Below, one piece after another: positions 1 to 64,000 of a DNA stretch of 64,000 nt. The stretch's first letter is position 1. Every line of letters begins with the position of its first letter. Source of the stretch: Datisca glomerata. Taxonomy: Eukaryota; Streptophyta; Magnoliopsida; Cucurbitales; Datiscaceae. The position numbers and the translations under genes are program-made. The notes under the pieces were generated by a model, which did no database searches, had not been told where the DNA came from, and worked only from the letters and a program-made list of their open reading frames with translations. The stretch lies in assembly GCA_003255025.1 (NCBI GenBank), contig QANY01005643.1, forward strand, positions 270,259 to 334,258, in the 5' to 3' direction.

Positions 1-496
1 TTTATCTCGACAGAATGTATGTGTAAACGTTCTTCGAATGAATGACCTAAATAAAAACTCGTTTAAAAGTAATCAGAAATTCAATTTTTCAAAATTAAGA
101 ATTTTAAACTTTATTTGTCTGTTGAAAGATGATTTTACCCTTCACTTCTTGAAGGTTCAAAGTAGCATTTTTAATATTTTTGTTTGTATCGAACACTAGC
201 TCAACTTCTTCAGGTGATGGTAGAAATAGGTTAAAATTATGAGTTTTTTTTTTACTTTTTTTTTTCAATTTCCTCGTGTTAAGACTAAGAGACATAGAAT
301 TATTTGTTTTATTTACAAATCTTTCTTGCTACAAGGTCATAAATTATAAATGATTTCTGACATAAAATTACAATAATATGATTTTAAGGACGTCCATAAT
401 GATAGTTAATATGATTGGCAGCAGTTTGAATATTTGCTTCTAAATCTCTCATGTTAACATTGATTTAAACAATAAATAATATTTAATTTGTTACAG
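1..496 (+). other. Probable intron upstream of the receptor-kinase exon
   Basis: This AT-rich stretch has no convincing coding region. It ends in a pyrimidine-poor but plausible splice acceptor (ttacag at 491-496), after which a long conserved kinase frame opens at once. I infer that it is the end of an intron and that the exons for the LRR ectodomain, the membrane segment and the kinase N-lobe lie to the left of the window. The 63-residue minus-strand ORF here is lysine-rich low-complexity sequence and is not supported. Confidence 0.5.
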
Positions 497-1140
497 AAGG
501 CCGAGGCGATGACCGAGTTCCATTCCGATGGAGCGCGAGAATATCAGCCGCTCGGGGTGTAGCTCAAGCACTGGAATATCTTCATCTCAATTACACCAAG
601 CCATCATCAAGCATTGCCCCTCATGGAAACTTAAAATCGTCAAACGTCCTCCTAGACGAAAACGAGAACGTTCTCATTTCCGATTACGGCCTAGCATCAC
701 TCGTAGCACACCCCATCGCGTCTCAACGGATGGTCTCATACAGATCACCCGAATATCAACACACGAAAAAAGTGTCAAAGAAATCCGACGTGTGGAGCTA
801 CGGTTGCCTTCTACTTGAGCTATTGACCGGGAAAATATCATCCGATACAGCCCCAACGGGGATCAAGGGGGCCAACTTGAGCAATTGGGTGCACCGAGCA
901 GTGAGGGAAGAGTGGACTGCAGAGATATTTGATATTGAGATATCACAACAGAGAAGTGCTACTCAAGGGATGTTGAGGCTGTTACAAATTGCTATTCGTT
1001 GTTGTGATAATTCACCTGAAAAGCGCCCTGAAATGAGTGAGATTGTCAAAGAGATTGACAATATGAAGGAGATGGAGTTGGATGATGATGAAGACTTGTC
1101 ACATGAACTGTCCTACACTGATGACTCAATGGGCAACTAA
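497..1140 (+). CDS. LRR receptor-like pseudokinase, C-terminal exon (partial gene)
   Basis: The exon reads without a stop in the frame of the codon at 499 and ends at a TAA at 1138-1140, giving about 213 residues. It opens at F-R-W-S-A-R and covers the kinase C-lobe. The catalytic-loop HRD triplet is replaced by H-G-N (then L-K-S-S-N-V-L-L) and DFG by D-Y-G. Next come S-P-E-Y in the activation segment, K-S-D-V-W-S-Y-G and an acidic tail (D-D-D-E-D, ending T-D-D-S). HGN and DYG with SDVWSYG are typical of the plant probable inactive, pollen-receptor-like LRR kinases. The missing catalytic Asp predicts a membrane signalling pseudokinase rather than an active enzyme; that is inference from the family. 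The exon starts after the acceptor at 491-496. An apparent Met at 730 lies inside the domain and is not the start. Confidence 0.9.
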
Positions 1141-2235
1141 TGCAGATTAGAGATGGGAAAATATTATCTCGCCATTAACTTCATGTTATTACTTTCTTAT
1201 TATTATGGCGACTACGTTGTTTGGTGTGTCTGATATGAACGTTTTATTTTTTAAATCGAGTTGATATATATATAAGCATTTCAAAGTTCATGTGGAATTA
1301 AATAAGCATCGTTTCAGGGTTTTGATTTTTTTTATGTATTCTATTTTCAAAGTATTGTGATTTTCCAAGTGCATGCATGCATGATTGTAATTCTTTAAGA
1401 TGAGAAATTATGAAGTCAATAAGTTAATATTCAATATATACAAAATATTTAAATAATAAAGAGGCCTCAACATGTAGCAATTAAACGATTAAAAGGAATT
1501 TTTTTAACGCTTGAAGTATACTGTAGTACTAATTAAAACCATGCGAATAAACTAAAACCATAAGAACATACATTTCTTGCACTCATATTGATTCAATATA
1601 TGATATCAATGTCTGGTGGTCAGTTTTTGACTTCCATAGAATGTATGATGCTTGTATTGGAGGTGCTGCGAGCGACTGTTAGCAGGTAAGCCAGCATGCA
1701 TCTTTTTAGCATAGACGGAGGTTTGATGAGATCAAGTCACAGTCTAAATCTTAACACGAAAATTTGAATTAAATAAGAAAAATAAAGTTACATCTTAACT
1801 ATCAATTATAAATTTTCGTTGAATAATAATCTCTATCCTACACATATCATGTACACTACACGCATAATTAACTTTTTTTTAACTACCAGCACTTCCAATG
1901 CTAATGGATGATGAAGATATATTAAGCTACAAAACTAATACCTTTTGAATATATTGCTTTGTTCGCGCTTCTGGACATGGCCTGAAGCAATTCTTTTAGA
2001 TAAACTTCATATTCTTATTAAGGCTAAAGAACTAAATGATTATGTAATATAAGCAGCAGGATATTCAATTTCAACCAACAACAATGGTGCTTCTCAATTA
2101 AATATAGCTTTTCAGCTATGAAATGTCTAGGTTCAAGAAATTTTAAAAGAGGTGGAAGGTAGAAAAGAGCTACACAAGTTGTAAAATTTATTAAGAACGA
2201 ATTTACCAAACGCACAAATTTTCAACTAAAGAAAA
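1141..2235. other. Intergenic, no gene seen
   Basis: This is the AT-rich downstream flank of the pseudokinase gene. It contains short AT microsatellite-like runs and a catgcatgcatg run near 1371-1382. I see no conserved coding sequence on either strand. Confidence 0.5.
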
Positions 2236-2435
2236 TGACCAAAGGATTGAAAAGAAAGAGAGAGATTGCTCTGTTTTATTAATTAAAACAATGAACAAGT
2301 ACAAGCTATTTATAGATTACTAGAGAAGTCAGTAACTATCATAAGGTAACTGATAACAAACTACTAACTTGTTAACTAACTAAGCAATTGTTAAGAGAAG
2401 CTTAACTTCCCTTAACAATCTAACTTCTCTTAACA
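2236..2435 (-). repeat. Possible LTR of the minus-strand Copia fragment
   Basis: This segment lies just beyond the 3' end of the minus-strand Copia coding remnant. Read on the minus strand it could start at TGTTAAGAGAAG (position 2435), and it holds a TATA-like ctataaatag at 2308-2317. The far end is not defined and no second LTR was found, so the limits are approximate. Confidence 0.35.
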
Positions 2436-2465
2436 ATAACAAGCTTTTTACAAAAATTGATTAAA

Positions 2466-3435
2466 CCATGTTCTACGTAACAGCTTGACTGACTTCTCTA
2501 ATACGCTCATTGAAGCTAAAAGGATAGGAAATGACTTGAAGCTTGTCTCTTAGAACTTCAAACTTTGACAGAGGCAATGGCTTAGTTAATTTGTCAGTAG
2601 TTTGAGCTTCACTAGAAATGTACTGCACAGTGAGTTGTTTGCCCAAAATCTTCTCTATAAAGAGAACATCCACTTCAATATGTTTAGTCCTTGAGTGAAA
2701 GACATGATTTGAAGCCAGCAATTCTACACTGATGTTATCACCACAAAGTGTGGGACATGGAGAGAGATTAATTGTTAGTCAAAGAATAATGATTGCAACC
2801 ATAGTGTTTCTGTGTGGCGGCTTGAGAAATTTTGTTTCAGCACTTGGTTTTGCTACAACATTCTGCTTTTTTGAACTTCATATAATCAAGTTATCCCAAA
2901 TATACATGATACCCTGTTGTAGATTTTCTGTCATTTGTGCAGCTAGCCCAGTCAGTATCAGTGTATCTTGTAAATGTGAGAGTAGTGTTGGTTTGAAGTG
3001 CAAACTAAGTGTAGCAGTACCTTTTAAATATCTCAGTACACCTTCACATGCTTTCTAGTGTTTTCCTGTGGTGGGTTCTTGCAGATATGGGCTCATTTTG
3101 TTTACTGAAAATGATATATCTAGTCTAGTCATTGTAAGGTATTGCAATGCTCCTATTGTGCTTCTATATAGAATAGGATCATAAAAAACAATTCCTGATG
3201 TCTTGCTTAACTTGACAAATGAGCACATAGGAGTAGAACATGAATTGGAATATGCCATATTAGTTTTCTGCAACAAATCCAAAATATACTTGGTTTGAGT
3301 GAGACAGATACCTAATGAGTTTCTTTGTGCTTCAAAGCCAAGAAAATAACCAAGTAAACCAAGTGTTTTAAGAAAAAAATTGTTGTTGAGATCTAAAATA
3401 ACCTTGTGAATAAAAGTATTATCACTTTCAAATAA
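2466..3435 (-). pseudogene. Ty1/Copia reverse transcriptase-RNase H remnant
   Basis: Read right to left, the sequence encodes the end of a Copia reverse transcriptase: a G-Y-F-L-G-F-E block near 3340, then L-T-Q-T-K-Y-I-L-D-L-L, the S-T-P-M block and T-M-T-R-L-D-I-S-F. It continues into the RNase H end (R-T-K-H-I-E-V-D near 2680, then T-D-K-L-T-K-P-L). The two open stretches (3055-3282 and 2473-2721) are joined by a region with stops and frameshifts, so the product is dead. Gag, protease, integrase and the catalytic half of the RT are absent. It directly abuts the pararetroviral cluster on its right. Confidence 0.85.
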
Positions 3436-3885
3436 ACTCTCTCAATTTGAAACTAATTTAAATTATAAGGTCTGAGATAGGGAAAACATGAGCAGCCAAA
3501 GACCATTAGAGATAAAAGATTTGAAGAACAAGAAACCCTCTTGTTAGATTTGATTTACAAAATTGAAAATCCAGAATTAAAACAAGAATACATTGAAAGA
3601 CTTAAAAAAGTAGTTTTAAAGAAAGAAAATACTAAGTCTAATAATAATAATACTGTAAGTCAAACAATAAAATAAAAGAAGAATTGAATCTTTTAAAAAT
3701 AGAAAATCTAATTCACGAACAAGAATTGTGTGAACCTAGTAAATTACTAATTTCGGATAATGAGGTTGAAGAACGCATAAACTGTCAAGACAATGATGAA
3801 CACTTTATCCAGATCCTCAATCACATAAAAATAAAAAAAATGGCATATAATGGTTAGAATAATCATTCAAGATTTTGATTTCACA

Positions 3886-4260
3886 ACAATGACTCTTGTA
3901 GATTCATGAGCAGATTTGAATTGTATGCAAGAGGGACTAGTTCCTACTAAGTACTTTAAAAAGACAAAGGAATCTTTATCTTCTGTCAATGGTACCCGAA
4001 TGCATATTAATTATGAAATACCCACAGTCCATATATGCCAATACAATGTATGTTTTAAAATATCATTTGTCTTAGTAAAAAATATGACTGACAAAATTAT
4101 CCTAGGTCTACCATTCATTACTCTGTTATATCCATTTTCAACAGAGTATGATGGAACAATTACATATATCATGAATAAACCCATAAAATTTAAATTCCTT
4201 TCTTTTCCCCACAATGAGAATTTAAAAAATTTAAAACAAAATTCTGTTTTCAAATCTATA
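3886..4260 (+). pseudogene. Pararetroviral aspartic protease, copy 1
   Basis: The retropepsin-like domain begins at the D-S-x-A-D signature near 3898-3915, where the glycine codon has become TGA. It continues through C-M-Q-E-G-L-V-P-T-K-Y-F and the family's I-L-G-L-P-F block near 4108. The open part (from 3916) is almost the same as the copy 2 protease at about 8060-8400, differing by scattered substitutions. The domain would cut the viral polyprotein. The stop in the active-site loop makes this copy inactive. Confidence 0.8.
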
Positions 4261-4935
4261 AATACAATTTCTTATAAAAAGAAACCATTGGGATTTTTAC
4301 AAGAAAAAATTAAATTAAGAAAAATTAAATTCTTTAGACAAAAAATTCATCGTTTGAAGATTAATTATAAGCCTCTAAAGAATATTATAAGATGGATAAA
4401 ATATTCGAAACCAAACAAAAGAGACTTAATCAACAGACTTAGAAATACTGGTATATTTAGCATAGAAACTAGATATTGGCAAAACTAGACGAATAAAAAA
4501 TACAAGATTATATTTGATCATTATAAAATAATGTCATCCGCTCTTAATAAAATTCAGAATATAAGAAGTAAAAACTTTAATCAAGTTATTGATTTCCCGA
4601 TTGTCTGCATTCTTATTAAACAATACTGGTTAAGTTTATTGATTGTTTACAATTATGAATATTTAAAATAATATTGGATCTACTCTAAATTATCTGTCAG
4701 GATAGTAAAACAAGATAGCAGAACCAAACGATCTCAGAATAGATTTCCAGGACTTAGAGTTTATTATTTCATTAATCAAATCATACAATTTTCCATAATT
4801 CAAAAATATCTTTTAAAAGTTAACTGCAAGTCTGTAGAATGTATTTTGAATGAAAAAATATTACTCCCAAACAAATTCTTGTCAGGTAGCAACCTATTCT
4901 CAATACGTCTAACCTTCTTTCTTATAGTTTTATGC
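4261..4935 (+). pseudogene. Collapsed pararetroviral RT and RNase H, copy 1
   Basis: After the protease the frame continues into short, eroded blocks that line up with copy 2. They include I-N-Y-K-P-L-K-N and N-K-R-D-L-I-N-R-L near 4360-4440, an eroded K-Y-K-I-I-F block near 4500, and then L-L-K-V-N-C-K-S near 4815, which matches L-L-K-I-D-C-K-S of the copy 2 RNase H at about 9740. The catalytic palm (the YxDD region) and most of RNase H are deleted. The alignment by eye is clear at both ends and weak in the middle (4560-4800). Confidence 0.65.
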
Positions 4936-5470
4936 AGAAAATCATTCCAAGATTCAACACTGCAGGAACTTGAGAATTCTGGCCAACTAGAATATGGAAA
5001 GGTAGGACCCAGAATACTCAATAAAAATTCTTTTAAAATAAAAAAACTTAACGGCAGAACAACCGCCTTTTGTTCAAAATCCCCATTTATTAATTATGGT
5101 CATAATGGATTTGAATATCCAAGAAATGACTGTATTAATGAATTAGATGAACTTTTAGATGATGTTGGATTCAAGGATAACTTCGATGAAGCAATAATTC
5201 AGTGGTATGAAAAAGGTGGAAATATAAGTTTTCACAAAGATAATGAAATCTGTTATGATAAAACAGTAAAATTTTAACCATAAACCTTTTGGGACAAGCA
5301 ATATTTAAAATTGAATTTCCAAATAAAACAATAGAAGAATTTTTGATTCTAGAAGGAACATTCTTCATCATGCGTGACGGATTTCAAAAGAGTCATAGGC
5401 ATGCAGTAGAATCCTTAACTGAAAGAATCATCATTACGTTCAGAAATCATGTGAGAATGATGAATGACTC
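4936..5470 (+). pseudogene. AlkB-like Fe(II)/2-oxoglutarate dioxygenase domain in a viral locus
   Basis: Two overlapping frames (ending at 5277, and from about 5271) together span an AlkB-type domain. The first has G-R-T-T-A-F, then a Y-G block, and W-Y-E-K-G-G-N-I-S-F-H-K-D-N-E: the HxD metal pair is His 5233-5235 and Asp 5239-5241. The second has I-L-T-I-N-L-L-G, a G-F-Q-K-S-H-R-H stretch with the distal metal His (5394 or 5400), and R-I-I-I-T-F-R. The last is the RxxxxxR 2-oxoglutarate/substrate signature, with Arg codons at 5424 and 5442. Known AlkB enzymes remove alkyl groups from nucleic acid, and viral versions are best known from positive-strand RNA viruses of plants. Here the domain follows an RNase H remnant and precedes ORF2. 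A frameshift in the A/T run at 5266-5275 breaks it. The N-terminal limit is uncertain. Confidence 0.8.
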
Positions 5471-5479
5471 AATAATAGA

Positions 5480-5949
5480 AGAATCTTTGACTCAACAATT
5501 GACCCTTAAGGACCAAATCAAAGAGGAGTCTTCTACTCCTAACCAAGCTCATTCAACAACACTTGGGTCCAATGGACTCAATCATCAATCAACCAACCAA
5601 TTTGACCCATTCTCAATATCCTTCGATGCCCAATCAATTTTAAAATACAAGAATTCATCATTTGATTCAAAAAATGGCCAGTGAAAATTTCTTTTATATT
5701 AGGCCTCCATTTGCTCATTTGAAGGACCCTACTCAAATTGACAAAGCCCATTTCATTCCTAAATTCCACTATGTCCCTGGACATAATAACAAAAACCTTA
5801 GTTTCTATAGAGATATTCTCTTAGAAATAAAATTCATAAAAATTAGCCCGATCAGAAATTTTGAAGAAAGAATCATTTACCATTCTTTCTCTATTCTCAG
5901 AACCATAACTATGGAGGATTGGATCCTTCAAATTTCAAAACAATTTTAA
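5480..5949 (+). pseudogene. Pararetroviral ORF2 start, copy 1
   Basis: A linker rich in Gln, Ser and Thr (from about 5480) matches the copy 2 linker at 9970-10110, including Q-I-K-x-E-S-S-T-P and N-Q-F-D-P-F. The ORF2 amino-terminal region follows (5662-5949), with F-Y-R-D-I-L-L-E-I-K, a block also found in copy 2 at about 10315-10345. ORF2 has no function that I can assign. The copy is cut after 5949, where the rest of ORF2 is deleted. Confidence 0.7.
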
Positions 5950-6109
5950 ATAAAAAATAATATAATTATTTTGACTATATTGATGCATGACACAATATTT
6001 TCTTGCATCAAAATAGTGATTCTCACTTTTGGTCATTAATACAGTATTTACTGTTTATCTTCTTGCTTCTTTATACTCCCTCTTATTTACTGTTCAATTC
6101 CACGTCTTT

Positions 6110-6121
6110 TGGTATCAGAGT
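6110..6121 (+). promoter_or_regulatory. tRNA-Met primer-binding site between copies 1 and 2
   Basis: tggtatcagagt differs by one base from the usual initiator tRNA-Met complement used to prime minus-strand synthesis in plant pararetroviruses. It ends the intergenic region of copy 1 and starts the leader of copy 2. A related 5' flank (ttcttgcttctttata, then tcttttggtatcag) recurs before the site at 11651 and, inverted, at 11733. Confidence 0.85.
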
Positions 6122-6558
6122 AAAAACTTATGGAGATAATACTGTTCATAAACTGTTTCTACTTCAATCTGTATAGTTCATATTGTTTGCCGCCTATTAT
6201 GGGTAGTTATTGATAATATTGTTTACTTATTCACTTACATGAATAATTACTTATATCTAATCATACTCTCCGCCCAAGTGGCTGGTTATTCTTATAATTG
6301 ATTATTTCTCTGTATTATTTGTTTGCCTAATCTGTGAATCTGTTTAGGCTGACGTATCAACTTCTATTTGGTTAGCTTCAGGGACCTAGGTAAGACCTCT
6401 TAGATACGTAAATCTCGAGGGTATGATGGTTGTAGAGGTGAAAGGGAGAAGAGTGAGCCTAATAGGAGGTTGTAGAAGTCACCGCAAGGTTAGTAACAAA
6501 AAATACAATATGAAATTCTCAATAATAAGAATAACTTAGTTAATTGAGCAATTAGTAG

Positions 6559-7270
6559 ATTATTTAAGAGTAATTCTTCCAGTAGTAATAGGTCAACAAT
6601 AACCTCAATACCTGACATAATAAATGACGAACACATTGAATTAACAGATGATCAAGTAGATTATATGGTATGGAATATACCTAAAATTTTCAATAAAAAT
6701 ATTTATAAATCAACATGGTCTATTGCTTCTTTCAAGCCTCAGCATCATGTAAAAATAATTGAAAAATTATATGCTCCTGGAAAAGAGCATGAAACATGTC
6801 AATTTCTTTCCTCTAATGCAATAAATCATCATATTCAAGAAGGATATAATTTCTTTCATTTTGGTTTAGTCCAGATTGGAGTAAAACCACTCACAAGAAG
6901 AGGCCTAAATACCTCTGTCTTATTAACCTTGCGAGATGCAAGATTTAAAAATTTTAATGACAGTATTTTAGGATTAATTGAATCTTCACTTTGTAATGGT
7001 CCAATTCATTTTGATTGTTTTCCTGATCTGTCTGTTAGTTTAGCAGATCCCCATATTTAAAATCATTAACTTTAAATATTAAAACTAGTGGTTACCAAGT
7101 TCTAGAAGGTACCCAACTTCTAGCTTTAATCTTTAGAATTCATTACAAAGTAACCAAAACAAATATGAACTTCCAAGCCATCAATAGGAGTCCAAAGAAT
7201 CAAACTCTATTGATACAATCTAGTCAAAGTAATGCAAATATTAGAGTTCCTAAAATAATTAAGTGGTCTG
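6559..7270 (+). pseudogene. Pararetroviral movement protein, 30K superfamily
   Basis: The open part (6665-7060) has the 30K-family core: F-H-F-G-L-V-Q-I-G-V, then the L-x-R-x-G-L-N stretch and L-R-D-A-R-F with the conserved D-x-R signature. In-frame residues upstream (from about 6559, S-x-P-D-I-I-N-D-E) probably belong to the same protein. A frameshift just before the TAA at 7058 moves the rest (K-S-L-T-L-N-I-K near 7060-7095, to about 7270) into another frame. Movement proteins widen plasmodesmata for cell-to-cell spread. The family call rests on motif order. Confidence 0.8.
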
Positions 7271-7365
7271 ATATTAATTTACCAACAAATTGACTTTTAA
7301 CTAATGAAAGTCAACCTACCTAAATTCAAAGACCAATTGAAGATATAGATTACATCCATCAGTAC

Positions 7366-7881
7366 ATGGATGATACTGTAAAAATTAACTTTCAATCATC
7401 TTTTGGTCCACAAATTAGGGAGTATAACGAGCCTAGTACCCCTAGGAATTCATTTTCTGGATCATCCATTGATAATGATCAAAATATTAGGATCCAACAT
7501 TTAGAACAAGAATTAAAGAAATTACAAATTAAAAATTTAAAACTTAAAGGCATAGCCACGAGTTCTCAAGTTAGTCAGCCAGTCTTTGATAATAAGTCTG
7601 ATCAATCTGATGAAACTAAAGCACCCACTGGATCAGATTTCCAAGGAAGTCTTCATTCTGTCAATCCTCAACTCTTAGTTCTAAACATAGGAATCTTGAG
7701 TCAAGAATATAAACTAGATTGGGAAGGTCTAACCCAACACAACAATGATCCAAACAATCTAAGTAGATGTAATAGGTTTAAAGATTCATATGATATGGAT
7801 AAAAGAAAAGTCATACTTGCTGAATGGAAGGAATTTATGCAAGAATTTAAAATTGATATATTTTTTTCTAGATTATGTTGA
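7366..7881 (+). pseudogene. Pararetroviral coiled-coil region between MP and protease
   Basis: The open frame of 171 residues carries a heptad-type helix (I-x-x-L-E-Q-E-L-K-K-L-Q-I-K-N-L-K-L near 7489-7545), then a Ser/Asp-rich low-complexity stretch and a charged end (E-W-K-E-F-M-Q-E-F). The position between movement protein and protease is where caulimovirids keep virion-associated coiled coils and the capsid. No capsid core or CCHC knuckle is visible, so the capsid part is probably lost near 7880. Function is inferred from position only. Confidence 0.6.
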
Positions 7882-8432
7882 ATATTTACGAAAGAAATAT
7901 CAAAATAATTTCAAAATATAAATGTGTTAAGGAAGACTCTAGTGTAGTATCTGCTAGTCATCCTCCTCCTGAGAAAATCATGATTAATCATAAAATTTCA
8001 TTAATCACTGTTTCTCCTTTCAAGATTGCAAAGGAAGAAGAACCAAACAAAAAAGCAGATTTGAATTGTATGCAAGAAGGACTAGTTCCTACTAAGTACT
8101 TTAAGAAGACAAAAGAATCTCTGTCTTCTGCCAATGGTACCCGAATGCATATTAATTATGAAATACCCACAGTCCATATATGCCAAGACAATGTATGCTT
8201 TAAAACATCATTTGTCTTAGTAAAAAATATGACTGACAAAATTATCCTAGGTCTACCATTAATTGCTCTGTTATATCCATTTTCAACAGAGTATGATGGA
8301 ATAATTACCTATGTCATGAATAAACCCATAAAATTTAAATTCGTCTCTTTTCCCAGTAATGAAAAATTAAAAACTTTAAAAGAAAAATCTATCTCTAATT
8401 TAATAAAACTCATTTCTTGCAAAGAAAAATAA
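7875..8432 (+). pseudogene. Pararetroviral aspartic protease, copy 2
   Basis: A 185-residue open frame carries A-D-L-N-C-M-Q-E-G-L and the I-L-G-L-P-L block typical of the retropepsin fold. The segment before A-D-L-N differs from copy 1, and the catalytic D-S-G is missing: the residues there are N-K-K-A-D, consistent with a deletion junction just upstream at about 8055. The part from 8060 to about 8370 is closely similar to copy 1 (3915-4225). Without the catalytic Asp it would be inactive. Confidence 0.8.
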
Positions 8433-9290
8433 TTATGTTTTTTAAAAGATGAATTAAAGTTTAACAGAGTTGAAGAACAGCTTCAAAGTTCTATTCTTCA
8501 AAACAAAATTAAAATATTTGAACAAAAAATCTGTAAAGAATTATGTTATGATATTCATAATACTTTTTGGCATAGAAATCAACATACTGTTAGTCTTCCC
8601 TATATTAAGGGATTTGATGAGAAGAATATTCCAACAAAGGCAACGCCAATTAAGATAAATTCGGAAGTACTTGAGTTTTATAAGAAGAAAATTACAGAAC
8701 TTCTCAATAAGAATGTTATTAGAAGAAGAAAATTTTCTTGGTCCTGCTCGGCCTTTTTTGTCCAGAAGGCCAGTGAAATCGAACGAGGAGTTCCTCGTTT
8801 AGTAATCAATTATAAACCCCTAAATAATGTTTTAGAATGGATAAGATTCCAATACCTAACAAAAGAGATTTAATAAATAGACTTGGAGATGCAGTAGTAT
8901 TCTTTAAATTTGATATGAAATCTGGATTTTGGCAAATCCAGATAAATGAAAGTGATAAATATAAAATAGCATTTGCAACTCCCTTTGGCCATTATGAGTG
9001 GAATGTTATGATTTTTTGTCTTAAAAATGCTCCTAGTGAATTTCAAAATATAATGAATGAAATCTTTAATCAATTTACTGATTTCTTAATTGTTGACATT
9101 AATGATGTACTTATTTTCTCAAAAACAATATAACAACAACTGAGACACCTTGAATCATTTGTTAGGTTAATAAAATAAAATGGTCTAGTTATCTCTGCAA
9201 GCAAAATTAGATTATTTCAATCTAAGGTTAGATTCTTAAGATTCGAAATACACCATTCTATAATCAAGCCAATTGACAGGGTAATACAAT
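8433..9290 (+). pseudogene. Pararetroviral reverse transcriptase, copy 2
   Basis: RT blocks run in order through several frames: the N-terminal fingers near 8600-8830 (L-L-N-K-N-V-I-R-R, then L-V-I-N-Y-K-P-L-N-N), K-F-D-M-K-S-G-F-W-Q-I-Q near 8905-8945, F-G-H-Y-E-W-N-V-M, and N-A-P-S-E-F-Q-N-I-M-N-E-I. The FDMKSGFWQIQ and EWNVM...NAPSEFQ blocks are diagnostic of Caulimoviridae. The catalytic YxDD is changed: it reads D-I-N-D near 9090-9105, so the enzyme is dead even apart from the frameshift near 8840 and the stop at 9131. Confidence 0.9.
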
Positions 9291-9938
9291 TTGCTGACAA
9301 ATTTTCTAATGAAATTATAGATAGAACACAATTGCAAAGATTTCTAGGATCTTTAAATTACATATCCGATTTCTACAATAAAATGAGAATTGATTGTAAA
9401 CCTCTCTTTGACATGTTTAAAAAGAATCCCCCTCCTTGGACAACTGTTCATACTGATTTGATCAAAAGAATTAAAACCCATGTTAAGACACTTCCATGTC
9501 TTGGCATTCGCACTAATAATTCTTTTAAAATTGTCCAAACTGATGGCTCTGAAATTGGATATGGATGTATCCTGTTACCAAAGATTTTCCCAGAAGCACC
9601 TGAAGAAATTGTTAGGTTTACAACTTGAACGTGGTCTCAATCACAAAGTTAATTACAATACTATTAAGAAAGAAATTTTATCTGTTGTATTATGCATACA
9701 AAAATTTCAAGATGACTTGTTAAATAAAAAATTCTTGTTAAAAATTGATTGTAAATCTCCTAAGTATGTTTTAGAAAATGATGTTAAAAATATAGCTTCC
9801 AAACAGATCTTTGCTAGATGGCAGTCTATACTTAGTATTTTTTATTTTAATATTGAATTTATTAAAGGAGTTAATAATTCAGTTCCTGACTTTTTAACAC
9901 GTGGATTCCTGCAGGGGCAACAAAAGGATGGGGTCTAA
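9291..9938 (+). pseudogene. Pararetroviral RT connection and RNase H, copy 2
   Basis: The thumb/connection block (Q-L-Q-R-F-L-G-S-L-N-Y-I) at about 9330-9362 leads to RNase H, with V-Q-T-D-G-S-E-I-G-Y-G near 9535. A frameshift near 9620 moves the rest into a second frame: Y-N-T-I-K-K-E-I-L-S-V-V, then L-L-K-I-D-C-K-S, and N-N-S-V-P-D-F-L-T-R near 9870-9900. The frame ends at a TAG at 9936. Where copy 1 carries the AlkB-like domain, this copy has only about 30 residues before the linker to ORF2. Confidence 0.85.
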
Positions 9939-9959
9939 ACCCCAAACCTCTGGGAAAAT

Positions 9960-11278
9960 GGCCAAAGGAGAATCCTCCACACACCAATTGGCCATCAAGG
10001 CCCAAATCAAAGATGAGTCTTCTACTCCAAGAAATACCTAGTTAACGGTCATTGGGTCTACCAGGCCTAATTACCAAAGTGCTTTGGTCAATCAATTTGA
10101 CCCATTTGCAGTTTTTAAACCATTTGACCCGTAATTGGTTATCAACCAACCACTCACCAATTACAGAAAATCTTCTCCTTATCATAGGAAAACCCCCAGT
10201 AAAAATCTCTTCTATATTGAACACCACCCATTTTAAAAATCCAATAGAAATAGTAAAGGCTCATTTCCTCCCTGATTCTCATTTTGTCCCTGTATACAAG
10301 AACAAAACCATTAATTTCTACAGAGATATTCTCCTAGAAATAAAATCAATAAATGTCAAACCTATAAATAGTGCAGAAGGAAAAATCCTTTATCATTCCT
10401 TCTATATCCTCAGAATAATAACTTTAGAGGAATGAAAAATCCATCCCAGGGTTAAAAACCATTTTAAATAAAAAATAATATAATTATTTTGACTATATTG
10501 ATGCATGGCAAACAATTTTCTTGCACCAAAATAGTGAATTTTCCCATTCTTTGTTTTTAAATTTTGACAAAAATTTCAAAATTAATTTACCAAAATGGTT
10601 TTCAAGATGGTGGACAATCCATGATCCTGTCTTTGAAATTTTCTTAATCGAATTACAACAAAATTACAGTTTATTTTTAAAATTATTTAAACCCTCAACA
10701 GTTGAGGCCTCTTTCCCTCCAATAATTTATTTTGTCAATAAATTCAAAATTCCTTAGATTCTTAAATGGCAATATGCCATTGAAGGAGAAATCCTCACCA
10801 GACAATACTATGTAAAATGGTGGGACAAATTCAGTACATTAAAAATATTTGCCTCCATCCATGAAGAATTAGCAAAATCTCACCATCAGATAAAATCTCT
10901 CAAACCTCCAATGGCCACCTTAAAAATTAAGGAACCAGACAATCAGGCTCTGCAAATTAACCAATCATCAAATTCCTCCCAAAATTCAAAATCTACCACA
11001 AGACTTTCTTCAAAAGGCAAAATCAGGTCTAAAAAATCCAAAGAAAAACATGAGTTTATTCAAAAATGCTCATTCTTCTTGAAAATAATACGAGTTCTAA
11101 CTCCGAATACTTAGTAGAATCAAGTCACCTAATCAAGAACAAAAAGAGTCAATCTCCATCTAAAAAAGTAAAGGAAAAATCTCATGCTCAGTCTCTTCCC
11201 CTATGGGCCCATGATCCTTTCCAAGATTCTCAAGACCCTTTTGAGGATGTGGACCTCAGTGAAGATGAAGATGAATAG
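9960..11278 (+). pseudogene. Pararetroviral ORF2 (unknown function), copy 2
   Basis: The remnant runs through at least four frames: a linker with N-Q-F-D-P-F (about 10090), F-Y-R-D-I-L-L-E-I-K (10315), a Trp-rich block W-F-S-R-W-W-T-I-H (10590-10617), F-P-P-I-I-Y-F near 10715, a Tyr/Trp block near 10806-10830 (Y-Y-V-K-W-W-D-K-F), a Lys/Ser-rich region and an acidic tail with D-P-F-Q-D-S-Q-D-P-F and E-D-E-D-E (to 11278). The same blocks occur in the inverted copy at 12590-13190. I know no function for this protein; the basic middle and acidic tail suggest a nucleic-acid or capsid role, which is speculation. Confidence 0.7.
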
Positions 11279-11677
11279 TTTCATTGTTGGTAAAATGCCA
11301 TTAAGATATTTAAGAGATTATGATAACATAAAAGCACAATGCAATGATCATAATGCTCTTCAACACAATCAAAGGACAAGTCCAGGATAACAATTATCCA
11401 CCAACTGTCTCAACCAATCAAAGCTTTCTTCTTCTACTCCTATTTTGTAAATCTTTTCTTCTTTTTTCTTCAACGTAAATTAGTGGGCATGTGCACTAAT
11501 TTATTGTCACCAATAAACTCTGTTTGTGTAAGTTTTTAATCTTACACCTTCATACAGTAATTATTTTTACTGCTAATTAATACATTATTTACTATTTATC
11601 TTCTTGCTTCTTTATACCCCCTCTTATTTACTATTCAATTCCGCGCCTTTTGGTATCAGAATCAAAACCTGGTGGGG
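11279..11677 (+). promoter_or_regulatory. Copy 2 intergenic region, poly(A) signal and primer site
   Basis: This region has an AATAAA at 11512-11517, then a T-rich leader and the tRNA-Met primer site at 11651 (tggtatcaga, then atcaaaacctgg). From about 11417 to 11677 it pairs as an inverted repeat with 11707-11967. The TATA-type promoter seen in the inverted copy is not visible here; homology between the arms starts only at aaagctttcttcttctac, so the promoter end is lost or diverged. The copy ends exactly at the junction 11677/11678. Confidence 0.75.
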
Positions 11678-11967
11678 AAGTAGAAATAGTTTATGAACAG
11701 TATTATCCCCACCATGTTTTGACTCTGATACCAAAAGGCGCAGAATAGAACAGTAAATAAGAAGGGGTATAACGAAGCAAGAAGATAAACAGTAAATACT
11801 GTATTAATGAACAGTAAAAACAGTTACTGTATGAAGGTGTAAGATTAAAAACTTACACAAACATAGTTTATTGGCGACAATAAATTAGTGCTCCCGCTCA
11901 CTAATTTATGTTGAAGAAAAAATAAGAAAAGATTTACAAAAGAGGAGTAGAAGAAGAAAGCTTTGTT
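11417..11967. repeat. Large inverted repeat at the junction of copies 2 and 3
   Basis: The left arm (about 11417-11677) and right arm (about 11707-11967) are reverse complements with scattered mismatches and a 29-base spacer. At the centre, tggtatcaga plus caaaac (from 11651) faces the same sequence on the other strand (from 11733). Both arms carry an AATAAA and a primer site. As transcribed RNA this would fold into a hairpin of about 260 base pairs. Confidence 0.9.
11721..11733 (-). promoter_or_regulatory. tRNA-Met primer-binding site, copy 3
   Basis: Read on the minus strand this is tggtatcagagtc. Its first 11 bases match the usual initiator tRNA-Met complement, the same length of match as at 6110 and longer than at 11651. 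Confidence 0.85.
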
Positions 11968-12052
11968 TCACAAAACAGGTTTTAGCTCTCAAATAGTAAG
12001 AGTTGTAAAACGAGTTCTGTTTCACAAATGGGAGAGACTACCTATTTATAGC
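11867..12052 (-). promoter_or_regulatory. Pararetroviral promoter and poly(A) signal, copy 3
   Basis: On the minus strand a good plant TATA box (tataaata, 12050-12043, in gctataaatagg) is followed about 170 bases downstream by AATAAA (11872-11867) and then the primer site at 11733. This order of TATA, cap region, poly(A) signal and primer site is the standard arrangement for the terminally redundant pregenomic RNA. It is the only copy in which all parts are visible. Activity is not shown by sequence alone. Confidence 0.65.
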
Positions 12053-12589
12053 TAAGGAAAGTGGAGTTCACCGGGAACCCATCACTTACCTGAACTATTC
12101 TCTTCTACAAAAGTAAAAATATTTTACATGCCTACTTTTGACTAAGAATAGTAAAAGCGTAAATAGTTGCCTAATAATTTAACAACTAGTATTTTTACAG
12201 ATAAAGACAAAAATGTAGAGATAAGCATTATCTTGGTTTTCGTGTCTTCATAATTTCTCTGTCATGATTGTTTTGTGATTGAAATGTCATTGAGACTGTT
12301 GCACATTAGATCTCTTGATAATTGTTATCTTAGTTGGAGAAATCATAATTACTATTTGAAAAGTTTATTTGCTTTGGGTCCTTGATAATCACTGTGTTGG
12401 ACTTTTGTGTTCATGACTATTTATCTTTTCTTGGAGATGACCATTGCATTGGGTCAATGTGTCATCATGATTTATCAAATATCTGGCATTTTACCAAAGA
12501 CAAATTTCTTTACCTATTTTGTCCGAATTACTTATGAGATCATCCTCATTGGATGGGTCCTTCAATTGTTGAAGAGTGGCTTTTTATTA
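12053..12589 (-). other. Copy 3 intergenic region upstream of the promoter
   Basis: This is viral intergenic DNA on the minus strand. It shares short blocks with copy 2 at about 11320-11410, such as ataacaattatc. No coding sequence beyond the end of ORF2 is supported. Confidence 0.5.
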
Positions 12590-13190
12590 ACTTGATTCTG
12601 TAAGGGATTTAGAATTAGATTCATTATTTTCCTCCAAAAGGAGAAGTATTTCTTGGAGTAAGTTTTTCTTTAATTTGGACTTTGGAGTTGTGCCCCTTGA
12701 TTTATCCTTTGGAAGGGGTTTGGATCTGGATTTTGATTTGGGTTTGGAAGGATTTTGATTTGGGTAGTTTTATTTGTGGAGCTAGGTCAATGGGCTCATT
12801 AATTTTTAATAGATCTTGGATGAAAGGATTTGCTAGTCTCATATTGGGATGGATGCTTGCAAACTCATAATTGATGGATGCCATAATTTTCTGGGTATTT
12901 AACTTATCCCACCAATAATATTCTCCGGTGAAGATTCCTCTTTTAGTCAAGTATTGCCATTTTAAAATCGAAGGTATTTTATATTTTATTGAAAAATAAA
13001 GTATTTGAGGAAATAAGGCCTCATTTGGAGAGGGTTTGTAAACCTTTAAAAATAAATTGAAACATTGTTGTAAATCCATTGGGAAAAGTTCTAAGGTAAA
13101 ACCATGAATGGACCACCATTTTAAGAACCAGCTTAGAAAATCAATTTTAAAATTGTTATCAATTGAATTAGACCTTGGAGGATTATCACC
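12590..13190 (-). pseudogene. Pararetroviral ORF2, inverted copy 3
   Basis: The minus-strand open frame 13079-12702 carries F-P-Q-I-L-Y-F, K-Y-K-I-P, the L-K-W-Q-Y block and Y-Y-W-W-D-K-L, matching the copy 2 ORF2 at about 10640-10830. In-frame sequence to its right (about 13190-13080) adds the Trp-rich F-L-K-W-W-S-I-H, matching copy 2 at 10590-10617. To the left (12700-12590) a charged tail continues with frameshifts (L-L-E-E-N-N-E-S-N-S). The amino-terminal third is missing. Function unknown. Confidence 0.75.
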
Positions 13191-13229
13191 TCGTAAAGGA
13201 GTATCTTTTCACGATGAAATTTTAATATT

Positions 13230-13399
13230 TGTCAGCAAAAACTTAAAAAAAAAATTGGTGCGCCTCTCTTTTATTTTCTCGGGTGCAATATCAGGGCATT
13301 TTGTCATCAACAAAAATGTTGATCGCCAAAGGAGATTTTTAGTCACGAATTTGACTTCGTAGTTAAAAGTTTGGTCGCTAAAAGAATCTTTTTTTGTAG
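13230..13399 (-). mobile_element. CACTA-type transposon terminal fragment
   Basis: Read on the minus strand from 13399 the segment starts CACTACAAAAAAAG. It goes on with a subterminal region of short related words (agcgacc, ttcgtgac, ggcgatc). CACTA followed by CAAaAAA is the usual end of plant En/Spm-group elements. The other end and any transposase are absent, so this is an orphan end or a small non-autonomous element. Confidence 0.6.
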
Positions 13400-13606
13400 T
13401 GGTTCTTCATGAAAGAAACAAACATATCGAGGTTGATATTCACTTCATTCGAGAGAAAGTTTGATCATGAGCTATCTCTACAAAGTTTGTTCCTTCATCT
13501 GAGCAAACTGTTGATGCCCTTGCAAAGCCCGTAGAGCCTACTCTTCTACACTCAGCTTTTTGCAAGTTAGGTATGATGGATATTTATGCGTTACCTTGAA
13601 GGGAAG
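13400..13606 (+). pseudogene. Copia RNase H tail
   Basis: The plus-strand sequence encodes the very end of a Copia polyprotein: E-R-N-K-H-I-E-V-D-I-H-F-I-R-E-K-V, then stops, then E-Q-T-V-D-A-L-A-K-P and a final L-C-terminal block ending near the TGA at 13596. The purine tract gaagggaag (13598-13606) then precedes an LTR start. Everything upstream is replaced by the CACTA-type end. Confidence 0.8.
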
Positions 13607-13751
13607 TGTTGGAAAATATTGTTTGTCTTTACTTTACTTTTCTAGTATTTAAGGATATTTTAGTATTTTTATCTTTCTTGTTTTTATATATAAATTCATT
13701 AATCTATTTGAGAATAACTATTTTAGTTTTTCAAGTGTAAATAGGGAGGCT
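13607..13751 (+). repeat. Copia LTR, 5' part
   Basis: This starts with TGTTGGAAAATATTG directly after the polypurine tract of the Copia tail and has a TATA-like tatatataaa at about 13686. The 3' end is not clear because the sequence runs into the inverted repeat at about 13752. No partner LTR was recognised. Confidence 0.55.
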
Positions 13752-14310
13752 CAATAGAGTAATTGTTAGTGCAACTCCATCAAAACAATCTTGCGATTAC
13801 TTTTCGTAATGAAGTTAATTTATAATTTCAATGGTTACATATTTAGAAGAAACAATCATGTGTACAATGAAGTCATCCATATGTCTATGAGTTCCCCTCT
13901 CTACTTGGAAAGGATATTTGCTTTCTTTCACTATCCCATCATTCATGATCCACTTAAAAAATTTATAATGAGAACCAAAAATAGACCAAATATGTTGTGA
14001 AACCGTGTTTGAAGGATAACGAAATTTCTTTTATAGCACATGGGTTTGATCATTCGTCAGACACTGTTTGACAACATAATTTTGTTTTCCGTTCTCATCA
14101 TAAAATTCTTAAGTGGGTCATGAAGAATTGGATAGTGAAAGAAAGTGAATACCCTATCCAATGTGTGAGAGGAACATGTAGACATATCAAAAGATTGCTT
14201 CTTCTAAATATATAAACATTCACATTATAGAATAACTCAATCAGTAAAAGTAATCACAAGATTATTTTGATAGAGTTACACACCATTTATTGTGCAATGT
14301 CTATGAGTTA
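13752..14310. repeat. Inverted (foldback) repeat, arms about 260 bp
   Basis: The left arm (about 13752-14020) and right arm (about 14040-14310) are diverged reverse complements. Matching blocks include ctttctttcactatcc (13920) against its complement at about 14136, atatttagaagaa (13836) against ttcttctaaatat (14200), and tgcgattac against gtaatcaca. It could be a foldback transposon or an inverted duplication next to the Copia LTR. No coding capacity was seen. Confidence 0.7.
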
Positions 14311-16293
14311 TATTTTGTCCAATTTAACGATTACTATCTACCATACGTTGTTCTAATATTTATTATTAATGTATGTTTCCTGATTCATTCTTAGGTCTTT
14401 TATTTAGTTGGAACATTACATGAGTTTAGTTCTCTTAATGAATTTTACGACTTGTGTAACTCTTTTCTACTACTCTACATGGCAGGGTCTTTTCTATAGA
14501 AATTCAAAAGGCTCTTCTATTGAAATTCAATTTTCGCCAACTAAGAACTATGACAACTAAGTTGAATCTTTTTTCTTAAATTACACTATTGTTGGAGTAG
14601 AAGATTCAAGACATGTCTAATTTGGAGATAGCACAGCACCAACTAATAGGTGCCACTATGAGAGTGACAAGAAGATTGAGGTAGGTAGGATAAAAAAACT
14701 AACATGACTCAAAGCTAATTTTATTCAGTTTATTTTTGGGATTAATTGCCATCCTATTTTTGTCAGCTGGTACAACAATTACAAGAGTGTTAGGTTGAAG
14801 GCAAGCAACAGGGATATAAACTTCTGATTAGTTCTAATGACTAATTATATAGGATGTTTTACTATTTGTTTTCTCTTTGTTTCTTGCCTCATGAGTATTC
14901 TGTAAACTAAAAAACTCACTTGAAATATTTAACTTTTGTATTTCTCTAAGTTATGTTTTCAAATGAAATCAATAAGGCCTTTATATAGACTCTACTCTTG
15001 CAAAAAAACTGAAAAATAATTAAATCTATCACTCATTGATCTTTCATCTACAAACTTTTCATCTACAAAGACTCTTGACCTTGTATGTTTCCACTAACTT
15101 CTAAATAGTAACTTCTAATTGAAAAAATCCACTAGAAAATAACATTTAATGTTTATTCAACATATTCAATGTAATTTATGAGAACATTGAGGGGATGTCT
15201 CTCTTGTAAAGGAAATCTCTTCAAAGGACCCATAGGAAAAAAAAATTAGAGGAACGCAACGATTCTCATGTGACTTCAGTTGTTAGATTTGAAAAGTACG
15301 ATAAGGAAGTAAGGATTGGATCCTGAAAAAATCATCATTGGAAAAAACTGGGAGAAGAATGGCTATGCTGTCAAAAAGTAAGTTAAAAAATATATTCTAC
15401 ATGTTCTAAGCATACTAGAGTATCAATCATGTTGACATCAAGTTCATTAAGTAATATGTTCAATACTTGTAATCATTGTTTCTAACTATCAAGCTTAGAA
15501 GTGACGATTTATTAAATTTCTAAAAACTGATAGACAATCAAAAGTCAATGTAGTTGAGTTTCACTCTTCACATTTACGAAATGCATTTGTACTGGATTTA
15601 CTATTATAGTCTCTTAAACACGATGTTAAATTCTGTTTTTTTATTCTTTACTAAAGACATTAAAAACAATAACAAGTACTGATCACATTACTAAATAAAA
15701 CTAGATGTCACCCGGATATGATGAATATTCTACTATGTATTTAGGGAATGCAAAATTGATCTTTCAACTTACTTGTTCATAGCCTAGTCATTCTCTCCCT
15801 AGTTTTTGTCCTATGAGGTTTTTATGATACAATACTTAATTCCCTTATTGTTCTTTCCAAATATGACAACCAACATTGCATTAAAATCCTTGTGCTTCTA
15901 ATTTCTTTTGCATTGAATCTTCCATAGATTTGCTATAATATTACAAGAGCAACATCATGCAACATGACTTTCTATTTATTTCTCGTCATAAGAATAAAAA
16001 GAAAAAGAAATATTAAAACATCCTTACAGTCAGTAAAAATATATCTAAAGTTTCTGCCCTGTTTCTCATTAACCTAATATTAATATAATATTTTACCATG
16101 AACATGTCAAAAATAAGAAAAATTTAATTTTTAGTCATATCAGAACTTTTTATCCTCCATTATTTTCGATCTTTCTTTTCTTAGTTCATCCACCATGTAC
16201 ACACTGTATAAGGTTCCAAGGGACTGGAGATTTTAGAGAAAGCAAAGTTACCTTGTACTTCATCTTTATGGAAAAACAAGTACATGTACATAC
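14311..16293. other. Non-coding stretch, no gene recognised
   Basis: About 2 kb of AT-rich DNA without a convincing ORF or conserved motif on either strand. Short peptide-like runs, such as near 14600-14690, could not be tied to a family. Confidence 0.5.
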
Positions 16294-16396
16294 CATATTG
16301 CCCAACGAAAATTTCCTGAAACCCATGTCCAAGTATACCATCAAACTTTACTATTGGAAAAGTGAGACCGCTTTCATGTTTTGCCTCTATGAAAAC
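16294..16396 (-). pseudogene. Phytepsin-type aspartic protease exon (isolated)
   Basis: The minus-strand exon of 103 bases is bounded by an acceptor (tttaatcag, just right of 16396) and a donor (gtatgt at 16293-16288). It encodes V-F-I-E-A-K-H-E, then [16 protein letters not shown]. This is the block just after the first catalytic region in plant vacuolar aspartic proteases, where F-D-G-I-L-G-L-G is conserved; here L has become H. No other exon of the gene was found nearby. I read it as a gene fragment or relic rather than a working gene. Confidence 0.7.
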
Positions 16397-16431
16397 CTGA
16401 TTAAATAATAAAACATGTAAGAGCAATACAT

Positions 16432-16457
16432 GTTACTGTTGCTGTTGCTGTTGCTGC
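16432..16457. repeat. Short gttgct hexanucleotide repeat
   Basis: The sequence holds about four near-perfect copies of gttgct. It lies upstream of the aspartic-protease exon, inside what would be its intron. Confidence 0.6.
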
Positions 16458-17496
16458 AATCAGTAGATGTATATCTATGAAATCCCATTTGTTGCTGCAA
16501 TCAGAAGATCATGACTATGTCGGTGATAACCCATTTGATCTTTGACGACCATATATGTAAGTAAACACTATATTGACTAAGGGAAGACATCAATAGATCC
16601 AGACCAGTAACAAGATTTTCTTGATTCACCAATGGAACAAGCAAATATGAATAGAAGATTTAAGATTTTGGGATAGTGAAGAACTTACTGATTTGTTGTT
16701 AGTAGCTTGAGTTCTTAAGTAAGCCTAACCATCACACTTTATCTTACTATCTAAAAAGAGATTTAAAGAGAAGAAACTTTTAATTTTTCTTTTTATCCTT
16801 TAAATTATATTTAGATATGTGACAAAATAGGTTCTTTAAGTTAATTCTTTTATACTTGAAATTTTATTTTTATTTTTTAGGTGAAATTTATCTACCATAT
16901 GTAAAGTCTAATATCCATATTTAATAAATTTTCAGCCTTTTACTCAATTTGGATATAAGGTAAAATAGGTTTGTTAAACCCCCTTTACTATATGTAAAAG
17001 TTAATATTCATTTGTAATAAAATGAATATATGTCCATTCGGGGACAACCGATAAATTTTTTAATAAAATGAATATCTGAAAAAAGATAGGCAAAATAATT
17101 ATCATCTAGTGACATTTTAATTGATGGGATTTGTTATAAGAATAAGAATGATTCGACGATTGTAAGAATCATGAAATGATCATTTCATTTTCAATGTCTA
17201 AATGAAATGTTACCATGGCTTAGCATGTGCATCGCACGCGAGTCTCAACTAGTATGTCTAAGTTTCTAAAAAATGATTAGGAGACTTAAAGATTTTGGAA
17301 AAGTTAGAAGACATTCGTACTATTCAAGAGAGATTTAAACGTTTGTTAAAAGAATGAGAGTTTACAATGACTGAGGAAAGTAGGTTTTCAAAGATGTTAT
17401 AGATGGTTTGGGATGTTGAATAACTTGCTTATTTACAGCCTTCCATCTCCTCATTGGACGGCTAGGATTAGCTTAGATTCAATGGCGTTGAACGAT
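16458..17496. other. Non-coding stretch with a possible Helitron 3' end
   Basis: No gene was seen. Near 17224-17252 a small stem (gtgcatcgcac) is followed by ctcaactag and then T, which resembles the hairpin-plus-CTRR 3' end of plant Helitrons. No matching 5' end was identified, so this is only a candidate. Confidence 0.35.
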
Positions 17497-17800
17497 CACT
17501 ACAAGAAATATGACATTCTACAAGTTGCGGATATCCCCATGAAAAGTAATTCATAGGAATCATGCGGCGCCTATGACAACACCTCACATTAAAAGTCCGT
17601 ATTTTTCGCGAGGTGCAACGCGTCCTGCAAAGACCCATGCGGTATCTTACTTTTTACAGGATTTTTAACTTCTGTAGAACGTTGTTTAATGGGGTTTTAT
17701 GACTCCAGTTACTTTTGTTCAACATGTGTTTTTAATTCTCGTGAATTAATATTCACAGGTATTTTTTTATCCTATTAAATCAGATATTATAAGACTTTTT
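17497..17800 (+). mobile_element. Possible CACTA-type terminal segment
   Basis: The sequence starts CACTACAAGAAATATG and continues with a GC-richer, structured region (about 17550-17640) unlike its AT-rich flanks, as in subterminal regions of CACTA elements. The opposite end was not found, so the right limit is arbitrary. Confidence 0.4.
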
Positions 17801-18466
17801 GAATCACATTGATATAATTTTTTGTTATAAATTAAGCCTCTTATAATGGGATTTTTCTGACATTTTATAAGTGCTATTTTTTTATAATCAATTTATATGC
17901 ACTTGTTTACGTACCTATTTAAATATTCAAAATTAATAAATTACTAGACTAAAAGGCATTCAAACATCATTTCATTTTCACAAAATATTATCCATAAGTA
18001 TCATCCATAATTATCATCTAAAAGTATTAATACTTAGTCTACTAATACAACGTGTTATTCAAAAAACAAAAAAAAATATCGAAAAATTTCACAGACGCTA
18101 CAAAATAACTTCAAAGTTTCACTGGTTAACTCTTCAAAATTTGATGCCATGTTGAAATCTTTCAAGGGATTGTAGGTCTAGCATTTTAAAGAATCAGACA
18201 ATAACTTTAAGATACTTTTACATTGCTCATATCACCATTTTATACTTTGAGAAAATAACATTGCATATTTTTAAGCACACTATATGGTTTTGTAGAATTT
18301 CTTAAAAAACATAAAGTAAGCAAAAATACAGTTTATTGTATAATCAAAAGACATACCAACATATTGATCAATTTCCTCAATTCTTTATATTTTTCTTTCT
18401 TATCATTATTCTCAACTTCGTTATTATAAAACATCTCATGTCTAGCTAATCAATTAAAGAAGCCAT
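17801..18466. other. AT-rich non-coding stretch
   Basis: No ORF or repeat of note was seen on either strand. Confidence 0.5.
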
Positions 18467-18673
18467 TCAACATTGTAATATACAAGGATTAGAAAGTTCC
18501 CATATTACAATTACAACAAGAAAGCAAGCAAAGATCTTCACAGCTATAACTGATTGTATCTCATTGTACTTTCTAAAAATGCCAAGCGCTCCGTAAACCA
18601 AAAGAGTTAATATGCATAGGGCAGATATAGTAGAGCATATAGTCATTATTAAGTACAGTGCAGGAAAATGCAA
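18467..18673 (-). other. Hydrophobic ORF, possible membrane-protein exon
   Basis: The minus-strand frame of 68 residues has two strongly hydrophobic stretches (about residues 4-30 and 41-58) separated by a short polar loop with R-K-Y-N-E. The pattern would fit two membrane helices of a larger protein. I do not recognise the family. Exon-like short ORFs lie further right on the same strand (about 19110-19180, 19260-19380 and 20680-20762), so a decayed multi-exon gene is possible but unproven. Confidence 0.25.
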
Positions 18674-21500
18674 CGAAAAAACAGTTGGATTAAGAAGCTC
18701 AAAGAATGTAAGAACTTGATTAAGACTTATATTCTAAACATTAACTAGGATGGAAGAATGATTTTCTGCTTTTATAAATACACTGAACTGATCATCAACT
18801 TACTAAAATTATTCTCCTGCAATTTCACCCCGTTCGACTTCGAGTCATATGTGGAGCTTTATTGATAGATCCCACTTCACAACCTCATGGCTCAAGTCTA
18901 GCGTATAGCTAATTGGGTGTTTTGCAAATGTCCAGAGTATTATCAAATTTCACCAAAGAAATAGTAGAAGGAAGACCGAACTTTCTCAGTGAAAATAAAA
19001 AAGAGGAGATCGAATTTCTGAAGTATCGGCTAGGGTAGAAAAAGTAAAAAATAGTAATGCATGAGATCATAATTCACATGAGCATTGATATGAAATGGTT
19101 CACATACCAACAGCAGGCATTAGTTCTGGAAAGTCAAGATCATGGTCAACCACCACAAGTCCAAAGACATAAGGGATGTGCATGCTTGAATGTTTATGAA
19201 AATATGTTAGACCAATATATGTAACTTAAGCAACCTGAAAAGGTAAAGTTAAAGCAAAACAATTCCCACAAATAAATGACTATGTACTCAAAGCAATTGC
19301 AACCTTCATAAACAAGCGTCGACATAGTATAGTTCCTACAGGGTATTGACTTTCTAAGTTGACGTGCTTGACAGACCAAATCAAGATTGTTAACTTAAGC
19401 TTGTGAACTGGGTAATGAAAAGCTTAACAAGATTTCCCAGAATCAAGATATTCAAATGTCAATCAACTTGCACTTAATTCCCAAATTGATGCAAACCCAA
19501 CCATAAATCATAAACATTTTAATACAAGCATATGCTGTTGTTTCACCTTGAAATTTAGTTCTTATTTCATTGATCGAGGATTTAATAATGGTAAAATAAA
19601 AAATTCATTTTGTAACAGCTAAGCTCAGAGCAGATTCCCCAAAGAGGAGATTTTATGCCAAATTTATCATCTTTACCCCCATTAAACTTAAGTTGAAAAA
19701 CCTGAAAATCATAACAATACCAACTACCAAGGCATGCAAAACCAAAAACTCATCAAGACTAGTTCAGAAATGGAAACAAAGAAGAAAAAGTTGCATTAGG
19801 CGATGAAGCAGTTCTGTTATGTTTAATAGAGAAGCAATACATAACCAGAAGATGACAAATTAGAAGACAAAATTTTATACAGAACCAGAAACACATAACA
19901 ATTATAGAGTTACCTAACAATTATTATCTCTTTGCATCAGATTTCATATGTGGTTAAAAATATACAACCAATCAAATTTCAGACATAGAAAACTCATCAA
20001 GAAAACTTCATAAATTAAACATAACATTACCAAGACATACAAAACCAAAAACTAATTAGCTATGTGAATTAAGTGTACCATCAGTTATCCCTTGCATCAT
20101 TTGTATCAGTGAGATATTGCATTATATACTTACTAAGTAATAAGCATCCTAACGGAAAGAATCATCCAACAAATATTTTTTCTAAATACCAATTCATCTA
20201 TAAATTCTTTCAATCCCCCAACTTTTGAATTCAACCAACTAGAAAAATCTTGATATAAACTAGATTGCAGGTGAGAGAAGCTTAGATCTTGACATATTCA
20301 ATATTATAAAGAAATTACAAGTATCTTCATCAAAACACAAAAAAAAACTAATATAGAGAAAGATGAGCAGAATGTAACAGTCAAAAGTAGTGTGTTGTCC
20401 TTTATATAATAATAACCCATGTTTCTACTTGAGAAAAGTACAAGCAACAAACAAGAAGAGCCATGCTACTAGAGACGTGAGGAGTTCAAGTGACCAAGTT
20501 AGTGCAGCAATACTGATGGAATATTAGGTACCAGAACAGAATCACATACCCAACCAGTCACAAGAACAGTAAATTTGCATAAAAGTGAGTCAGCATGTGA
20601 GTGTTAATTAACTGTAACAGAGAAATGAAAGACATCTTTCACCTTTCTAGTTTTTATATAGTTCATATAAATTTACCTGATAATGAAAGCCCTAGCCAAG
20701 CTTATTGCCTTCTCATTTAGGAAGTATATGCAAGCTGCCAAAAATACAGCAACCTGCATTAATAGATATCAGAGGGTATGCAATTGTTAAAAATCATTTG
20801 AATGGCTGGTTATAAATCTAATAACAATTTGAACATGGAACAGTATGAAAGCACACCTAACTATTCACAGTTTTATCTAAAAATAATGAGGAATGTTTGT
20901 AATGCAATGTCGCACCAAATTACTACTTTCAACTATTGAAGTATATCAAATCAGACATCTACTAAATGTAGAAATAATTAACAAAGTAAAAGGTACTATA
21001 CATTCTCAATGTTAAATTTTATTAAGGACAACCTTAAAGTAGAGCAAATTATGATTTAGTTGCTGCATTAGTTTCATTTTCACCCATTTCCATCCAGAAC
21101 ACTCCCAAAGTATGATAAATGTTAAAAGTTACTATTCAGAAAAAATTGCGAGTGCTTTAAAAAAGTTCAAATGCCCAAATTTATTATAAACCAAAAATGT
21201 GATTAATGGACTCTTAAGTATTTGTGTTGGTTGAAGGGGCAATGCTGTAACTTACTGGGTAACTATAAATGGTTTCCACTATCATTGAAGTTGAAGATGA
21301 TTGAATAGAAGCAAACTCTTCATCCACCTAGTTTCCACCAGCATTGAAGCAGCTTCTAGCAAAGGCCTCGATTTATGATCATCTGTACATGACAATATAA
21401 TAGTATATTGTTGACAAAAAATTAGTTTTACCTAGATTCTTGACAAACAGGCCTTGGTAAAGAACATGTATTTCATCAATTAAAACATTAAAATATCACC
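18674..21500. other. Non-coding stretch with exon-like minus-strand blocks
   Basis: Mostly AT-rich DNA. On the minus strand, a block from about 20757 to 20682 is bounded by an acceptor (taatgcag) and a donor (gtaaat). It reads A-C-I-Y-F-L-N-E-K-A-I-S-L-A-R-A-F, a plausible membrane segment. A second block near 19130-19185 reads H-I-P-Y-V-F-G-L-V-V-V. Neither could be assigned to a family. Confidence 0.3.
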
Positions 21501-21745
21501 ATGGGTAGGTTTACGATGGATCTTAAATGGTGAACTGGAGTTGAAATTGTTCCAATACATTACTCAAGCTCCAACGGCTTCAGAATAACATCAACTACAA
21601 TGGAGGAAGGCTATCAAGAAGCCAAAAACCTTAACTTCAAAGTCAAAGGGGTTTTGGTCACTAATCCATCAAAACCATTAGGCACAACCACGACCCAAGA
21701 AGAACTCAATCTCCTTTTTTCGAGTGAAGTTCATACTTTACCAAA
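21501..21745 (+). pseudogene. 1-aminocyclopropane-1-carboxylate (ACC) synthase fragment
   Basis: Frame 21501 encodes D-L-K-W, then a TGA, then T-G-V-E-I-V-P-I-H and S-S-N-G-F. After a helix block with E-E-G-Y-Q-E-A it reads V-K-G-V-L-V-T-N-P-S-K-P-L-G-T-T. The V-T-N-P-S-x-P-L-G-T block and TGVEIVPIH are hallmarks of the PLP-dependent ACC synthases, which make the ethylene precursor. The stop after K-W and the lack of the rest of the protein (PLP lysine region and both ends) show an isolated relic of about 80 residues. The sequence degenerates after about 21735. Confidence 0.8.
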
Positions 21746-21924
21746 AAGTAAGTACTTGACTCAATATTAGTATGGACGTTCCAGGAAGCATGGCTGTGGA
21801 ATATGCATAGCAGTTAGTACAAATACCATAATTGAACACCATATTTCTTTTTAAATTTACCATTTCTTTTCATGATTCATACCAAAGGAAAACCTAATGA
21901 TTATACAACTATGACAGGTTTCAT

Positions 21925-22078
21925 CATCGATTGACTGTCATTGACGTAGATAAACTTCCATTGACGTCCACCTGAAATAGAGCCATTGATGACAAAAATG
22001 TAACTCTATTGACAGGAATAACTCCATTGACGAGGGATAAATGAATTGACGAGAAAAACTCCATTGACGGCAAAGGTA
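21925..22078. repeat. Cluster of cattgacg words
   Basis: The word attgac occurs at least seven times in about 150 bases, often as ccattgacg, with uneven spacing. TTGAC is also the core of WRKY-binding W-boxes, but the even composition of the flanks suggests a decayed minisatellite as the simpler reading. Confidence 0.5.
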
Positions 22079-22299
22079 AATCACTTCTATTGAAAATCTT
22101 TTTTGGATGACAGTGAAAATTGATTAAAAATAGTCAATAGATGGGAAAAATGATTTACATTTTCCTTCAATAAAGTGTTTTCTTCAGCAAAGGAGTCAAC
22201 TTTTTTTATATTTTGTTTTTTTCTTTGAATTATCATTGGTGAAACTCAAAAAATGTATCAGTTGCATTTAATAGGAGATTGATTGAGAATTATTTTACC

Positions 22300-23110
22300 T
22301 ATTGGTTGAGCAAAGAGCGGGTTTAGCTTATTTTTGAAATTTAAATTTTGTTTAATTATGGTTAGTTTATTTTGATTCTTATATTTTTTCAATTATATCA
22401 GTATGTCATTAATAGGTGGTTGAGACGTGATTGAGTGGATGCATGATTTTAGGAGATTTTTAAAATTTAAAATATTAATGATATTATTACATTGATTTTG
22501 TAATTTTCAATAAAAAATAATTTCGTTAATCATACAATTTCTAATTAGTATATAATTAATTATCAATTCATTTACCCCGAATTATTAGTTTAAGTTTTGA
22601 TATTTCTCTTTTTTATTTAAATATCATTGATTTATTTCAAATTTGTATTAGTTTAACTTAATAGGATGATGGTTGAAGTTGATTTACCAAATGGTTGATG
22701 AATGAGCGGGGTGTTCTAATTTTCAAATACTTAATATTTTTTGAAAAAGTTGAATTATATTTTAGTTTTCAATTGATTGTAGATTGAATTTTTCAAGTAG
22801 ATCATTATTCCATTTATTAAGGGGGGGCATTTTTTATGGGATTTGTATAATTAAACTACTAAAATATTTGTAGGTTGATCGCAATAATCTAAACACATAA
22901 TTTTCCTTAATTATAGGGTATATAGAATGAGTATATCAATAACTTTCTTTTAATTTACCCAAATTAATAGGTTTCTTGCTTTATGTAGATGAAGGGTATT
23001 TTGGTCTAAAATTATTGACCGTTTTGAAAATCTTCTATTTACCTATAGATCTAAAAATGTGGCTACTGCTTAACACACTCATCCTAAAGTTGTCTATAGT
23101 GCAAATTTTC
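22300..23110 (+). repeat. Diverged direct repeat, copy A
   Basis: This segment matches 23690-24430 in the same order over most of its length. Shared blocks include ggttgaga-gtgatt (22420), gattttaggagat, gttgaagttgatttacc, ttttcaaatactta, gattgtagatt, atatcaataactt, tagatgaagggcatttt (gggtatttt in this copy) and tatttaccta. It could be one of a pair of LTRs of an old small element or an arm of a segmental duplication. Confidence 0.7.
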
Positions 23111-23689
23111 CCTATTAATTAAAGATCAGTTTGTTGTTAAAGTAATTGCACCAAATAGTCAAGTCTAGAAACTTGATTGATGCAATAGCCCGGTTATTTT
23201 TTCCTTAGATAATTAATTGATTTAAAGGTGTCATGTCATCGGTTTTTTCTCCATTTTGGTATGGACAGATTTACCCTCTATAGACGATTTTCTGTTATTG
23301 ATTGTGTGGGACCATTCTATTTAATTAAGAGATTTTATCAGATTTAGTATTAATTTTATTTTATTTTCAATTCGAAATATATATTTATCTTTATCTTATC
23401 ATTAATATGGTTTATATATGGATTTTTCGGTTATGGAAAAAATCGATTATCCATAATCGATTGATAAGTTATTTTCGTATTTTTAGCTATTTTCTGTTTT
23501 TAGAGTTTATTGATTGTTACTTTCCACCATCTATTCGCAAGTGATCTATTTTTTCAACATTCATCCATATTTTGAACCAGAAAATCACTCATCAACTATC
23601 AAAGTAGTTTAAAAGATAAAACATAGAAGTATTCTGCTAATTGAATGCTATTGCTTGAACTGAAATTATAGTATATTTCATCACTGATA

Positions 23690-24430
23690 TATGACATTTT
23701 AAATTTCATTTTATTTATGGTTAATAATATTTTGATTGTTATTTTTAATTTTTTAATGATATAATTATCTCATTAATGAGTTGGTTGAGATGTGATTAGG
23801 TTGGGGCTGATTTTAGGAGATTTGAAAATTTTCTGGTAATATTTAGATTATCTTTTCTATTTTTTTAAACCAATAATGTTTCCTTATTTATATAATTTGT
23901 AATTAGTATATCAGTAATAATTGATTGATTTAAACGAATTATTATTTTTAGTTTTTTAATTAAAATGTATTTGATTATTCCAATGTTGGATTAATTTATC
24001 TTGAAAGATAGAGATTGAAGTTGATTTACCTGTTGTTGATATTTGGGTGAGATTTTTTTCATTTTCAAATACTTATTTGTTTAGGAAAACTTGATTTATA
24101 TTTTTAGTTTTCATTTGATTGTAGATTATTATTTAATTTATTTCCAACTATATTATTATCCCATTTATTTCAGTAGGCTTTTGTGGGGTTTTAAAATTTA
24201 ATAATCTGAAAATATATTATTTTCTTAATTATAGGATATATAAATTGATATATCAATAACTTCTATTTGATTTATCCGTATTAATATGATTGTTGCTTTA
24301 TATAGATGAAGGGCATTTTTGTCTGAATTTACTGATCGTTTTAGAAACATATTATTTACCTATAATTTTTAGAAACATGGCTAACACACTATTAGTAAAC
24401 TTGTCAATAGTGTAAATTTTCCTTTGTTGT
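23690..24430 (+). repeat. Diverged direct repeat, copy B
   Basis: This is the partner of copy A, about 0.6 kb further right. The shared words keep their order and approximate spacing, with many substitutions and small indels, so the duplication is old. The DNA between the copies (23111-23689) has no coding capacity that I recognise. Confidence 0.7.
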
Positions 24431-24906
24431 TATGCACAAAGCCTTATATGCAAGTGGTTGTATATATTATACCAAGGATGCGATCACATTTAGCCCTTAA
24501 AAAAAGTCAAAAGTATTTGTTACGCATTAGCTATACCATCAGTAGCAATAACATTAGCTATATATCATTGCCATCTAGAATGGCAAAAAGGGGTAAGTAG
24601 AGCCATTCCCTCCTATCATTTTATAGTTGACAGTGTGCCTGCTACTCTCTCTCTAAAAAGTCTTTCTCATTTCAAAACCGGTAGATCAGTTCTACTGCTA
24701 GCCTCCACAGTCCTCGCGATAGGGTTAAGGTACACACGGCTACCAATTTGTTCATTGTTGTTTTCTTCGTTTTAGTTCATTACTTAAATCTCCGCCTCTG
24801 GATGTAATGAAGAGTAAACACGGTAGCGGAAGCGGAAGTAACAAGGAGTGGGACTTGGCTTGTATGTTAACATAATCCTCCATTTTGATTCCGCACAAAT
24901 AGAGAG

Positions 24907-27622
24907 ATGATGGAGATATATGATCCTCAATTACATGAGCACACCTTTTATTTGAGAGAAGAGAATAGTGATATTTCTTGTTCTTATTGTTTAGAACATG
25001 TAATTAGTCCTTACTACTTTTGTGCCGAGTGTCTGATACCACGGTTGCGAATCATGTGTAAAGTTGCACAAAAGATCAATCACCCTTTCCATCCTAAACA
25101 CCCCCTCTTCCTTTCAAAACATAAAAGATGGTATGCTTGTGATTCGTGACACAAGTATGTTGATGGCACTTCAAATCCTCATAATCGTTTCACGTGCCCA
25201 TATGTGATTTTGATCTTGATGTTAAATGTGCACTAATGCCATCAATAAATATTATATTAGATGATTACATTGAACATCTCAGCCATCAGCACCCTTTGAT
25301 ACTCCGCAAGGAAGATATTGAACTTGAATGCATCGCTTGCAAATCACAATCTTCTGATCCAATTTCGGTTGTATCGCATGTGATTATTTCCTCCATGAGT
25401 CATGTGCTACGCTCCCAAACATGATCTTGCACGCCAACCACCCCGGTCACATCATTAACCTTTGTGTTAAGTTTAGTGAATGTGACTGTTTGTCACATAA
25501 CTAATCATGCTTTCATATTCAAATGTGATGATTGTTCATTCACAATTCATGTTAAATGTGCTTTAGCGTCGGTTTCAGATTATAAAGCTAGACAAAGAAA
25601 AGAATTATGCTTTTTATGCAATTTACACCACTCTGATCAAGATCATTTTTGTATTTCCTCAGAATATTACCTCACCCAATCTTGTGTTAGAATGCCAAAA
25701 CATATTGAACACCCTTTTCATTCACATAAAAATTTCTGAATCATCATTCTCGTGCGCTTCCTGTCACACGTTTTTCAGTGATATTATATCATTCTGTTGT
25801 GACGACTGCTACTTTCACATGGATATGCTACTTTCACATGGATATGCTACTTTCACATGGATATTATATGTGCTTTGACGCCTCATATACAGTATGAGGA
25901 GCAGGAGGGTATTCAACATTTTAGTCACCAACACCTGTTAGTTTTACTAATAAAACATAGGAAGTGAAGTCGATTGCTTTGCTTGTAAGCAAAAATGTTC
26001 GGTGTTGTTATTTTCTTCACCAATCATGTGCTGAATTACCAAAAGAGATAAGACACCCAATTCATAATGAAAACCATTCTTTTAGCCTCAGATTTAATCC
26101 TTACTTGGAGTTTCGTAGTTGTTGTAGTAGAGGCTACAAGGGTTTCATGTTTAGATGTGATATATGTGCCGTAACCTTGGATATGAATGTGTCGTTCAAA
26201 TACCAAAAATAAGTTATAAGCATCACAGGCAACGCAAACTATTTTTTGTTCATGGATTTTCATATAATCTTGGTAGTGATTCACACAATACATCTTGTAA
26301 ATATGCATTGGCCTCTACCGAATTCAAGCTCACGGAACCAGGAACCATATGTATTTCGTTGTGGGATTTGCAACTTTAATCTCTATGTGGTCCATTGCCA
26401 AGTACCATACTTTGACTCCGAGAGATTCAATAATTGAAGATGATTCAGATGATGAGTTTTATTGTGATGTTTGTGAAGAAGAATGAGATCCAAGAATCTG
26501 TGTTTATTATTGCAAAGACTATGGATTTATCTCTCACGTTCATTGTGTAATCGACGAGGTATGCGTATTAAACTTTTTAAATTTTTGTTATTCATTAGGT
26601 GTTTTGATAAAATTACAAGATATTGTATTTATGCTAAACTTTAAAATTATTTTATACACGAAAAAATGTCTAATGCCTATAATGTAGTTCTCATATATAC
26701 TCCAAATTTCTTTTAGATTTAAAAATAATGTAGCATTGATTGATTTAGAGAGAAATTCAAATTCATTAATTGTATGTTTTGACTATCTTATTTCTATATC
26801 ACATGCTTTTCTTTGAAGATTTGAGTCACTAAATTAACTTGGCAAAAGATATATGGTTCTTATAAGGTCATGAGTGCCTTGGCGAGAGAGCCGGGAGAAG
26901 TGGAGTTGAGCTTATCGTTGAATGGACGTTTGAAAATGAGGAGATTTACGACCGTGACATTGATGCATCACCATCAGAGAGCGAAACAGATGGTGACATA
27001 ACAACATATGAAGGGCGGTTAGGGGAGTGTTTGACCTTGAAGGATGTAGTAGATTCTTCGACAGAGGATGAAAAAAAGATCATTGAGAAATCGTCACTCC
27101 TTGTAAAACTATTCGAAGAAGATAATGGAGAGCGAAAAGATGTTGAGACTGAACGAGATGTTTCCAACGTTCCAGAAACATTTCCGTTCGACGAATAATT
27201 TTTTTATGAATTTCTAGACAGGATTGAATCTTCTGCATCCAAAGAAAATCTCTTATAGAATTTAGCGAATATTCATTGGAAGTTATCAAAGTGAAAGATT
27301 ACATGGTCCCTTGGTATTTGGCACACACTCTTGAATCTGTGTTCGTCAAGTACGGGAACATAAGTAGAAGATCCAAGTTGGGACGAAGAGGCAGGTCTAT
27401 TGTTTTTTACCTTGTATGCTGGCTCATAAAACAATATGGTTAGAGATAGGTTTTGCGTCTAGTTATTTTTCAAGAGTCTCACGGACACATATAGCGCTTC
27501 AAGCAATTAGACATGAGAAGTAATTTCATGTGAAACTAAACCAAAGGATTGGAGAACTGAATCAAAGGATTGAAAAATTGAATCAACAAATTTCCCGACT
27601 TACAACTAAATCTGAGAGATTT
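24907..27622 (+). pseudogene. DC1-domain (Cys/His-rich C1) protein gene, broken
   Basis: Repeated plant DC1 zinc-binding modules are visible: C-x2-C pairs (C-S-Y-C, C-A-E-C), H-P-F-H-P-x-H-P-L (25081-25107), H-Q-H-P-L, C-D-D-C, and F-Y-C-D-V-C-E-E-E near 26460. An intron probably follows the exon end at 26558 (donor gtatgc), with the next exon from about 26867. That exon continues into an acidic region and then Y-M-V-P-W-Y-L-A-H-T-L near 27300, a block common in the C-terminal part of this family, and a coiled coil near 27540-27620. Stops (for example 25147, 25422 and 26486) and frameshifts break it. DC1 proteins are thought to bind zinc and lipid or act in stress responses; the exact role is unknown. 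The last exon is split by the Copia insertion at 27623. Confidence 0.8.
25808..25864 (+). repeat. 19-bp tandem repeat, three copies, inside the DC1 gene
   Basis: gctactttcacatggatat occurs three times in a row without mismatch. Because 19 is not a multiple of three, the two added copies (38 bases) shift the DC1 reading frame. The identity of the units suggests a recent event. Confidence 0.9.
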
Positions 27623-27933
27623 TGTTGAAGAAAGAGAAGCAAAAGTTGCAGCCTCAGAAGAAAATCTTCATCATAGGCAAAAGAGGGAAGCAGAACAGAG
27701 ACTTTCACCAAACACAGTGGGTGTCTAACCATTTCTGGTAAAAAATGATTTCAGGCTTCAAGTAGGCATCCGTTGGAGATCATAGGAGATCATAGACAAC
27801 CGTTAGAATTATTTGTATATATACATCCTTCCTCATTGTAAACATGCATCATTTTTTTCAATAAGAAATCAGAACCAAGAGGCTCATCATCTTTCCTTTT
27901 AAGATCAGAACCAAAAAGTTCATCATTTCTACA
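27623..27933 (+). repeat. 5' LTR of the Copia element
   Basis: It starts TGTTGAAGAAAG and ends TTTCTACA, 311 bases. It differs from the 3' LTR by about a dozen substitutions and one 1-base indel by eye. It has a TATA-like tatatata near 27816 and an AATAAG poly(A)-like signal near 27860. Confidence 0.95.
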
Positions 27934-27949
27934 TGGTATCATAGCAGTG
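27934..27949 (+). promoter_or_regulatory. tRNA-Met primer-binding site of the Copia element
   Basis: tggtatcatagcagtg follows the 5' LTR directly and matches the initiator tRNA-Met complement over most of its first 12 bases, with one mismatch. Confidence 0.85.
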
Positions 27950-27968
27950 ATTCTGAGAACCAACACAT

Positions 27969-28790
27969 ATGGCAGAACCATCAACCTCCGGCCAGCTTCA
28001 CCACCATGACACCAATCCCAGACTAACCTCCATCCTGCTCACTGGCCACAACTACATACCGTGGGCCAGGGTGGCTCGGGTCAGCCTGAAAGGAAGAGGC
28101 AGACTGGGTTTCGTGGACGGCAGTAAGCCAAGACCAGACCGAAACTCAGAGGAATGGGACATCATGGACAGCCAGGTAATGACCTGAATAACTAATTCAA
28201 TAGACCCAAAACTCAGTGAAATCTTTTGTTTCTGTGAAACAGGACAAGAACTCTGGGAAGAAATCCGGAGCAACTATTGTGAACAAAATAATTTCGTGCA
28301 AGTCTTTGAACTTAAACGAGAGATCTCCCAAGCAAAACAGGGGGACGGATCAGTACCGGAGTTAACCGGGTTTTTAAAATCTAAGTTCAAAAAACTTGAA
28401 ACCCTGAGACCGATGACCACTGACCTGAAGGAACTCCAAGAGCGGGCTAACCAGGATATGGTTTTCCGTTTCTTGACGGCTCTCGACTCAAGCTACGAAG
28501 CGTTCCGAGCTCAGATCTTGATGTCGACAGAGAAGCCAACTTTTGCCACGGTTTCAGACATGGTTCAAAGAGAAGAAACCAGGTGACGAGTAATGAGTAC
28601 CAGAGATGACAAGGCGGAGGCACTAGCCATGGCGACCCGCGGCTCCCTCCGAAACCCTAACCCTAAGGAAGGGGGAAGGCACCGCGGACAGCCAGGCGAG
28701 CCGGTGAAATGCAGCCACTGCCGAAAGGAAGGGCACACCCACGACCGATGCTCAAACAATTCAGAGAATTTTTGCGCGATATCTCAGGTT
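27969..28790 (+). pseudogene. Copia gag
   Basis: The ATG at 27969 opens a gag protein with the N-terminal block L-L-T-G-H-N-Y-I-P-W-A, a helical middle (V-F-E-L-K-R-E-I near 28300) and a CCHC zinc knuckle, C-S-H-C-R-K-E-G-H-T-H-D-R-C, near 28711-28752. A TGA at 28185 and another at 28585 interrupt the frame; otherwise it is well preserved. Gag packages the element RNA in cytoplasmic particles. Confidence 0.9.
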
Positions 28791-30363
28791 CATCCATTTG
28801 CAATACTGTCAATTATTTTTCTAAATCTGTAAATTTTTGTCATAACTTAGAACACTGGATAATATACGCTGGTGCCTCTGACCACATGACTCATAACACA
28901 AAAAATCTACACAGTCTCACTAAATTAGAAAAACCACAACACGTGACTGTAGCCAATGGAAATAAAGTTCTAATTTTTGGCATAGGGTCCACCACACTCT
29001 TCACAAAAACCATTAACAACGTACTTTGTCTACCCAATTTTAACTCCAATCTCCTATCCGTCAGTAAAATAACCAAAGACTTAAACTGCAATGTTACTTT
29101 TTCAACTGACAAAGTAATTTTTCAGGATCGAGTCACCGGGAGGAAGATTGGTGAAGGGAAATTTAGAAACGGTATGTACTACTGAGAAGATACCGACAAA
29201 ACATGCCTTTCCACCTCCAGTACATTACAAAAAGATAAAATATTACATTGGAGATTCGGTCATCCCTCCAACAAAATCCTAAACAAATTACTTGGTTGTA
29301 ATTCTGACTCTAGCAGTTGCTCAGTCTGCAAACTCTCAAAACAAACCAGGTTACCCTTTGCACTATCTAGTAGTACGACAAAATGATGTTTTGAATTAAT
29401 TCATTCTGATGTTTGGGGACCCGCCCCAGTTGATTCATATAATAAATTCAAATATTTTGTTACATTTATTGATGATTCTCTCGCACCATATGGTTATATA
29501 TTTTGAAATCAAAAAATGAAGTCTTCAGTCGTTTTCAGGAGTTCAACAATTTAGTTGAAACTCAATTTGAAACAACCATAAAAATCTTTAGGTCTGACAA
29601 TGGAACTGAGTATACTAACAACACCTTTTTTGAGTTTTTTAAACAAAAGGGTATACGACATCAAACCACCTGTATCCACACCCCACAACAAAATGGTGTC
29701 TCAGAACACAAAAACCGACACCTTCTTGAAATGACTAGGTCTCTCCTCCTCCAAAACAACGTACCCAAAAGATACTGGTCCGATGCTATACTCACAACAA
29801 CTTACCTCATCAATCGATTACCCAGTGTAAAATTGCATCTGAAAAGCCCTCTAGAAATTCTCAAGGGTAGGAAAATTAACCTTGATCACATACGAGTATT
29901 CGGATGTACATGCTTCGTACACATTCCACGACTTGATAAATTGGACAAAACCTCAGTCAAAACCTTATTTTGGGGTATCCCAATAAACCATAAATTCCAC
30001 ATCTCGTGCGATGTACAATTTTTAGAACTAGAATCCTATTACCCAAAGGGCCCCGACAATCATAACTACCACCAAACGTTTCCGCTACCTAACAATATTA
30101 TTTCCTCCGATATCATAAGACAGGAACAGGACACCGCATCAACCGCGCCTGAGACAACTACCTCAGGGGGAGCAACTGATGAGGCAGTTGTCACTGATGA
30201 AGCAGTAAGCGTAAGAAGGTCAACAAGGCAAACTCAACCCCCAGCAAGATTAAAAGACTACGTGTCCCATCAGGTTCTATACCCTATCAAAAATTTCCTA
30301 TCTTATGATAAAATTTCTAACATCCACAGGGCATACTTGGGAAAAATTGATGAAACAGTTTAG
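28791..30363 (+). pseudogene. Copia protease and integrase
   Basis: The protease active site near 28857-28880 reads I-I-Y-A-G-A-S-D-H-M, so the catalytic Asp of the D-S/T-G triad is lost. After a TGA at 29183 comes the integrase zinc-binding HHCC region (H-W-R-F-G-H-P, then C-S-V-C near 29320) and the core: H-S-D-V-W-G-P near 29402, F-R-S-D-N-G-T-E-Y near 29589 and Q-Q-N-G-V-S-E-H near 29690. These are the D, D and E of the catalytic triad. A frameshift near 29480-29500 and a stop at 30361 break the polyprotein. Confidence 0.9.
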
Positions 30364-31860
30364 CCAAAAACCTATTAAGAAGCCCAACTCGACCCCAAAT
30401 GAAGAAAGGCGATGAATGAAGAACTTCTAGTTTTGGAAAAGAATGAAACTTAGGACATAATCCCACTACTCAACGGGAAGAAACCTGTAGTATGTAAATG
30501 GGTCTACAAGACCAAATACAACAGCAACGGCACTATCGAAAGATATAAAGCCCGACTAGTTGCCAATGGCTTTACTCAGACATATGGAGTGGATTACCAG
30601 GAGACGTTCGATCCAGTGGAAAAAATGAACACAATCCGAGTGTTACTATCCGTTGGGAACTATATCAAATGGATGTAAAAAATGTATTCCTCCAAAGAAA
30701 TCTGGAAGAAGAAGTATATATGTCTCTGCCTCTAGGACACGAGAAAGCAACGCACCCATCTCTGGTATGTAGATTAAAGAAGGCTATCTACGGCCTGAAA
30801 CAGGCACCACGGGCATGGTATGAAAAATTAAGCTTGTCTCTTTTAAAAATTAACTTTGTCAAAAGCTCGGCTGACTCATCTATGTTCGTCAACACACGAA
30901 CAACTCCACCACCATCATTTTAGTCTACGTAGATGACATTATCATCATCAGAAATAACCACAATGAAATATGGAGTGTTCAACAATTTCTAAAAGGAGAG
31001 TTTGATATTAAAGATCTAGGAAAACTGAAGTACTTCCTAGGGATAAAAATAGCTCACTCGAAAAAGGGATTGTTTCTGTCTCAAAGATAATATATCTTAG
31101 ACTTGTTAAAAGAAACAGGCATGATAGGGGAAAAACCTGCTAGCACACCAATGGAAACCAACATGAAAATAGGACTGAATGATAGCAAACCAATAATTGA
31201 TATAGGCCAATATCAGAGACTAGTAGGAAAACTAATTTATCTAATGGTTACAAGACCAGATATCACTTTTGCAGCTAACGTTATCAGTCAATTCATGCAC
31301 GCACCCTGTACAAATCACCAGGCAGCCGTAGAAAGGATACTCGGATACCTTAAAGGAACACCCGATCAAGGGATATGGATTAAGAGACCCGGGGCAAACT
31401 CCGTAGTTAGATACACTGATGTAGACTTGGCAGGTAGTTATGATAGAAAATCTACAACTGGCTTATGTGTCTTTGTAGGTGGAAATCTAGTAACTTGGAA
31501 GAGCAAGAAACAAACTGTTGTAGCAAGGTCAAGTGCAGAGGCAGAATACAGAGCCATGGCCTCCACTGCTAGTGAACTCACATGGATTAGACATCTCCTT
31601 CAAGACATGAAGGTCGAGATAAGAAAACCGATAGAGATGCACTGTGACAATCAAGCAGCACGTCATATTGCAATGAACCCCGTTTTCCGCGAGAGAACCA
31701 AACACATTGAAGTGGACTGTCACTTCATAAGAGAGAAAGTACAGTCGGGAGAAATCGCCATTCCCTTTATACGTAGTGAAGACTAGCTAGCCGACATCTT
31801 CACCAAAGCCCTTGACAAAAATAACCTCCAAAGAATACTTAACAAGTTAGGCTCGATCAA
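30364..31860 (+). pseudogene. Copia reverse transcriptase and RNase H
   Basis: The Copia RT blocks are present: V-C-K-W-V-Y-K-T-K near 30495, R-Y-K-A-R-L-V-A, V-D-Y-Q-E-T-F, A-I-Y-G-L-K-Q-A-P-R-A-W-Y near 30783, and the intact catalytic Y-V-D-D near 30928. RNase H follows, with T-D-V-D-L-A-G, S-S-A-E-A-E-Y near 31531 and T-K-H-I-E-V-D near 31699. Stops lie near 30450, 30676, 30921, 31088 and 31784, and a frameshift separates 30923 from the YVDD block. The level of decay is light, in line with LTRs that are still similar. Confidence 0.9.
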
Positions 31861-31874
31861 CCTATACGAATCCA

Positions 31875-31887
31875 ACTTGAGGGGGAG
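31875..31887 (+). promoter_or_regulatory. Polypurine tract of the Copia element
   Basis: aacttgagggggag lies directly before the 3' LTR start at 31888, where the plus strand of the element would be primed. Confidence 0.8.
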
Positions 31888-32197
31888 TGTTGAAGAAAGA
31901 GAAGCAAAAGTTGCAGACTCAGAAGAAAATCTTCATCATAGGCAAAAGAGGGAAGCAGAACAGAGACTTTCACCAAACACAATGGGTGTCTAACCATTTC
32001 TGTAAAAAACGATTTCAGGCTTTAAGTAGGCATCCGTTGGAGATCATAGGAGATCATAGGCAACCGTTAGAAGTATTTGTATATATACATCCTTCCTTAT
32101 TGTAAACATGTAGCATTTTTTTCAATAAGAAATCAGAATCAAGAGGCTCATCATCTTTCCTTTTAAGATCAGAAGCAAAAGGTTCATCATTTCTACA
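31888..32197 (+). repeat. 3' LTR of the Copia element
   Basis: It starts TGTTGAAGAAAG and ends TTTCTACA, the same ends as the 5' LTR. Confidence 0.95.
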
Positions 32198-32301
32198 TGT
32201 TTGTATCAAATCTCAAGCGCCCAAAATCAAAGTTGTTGCTGGAGTGCTTAGATAATGCCAAGGCGCTTAAGTGGAGAACAGCTCTCAATTTTCTTTGATA
32301 C
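32198..32301 (+). pseudogene. DC1 gene, end of last exon beyond the Copia insertion
   Basis: Straight after the 3' LTR a frame reads F-V-S-N-L-K-R-P-K-S-K-L-L-L-E-C-L, then A-L-K-W-R-T-A-L, and ends at a TGA near 32299. It continues the coiled-coil tail that is cut at 27622 and resembles the C-terminus of large DC1 proteins. This supports one ancestral gene spanning 24907-32301, minus the transposon. Confidence 0.65.
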
Positions 32302-33460
32302 TGAAGCTTCTGTGTTTTTCTCGTCAACTTTCTCTTGTTTCAATTTCATTATTACATGCCTTTAATGTAGTTCTCATATACATTCCAATGTATGAGTTGA
32401 TGGTGGAGTGCTTGTCAATGTTACTTTAATTTTCAGTACTTAATAATTTTCTTGCTATGGTAATTCTACTCAATGGAAATCTACGTTGAAACTACTCGTC
32501 TACGTACTTCTGCATTTTCATATTCGTCAACTCAATGCTTATTCTTCTGTTTATGTACTTCACTGATAAATGACTAGTTCTGTGCTAGAAATATATCAGA
32601 GGTGTCTTTTTTTCCTTAAATGCTCATTAAACAATTGTTATTTGTAAAAGAATTTCTTAATATATCTAAAAGTAATATTATAAAAACCCAGCGTAAAACT
32701 TATCATTTTTGGAAAAGAAAAAAATACTCTAAAGCTGCTCGAAATGAGTCTCTCACTTTAGTGTACAAAGAAAATATAATATTTATTCATATTTTGAAAA
32801 AAAATGAATTAATTCTTGAAATTCAAATAAGTGTATAAGTAATATCAAATGATTTGAAAGATTGCCGAATATGCTACACTCCAGGATTGCCGGAAATGTT
32901 TCACAGTCAACAAAGGATAGTAGTGTTTGAAGAGATTAACAATAGAAATGGTCTTATTTCATCCTAAGCTTATGTATGAGCAAAATCCTAACATAAACAA
33001 CCCTGTTAGTTTGTATTTTCCAATCATGCATTTTTTCAAAAATTTAATTCATGACTTGTGCGTTTATTCTTCTCGTTTCTCATTTTTTGCCTAATTTGCT
33101 CTTCTGTCTTTTCTCCAAAGACGCAGGGAAAAGTTTCTAAAAGTTGAACTTTTTCTGTAGCTTTCATAATCGTGGGTAATTATAGGCGATTCTTGACGTG
33201 TATCATTTTAGGTAAACGTTATTTCTTTATTTGAAGTTTATATAGTTTCATATATTAACGCAATAATGATTAATGTCTTCGTATTCGTTCACAACGTCAA
33301 AACTTAGTGATTAAGGAGAGTCTATCTACCAACATAGGAGAGTCTACGAAGTCGAACCCAAATTCGGAGGAAAACATAGAATTGGAAGGTGTGTGTGTTT
33401 TATAATTTCATTAGAACTATCTCAATGCTCATAGGAAATATAAGTATTTTGATTATGTAA
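32302..33460. other. Non-coding stretch, DC1 3' flank
   Basis: No gene was recognised. A short block near 32352-32386 (atgcctttaatgtagttctc) resembles the DC1 intron at about 26670-26695, hinting at an internal duplication. The 72-residue ORF at 32620 is lysine-rich and unsupported. Confidence 0.45.
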
Positions 33461-34815
33461 ATATAGATGAAGTTTCTATACCAAAGAGGCGTGAGAAGAC
33501 GCTTAAGAAAGAATATGGAATTTGCATGAGAGAGAAAAAAAGTGTGAAGTTTACAAGTTTCTTGGGTACTCTTGAGAAAAGATACACACTTTTGTCATCT
33601 CACTTTAAGGATTTGAGAAAAATGCCAAAATCTTATATGTACGAAGTTTGGGAAATTACTAAAGTATTTTCTTATTGGTTTCTTAGTTTGTCATGAACTA
33701 TTACTTGGTCATAATACTAACTTTTTATGATAAATTTGGTAGTCCAAATATGATGTAGATGATGTTGCTTACAAGACTATGATGAATAAGCTCAATAAGC
33801 AATGGAGAGTATGGGGTAAAATATACAGTCGTCAAAGAATGTCTACCACATAAGCATCCTCGAATGTAGAGGGATTCATGGACAACTCTTGTTACTTTTC
33901 ATACTCTCCAAAAGGAATGGTAATAGCTATATTATTATTCATTAGATACCAAATTTATGTTAACTATGAATTGAGTTATGACATTTGTCTTTTTCTATGA
34001 TATAAATGTGGTACCACCAATAAGGCAAACCGAAGTGAACAAAAAACGTTGCATACATGTGGTCGGACAAGTATAGCGTAAATATCTCATCAAACGGTAA
34101 CTAATATTTATTTATATTTAACAAGGTTGGCTTAGATTACAATCTAAATGTGTATTCATTATTTTTGTATGGGAAAAAGAGACTGGAAAAGAATCTAGTC
34201 GTGTAGAAATAATTTCAATCATTCATAAGCATAAAAATGAGACTTTTGTTGATCCAGAATTTGAAGTTGCGGCTATAAGTAACTATCACATTAAAGTTCC
34301 CCAAGATGATTGTTTGAATTAATTAAAGTTCATTATTACATTAAAGTCCTTGACGATTATTGTTTAAATTAATTAAATTGCTTATTACATTAAAGCTATC
34401 ACATGAAGTATAATTCTAATGACTGTAATTTATGTTTTTCATTATAAAAATCTATATACGAGGGTATCGCTAAACTAATCCTTCTGAAGATGTTGTCTCA
34501 ACGAACGTTATTTTTTCACAAGTAATGAGAAAGGAGCATCCCAGACGTGTACGAGGGCTTGGATTACACCCTACCCCATCAAAGTTGTTTCCACATTCCT
34601 CAAGTGGATGTTGTGGTGGTGCTTCTAACTCTCGACTGGCCGGAAAAAACACACAGTTACAGTTGAGAGTCCTTGAATTGGAGTCTAACCAGACAAAGAT
34701 AGCATCTCAAGTAACATTATTGTTTGGGAAACTTAACAAGCTAAAAAGTGTACATCAAGAAAAGAACTCTGATTCAAGGATGCTAGAAGGTAAAATAAAA
34801 TACTTTATTTTTCCT
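33461..34815 (+). pseudogene. En/Spm-type transposase-associated protein remnant
   Basis: Exon-like blocks on the plus strand resemble plant Ptta/En/Spm (Transposase_24) proteins: a basic region near 33520-33660, K-Y-D-V-D-D-V-A-Y near 33743 with N-K-Q-W-R-V-W at about 33799, E-S-S-R-V-E near 34190, and R-K-E-H-P-R-R-V-R-G-L-G-L near 34527, followed by T-P-S-K-L-F. The H-P-x-R-V-R-G-L-G-x-x-P-T-P-S-K-L-F block is the most diagnostic. A leucine-rich coiled coil (34650-34780) ends it. The pieces are split by introns or frameshifts. Confidence 0.7.
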
Positions 34816-35542
34816 TAAGCTTTGTTTGTTTATAATTCACTTCTTAAATAGTTTTATCTCTTTTTATTGTCAGAAATTTGAAAAGTCATGATATTGTTAG
34901 CTTTGTTTATGCATTTTAAAAGTTCAGTCTTTTTTGTTCACTTATCTTGTAATGGTATATTGGATATAGCATTTGTACTAGTCAACTTCATTAATGTTTC
35001 TTTTTATGTTTAATTGTTGTGACTGTAGTGGAAAATTGATGAAATAATGGATGTTCTATTAATTGATAATTAGTTAATGTTGTCTGGATGTTCTAGATGT
35101 AAGAATGTATTGGAAATTATATTTGCAGGTAAAATTGTGGCATACACACAAAAACATGTGCTTACATTTAATACAGCTATAGTAGTTGCATTCTAAACCC
35201 ATTCAAAATCATCCACAAAAGTAAATGAATGTACTTAATCCATTCACAAAACATATGTTCGGCTGTATCCATTAAAAAAATATTGACAGTCATTCACAAA
35301 ATATAACCCTTGAACATGGTATGTCATTGTGTTATAGAAGATTGAGAAGCTTGTACACATCATCTCATTACCTACAAAAATATAAAGTAATCAATTAAAA
35401 TCAATAAAAATGAGCAAACCTAATAAATTAATTTCAAGAGTAATAAACGCTTTCTTACAAGCAACTAGTTCTTTCTTGAACCACCATCATTTCTTAGACC
35501 ATCACCGTTGTTTAGAACACCCAAGTTGCTCATGCTTTTTTG
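34816..35542. other. Non-coding stretch
   Basis: AT-rich DNA between two transposase remnants. No ORF of note was seen. Three related words of the type cattcacaaaa (about 35160-35310) repeat loosely. Confidence 0.45.
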
Positions 35543-35745
35543 TTAAAACTTCTTGCTGCATGTTCTTTTATTATGACCCCATTGTTTATAATTTGCACAT
35601 TTAAGTCCTCTATCTTTATCTGAAGTTCTATTTGGGTTAGATGCCTCTCCTTCTTCTTTATTTCTCTTTTTCTTGGGTCCTCCAAGTTGTTTTCTTGTCT
35701 TTAAGAGAATCATTGGCTCTTTGCTTGTATTTACCCACTGCTCAG
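35543..35745 (-). pseudogene. Mutator-like transposase C-terminal zinc knuckle
   Basis: Read on the minus strand, a basic stretch (G-G-P-K-K-K-R-N-K-E) is followed by L-K-C-A-N-Y-K-Q-W-G-H-N-K-R-T-C and a TAA at 35545-35543. The C-x2-C-x4-GHNKRTC knuckle is the usual end of plant MULE transposases and derived SWIM proteins. Here the second Cys is Tyr. The catalytic domain is missing. Confidence 0.7.
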
Positions 35746-35829
35746 GATTTCGAATGGGTTTATGACCAGAGTTTTTTGTGTGAGCAGTGGGGAGTCAATT
35801 TTGTATGTGTATTTAGCAGCCCGAAAATG

Positions 35830-36250
35830 TAAGCACATGTTATTTTCCTCCTGCACCAGCAGTCATTCACTTTTTTATATTATTGACGGTTAAAACCTCT
35901 AGTCATAGTTAAATTTTCACTTAACTGGCAGTCAATAACTGCCAATGCAGGAGGAAAATAACTTTTCCGGGCGATTAAATTACCGCCAGAAAAGAAAAAA
36001 ATAACAATGGTGGATAAAAACCACCGGTAAAGATAACTTTGTTACCTTTCCGGTGGTTTTATCTTCGGTGGTTCTCAATCATCAGGGTAGACAATTCGGC
36101 GGTTCCTTTGCCTGCAGCCATCCGCCGTTATAGCTTTTCCTCGGGGGTGAGATTATCAGCGATTTTGAAACGACTGAAATGTTTTTCCCAGTACTTGAAA
36201 CCGCCGGCGTAGGTGAAAAAATCACCGAAAAATATGAATTTCCTGTAGTG
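35830..36250 (-). mobile_element. CACTA-type element segment rich in inverted repeats
   Basis: Read on the minus strand from 36250 it starts CACTACAGGAAATTC, a CACTA-type end. Inside, gttattttcctcctgca (35839-35855) pairs perfectly with 35946-35962, and a second near-palindrome (accaccgg to ccggtggt) lies at 36021-36058. The segment is GC-richer than its flanks. No transposase was seen and the left end was not found. Confidence 0.55.
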
Positions 36251-37595
36251 AAAAACATTGACAAGAGATGTTCCAAACAAAAATTAAGTTAAAAACAAAT
36301 TAAATTTACTTGGCCTGCAGAGTTCAACTTGTTGGATTTTTTTTTACCTACCGAATATTTGAGCATTTGTCAATATTATTCCTTGATGTAACTTTGTACT
36401 CGATAACACTAAGAGAAAATAGTGATAGACAAAATCCGGAAATTATAGCCAAATACATAATGTATATGAGTTTATTTTCAGAAATATGAAGTGTATTCTT
36501 CAATTTCCAACATGTCAAGCATTAAATAAGCTGGAAATGTCAAACTTTTCATCTTCCCTAAGCTTATTCATTTCTTAATTAATAAATAGAGTCTTCACAT
36601 ATTACATCTTATTTTCCTACTGTATGGTTGACTACAATTAATATTTTCTCTGATGTAGAAAGGAAAATAAGAATTAATGATAAATATTTGTCATATTTTA
36701 ATTAATATTTAATTTTTAGTTTATGGTTTCATGATTTTATTTATTTGTTTAGTTTAGTTTTAAGGGTTTCATACATAAAATAAGTACACATTATTAGTGT
36801 ATACTAGTAAATAGCACGTGCAACGGATGTGTTGAAATAACCGACATAAAAAATATGTGTGAAAATATATGTGAGATGACACAAAATTGTTTGATCATCA
36901 TCTGTCAAATACTAAGATTTCAAGCTATTAAAGACAGAGAGTGTTTTTTTGTTAAAAGTTTTATGTTGTCAAATAAATTTAATAACTTTTTTAGTCAATA
37001 TCTTGGTTTGTCATGTTCATAGGTCCTACAATTTAGTTGCTAATCATCCGTAATAGCTAGTATCTATTTCATTCTTTGTCGTATTTGGTTTAATGTGATT
37101 CCCTATATTTTGATCGGGTACTTATTGACTCTTCTTAGCTAGTTTTCTTGTTATTGATTTGTTGTTGGGTTTTATTCCTTTGAATAAAACTAATATGCCT
37201 CCTAATTTTCTACAAGTCATATATTTTAATGATTGAGATGGTAAATATGATTGCAATACCAAGAGACTTATTAATTTGAAATTCAATAATAGTGAGGGTA
37301 ATTTGTGTAAAAAACTGTGTCAAAATTATAGATAATTTTGGAGTTGGTTTTAAGACATTTTCATTAAGGTCTTTAGACCTAACCTTTAATTAGGGCTACT
37401 AATGTGTGATCTGATTTTCGTTCTTGATTAATAAAATTTTTAGAGTTTTTCTTTAACCATTTCTCAAACTTGTGTGCGAATTAATGAAACTATGATGCAA
37501 CCTCTCTAGTACTTGGCGCAAATCAACATATTGGTAGAAGATTGTGATTTATTTCCGTTTGAGTTTATTTTTATAGAAGCTTCCACTATATCAGT
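36251..37595. other. Non-coding stretch, probably including a Gypsy LTR
   Basis: No ORF was supported. The right part (perhaps from about 36700) is likely to be an LTR, because a primer site and gag start follow at 37596, but its left end is not visible. The region near 36803 (ctag, then agcacgtgcaac) could be an inverted Helitron end. Confidence 0.4.
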
Positions 37596-37985
37596 TGGTA
37601 TCAAAGATGTGTTCATTCCTGATAGCATGCCATCAAGGACCCGCACAACCAACAAGGTTCTCATAGAAGAAGCCTATGAACTCGACCATGTGATGCAATC
37701 GGACAATATATGTCGATAATTAACAACACAGTTTGCTGCATCTTTGGCAAACCAAGATCAACGTTGAAATCATAATTGTCATGACTCAGATAATTATTAT
37801 AGTGGGAATGACGACATTGATTATGAACTCAGTGATGATGAAATAGGGTCCCCGTGCAAGACAATAGGAGGCAGTGGGAGACTAAAATGTGTATTGAGGT
37901 TTTCTAAGTTCATGGAAGTCTTCAACTATAAAAGTTTCTTGATTCAATGTGAATGGGAGGTTACTTGAATTGGATTAGTATTCTT
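37596..37985 (+). pseudogene. Gypsy primer site and gag start
   Basis: tggtatcaaag (37596-37606) resembles a tRNA-Met primer site. A gag-like ATG at 37627 opens M-P-S-R-T-R-T-T-N. The frame then has a TAA at 37717, L-T-T-Q-F-A-A-S-L, an acidic region and, in a shifted frame near 37869, N-R-R-Q-W-E-T-K-M and F-L-D-S-M. This order fits chromovirus-type Gypsy gag N-termini. Nothing of the element remains beyond about 37985. Confidence 0.6.
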
Positions 37986-38636
37986 CACCCTAAGATTACA
38001 TATTACTTGGCTTACTGATAAGCTAACCCTATATTCATGATTAAGGATGGAGATCGCTTGATTATCCTAGTCACACTTTTTATGTAAATTCATTTAAAAA
38101 TGTTAAGTTCTTAAACGTGCTCGAAATTGAATATGCTTCATATGAGTTGAAAATGTCTAACCCTAATCACATTTATAAAATTTAATTAATATTGATCATG
38201 CTTTAACCAAAACTTGCTTAACTCTAAGCATGCTTCTTCTTAACCTAGGGTTACTTTAATCCTAGATTATATCCATATGATTAAACATGCTTGGTGATGT
38301 CCCCAAATTTAGGCCTACATGCCCTCCACCGTCCAACGCAATTTTGGTAGCATGACAGCAGTTCTAAGATGTTTGCCCTAGCTGGTCCAGCCTATTGATG
38401 TTCTAGGCCTTTGGTTATGGATTCTCGAAAGGTTGGATGCTTAAAAGGATGCTTGAATGGCTCTTGAATGTTTCTTTAAGGTTTCTTGAAATGCTGAAAT
38501 ATTTTTTGTTCTTCTTCAGTAATTTTGGAGGTTCAATATTCAATGTTTACTTGGAAAAGTCACCCTTGTCCTTGGATTATTTATGTTCTATCTTCAAGCC
38601 GGTCTTTTTGTACTTGAAGGCCTTGAGAACTCTCTA
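37986..38636. other. Non-coding stretch
   Basis: No conserved coding sequence was seen. The region is less AT-rich near 38290-38400 and runs into a CT microsatellite. Confidence 0.45.
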
Positions 38637-38815
38637 AATGCTCTTCTCTCTCTCACTCTCTCTTTTAATCTCTCTCTCTCTCTCTCACTCTCTCTCTCTC
38701 TCACTCTCTCTCTCTCACTCTCTCTCTCTCTCACTCTCTCTCTCTCTCTCACTCTNNNNNNNNNNNNNNNNNNNNNNNNNNNNNNNNNNNNNNNNNNNNN
38801 NNNNNNTCTCTCTTT

Positions 38816-38858
<43 letters not shown>

Positions 38859-38905
38859 TCTCTCTCTCTCACACACACGCACGCACACATACACACACAT
38901 TAATG
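38637..38905. repeat. CT/AC microsatellite with an assembly gap
   Basis: Long runs of tctctc with interspersed actctc and ttttaatctc units end in an acacac tract. Positions 38756-38806 are N, so the true length of the repeat is unknown. Serine/leucine-repeat ORFs here are artefacts. Confidence 0.95.
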
Positions 38906-39252
38906 CTCTCCAATCTTACTAGAAACTCTGAATTTTATCGAATCGAAGGGGTACAATCTTTCGTCATTTTCTCTCCCTTTACAATGAAGAATATTGCCTC
39001 TACTTATAGGAAAACATTTGGACTTCCATTTAAATGAATTTATAACGAAAAAGATTTTTACGTCATGTAGGAGCCAATGAGATGATGCCAAGTTACTCGC
39101 TTATAGGGATATACCTCGCTCGCACAAGTAGGTGTGCACGTGCACCCTCTAATTGACGTCTCACCTTTTAGAAGGGATATCATGTGTGGACCTACGTCCC
39201 AATGAACTTTGCCATCATTCACACATAGAGAAACTTCTAGAATCTTGTGACG
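38906..39252. other. Short unique stretch before the Gypsy LTR
   Basis: No gene was seen. A GC-richer patch near 39110-39190 may belong to the U3 region of the following LTR if that LTR starts further left than I place it. Confidence 0.4.
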
Positions 39253-40366
39253 TGTGATTAGTGTATTTTACACTGATATTTTGGATAATTTTAACATTAT
39301 TTTTGAGAAAATCGCAAAAAGAATGGAACTGGGCAGGAGGGCCAGCGTCGCCACGCTGGCAGTACAAAATGCCAGCGCCGCGACACTGACTTCCCAGCGT
39401 CGTGACGCTGAAATGACATATAGGCAGACAGAACGCCATCACCGTGACGCTGGCTTCTAGGATCGCGACGTTGGCGGAGGATTAATGTTTTTTTCCCAAT
39501 TTTTATTCTGTATTCACCCTTTTCAAACCCTAGTGTATAAATAGAATATCTTAGAGTTTTAGAAGGGGTTTTTGGTTTTCTGAACATGGGAGGTAAAGGA
39601 GAAGGCCTTTGGAGAGGAGAACAATAAGATTGAACACGGAAATGATTCTCAACTTCAACTTCAAATATCAGTAGAATATTTTCTTATTTTCTTATGTTCT
39701 AATTTTTTTATCTAGGGCTACGATGCAGCCAAACCATGGTTGTTCATAATTTTTTATTTTTAATTCAATTGATGTTTATTCAGTATTATTGAGTGTTATA
39801 ATCCGTTATTAATGCTTGTGATTGTCTGACCAACTATTGCATGATTTTAGATTTAATTCTGAGACTGAAAAACGATGATTGAATATGCTCTTTGTTTATA
39901 ACACTATTAGAATTTCATAAGTTAGAGATAATTATAAATCTAGTGCGGCAACTATAATTTCTTGTGATTAATGAATTTCATTATATTGAATCTTGACAGA
40001 GATGTATGATTCATATTTTTTATTCATTATCATCAATGCTTAAGAAAGATACATAATTATATTTGAGAAATTCGCTATCAATGTTCTGAATAAACATTAA
40101 TTGATTGTGAATTAGAATTTAGAGCATGTTTGGTTTGGTGAAATTGAACACTCTAGAGCTTTTAACTATTCAGATTTTATCTTTATCAAATATGTATCAT
40201 TTTAGTTTAATTAAAATCCTAACTTTTCTTCATTCTCAATTAGAATTAAGGTTTAGTTAATTTCAATTATTAATATCAATCAATCATATGGACGATACTC
40301 TATTTTTATAAAAATTTATTACTTGACGATGATAGTGTACACTTGCACTATTAAAAATTCACAACA
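39253..40366 (+). repeat. 5' LTR of the Athila-like element
   Basis: It probably starts TGTGATTAGTG at 39253 and ends near aacaaca at 40366. It has a TATA-type gtataaata at 39533. The right 390 bases recur at 43946-44338. The left end is provisional because the 3' LTR lacks that part. The U3 part holds five palindromic units (listed separately). Confidence 0.7.
39341..39475. repeat. Five GC-rich palindromic units in the LTR U3
   Basis: Units of about 20 bases at 39341, 39371, 39393, 39435 and 39456 are variants of gccagcgtcgcgacgctggc. The first is a perfect 8-bp-arm hairpin (gccagcgt, cgcc, acgctggc). They stand out in otherwise AT-rich DNA and are rich in CpG. Confidence 0.85.
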
Positions 40367-40372
40367 ATTTTT

Positions 40373-40390
40373 TGGCGCCATTGCCAGGGA
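40373..40390 (+). promoter_or_regulatory. Primer-binding site of the Athila-like element
   Basis: tggcgccattgccaggga follows the LTR end and is typical of plant Gypsy primer sites with a tggcgcc start. Confidence 0.75.
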
Positions 40391-40494
40391 TTGATTTTAT
40401 TTATTAATATTGGAATTACATATCTTGATTTTTACTTTGAGTCTTATTTTTTTATTTATGGTTGCTTATTTTTTTTTGAATTTTTAGGCGTTCT

Positions 40495-42180
40495 CTGAGG
40501 TGTATGAGAAAATTTGGAAGCGAGACTTTGACTCTCCTTAATTTGAAAATTGAGTGAACTTATCGACGTAATAGAAAAGTAAGGAGACAAGCTTCTAAAT
40601 GACCTCAAGAAACTATGGAAGACGTTCGAGAAAATCTTGAAATCGTGAACAAGAAAAATAATTAGGCAATTCAAGATTATGCGATGCTAGTTGTCAGTGA
40701 GGCTGCATCAGCCATTCAACGCCCTACTATTAATGCCAACAATTTTGAGATAAAGCCGGCTATCATTCAAATGGTACGAGCAAATTAGTTCAGTGGTCTA
40801 CCTAATGATGATCCAAACGCCCACATAACAACTTTCAAGTACACTAATGTCTCATCTGATGCAATTAGACTGAGATTATTCCCATTCTCACTTCGGGATA
40901 AGGCTAAGAGTTGGTTGAACTCTCTGTCAACTGGATCAATCACAACTTAGAATGATCTCTCTGAGAAGATTTTAGCAAAGTTCTTTCCACAAGCTAAAAC
41001 ATTCAAAATGAGGAATGGGATCACCACATTTACCCAACATGATATGGAGTCTCTTTATGAAGCATGTGAGAGGTTTAAAGAGATGTTGAGAGGATGCCCA
41101 CATCATGGACTACCTAGATGGTTGCAAGTTCAAACTTTTTACAATGGTTTGGAGAATTGAACAAGGACGCTAGTGGATGTAGCAACAAGAGGTGCTTTGA
41201 TGGGTGAATCACATGAGGATGCTTATACCTTGTTAGAAGAAATGGATGTTAATACTTATCAATGACTAATTGAGCGTAATGTACCAAGAAAGACTCATGG
41301 AGTTCCTGAAGTAGATGCACTTACCGCCCTTACAGCTCAAGTAACTACACTTTCAAAGCAATTTAGCTCTTTCACTACTAATGCTAGTGCAGTTCATGCG
41401 ACACAGGAAGTTTGTGAGTTATGTAATGGACCTCATTCTAGCACTGAATGTCAAGTTGGAAATCCATTTGGTCCTTCTTAGTCTGAACAAGCTATCTTTG
41501 TTGGGAACTACAATAGGCAGAATAATCCATTCTCCAACAACTACAATCAAGGATGGAGAAATCACCCCAATTTCTCATGGATGAATAGTCAAAATGTGAT
41601 TAATCCACCAGTTGCAACTCAGCTTCAGTTTCAGCCTCAGCAACCTAAAATTTCTATGGAAGATGCTATTGCCCAGCTTATAGCTAATACTACTCAATTT
41701 ATGGCAAGAACAGATGCTACACTTTAGAGGAAAGAAACAAGTATTCAGAAGCAAGAAACCAATATTCAGAGTTAAGTTACGTCGATCAGGAATTTGGAGC
41801 TTCAAATTGGTCAACTTTCAGAAATACTCACACAAAGATCACAAGGTTCTCTATTGAGCAACACTGAGAAAAATCCAAAAAAGTAAGTAAAGTCCATTGC
41901 TCTTCGTAACGGGAAGAAGGTTGCAGAACCTGAGAAAGAAACTGTTGAAAGTTCTTAGCCAATAGAAGCAGAAATTGAGACAATGGGTGATGAGTTAGAC
42001 AAGAGTTCAGAGAAGAAGGAAGACAAACCTAAATCAAAGCTCTTTTCTGATAATCCTCCACCATATATTCCACCTATTCCATACCCTCAATGATTCCAAA
42101 AGCAGAAATCGGACAAGCAGTTTTCCTAGTTTCTTGATATGTTTAAAAAATTGCACATCAACATTCTATTTTCTGATGCT
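40495..42180 (+). pseudogene. Athila-like gag
   Basis: A long, mostly collinear frame with many in-frame stops carries the gag blocks F-S-G-L-P-N-D-D-P-N-A-H-I (40792), L-F-P-F-S-L-R-D-K-A-K-S-W-L near 40877, F-F-P-Q-A-K-T near 40981 and C-E-L-C-N-G-P-H-S-S-T-E-C near 41412 (a knuckle-like motif). A proline-rich end with P-P-P-Y-I-P-P-I-P lies near 42056. Many stops fall where a single C-to-T or G-to-A change from Gln, Trp or Arg codons would explain them. Confidence 0.85.
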
Positions 42181-42840
42181 TTGGAATAAATGTCGAGCTA
42201 TGTAAAATTCATGAAGAAAATTCTCTCAAATAAGAGAAAGCCGGAGGACTGTGAGACAATTGCACTTACGGAGGAATGCAGTGTAATATTGCAGAATAAA
42301 CTACCCCCGAAATTAAAGGACCTTGGAATTTTACTACTCCATGCACCATTGACAATTCAAATTTTGAAAAGGCTTTATGTGATATTGGAGCTAGTATTAA
42401 TTTGATGCCTTACTCGGATTATAATAAGCTAGGTTTTGGGAAATTGAAGCCCACAACGGTCTCTTTATAGTGAACAAATCATTCCATCAAATATCCACGG
42501 GGAATTGTTGAAAATGTATTGGTAAAAGTGGATAAGTTTATCTTCCCAGTGCATTTTATTGTTCTTGATATGGATGAAGACCGAGAAATTCTAATTATTC
42601 TTGGTTGACCATTCTTGGCTAGGGGGAGAACTCTTATTGACGTGTAGAAAGGGCAGCTTATTCTGAGAGTACAAGACGAGCAAGTAATTTTCAATGTCTT
42701 CAAAGCAATGAAATACCCTAATGATGTTGATAGTTGTTTTTGAGTGGATAGTGCAAAGAGATATATCAAAGAAGCAATTCAGAAAAGCTATCCGGTTGAG
42801 CCATTGGATGCATGTCTCGTTGGATAAATTGACAAGGAAG
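42181..42840 (+). pseudogene. Athila-like protease region
   Basis: The frame at 42190-42405 and following sequence carry K-I-L-S-N-K-R, then a retropepsin-like region in which D-I-G-A-S-I-N-L-M near 42381-42405 stands for the D-S/T-G-A site. A further block near 42595 reads I-L-G and is broken by a TGA. The region is eroded by stops and small indels. Confidence 0.7.
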
Positions 42841-43945
42841 ATACAGAGATCTTAGAATGTGTGAATCGATTGGAAGCATCTCCACCAATATTCATAAGGA
42901 GGTCGTTTGATCAAATGCTTGATAGACTATTCGGCCATGCAAATTATTGCTTCCAAGATGGTTATTCTGGTTATAATCAAATTTCTATAGCACCAAAAGA
43001 TAAAGAGAAAATGTCATTCACTTACCCATATAGAACATTTGCATTTAGACGAATTCCGTTTGGTTTATGTAATGCACCAGTGATGTTTCAAATGTGCATG
43101 ATGGCAATTTTTTCTGATATAGTGAAGCGTTTCATTGAAGTATTTATGGATGACTTCACATTCTTTGGTCATTCTTTTGATTCTTGTTTGGCGAATTTAT
43201 CTATTGTGTTGGAATGATGCAAAGAAACAAATTTGGTTTCGAATTGGGAAAAGTTCCATTTTATGGTACAAGAGAAAATTGTTCTTGGTCATCGAATATC
43301 AGCTAAAGAGATTGAAGTAGATTAGTTAAAGGCATTCAATTTTTTCTTGGCCATGTTGGGTTTTACCGCCGTTCCATTAAGGATTTTTCCAAGATCACGA
43401 AGCCTCTCTGTAATCTTCTTGAGAAGGATGTTTCATTTCACTTTAATGAGGAGTGTCATAAAGCATTTACATTCTTCAAAACAGCTTTAGTTTCTGCTCC
43501 TATAATTGTAGCACCGGATTGGGATTCACCGTTTGAGTTGATGTGTGATGCTAGCAATTATGCTGTCGGAGTTGTCTTGGGGCAACGAAAGGGAAAAATT
43601 TCGTGCTATTTATTATGCAAGTCGAACACTCAATGATGCTCAACTCAATTACGCCACTTCAGAAAAAGACTACTTGCAGTCATTTTCACTTTTGTCAAAT
43701 TCAGATCATACTTGACTGGGACTAAAGTCATATTGTTTACCGACCACTCCGCCATTAAGTACTTGATTGAGAAGAATGATGATAAGCCTCGCTTGATACG
43801 ATGGGTTTGTTGTTGCAAGAATTTGACTTGGAGATTCGGGATAAGAAAGGCATGGAGAATCTTGTTGCCGATCATTTATCTAGATTGGAACAAGCTGAAG
43901 TTAATGTTGAGAATGAACCACCTATTAGAGAAACTTGCCCACACG
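42841..43945 (+). pseudogene. Athila-like RT and RNase H, deleted
   Basis: The RT frame (42861-43217) has D-G-Y-S-G-Y-N-Q-I near 42957, F-A-F-R-R-I-P-F-G-L-C-N-A-P near 43038 and the catalytic F-M-D-D-F near 43143. The fingers of the RT are missing: E-A-S-P-P joins directly to the palm near 42890, showing an internal deletion. RNase H follows with W-D-S-P-F-E-L-M-C-D-A-S near 43520 and F-T-D-H-S-A near 43737. The coding part stops at about 43945, where it is fused to LTR sequence. Confidence 0.85.
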
Positions 43946-44338
43946 AGTTTCATTATATTGAATCTTGACAGAGATGTATGATTCATATTTTTAATTCATT
44001 ATTATCAATGCTTCAGAAAGATTGATAATTATAATAGAGAAATTCACTATCAATGTTTTGAATGAATGTTAATTGATTGAGAATTGGAATTTAGAGCATG
44101 TTTAATTTGGTGAAATAACAAATCCTAAAGTTTTAACTATTCAAATTTTATCTTTATCAAATCTTTATCATTTTAGTTTAATTAAGAATCCTAACTTTTC
44201 GTCATTCTCAATTAGAATTAAGGTTTTATTAATTTTAATTATTAATATCAATCAATCTTATGGATGATACTCTATTTTTATAGAAATTTATTACTTGACG
44301 GTGATAGTTGACACTTCCACTATAGAAAATTCGTAACA
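43946..44338 (+). repeat. Truncated 3' LTR of the Athila-like element
   Basis: This matches 39975-40366 from tttcattatattgaatcttgac to the LTR end, with scattered changes. The first 720 bases of the LTR are absent. Confidence 0.85.
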
Positions 44339-45700
44339 ACGTGTTAGTCTCATAACACGTCATTGATAATTTCTCATCCGGGTGGAGGAGGCTCACCGGA
44401 TTGTTTACCTCATCACACGCCTACGAGTGCAATGCAGCTAATTATGCTTAGACCAATCTCACTTTAGGCCTTCATGGTTTCCTTGGGTCCAATATGTCCT
44501 AGGGTCATAATTATATTCTTTGGACTATTCTCTCTTTGATAAAAAGAAAATTTACAGATCTAAAAAGTTTAAAGATAGTGTTTCGATAAACATTAGATTT
44601 TCTAGAGTTTTAGATAAATAGTAAGCTGCTATAATTGTCAATAATTATTGATCAAATATCCTTAATCTATTTAAGGCGTGTTTCAAATTTAGAGTAATTT
44701 AAAATTAGTCTATAAGTATAAGAATACATAGTCAAGATATTTAAAACATATATACAATTAATTCCAACAATGATCTAAATAAGGATAAGAATATACATAG
44801 TCAATCTATTGAAAGTTCCATCTTTTTATTTCAAAAAATTTCATACTAGATATAATATCAGTGATTGACTACATACAATTCCTTAAAATATAGTGAGATA
44901 ATTAATGCTGAAAAACAAAATATTTTATTGAATTTTGATTTTTTATAAAATTTTCGGGCTAAATATAATATCAATGATTAACTACACATCTTATTCCTTA
45001 AAAATATGGAGATAATTAATGTTGACAAACAAAAAAATTGAATTTTGAATTTTTTGGAAGAAAACTACTAAAGCACCTCAATATCAATAATTGACTATAT
45101 AATATCAGTAATTGATTATATAATATCAGTAATTGACTACATATCTTCAATTTTTCTAGAAAAATAGTATATAGAAGATAACGATCTAATAGAGTGAAAG
45201 TTGGCTATAATATGTTTCATCACAAAATATTGACTTCTCATAATTAAGATATGTGATGATTGTATAAACTATCTTAGGTTAATTATAGGACATCACTAAA
45301 TTCTTTAGATAAAGGATGTTAAAATTAAACAAAAACTACAAATAAAATTAAACCAAAAATCTGTAAAATCAATTGTATTAATGTCTATTCATTTTTTATC
45401 ATTAACTTATTGATGAGTTGGTAATAAAAGTTATCTATTATTCTAAAGTAAATAAAAAATCTGTTATTTTAAATTGAAGTTCAAAAATTGACTATTTACT
45501 GTAATTACTTTAGTAAAAATTGGGACTCTACAAAGGGTTAGAAGTGAATTCTAAAGATACGACACAACCCATTTACTATAAAAAAGTATAAATATATGGA
45601 GGATATATGTCATCCTAGACATGAACATCTCCTGATCCTATATTAAATTAAGAAGGATGAAGAAAAAGTGATGCAGATCGTCTCCTGTTCAATGAATAGT
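44339..45700. other. AT-rich stretch with small tandem duplications
   Basis: No gene was seen. A duplication of about 115 bp (about 44826-44940 and 44941-45055) shares tataatatca, gtgattgactacat and gagataattaatg. It is followed by three units of a 23-base repeat (tataatatcagtaattgact) at about 45081-45143. Confidence 0.6.
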
Positions 45701-45709
45701 AGACAAATC

Positions 45710-46060
45710 TATTGCATCTGGACCGTCCCTTGTGAAAACGGACGACCCAGATGTAGCTACGGGTAACAGAAAAAAGAAAAGAAAAATGGAAATGTTGTCA
45801 GAAAAAGTAAAAAGAAAAAGGGAGAGATCTGAGCCGTCCATTTTAAGGATACTTAACCCTCCTGTTGGGATCCCAAATAGGAGGGAATCTGTATCCAAGA
45901 AAAAGGTAGGAGAAATTAATCCTGACAATTCCCCGAAATCAATGCATTGTCATTGGATTAGGATGCGATCTTGTATTTTTCCTTTACATGATGAAGTTTG
46001 TACTGCATTTACTAATAAGTATCTTAAAACAACAACATGTACGGAAGTATCTTAAAACAA
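45710..46060 (+). repeat. Repeat-derived Lys/Arg-rich ORF segment
   Basis: A 107-residue ORF (45732-46055) is rich in K, R and E and has no family that I recognise. The DNA around 45745-45850 recurs at about 47460-47545 (agatgtagctac, gttgtcagaaaaagtaaaaag, gagccgtccatttt), so it is part of a dispersed repeat rather than a gene. A hairpin (catctgg to ccagatg) lies at about 45714-45755. Confidence 0.5.
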
Positions 46061-46113
46061 CAACATGTACGGAAGTATCTTAAAACAACATGTACGGAAG
46101 TATCTTAAAACAA
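46017..46113. repeat. Tandem repeat, unit about 25-28 bp
   Basis: aagtatcttaaaacaa occurs four times, followed in the first three by (caa)catgtacgg. The copies differ mainly by one missing caacaa-type triplet. Confidence 0.85.
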
Positions 46114-46114
46114 A

Positions 46115-46477
46115 GGGCCCGTTTGGTATTAGGTTATTTGGGATGGCAATTCTTTTATAATTAAATTACTACATTTGTTTAGAGTATTCCTTAAATTGAG
46201 ATTCTAGTTTGTAAGTAATCCTAATTGATCAGAAGCTACTAGGATTACTAAGATAAAACAATTATGAGGATGCAATTGAATTATCTTCAAATTTATTTTA
46301 CACAAGTTTAGCACAATATTGTATATATACCAAGTATAACAATCTTATATTATCATCAATTATTTTATAAATCACCATGTACAATCAAACATATCAATCA
46401 TGTTTTCCCTCCAATAACAACCACTAATTCAATTAGCATGATTTTCTCTAGATTTCAGAGATCAAATGACCCCTTAT
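46115..46477. mobile_element. Probable hAT-like MITE
   Basis: The left end agggcccgtttggt is a common start of plant hAT-type MITEs. The right end, read on the other strand, is aaggggtcatttgat, an imperfect match. About 360 bases of non-coding DNA lie between. No clear 8-base target duplication was seen. Confidence 0.45.
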
Positions 46478-47890
46478 AGTTTTTTTCTATTATCATATAT
46501 TAAGAATGAATTTGAAGATAAATTTAATGTTTTATGTGTATTTGGATTCTTAGATATAACTATATTCAAATTCAATGTTTTATGTGTAGTTGTATCTCTA
46601 TTGTGATATCCATTTCTTTTGTCTTGTTGGCTCCTTTGTTTTGGCAGTATAGTGTATTAATGTTGCATATCTAGCTCTAAACTATAGCACTATAGTGCGT
46701 GTAATTACTTGGGGTATGCCCCTTGTAACTGTGTATTTTCTTTTGGTTAATATGTTTACCTTTGACCAAAAGAAAAGTCTCAATACTTGAACACAATGCA
46801 TTTGGAAATCACTTTTATTGCATCAATTTGTCACATTCTTAAGAAATGTTTATGTCATTAAGAGATAAATTTTTTATAGAACTTATATTAAAGTTTTTCT
46901 CTATATTATTATGACTTTTATGTTGCTAAAGATATAAATACTACATCATATCAATTTCAAATTATTAACACATCATTAATAATTGAGAATATAAATATTG
47001 ATTATATTAAAAGGATCTAAAATTCATCTTTAAAAATACTGATTTTCTTAACATAAAGTTATAAAAATATTTAATTTTACAAACTATTTATAAAAATTTT
47101 ATTGGGTAAATGCATTAATTGAAAAAAGATGTGAAAAACTAAATTATACTATATACATTTTCCTTGTTTAGATAATTTATTATTTAAATTTGAAAATAAA
47201 GTATGTATGTTGCGGAATATGAATTAAGAATAAGTTTAGAACATTTTAATTAGTATTTAATGGTTTTTTTAGGTCTATTTTCTTAAAATGTTTCCCTGTC
47301 ATGCAATCCAAACTTTCACCTATTTTTAGGTTAATTACATTAGATCCCCCGATGTTTTGAACATATACTCACGTTTATGTATCAATCGACCTAGAATTGT
47401 TAAAGGGGGAACTATATTTAAAGGTACACTATAAGTATCAATAGATGAACAGACGGCCTAGATGTAGCTACAGGTAACAAAAAAATGAAAAGGTTGTCAG
47501 AAAAAGTAAAAAGGAAAAGGAGACCTGAGCCGTCCATTTTGAGGGAACATAATCCTTATGTTGGGGGAACATAAACACTAATATAAGTTCTATAAAAATT
47601 GACCTAGAATTGCTAAAGGGAACTATATTTAAAGGTACACTATAAGTATCAATAGAAGAATTAGGCATACAGACTATTTCTAGAATTAGGACAAGGAGAG
47701 AGTGAAGAAGAAGGACTTACATGTGACAGAGAACTTGTTACTAGAACACTCTAAGATGATTCAATATCATTTGTCCTGTACAAATTTTGACTTTTAAAAG
47801 GATTTTGAAAATTGACAGCAGGTAAGTTTGAGAGACCAGAAGAAATATTTGTTGATGAGCTTACTAGTATTTTTTATAAGGAAAATCTAT
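46478..47890. other. AT-rich non-coding stretch
   Basis: No gene was supported. It includes the second copy of the dispersed repeat at about 47450-47560. A phrase ttaaaggtacactataagtatcaatag occurs twice (about 47418 and 47632), a local duplication. Confidence 0.5.
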
Positions 47891-50257
47891 TTCACTGAAA
47901 ATGATAAGAGGTGAGACATAAACTCTACCTATTTTTGGGTCAACACATTGATAACCTTTATGAGAATCTGAGTATCCCAAGAAAACATGGTGAATCGTAT
48001 AAAAATTGAACTTATGCTTATTATATGATTTGATGTAGGGAAGGTAAGAACTGCCAAGGTTCTAAGAAGCTGATAGTTTGGTATTTTGGAGTAAAGAAGT
48101 TCATAAGGAGATTTGTTCTTCAGAATTGGAGTAGGGAGCCTATTTACAATGTAAACAGCAGTGTTAAAAGACTCCCACCAAAACCTAAGAGAAAGTTGAG
48201 CTAGAGCTAGGTGAGTCAAGTCAATTTCAACAATTTACCTATATTTTCTCTCTATCTTACCATTTTTAGTGGATATAGGGACATGGATGCCTAAAGATTA
48301 TACTAAACTGGTCTAGAATAGGTTTCAATCTTTTAAACTTACCTCGTCAGCCTGTTTGTATGCTTTTGATTCAAAAATTGAACTACCTCTCAACATAGGG
48401 TATGAATTGATTGAAAGCAGACCCAGCATCAGATTTAAGCCTTAAAAGAAAAATCTAGCAAAATCTAGTAAGATCATCAACTAAGCTCAAGTAATATCTA
48501 AAACTTTGTGAGGATAACAAAGGGGTAGGTCCCCATATGTCAGCATGTATTAATTTCAAAGGACTGGAAGTTTGGTTATTTACAGAATGAAAACAAAACA
48601 GTTTCAATTTACCAAGCTTGCAAGCACTACAAAAAGTTAGAATTGAATGAGGATAAGGAACTTTATCGTATTGAATTATTGTTTTCAAAATATTTCTTCA
48701 GGGATACCCAAGTATTTGAGGTAGAACATTTACAATAGTATTTATTATAGAAGTGAAACAATAGTTATGAACAATTGAACTAGTACAAGAATTAAGATTT
48801 TGAACATCTACATACAATCTGTGAGACTTATTATGACAATCAGACTGAGTTTGATATGAGAAATCACTATAAGAAGCAGCAATATAGCCGCAAGAGTATT
48901 ATTTGCAGGAGTTGAAGAGATAATGAAAGGAAACTTTGAGACACTAGACTTTTTAAGGACAAAATGATATAAACCATCTTTAAAGCACTCCTTGTAGAAG
49001 GACCCTCCTCGTACTCTTGTCCTTAATAAAGTAAAAAATAAAGTCAAATTCTATGATTATATCATTATTAGCAACAAGTCTAGATACACTAAGAAATTTG
49101 TTTGTTAATGAAGGAACTCAAAGAGTCTGAGTTAAAGAAATAGATAAAATGTGAGAATCTGAACTTGACTGACTTTAGTTAAAAATTCGTATTAGTCAAT
49201 AAAATGCTTGAACTACCAACATGAGATATTCGTAATAACTCAACATTGCCCACCATTATCTTGCATTTACCTTTGTAATATGTCTTCAGAGACAAATTCT
49301 TCATATCCGAGGTGATATGATTTGTTACCCCATTGTCATTGTACCATGAGCTATCTGAAACAAATGAGAGTGATGCACGGTAGGCAACTGGCCTCTTCTA
49401 CTATTAGAGGAATGAAGCTGGGCAGCATTAGTAGAGGGACTAGAAACATCAACTAGTGAACTTACAGTTGAGTTATTTCACTTCAAACCCATTTCTTTGC
49501 TTTGTAGAAGAAATTGAGCCTATTAAATTGATAAAATTTCTTGCCTAGAAATTAAATTGTTAACTACAGGATCATAGTCATTACCAAGACCTCCTAGGAT
49601 GCAAAACAACAATTCTTCAACTATGATATTTTGTCCAGAAGCTGACAAGTTATGAACAATCGAGTGCATCTTTAGAATGTGATCATTTATGCTTTACGAC
49701 ATTTCTTGGTTGATTGGAGTTGTAGTCAAAGTAGCAACAGTCTGGACTTTAAGTTTTTAGCAGAAAGGCTTTCAAGAACTGTCTAGAATTCATTTGACGA
49801 ACCACATGGAATGACATGACTAAACATGGATTCGGCTATAGAAGATAATAACCAACTTAAGAGAAATTGGATCTATACGCATCCATGGTAAGAAAATAGG
49901 ATTAAGAGTTGTGGCAGAGAAGACAACACAAGAAGAATCTTTGGTGACTTTAATAATGTACTGAGGGGGGTCTCACAATTCTTCCAAGATGAAAATCCTC
50001 TAAGCCATAAGCACGAACCGACGTAGTAATTTGAGAATGCCAGAAAATGTATAGTTGGCATGATCGGTTTGAATATGAATATGAATAAGGCTATTTGGGA
50101 TCATGCTCTCAAGCTCTGAAAGAGCTTGAGACTTAGAGAGCTCAATGATGATGACATTGCAGAGTGCTCAGGAATTTAATAAAGATGAAGACGAAGAGAA
50201 ACGATGAAAAGAAGAAGAAGAAGAGAAATGCTCTAAAAAATTAGAGCTCTGATACCA
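47891..50257 (-). pseudogene. Copia gag-protease-integrase remnant
   Basis: Read right to left from the primer site at 50257, the sequence shows an eroded gag region (about 50100-49500) and a protease site reading Y-N-D-N-G-V-T-N-H-I near 49330-49360, with the catalytic triad altered. The integrase follows with C-S-A-C-K-L-G-K near 48620, H-A-D-I-W-G-P near 48540 and, near 48190-48080, F-W-W-E-S-F and Y-I-V-N-R-L-P-T-P. RT and RNase H are absent beyond 47891. Confidence 0.8.
50241..50257 (-). promoter_or_regulatory. tRNA-Met primer-binding site of the minus-strand Copia
   Basis: Read on the minus strand this is tggtatcagagctctaa. The first 12 bases match the initiator tRNA-Met complement exactly, and it directly follows an LTR end. 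Confidence 0.85.
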
Positions 50258-50426
50258 TGTTGAGTTTAGAGAAGAATGATGTGTAAAGTTGTATCCTCAT
50301 TAAGCTTTTATTAGAGAAATACATTTACTATAAATAGAATGCTAACCATGCACATGCACGAAGCAACATAAAACTAACAAGCAATTACAACCTAACTATA
50401 ATGATAATAGCTAATTGAAGCTAACA
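50258..50426 (-). repeat. Short LTR of the minus-strand Copia
   Basis: On the minus strand it runs from TGTTAGCTTC (50426) to CTCAACA (50258), about 169 bases, with a TATA-like ctatttatag near 50330. The partner LTR was not found. Confidence 0.65.
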
Positions 50427-51859
50427 ACTAATAAGCATAGAAAGCTTGGAGAAAGCTAGTGACTATCTCTAATACATTCATATGAGAAGAAATTTATTGT
50501 ATTTTTATGTGGTAGAATAATTTGCAAAAAGGATCAAAACGATACAAGTGTCAAACAACCAAAAAATATACATAAGTCAAAGATGGTGAGTTGGGATATA
50601 TCAAGATAAAGATATCAATAGAAAACTCTTACATGCTCTTGAAGGAATCGAACTAAGAGCAGAATCATAAGCGGCAAGCTAAGCTTCTGTGACACAAGAA
50701 GGAGATGAAGTATTAGTCATTTTACGCGAAAGCATCTCATATCACGGTCACCAAACTAGCCCAATAATTCTAGATAATAAGGGAGAAGGAAAGCATATTG
50801 AGATGGTTTCAACATCTCCAGATCTTTATTATAGGGTTCATATTCTAAAACGTCAATATGATAATCATCTTACAGGGAAAGGTAAGCTTGAAGAACTCCA
50901 TTAAGCAAGAATTTTCTGATTTTTTTTATCTTCAAGCCTGAATAGCTGTAACGATTATTTTGATTCAACTGAGGTGAATAAATAATTTGATCAATTCACT
51001 ACTATAGTTGTTGAAAAGTAGTACTGATCATGTGATTCAAAGTGGATGATTTCAACCATGTTTGATCCAAAGATAGCTAAATTGTCTGCGAGCGTTCTCA
51101 ATTTCAACCATCTTCAATAAAAAATTTACAAATGGAGCAAAAAAGGAATACATATAATATGCTCAAAAGAAAAAGGGAATTATCTTAAACAAAAATACCT
51201 AACCTTTATAACTCTATCATTAATGATACCTTGAGCGTGTTATAACCGGTGGAAGCCGATCCACATCTTGTCCTCCAATAGAAGACCATAGGGAGACATC
51301 ACATGCTATCTATACAAGGTAAAATAACCATGATAAACATTTTGATGAATAATCTTAGGAGCTCTGCTTCTCCTTACAACATGTGAATTATGACTATCTT
51401 TTGTTGTTCAATGGTGGCTGAGAAGTTCCCCACCTTCATAATTATATATATGAGCCATTGCTTCAAGTATGTGTTGTTTGTGAGTTGTGTTATAGTTTTT
51501 GATGAGTGAGTTGTTGAATCTTTCAACGTGGAAAGTATTGTATTAATGATTAAAAATCTTTAGATGAAGAGTTTGAAGCTTATGCTAAATCATAAATTTT
51601 AAATCAAAAATCTCAAAAACGATCCCTGAATAAGAAAACGTCCAAAAGCCTTATAATAAACATCCTAAACTAATCCTAAAGCAAAACTGAAAATGGAAGG
51701 AAAGAAAAAAAACAAACCCTAAATCACAAATTCTAAAGCTTCTGGAGAGCACAGACACACTTGGGGGGTTATCACCATAATAAAAATGGAATTTACAAAG
51801 GAAAATAGGAGTAGCGTGATGATAATAAATCTTACAAATGAAAAATGGTTTATTAGCAT
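50427..51859. other. Non-coding stretch with one unassigned ORF
   Basis: The only ORF of note (50689-50904, plus) is 71 residues with I-L-D-N-K-G-E-G-K-H-I-E-M and Y-Y-R-V-H-I-L-K. It could be an exon, because a gtaagc donor follows K-G-K at about 50881. I cannot assign it. Confidence 0.35.
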
Positions 51860-52773
51860 ACTAAAATGGAGTGTCCTTATGAGCATGCATTATACTTGAG
51901 GAAAGAAGCTAATGGTAGTTTATTATATGCATGCTTATATGTGGACGACTTGGTCTTCATAGGTAACAATCCATCCATGTTTGACTCTTTGAAAAGGAGT
52001 ATGGCCCGTGAATTTGAAATGATTGAACTTAGCCTTATGTCTCATTTCCTTGGCAATGAACTCAAATAGAGCGAGGAATGAATCTCCATCTCCCATGACA
52101 ACTATGTAAGGGAGATACTCAAGAAGTTTGGCATGGAGAATTGTAATCCTATTACTACTCCTGCTGAATCATGATTAGAACAAAGGAAAAATGATCAAGG
52201 AGATGTTGATCCAACATACTTCAAAAGTTTGGTTGAAAGTTTGAGATATCTGACATGTACTAGACCAAATATACTCTATGGAGTTGGACTAGTCGGCAGG
52301 TATATGAAGACTCCTAACTTGTCCTATCTTAATGTAGCAAAAAAATAATACTTTGGTACATTAAATGCACTCTAGATGATGGTTTAAAATTTGTTGGATA
52401 CTCTGATAGTGATTGGGGAAGAGATTTCTATGAAAGGAAAAGTACAATAGGTTTTGCCTACTTTATGAGAGATACTACATTTAACTGGTCATAAAAAAAT
52501 AAGCTATTGTGACACTATCATCATGTGAAACCGAGTAAGTTTTTGCCAACTTAGTAGTGTGCCACAGAATATGGCTTAGAAATATGTTAAAATGTTTGGG
52601 ATTTGCATAAGATGATCCCATTGAGAGCATGTGAAGAATAAAAAAGTAAAACTGATATCTTGTAGAACATATATCAGCTCGCTAACATATTTATAAAGCA
52701 GCTCAAGCATGATGTATTTTCAAAAATGAAGGTAATGCTATGAATGACGACAAAGCATCAAAGTTTAAGGGGG
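51860..52773 (+). pseudogene. Copia RT-RNase H remnant
   Basis: The frame at 51866-52069 has C-L-Y-V-D-D-L-V-F (the catalytic YVDD, intact) and F-E-M-I-E-L. It goes on with stops through the S-H-D-N-Y-V-R-E-I-L and Y-L-T-C-T-R-P-N-I blocks into an eroded RNase H (E-H-V-K-N-K-K-V). A polypurine tract (aagtttaaggggg, 52761-52773) closes it. The part upstream of the palm is missing. Confidence 0.8.
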
Positions 52774-53240
52774 TGTTGGAAGTAAACTTTGATAGTGTGA
52801 AAGAGGGAAGTAAGAGTCAACAAAATGTTGCAGTTAATAAAGACTTCTCACCATCCTATTCTTAGGGTGGCCATAAGATGGTATGTGTAACTTTGAATTT
52901 TATTACAACTTATTTCTCCATCCTCTACTAAATAGATGGATAGTGAGTAGATAAAAACATAGTGGAGTGGAATGAAGTGCTCCGCAGTATAGATAGTTAG
53001 AGAGAGATAGAGAGTGTGAAAGTTTTCTTACATATGTCGTAAGCTTATCTATTAAAGTTTTTAATCCAAATAATTTAGTGAAATTAATCCATCTGAAATA
53101 CACCACAAGTGATTTCAATCTATCCACATCTACCAACATCCCTCCCTTTCCGTTTTGAGGATGTGCACTGACATCATTCTCAAACATTATCTTTGCTTTG
53201 TTGATTGAGAAGGCTTATCTTAGTGCTATCACTAATTAAG
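52774..53240 (+). repeat. Copia LTR after the RT-RNase H remnant
   Basis: It starts TGTTGGAAGTAAAC right after the polypurine tract. The far end is not certain. ORFs on the other strand here are not supported. Confidence 0.5.
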
Positions 53241-53499
53241 TTGACCTAAGTACTCATCCTTCAACCCATACCACAGACCGCGTTCCCATGCACACTTTCT
53301 CATACTTCACCTATTTAACAAATTATAGTTGGTCATGTTTATTAGTGGAATCGTTACCGCCTAATATCAAATATAGTTTGTCCTTACGGACAAGTCAATC
53401 AATACAAAAATCCATGCAAGTCGTCATTTATAATATTTATAGCTTTTGTCAATTACGTACAATAATGCAAACTACTTGATGACCGGTTAATCTGCCTAA
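53241..53499. other. Short unassigned stretch between two Copia remnants
   Basis: No conserved sequence was seen on either strand. Confidence 0.4.
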
Positions 53500-53534
53500 A
53501 AAGGAGGTATAAAGTTTCGATGCTCTCAATCATG

Positions 53535-54450
53535 TTAATTATTAAAAAAATAAGAATTGAAGCCATATAACTCTGAAAGGTTCTCCTTATACACGATTAA
53601 AAGAATTAGACTCCTTACTACTGAGGCATAGGGAATTTTCTGCATTTTCTTTTCCTCAAAATCATTCTTAGGGCACTGATTGAGACCAAATTTATATCCC
53701 TTAGCTATAGGGGTATCACCTGGTTTAAAATCTTGCATGCCATATCTTTTAAGGACCTTTTTGATATAGTTCTTTTGTGTTAATCCAAGAATACCCTAAG
53801 AACGATCCCAATGTATTTGGATCTCTAATATAAAGGAGACTTCACCAAGATCTTTTATCTCAAATTCTTAACTAGAAATCTCTTGGTGTCGTACAATAAG
53901 CATATATCGTTGCTGGCAAGCAAAATGTCATCCACATATAAAACCAGAAAAAAGATGCTTGCTCGCGCAGAACTTATGGTATATACAATCATCGACTAAA
54001 TTCATCTCAAAACTGAACGAGATGATCACCTGATGAAACTTAAAATACCATTGTCGAAATGCCTACTTGAGTCCATAGATTGATTTCTTAAGTTTGCAAA
54101 CCATATTTTTTGGGTCTCCTGACACAAAGTTTTCTGATTGCATCATATAGATCGTCTCTTCAATGCCACCATTGAGAAACGTTATTTTTACATCCATCTG
54201 ATGCAGCTCAAGATTGAAATGCGCCACCAATGCCATTATAATCTTAAAAGAGTCTTTCATAAAAACGGGAGAGAAAGTCTCTTTATAGTCAAAGCCTTCT
54301 TTTTGTGTAAAACTCTTTGGGAAAAGACGAGCCTTGTATCTTTCCACATTACCTTTTGAATCCCTTTTAGTCTTAAAAATCCATTTGAAACCAATGGGTT
54401 TCGCGCCTTCTGGTAATGGAACAAGATCTCACACGCCATTGTCCCTCATG
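53535..54450 (-). pseudogene. Copia reverse transcriptase, minus strand, truncated
   Basis: R-Y-K-A-R-L-F-P-K-S-F-T-Q-K-E-G near 54340-54290, H-Q-M-D-V-K-I-T-F-L-N-G and S-I-Y-G-L-K near 54063 are the Copia RT blocks. A broken stretch (54060-53740, with a V-D-D-I-L-L-A-type region) leads to the end of RT (53738-53535). RNase H is not seen. Confidence 0.8.
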
Positions 54451-54673
54451 GATTTTATTTCCTCATTCATGGAATCAATCCACTTTTTAGAGTTAGAGCT
54501 TTCCATTACTTGACGGAAGTTGATCGGATCATTTTCATCACACCAATGTCAACCTCATGCTCTTGGAGAAATACAATGTAGTCATCTGGCACTGCACTTC
54601 TCCTCTCTCTAGCGGATCTCCTTAATGGCATAGGTTTCTTAGGTGCTAGAGTTTGTTCTTCCGGAACAATCTC

Positions 54674-56190
54674 TTAAATGAGAGGTTCTCCGATATTGTC
54701 TTGTATTGTGTCATGAACAAGGTCTGGAACATAGTCTTGATCAATGCTAATAATACCTGTGGAAATATCAACATATTCCTCTTGAAGGACAAAATCTCTA
54801 ACCGTATCTCTCCCTACAAACTCGACATCCTCAAATGACCAGGCATTTCCCATCTTAAAAATCGACCTAGTTATGGGATCATAAAACTTATACCCCTTGG
54901 ATCTTTCAGAGTATCCAACAAAATAGCAACTCATCGTCTGTAAGTCCAATTTCTTTTCATTGGGCTTATAAGGCCTTGCTTCAGCTGGACATTCCCAAAC
55001 GTGCAAATGTCTTAGACTAGGTTTCTTGCTGCTCCAAAGCTCATATGGGGTTTTGATAGTCGCTTTAATTGGAACCATGTTAAGGATATATACTGTAGCC
55101 ATAAGTGCTTCACCCTAAAGTGTTTTTGGTAAGATCGAATGACCAATCATCCTTATGACCATGTCCTTAAGCTTTCTGTTTCATCTTTCAGCAACACCAT
55201 TCATAGTGGGCAAACCCGGCATAGTGTATTGTGAGACGATACCGCATTCCTTCAGGAATTTAGCAAACGGTCATGAACGTTGTTCACCTGAACCATCATA
55301 TCTGTCATAGTACTCACCACCACGGTCAGATCTGACACTTTTAATCCTTTTGTTGAGTTGATTCTCAACTTCAGCCTTAAAATTTTTGAACATGTCCAAT
55401 GACTGTGACTTTCCATGAACACGTCTATGAATATTATAAAGTATTGTTGACCATTCCAAGTGATTGAAGGGAATGGCCCACAAATATCCGTATGAATAAG
55501 TTCTAAGACGTCCTGAGTCCTATTGGCCTCAAATCTCCTTTTATTGATTTGTTTACCCTTTATGCAATTAACACAAATGTCAAAATCTATGAAATCTATG
55601 GGATCGAGAATTTTGTTTGACACAAGTCTCTCTATTCTCCTCCTGGAGATGTGAACTAATCTCTTGTGCCATAACGTAGTTGAATTCTCACTGGTTAATT
55701 TTCTTTCAGTACCCCATGTACTTAATTGTAGGGATTCTTTAAATGAAGCAATTGTTTCAAGTAAAAAAAGATTATCATATTCTGATAAAAAATCAGAATC
55801 AACTGAAATTAAACCATGAAAGAAACCAAATTTTCCATCTCCAAAAGAACAAACATAACCAGCTTTGTCGAAAATAGAAATAGAAATCAAATTTTGCCTA
55901 AAGGACGGTACAATAAAAGTTTCATCAAGATCCAAATAATATCCAATCTTTAATAATAATTTAAATTTTATTGCTTCAACCTCAGCCATCTTGCCATCGC
56001 CGACATAGATGAATCTTTCAGCATCATTTGGCTTTTGGCAATTCAGGCAACTCTGCATAGACACACTTATGTAAGTTGTTGCACCAGAATCTATCCACCA
56101 CATGTGTCTAGGAACCAAACTTAAATTAACCTCAGAACAATTCAAATTAAAAAGAGTAACTTTCTTAGCACGCCAAGTGTGATGGTGCAT
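54674..56190 (-). pseudogene. Copia protease and integrase, minus strand
   Basis: The protease site W-W-I-D-S-G-A-T-T-Y-I near 56095 is intact. Next come L-W-H-K-R-L-V-H-I-S and C-V-N-C-I-K-G-K (HHCC zinc region, about 55670-55545), H-T-D-I-C-G-P-F near 55480 and R-S-D-R-G-G-E-Y-Y near 55330. A frameshift near 55420-55270 breaks the core. The C-terminal part (55102-54674) reads P-Y-E-L-W and F-V-G-Y-S-E-R-S-K-G-Y, as in TNT1-type Copia. Confidence 0.85.
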
Positions 56191-56997
56191 TGCATCTTCC
56201 TATGACCTTCAGCTCCACAGAAGAAACAACCATTACCTTCTGGGTTTACCGGTTTCTTTTGTTGTTTCTTTTGTGGTTCTGTATCTGCAGCTTTCTTATC
56301 CTTTTTCCTTTTCTTTCCCTTACCCTTATCCTTAGAGGTAGATGCCAGGTAAGCACTTTCTGTCTTATCATGTTTCACTATTTTCTCTTCCTGAACATAG
56401 TGTGAGATGAGCTCATTCAAAGACCGAGTCACTTTCTCACAATTATATAGCTCACCTTAAACTGGCTAAACTGTGTCAGAAGGGATATCAAAACCAGATA
56501 CACAAGCAAGTCCTCAGAGAGTTCAAGCCTAAGTGCTTTCAATCTTGAAACAATGTGAGACATTTCCATAATATATTCCCCGATATTATCTTTACCTTTA
56601 TACCTCTTTGAAATTAAGTCTGACAAGAGTGTACCAATTTCTGCCTTTTCATTCTTGACAAACCTCTTTCCAATATCCGCAAGGAAATCCTTAGCTGTAG
56701 TTATCTTTTCAAATATAGTGCCCATGAATACTTCTGGAATGGCCTTCTTCATGATCAGCATACACATGCGATTTAATCTCTCCCACTTTTCCATCTCCCT
56801 CTTATCGTCAGAGGTACACTTATCCGAAGAGGTGCATGAGAATTAGTCCTTAATGCAAGATTGAGATCCATGACTCCAAAAATTATCAAGAGATTATCTT
56901 TCCAGGACTTAAAGTTCGAGCCATTTAGTACTGGAATTGAATTGATGTTAGTCGTGATACTAGTAGGAGTAATAGCTGAACAGAGAACAAAAAACAA
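56142..56997 (-). pseudogene. Copia gag, minus strand
   Basis: Three stretches cover gag: the N-terminal L-N-G-S-N-F-K-S-W-K block (56997-56773), the UBN2-like middle with K-G-K-D-N-I-G-E-Y-I (56794-56429), and a Lys-rich linker with the knuckle C-F-F-C-G-A-E-G-H-R-K-M-Q-C near 56225-56185. Frameshifts separate the stretches. Confidence 0.85.
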
Positions 56998-58089
56998 AAT
57001 AAGTTCACATAAATCCTAAAACAATAATAAATATAAACAATAGTAAAAAAAATAACTCATCTCAACACACTGTGCACTCTATTAATATTATGACTTTGGA
57101 TAAAAATATTAACTTGTAAGTGATGTCTTGGTGTAGTAATTAAACACTGACGATAAATAACGTGTCAAACAAAACATTTTCCTTTGGGCTGATTTATTTT
57201 TCAGATGTAAAATCAAATAATCATCACATATTTATTACTACAGAAGCACATGTAATTCTGTCAAATAATTACCTTCCTTTGGGCCGACAAATATTCACAT
57301 ACATTACATGCATACATAACCTTTTATATCTCAAGATAAATTAATTTTCACAAGAGATGTCACTTTAGTGACATGTTGCTTCAACTAATTCATGTTAAAA
57401 CAAATAACATACTAATGTTTAGATTTAAAATTATACAGAAATTAAACCTACGATCCTTAGAAATTCTTTTGAAATTATTTTAACCAAAAAATCCGTATAA
57501 AATTCAAAACAATCTATTTGATAATCCTTAAAAATTGTTTTGAAATTATTTTAACAAAAATTGAAAATAATCAAAACAATTTATTTGAAAATATTTAAAT
57601 TAAAAATTAATTTTATGATCCTTAAAAATTGATTCATAAAATTAATCCTAAATTAATTTGATTAAACAATTAAAAAATGTTTCAATTAAAAACAAATTAA
57701 GCAGAAGAAAAAGAAGAGGGGCTAGAAAACCCCAGCCCCTTTCTTTGTGCTGTGGGTTAAGCTCACAGCATCATCCACGTGTTGTGGGCTTAGCACACAT
57801 CATCTCTGAATGTTGTGGGTGGCCCACAGTCTAAATTATTATTATTATTTAAATGCTTTCAGTTGTGGGTCTGTGGGTTGACCCACAGCTTGACCCAGGT
57901 TCACGGGTCAACCCGTGAACCTGTCAACCCTAGGGTTCTCTTAAGGGACTAATGACCATATCCACCAGTTCTTATCACCGCGGCCTATGGCAGCGGCTTC
58001 TCCTTGCCGGCGCGGCCAAACTGCTACGCCGGTCATCTTCCACCAGCAGTGGTGAGACCATCGGCCGATTGTTCCAAAAACAAACAAAA
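56998..58089. other. Non-coding stretch with a hairpin cluster
   Basis: The left part is very AT-rich and may be leader of the minus-strand Copia, but no primer site was found. Between 57730 and 57922 several GC-rich hairpins lie close together (listed separately). The ORF starting at 57952 joins unrelated sequence to a Gypsy integrase end, so its first part is not a gene. Confidence 0.5.
57762..57922. repeat. Cluster of perfect short hairpins
   Basis: gctgtg to cacagc (about 57759-57779), ctgtgggt-tg-acccacag (57871-57888) and ggttcacgggt-ca-acccgtgaacc (57899-57922) are all perfect inverted repeats, with further loose copies of gtgggt between them. Confidence 0.8.
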
Positions 58090-58543
58090 ATATTGAAAAA
58101 TACCGTAAAACTTGGGGCAAATCCATTCTCTTTGGTATATGGCATAGAAATGGTCTTTCCAATTGAGGTGGAAATTCCCTCCCTCAGAGTCTTAATGGAG
58201 GTGAAATTAGAAGAAGCAGAGTGGGTACAAACATGATATGAGCATTTGAATTTCATCGAGGAAAAAAGATTGACTGAATTATGTAGAGGGCAATTATATC
58301 AAAGAAAAATGATGCACGCATATGACATCATATTGCATCCCCGATGTTTCAGAGAAGGAAACTTGGTGTTGAAAAAGATACTCACATATCAAAAGTATCA
58401 CCGGGGGAAGTGGACCCCAAATTACGAGAACCTATCATTGTCAAGAAAGCCTTCTCTGGAGGAGCTCTCATGCTAACAAATATGGATGGAGATGATTTAC
58501 CACATACAGTTAATTTTGATGTAGTAAAGAAGTACCTCATTTG
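58090..58543 (+). pseudogene. Gypsy integrase C-terminal end
   Basis: The sequence has G-A-N-P-F-S-L-V-Y-G-I-E-M-V-F-P-I-E near 58117-58170, then L-Y-Q-R-K-M-M near 58297 and R-C-F-R-E-G-N-L-V-L-K-K near 58342, moving through two frames to G-K-W-T-P-N-Y-E and N-F-D-V-V-K-K-Y at 58540. These are the C-terminal integrase blocks of the plant Tat/Ogre-type Gypsy lineage. Its own RT and gag are absent upstream, and an LTR follows directly. Confidence 0.8.
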
Positions 58544-58559
58544 ACCGCTCTAAGTATGG

Positions 58560-60480
58560 CAAAAGGCAAAAAACATGGTATTGGAGAGTGAGAAATAGAA
58601 TGGATTTTAGAGAGAGAAATAGAGGTCTTAAGAAAATATTAGACTTAAAAAAAAGAGTTTTCAATTATATTCATCTTTCATCTTATCCTATTCTTTTTAT
58701 TAAGGTAGTTTAAATTTCTTGCATTTTAGCTTACAATATATTTTGTTCATTATTATTCATCATCTCTCTTCTCCATACTCATGCAGTTGATATTTATTTG
58801 TTTCCTTTTACATATATAAGTTGTTTGCTCCTTCATTATCATTTCTCTTACTCTTAATATTAAGTTTCATTTCCATTTATTTTTTATTTCTCTACAAGTT
58901 TGATAATGAGATGTTTTTGTCATCAACTTAATCAATGAGGATGGGGATAAAGTTTTTGATTGGTGTAAAATTAATTCAATGTAAATCAACCCTTTAATGG
59001 GTTGAAAGTGTACATTTGATGAAAAGCTCCCTTATGGTGATTTATCATACATAAAAATGTATAAAAATAGAGATTAAAATCTCTACACAAGATTATGCAA
59101 ATATTTAAGCTTTGAATTTTTTAATGTTCTTACAAGTCTTTTCTTTTTAATTTTTGTTACACTTGTTTGAACTAGTTATCATCTATTTTCATTCCCAGCA
59201 ATAAAGGAAGAAATAAAAAATGGTAATTAGTGAGTTAAGTAGTCTAAAATAAAAAATTGATATATTTATATCCCAACCAAAAATTATTTTATTTTGAAAG
59301 TTTTATTGATTTTTCTTTAGTGACACTTGTTTAAACTAGTTACCATCTATGAATATTCCTAGTAATGAAGGAAGAAAGGAAAAATGGTAATTAGTGAACT
59401 AAGTAGTCCAAAATAAAAAATGGTATATTTATATCCCAAATAAAAATTATTTATTTTTCTTTAGTGACACTTGTTTAAATTAGTTACCATCCATGAACAT
59501 TCATTTTCTATTTGATTAGAATTGAGGGAAGAAAGGAAAATGGTAATTAGTAGACTATGTAGTCAAAAATAGCATGCCCATGCCAATTATGTATGAAATT
59601 ATGCATTTTTTTATAGATTAATTTATTCACACATGAAAAAATTATTAATTTATTTATTAAATAATTATATATATATCTTTTAAAAAATATGAAATTAAAA
59701 AAAAACAAAAAAACAGAGGGTGACATCACCCTCTGTCAACAAAAGGTGAGGTCACTTTCTGTCAACAGAGGGTGATGTCATCTTCTGTAATTTTTTTGAG
59801 TTTTTTTTGTTTTTTTTATTGTTTGCATTTTATTTTGTTTTTTTTCTATTTTTTTTATAAGTATATATTATTGGTTTGTTTTAATTTATTTTGTATATCT
59901 TTTTACTTGTTTCACATATTGTTTCTTTATTTTTATTCTACATATTCTTTTTATATTTATTATACATCTTTATCATCTCTAATATTTCTTTCTATTATTC
60001 TTTCTTTTTCTTTATAGTTTTTATCTCTTCTTATTTATTTATGTATTATTGTTATATCTTCATATTGTCATGCTTGCATGTGATTATTGTTTCATTCTTT
60101 TATCATCAAAATTGACGTTCATAAATTAAAACTATAACAATTAGATGTAAATTTTGTTAATTTCATTATTTAGTTTTCATTAAAAAAATCCGATGATGGA
60201 CTTTGGAATTTTTGGGATACCAAATTTCTCGAACTACCGAGCTGAGAAGTTATTTTAGGATACTGAGAGTAATAATGCTTTGACTTAAGAAAAATATAAA
60301 AAAAAATCAGTGGTCTTTGTACCATCCATTAAAGATAATTTATTTGTTCATTTGTATGTTATAAAATGTACCAAATGAGACATTCAAAATTAAAATAACA
60401 TTATTTTAAAAAATAATTTGGATAACATTTGATTAAATTAGGTAAACATTTTTCATAATAGGTGTTGCGGGGTGCTAATA
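58560..60480 (+). repeat. Gypsy LTR 1
   Basis: The left part (about 58570-59200) matches 63300-63920 in the same order: the tgtcatcaacttaat, atgaggatg, aatgggttgaaagtgtacat and acaagattatgcaaatat blocks. The left end seems truncated, because the TATA-bearing start of LTR 2 is missing here. The region 59600-60480 is T-rich, and its phenylalanine-rich ORFs are not genes. Confidence 0.75.
59159..59580 (+). repeat. Three tandem units inside LTR 1
   Basis: Units begin at 59159, 59323 and 59467, each with acacttgttt and gtta(c/t)catc, then aatggtaattagt and, in the first two, tatatttatatccca. Unit lengths are about 164, 144 and 114 bases. Confidence 0.85.
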
Positions 60481-61265
60481 CATTCCCCACACGTAAATGA
60501 CACACGAACCAACTTTAAATTTTCGCAGACCAAAATATTTGATTTTAAAATTGGGTGACCAATCACGCCCTAAAATGTTTGGTGGCGACACTAAATTTCT
60601 TTACTCCACAAATGATTTTTTTAATTGCTGCTTCGCGTCGCATGCACGTTGCGAAAGTTTGACAACTCCACCGGGAACAAACAATTGGTCTAACAATTTT
60701 TAGATCGATAGAGTGTCAAGCCAAAATTTTATGATATGCTATCTTTTTGTGTGGTTCTTTGTTTGTTTATTTGATTCATTATTTTTTTTTTCAAATTCAT
60801 GCTTGTAGTTGTATATAGTTCATTTTTTTACAAAGTATATTTCTTTATATAATTTCTAATTTCACACATATACACTAGCCCTATACCCGAGCTTTCCCTT
60901 TAGGATTAGCGAGAATGAGTAGTGGAATGCCTTCGTAAAACTGCGATTTCCGTGCAGGCTCATGAAAGTTCTCACTCAGGTCAGCGCTTTCAGGATACCG
61001 TTTGGGGGGCCCTGTTACCCGTTCGGATAATAGTGAGGACAACTTTGGGAGCCCAACCACACATGCATTTTGTTCTTAGAGCCCATCTCATGGCCAATGT
61101 TTGATAGAAATAAAGATTCTGCTTAATTATGATATCATGACTAATTTTGTTTATATATATATCCTACACTTTTTAAACATTTCTTTTCTTCCCCATTGTT
61201 TCATTTCTGACTTCGTCTTCTTTTTTCCATACATGCATCATGCTGCGTAATGGGGATTGTAAAGA
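60481..61265 (+). other. Gypsy leader and probable primer region
   Basis: The sequence ggtggcgacac near 60580 and gacaactccaccgggaac near 60660 resemble the tggcgactcc-type primer region of Tat-lineage Gypsy elements. The following GC-richer stretch (60880-61080) looks like element leader. No ORF is supported. Confidence 0.5.
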
Positions 61266-62990
61266 TGTATTCAATTCATTCATATTTTAGAGACCATGAC
61301 TTTTGCTATGAGTGTGATAGAATATCAAGTTACAGTAGTCCAATGGTCAGAGGAAATGCAGAAACAAAAAAAAGATTGTCTGGAAAAAGAGGATATTGTT
61401 CTTCTACCATCAATCACTAAGATAGAGTTTCCACACACTGGCTTGGAAAGGTTGAAGAAGATATAAGGATTTTTCACCGGAGCAGAAAAATTTATTTGCC
61501 GACAAATATGGTCACATCGCTTATCTTCTGTATATTATAGTTAACACTCCCATTCTTAAGGCTTTAATGCATTTCTGGGACCCTATGTACAGATGTTTCA
61601 CCTTTGGAACAATTGATCTTACTCCTACAATTGAAAAATATCAAGCCCTACTAAACGTCCAGCTGCAAAGCATGGATAAAGTTTATAATTACTACAAAAA
61701 GCTCACATTGAAGAAAGCTTTATCGAAGCTCTTGGGTACTGTCCATGCATCTGAGATTGAGAAAATATTGAAAGTTAAAGGGGGAATGAGTGTGTGCCGC
61801 TGGATTACCCCCTAGATCCCACCCAAAATGTCTTGAAGGAAGATAGGAAGATAAGGGTATGGCTCTTTATACTCTATGTATATATGGCACCGTGTTGTTT
61901 CCAAATATTCAAGGTTATGTGGATGATAAAGTGATAAAAATGTTCATGCAAGTTGAACATGGTGTTAACCTTGTTATCTCAATTCTAGCTGAAACTTTAC
62001 GTTCTTTAAATCACATACGAGTGTTTGAAAAATGGAAGTTCATCAGCTCTCCATCTCTTTTCTGTATTTGAATTCTTAGCCATCTAAGATGTCCACCAGA
62101 TTTCAAATGTCCTCAAGTTAAATTTTTAAGTCCATGGATGAAGACAAGAATCCCAATTGCAGAATTTGGAATGGCCAAATGGAATCCGCAGTTTCCCACA
62201 AAAGGGGTTTGGCTCTCACACCTATCAAAGTTGAAAGATGAGGATGTTATCTCAAAAACCCACTAGATTCCGTTGACATCGATGATCTACAGATGTGGCG
62301 ACTATCAATGGGTCCCGCTCCTAGGACCATGAGATTGTACTAGTTATACTCTGCTAATGGTGCTCCGTCAATTATACATGAGACAGTTTGTCCTTGCCAC
62401 GCACGCATTAAACGGAATTGAGTTTAGTTATGATTCTCAAGATATTGAACAAAAATTGCAGAAGCTAATTGAAGCTTGAAAAATAATGATAAGTGTGCGA
62501 AATGAGAAGAATCACATGAATTGCACAAAGGAGTATGAAGCGTGGCTTGAGAACAGAGGCAAAGTTACTATTGCCATACTAGTTAAGGAGTTACAATCAT
62601 ACAAGTTACCAGAAGCTCATCATGAGATTGTTAAAAAGGAAGAGTGGGATGAGTTATATGAGGAGCGCCAAAAGAATTTAGCTCCCTTGGAAGAAAACAT
62701 TTATCTAACAACCGAGATGAATTTGTCTAGCAAACACATGATTGAAGTTGAAAAACAACTCAGAGATTTGAGAAACAAGGTTAAGGATCAAGAATATCTG
62801 AAGCGAAAAAACTTAGAAGAACAATATGACTCATTATGATGAATCGCTGATAATTTACAAGTTGATTTAGAGAATAAAAAAGTTAGGAAGACCGAGTCAC
62901 CAAATGATAGTGAAGAACTATTGAATGTCATTGCAAGCCTTGAGCACCAACTTAGAGCGTATCAGAATGTGGCAGAGAAATATACATGTT
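61266..62990 (+). pseudogene. Tat-lineage Gypsy gag remnant
   Basis: The gag-like protein is spread over three frames. It includes F-W-D-P-M-Y-R-C-F-T-F-G near 61573, T-P-T-I-E-K-Y-Q-A-L-L near 61624, K-A-L-S-K-L-L-G-T near 61714 and L-Y-T-L-C-I-Y-G-T-V-L-F-P near 61862. A charged coiled coil (62486-62839) with K-E-E-W-D-E-L-Y-E-E-R-Q-K-N-L follows. These belong to the plant-mobile-domain-like gag of large Tat elements. Many stops and shifts, and the sequence is cut at about 62990 where the next LTR begins. Confidence 0.75.
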
Positions 62991-63049
62991 TTATAGATAC
63001 CGTATTTTATCCGGCCTAATACATGAAATATACATGTTTTATATTTTGG

Positions 63050-64000
63050 CTCTTTTAATAATCGAAGACTATGTGTATAATTTGAAAACTAATCCAATAC
63101 TAAAATAAGAAAAGTGGTCCAAAGACTAAAAAGTAAAAATTGAAAAAAGAGGACTAAAAAATAAAAATGAAAAAAAAAACTAAAAGTAAAAAAGGCAAAC
63201 CCTAATTTTGCTTATAAATAGGAATGAAGTCTTCACTTAAGAGGAGGTCTTTTGGGGGAGTAAAAAAAAGGGGGGAAATCATTTTTTAGAGTGAGAAAGA
63301 GAGGGGTTGGAAAGAGAGGTGATTTTAGAGAGAGGAAGAGGTTCTACACTTCTATTATCTTCATCTTCTTCCATTTCTTCTTCTCAAGGTAGCTTAATGT
63401 TTGGTACATTTGTTCATAATATATTTTATTCATCTCTTTTCTTCATATGAATGTAGTTGATATCTTTTGTATTTTTTCTTTATATACATAAGTGAATTTT
63501 TCATTCCCTATCATTTTTCCTCATTTAAATCTTAACATTTTAATTTTATGCTTTGATGATTTCTTTACAAGTTGGATATTGAGATGTCTTTGTCATCAAC
63601 TTAATTAATGAGGATGATGATAAAGTTTTGAGGGGTGGAGAAATTAACCAAATGTGAATAAACCCTTTTAATGGGTTGAAAGTGTACATTTGATGCAAAG
63701 ATCCCGTAGGATAATTTTCTCACACATAACAATGCATAAAATAGAGAGTAAAACATCTATACAAGATTATGCAAATATCTAAGTTGTGAAACTTTTAATC
63801 TTCTTACAAAGTTTTTTTTTTTATTTATGTCCATCATTTTGTGACATTTGTTTGAACTAATTATCATCCAAGATCATCCCCTTTGCTATTTGATTAGCAA
63901 TGACTAATGAGGGAAGGAAATAAAAATGATAATTAGTGGACTAAGTAGTAAAAAAAATAGACATATTTATGTTAAAGAAATATATGGTTTATTTTTCATC
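63050..64000 (+). repeat. Gypsy LTR 2, cut by the window end
   Basis: This matches LTR 1 from about 63300 on and has a TATA-type cttataaatagg near 63210. It continues past the window. Its left limit is approximate. Confidence 0.75.

What the first reader, a model, noticed from the sequence alone, without database searches (positions are those of the whole stretch)
4936..5470. AlkB-type dioxygenase domain inside an endogenous plant pararetrovirus
All key AlkB signatures are visible across two frames: HxD (5233 and 5239), the distal His (5394 or 5400) and RxxxxxR (5424 and 5442). An I-L-T-I-N-L-L-G core strand lies between. It sits after an RNase H remnant and before ORF2 of a Caulimoviridae-type genome. 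Viral AlkB domains are established mainly in flexivirus-like RNA viruses; I do not recall one described in a reverse-transcribing DNA virus. If real, it could mean that a pararetrovirus once repaired or de-methylated its RNA or DNA, perhaps against host nucleic-acid methylation.
Basis: partly seen in the sequence, partly recalled or inferred. Interest (0 to 1): 0.9.

Follow-up and report, generated by a model that had tools for sequence, protein, structure and literature searches.

The report
AlkB demethylase inside plant pararetrovirus
A plant genome carries many fossil copies of a DNA virus that replicates through RNA, and one form of it had lost its own copying enzyme but carried a domain of a kind that removes methyl marks from RNA or DNA, which the papers searched here do not report for this virus family.

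Summary
The AlkB-like domain is real and belongs to the virus. In the window it is one decayed copy, its halves in different frames, each matching a 2OG-Fe(II) oxygenase profile (one half below cut-off). The window's genome has 129 PF13532 matches. Of 40 fetched, 38 carry this AlkB domain, with a reverse transcriptase/RNase H vestige before it in 37 and the ORF2 region after it in 35 of 38. It is stop-free over nearly its full length in 19 of 38; five of these scanned all pass Pfam's AlkB cut-off. Junctions are recognisable in 34 (left) and 37 (right) of 38, so a late host-gene or RNA-virus insertion is out.

These elements carry caulimovirus coat protein and protease but no working RT was found (YxDD 0 of 38). 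Four sister elements keep RT and lack AlkB. The two types share a mixed 5' half and have distinct 3' halves, much like bipartite florendoviruses. AlkB-core dN/dS is 0.30 against 0.59 for the RT vestige. Most likely an RT-less companion genome, copied by its sister, that supplied an AlkB eraser. Activity, substrate and origin are untested.

The parts
3481..6020 (+). Unit A: 5'-truncated copy of the AlkB-type element (pre-protease, protease, RT/RNase H vestige, AlkB, ORF2 start)
   Evidence: tblastn and alignment to unit B and to genome copies
3910..4284 (+). Aspartic protease fragment (PF00077, E 0.027, below cut-off); 83% protein identity to unit B
4315..4936 (+). RT/RNase H vestige without the RT active-site motif; a vestige of this kind is in place in 37 of 38 genome copies
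4937..5277 (+). AlkB domain, 5' piece with HxD at 5233 and 5239 (frame of 4672-5277)
   Evidence: PF13532 E 0.0088, below cut-off; open genome copies E 2.6e-10 to 8.3e-9
5262..5462 (+). AlkB domain, 3' piece: core strand, distal His (5400), R 5424 and R 5442 (frame of 5262-5684)
   Evidence: PF03171 E 6.2e-5, just above cut-off
5463..5949 (+). Post-AlkB linker and start of the ORF2 region; homologous to unit B 9957-10435
6110..11650 (+). Unit B: RT-type sister element without AlkB (MP, protease, RT, RNase H, ORF2), decayed, with a private deletion of coat protein and protease start
   Evidence: junction of the deletion found at one place in the genome, up to 3 mismatches
6548..7060 (+). Movement protein (PF01107, E 1.6e-9)
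8433..9938 (+). RT and RNase H of unit B, broken into several frames (RVT_1 E 5.5e-13; RT_RNaseH E 4.6e-9); its own YxDD motif has decayed
6110..6121 (+). Putative tRNA-Met primer site, 1 mismatch to the recalled consensus; also 11651-11662 (+) and 11722-11733 (-). The number of matches in the window is not significant; position at unit ends is the only evidence
11722..13208 (-). Unit C: inverted 3' end of another AlkB-type element; 82% protein identity to the ORF2 of an AlkB-type copy against 46-52% to unit B. Its AlkB part is not in the window

Best explanation
The AlkB domain is a genuine gene part of an extinct or dormant plant pararetrovirus (Caulimoviridae). The virus existed as two genome types. 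The RT-type encoded protease, RT and RNase H, with coat-protein and zinc-knuckle sequence upstream. The AlkB-type kept coat protein and protease (and movement protein, seen in two loci), reduced RT/RNase H to an inactive in-frame vestige, and carried an AlkB domain joined to the ORF2 protein. Shown: the architecture, the copy number, shared junctions, no detectable RT active site, purifying selection on AlkB, and a shared 5' half. Inferred: the AlkB-type was replicated in trans by the RT-type sister's enzyme, was packaged in the same coat, and released an active Fe(II)/2-oxoglutarate demethylase that removed methyl marks (m6A, or m1A/m3C, which would block reverse transcription) from pregenomic RNA or host RNA. 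The window holds a decayed AlkB-type copy integrated beside an RT-type copy and the inverted 3' end of another AlkB-type copy.
For: Profile matches. Of 40 fetched places (of 129 listed), 38 have the AlkB core; in those 38, in place in the same unit: RT vestige 37, ORF2 start 35, protease 31, zinc-knuckle region 29, coat 29. One 902-aa frame runs protease-vestige-AlkB-ORF2 in L065, preceded by a 771-aa frame with coat (PF22909, E 4.6e-13) and zinc knuckle. YxDD 0 of 38 against 4 of 4 RT-type copies chosen for long frames. Pfam RVT_1 in 0 of 4 AlkB-type open stretches against 4 of 4 RT-type. dN/dS of the AlkB core 0.30 (0.22-0.40), vestige 0.59 (0.48-0.72) (same). Ligands H 38/38, D 36/38, H 38/38. 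Nucleotide identity between types nearly equals that within types in the zinc-knuckle/pre-protease region (0.835 against 0.842 and 0.844) but is lower in the ORF2 start (0.712 against 0.878 and 0.877). 13 of 121 AlkB places lie within 10 kb of one of 150 RT places, 0.54 expected if placed at random.
Against: No copy is shown to be expressed or active. Nearness of the two types could follow from integration of arrays at favoured sites. Only 4 RT-type loci were read (2 for the ORF2 comparison), so AlkB beside an intact RT is not excluded. Decay alone can erase YxDD: unit B, an RT-type, has lost it; a looser [YFV]xDD search gave one hit of 38, in L082, in a stop-broken stretch. No AlkB-type unit was read from end to end; movement protein was seen upstream of the coat in only 2 loci, L076 and L099, and the L099 piece alone gave no Pfam match. 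Each of the two arginines is lost or gapped in 4 of 38 copies. The N-terminal part of the AlkB block is less constrained (0.43, 0.29-0.68). PDB search with the profile gave nothing.
Confidence: 0.75

Rival explanations
1. A host ALKBH gene piece or an RNA-virus sequence was inserted by chance into one integrated viral copy, and has nothing to do with the virus.
For: [quoted passage not shown]
Against: Recognisable junctions in 34 (left) and 37 (right) of 38 copies; AlkB in frame with the viral polyprotein in L065; only weak similarity to the PF13532 host genes met in this genome, best 12 bits.
Confidence: 0.02
2. The AlkB-type is a dead deletion derivative that spread passively, as host repeats or by copying in trans, with AlkB as a passenger without function.
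For: Loss of RT is typical of defective elements; 19 of 38 copies did not pass as open in AlkB.
Against: AlkB core dN/dS 0.30, the lowest of seven stretches, vestige 0.59; five catalytic residues better kept (mean 0.968) than the core as a whole (0.896); frame open across protease, vestige, AlkB and ORF2 in L065.
Confidence: 0.12
3. AlkB was under selection but for a role other than demethylation, for example RNA binding or a fold inside the ORF2 protein.
For: No activity data; fold and substrate loop untested.
Against: First His and distal His 38 of 38, Asp 36 of 38.
Confidence: 0.11

Closest known systems
Bipartite florendovirus component B (Geering et al. 2014, PMC4241990; 12 find passages seen)
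   Same: As described there: movement protein, coat and protease kept; RT and N-terminal part of RNase H missing; polyprotein carries a C-terminal extension homologous to the partner's ORF2; compound insertions with the partner.
   Different: Here an AlkB domain sits between vestige and ORF2. The partner read here keeps zinc-knuckle region and protease (and the coat end in L102), whereas component A of florendoviruses has a coat deletion. Genus not established.
Viral AlkB domains of plant positive-strand RNA viruses (Bratlie and Drablos 2005, PMC544882; abstract, section 5 and passages seen)
   Same: HxD, H and RxxxxxR in an AlkB domain inside a polyprotein; Pfam 2OG-FeII_Oxy match.
   Different: Those sit in replicases with methyltransferase, helicase and RdRp; this one sits in a reverse-transcribing DNA virus. 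Closer resemblance to flexivirus AlkB is recalled; no such sequence could be compared.
ALKBH5-like domain of Phalaenopsis Ty3/Gypsy elements (Alvarado-Marchena et al. 2022, PMC9289625)
   Same: AlkB acquired by a plant reverse-transcribing element; m6A demethylase activity shown there in vitro.
   Different: Those are 25 kb LTR retrotransposons with AlkB in a separate ORF, nested among Arabidopsis ALKBH5 homologs. That screen of 121 genomes also built 423 caulimovirid consensus sequences and reports the domain in no plant other than Phalaenopsis, but it used RT as its marker, which would miss an RT-less carrier.

Membership tests
AlkB family (2OG-Fe(II) dioxygenase) | HxD ... H ... RxxxxxR in order | tested here: met
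   19-copy alignment; 38-copy counts: H 38, D 36, H 38, R 34, R 34
AlkB family (2OG-Fe(II) dioxygenase) | Profile match above the curated cut-off | tested here: met
   5 of 5 open copies scanned (of 19), PF13532 36.4-41.3 bits, cut-off 31.2. In the window itself the PF13532 match is below cut-off
AlkB family (2OG-Fe(II) dioxygenase) | Jelly-roll fold | not tested
   Loci from the whole-genome tool are not among the sequences the folding tool says it accepts; window halves alone were not folded
AlkB family (2OG-Fe(II) dioxygenase) | Oxidative demethylation of nucleic acid | not testable with these tools
   needs purified protein
Caulimoviridae | 30K movement protein | tested here: met
   PF01107 E 1.6e-9 in unit B; 80-83% identical stretches at the start of AlkB-type loci L076 and L099; the L099 piece alone gave no Pfam match
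Caulimoviridae | Caulimovirus coat protein and zinc knuckle | tested here: met
   PF22909 E 4.6e-13, zf-CCHC E 1.1e-4 in L065
Caulimoviridae | Protease-RT-RNase H without integrase | tested here: met
   RT-type: RVT_1 in 4 of 4 loci, RNase H profile in 3 of 4 (not in the L102 frame scanned); no integrase family in the pieces scanned. The AlkB-type itself lacks RT
Florendovirus bipartite component B | RT and N-terminal RNase H missing, ORF2 fused to the polyprotein | tested here: met
Florendovirus bipartite component B | RT places the partner within the florendovirus clade | not tested
   no reference RT sequences were available
Florendovirus bipartite component B | Partner component A has a coat-protein deletion | tested here: not met
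   L102 has the coat end; L102-L104 cover the zinc-knuckle region and L105 its later part; the coat deletion of unit B is found at one place only. 4 loci read

The most novel reading that the evidence does not exclude
A two-component pararetrovirus in which one genome gave up its own reverse transcriptase to carry an RNA/DNA demethylase: a specialised eraser component, kept by selection, that depended on its sister for copying and in return protected their common pregenomic RNA (or tRNA primer) from host methylation or from methyl lesions that stop reverse transcription.
Probability: 0.45. Interest if true: 0.93.

Novelty: new variant of a known kind. Interest (0 to 1): 0.85.

Why it matters
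AlkB domains were known in plant positive-strand RNA viruses and in one lineage of orchid retrotransposons. Finding one in many copies and under purifying selection in a caulimovirid extends methyl-erasing to reverse-transcribing DNA viruses, and makes it testable whether plants mark pararetroviral RNA. It also points to a blind spot: surveys that start from RT would miss RT-less carriers, and CAULIFINDER's authors report lower sensitivity for component B (PMC9719215, passages).

Tried and rejected
Searches for outside relatives gave none: IMG/VR by window pieces, by a core-strand DNA pattern (50 stretches; none passed a motif check), by the AlkB profile and by the RT alignment; PDB by pieces and by profile (one chance match); NCBIfam. 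So origin (RNA virus, host or other) is open; flexivirus likeness is from memory only. I first thought unit B of the window was a coat-less component A; one search shows its deletion at one place only. Chance matching of motifs was rejected because open copies score E 2.6e-10 to 8.3e-9. On re-checking I found that some matches counted lay outside the AlkB unit (for example in a neighbouring unit); one search repeats the counts, identities and dN/dS with position limits, and the report uses those; no conclusion changed.

Literature: in eight searches of the open library I saw no paper reporting AlkB in a caulimovirid. I saw listings (one search lists 20 of 512) and opened nine papers as stated; PMC9794742 and PMC5766536 were not opened, closed journals are not covered. 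PMC13308828 (2026 survey): abstract and find passages; oxygenase, demethyl, Alk: 0 occurrences. PMC10377300 passages. PMC2714080 passages. PMC12846519 passages. PMC2553587 is not held. The genome-wide count by DNA did not complete.

Full report
1. The observation. Searched apart, the 5' piece matches PF13532 at E 0.0088 (residues 150-192, below cut-off) and the 3' piece matches PF03171 at E 6.2e-5 (just above cut-off). NCBIfam and the PDB gave no match to the AlkB family.

2. The neighbourhood. The window holds three pieces of related viral units. Unit A (3481 to about 6020) carries protease, an RT/RNase H vestige, AlkB and the ORF2 start. Unit B (6110 to 11650) carries movement protein (PF01107, E 1.6e-9), protease, RT (E 5.5e-13), RNase H (E 4.6e-9) and ORF2, with no AlkB. 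Unit C (11722-13208, minus) is the 3' end of another AlkB-type element: its protein is 82% identical to AlkB-type ORF2 and 46-52% identical to unit B. Alignment of A with B, and of an AlkB-type with an RT-type copy, places the AlkB block between the end of RNase H (about 4936) and the linker before ORF2 (about 5463). Sites like the tRNA-Met primer site lie at the unit ends; their number in the window is not significant (7 found, 3.3 expected), and the consensus is recalled.

3. The family in the genome. The window lies in a 678 Mb unnamed assembly with 129 PF13532 matches (150 of 427 candidates scored). I fetched 40 of the 129 places. In 38 of 40 the window's AlkB pieces match; L063 and L068 do not. 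In those 38, in place in the same unit: RT vestige 37, AlkB N-terminal part 38, ORF2 start 35, ORF2 end 33, protease 31, zinc-knuckle region 29, coat 29; truncation by the fetched stretch or by deletion accounts for an unknown part of the misses. The AlkB domain is stop-free and nearly full-length in 19 of 38. L065 has one 902-aa frame over protease, vestige, AlkB and ORF2, and before it a 771-aa frame with coat protein (PF22909, E 4.6e-13), DUF7746 and a zinc knuckle. Five open AlkB domains, of 19, were scanned and all exceed the PF13532 cut-off, at 36.4-41.3 bits. The left junction is recognisable in 34 of 38 and the right in 37 of 38 (score at least 22 of 50; maximum over 200 shuffles, left junction, 15). 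This points to a single acquisition. Of the 129 places, 83 were neither fetched nor set aside as host genes, and were not inspected.

4. Loss of RT. Y-x-D-D is absent from the 1.5 kb upstream of AlkB in all 38 copies; the looser [YFV]xDD gave one hit, in L082, in a stop-broken stretch. Decay alone can do this: the RT of the window's own unit B has lost the motif too, though its RVT_1 match remains. Pfam finds no RT in four open AlkB-type stretches (one chance match to another family). Four RT-type copies, chosen for long frames, all have YIDD, RVT_1 at E 7.2e-30 or better, and no AlkB match. 150 RT places were scored of 10404 candidates; none lies within 1.8 kb directly upstream, on the same strand, of any of 121 AlkB places, while 13 of 121 AlkB places lie within 10 kb of an RT place, 0.54 expected at random. 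I left 8 of the 129 places out of that list as host-like or unconfirmed. Both lists are capped.

5. One virus or two. With matches limited to the AlkB unit, nucleotide identity in the zinc-knuckle/pre-protease region is 0.842 within AlkB-type (23 copies), 0.844 within RT-type (4) and 0.835 between them, with one pair (L095, L104) at 0.981. In protease it is 0.857 (28), 0.933 (4) and 0.787. In the ORF2 start it is 0.878 (35), 0.877 (2) and 0.712. So the 5' halves are mixed and the 3' halves are distinct, as expected of genomes that recombine while replicating together. This resembles bipartite florendoviruses (PMC4241990, passages), though only 4 RT-type copies support it, and unlike florendovirus component A the RT-type is not seen to be coat-less: L102 has the coat end, and the window's coat deletion occurs at one place.

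6. Selection. With stops masked and positions limited, dN/dS (pairwise Nei-Gojobori, pooled, codon bootstrap) is 0.30 (0.22-0.40) for the AlkB core in 38 copies, 0.32 for the ORF2 start (34), 0.36 for protease (28), 0.37 for coat (22), 0.43 (0.29-0.68) for the AlkB N-terminal part (29), 0.48 for the ORF2 end (28) and 0.59 (0.48-0.72) for the RT vestige (28). The AlkB core reached the vestige in 0 of 1000 bootstraps (1 of 1000). With only open copies the figures are 0.31 (23) and 0.57 (only 4). Copies are related and pairs are not independent, so the intervals are optimistic; selection before and after integration is not separated. Ligands: H 38/38, D 36/38, distal H 38/38, R 34/38 and R 34/38; mean conservation of these five 0.968 against 0.896 for the core.

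7. Mechanism. Shown: an AlkB domain in frame in a viral polyprotein, conserved ligands, purifying selection and no detectable RT. Inferred: demethylation with Fe(II) and 2-oxoglutarate. Candidate substrates are m6A on pregenomic or host RNA (by analogy with the orchid element, PMC9289625), or m1A/m3C, which block Watson-Crick pairing and so reverse transcription (established AlkB chemistry, recalled). Inferred too: copying in trans by the RT-type sister.

8. Origin and novelty. The profile aligns weakly to a host PF13532 gene (12 bits) and less to E. coli AlkB (6 bits), so recent capture of the host genes met here is unlikely; other host ALKBH genes were not compared. Eight library searches showed no report of AlkB in a caulimovirid. 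I file it as a new variant of a known kind: a caulimovirid component, resembling florendovirus component B, that carries an AlkB domain.

Noticed in passing
window 11416-11968: 263-nt inverted repeat, 91% complementary, 27 nt between arms, at the junction of unit B and inverted unit C: a compound head-to-head viral insertion.
   Followed up: partly
window 7872-8054: Unit B has a clean deletion of coat protein and protease start whose junction occurs at one place in the genome.
   Followed up: yes
window 3909-4208 and 8054-8353: Protease stretch 95% identical between units A and B while other shared stretches are 72-92%: a mosaic that suggests recombination between the two viral types.
   Followed up: partly
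window 2473-3441 (-): Copia-type RNase H/RT remnants directly beside unit A (recognised by eye).
   Followed up: no
window 28188-31786: A decayed Copia-like element with several long frames (recognised by eye).
   Followed up: no
window 13769-14281: Two nested inverted repeats (80-81% complementary), like a small hairpin transposon.
   Followed up: no
window 487-1140 (+): C-terminal part of a protein kinase gene (PF00069 E 2.6e-21).
   Followed up: no
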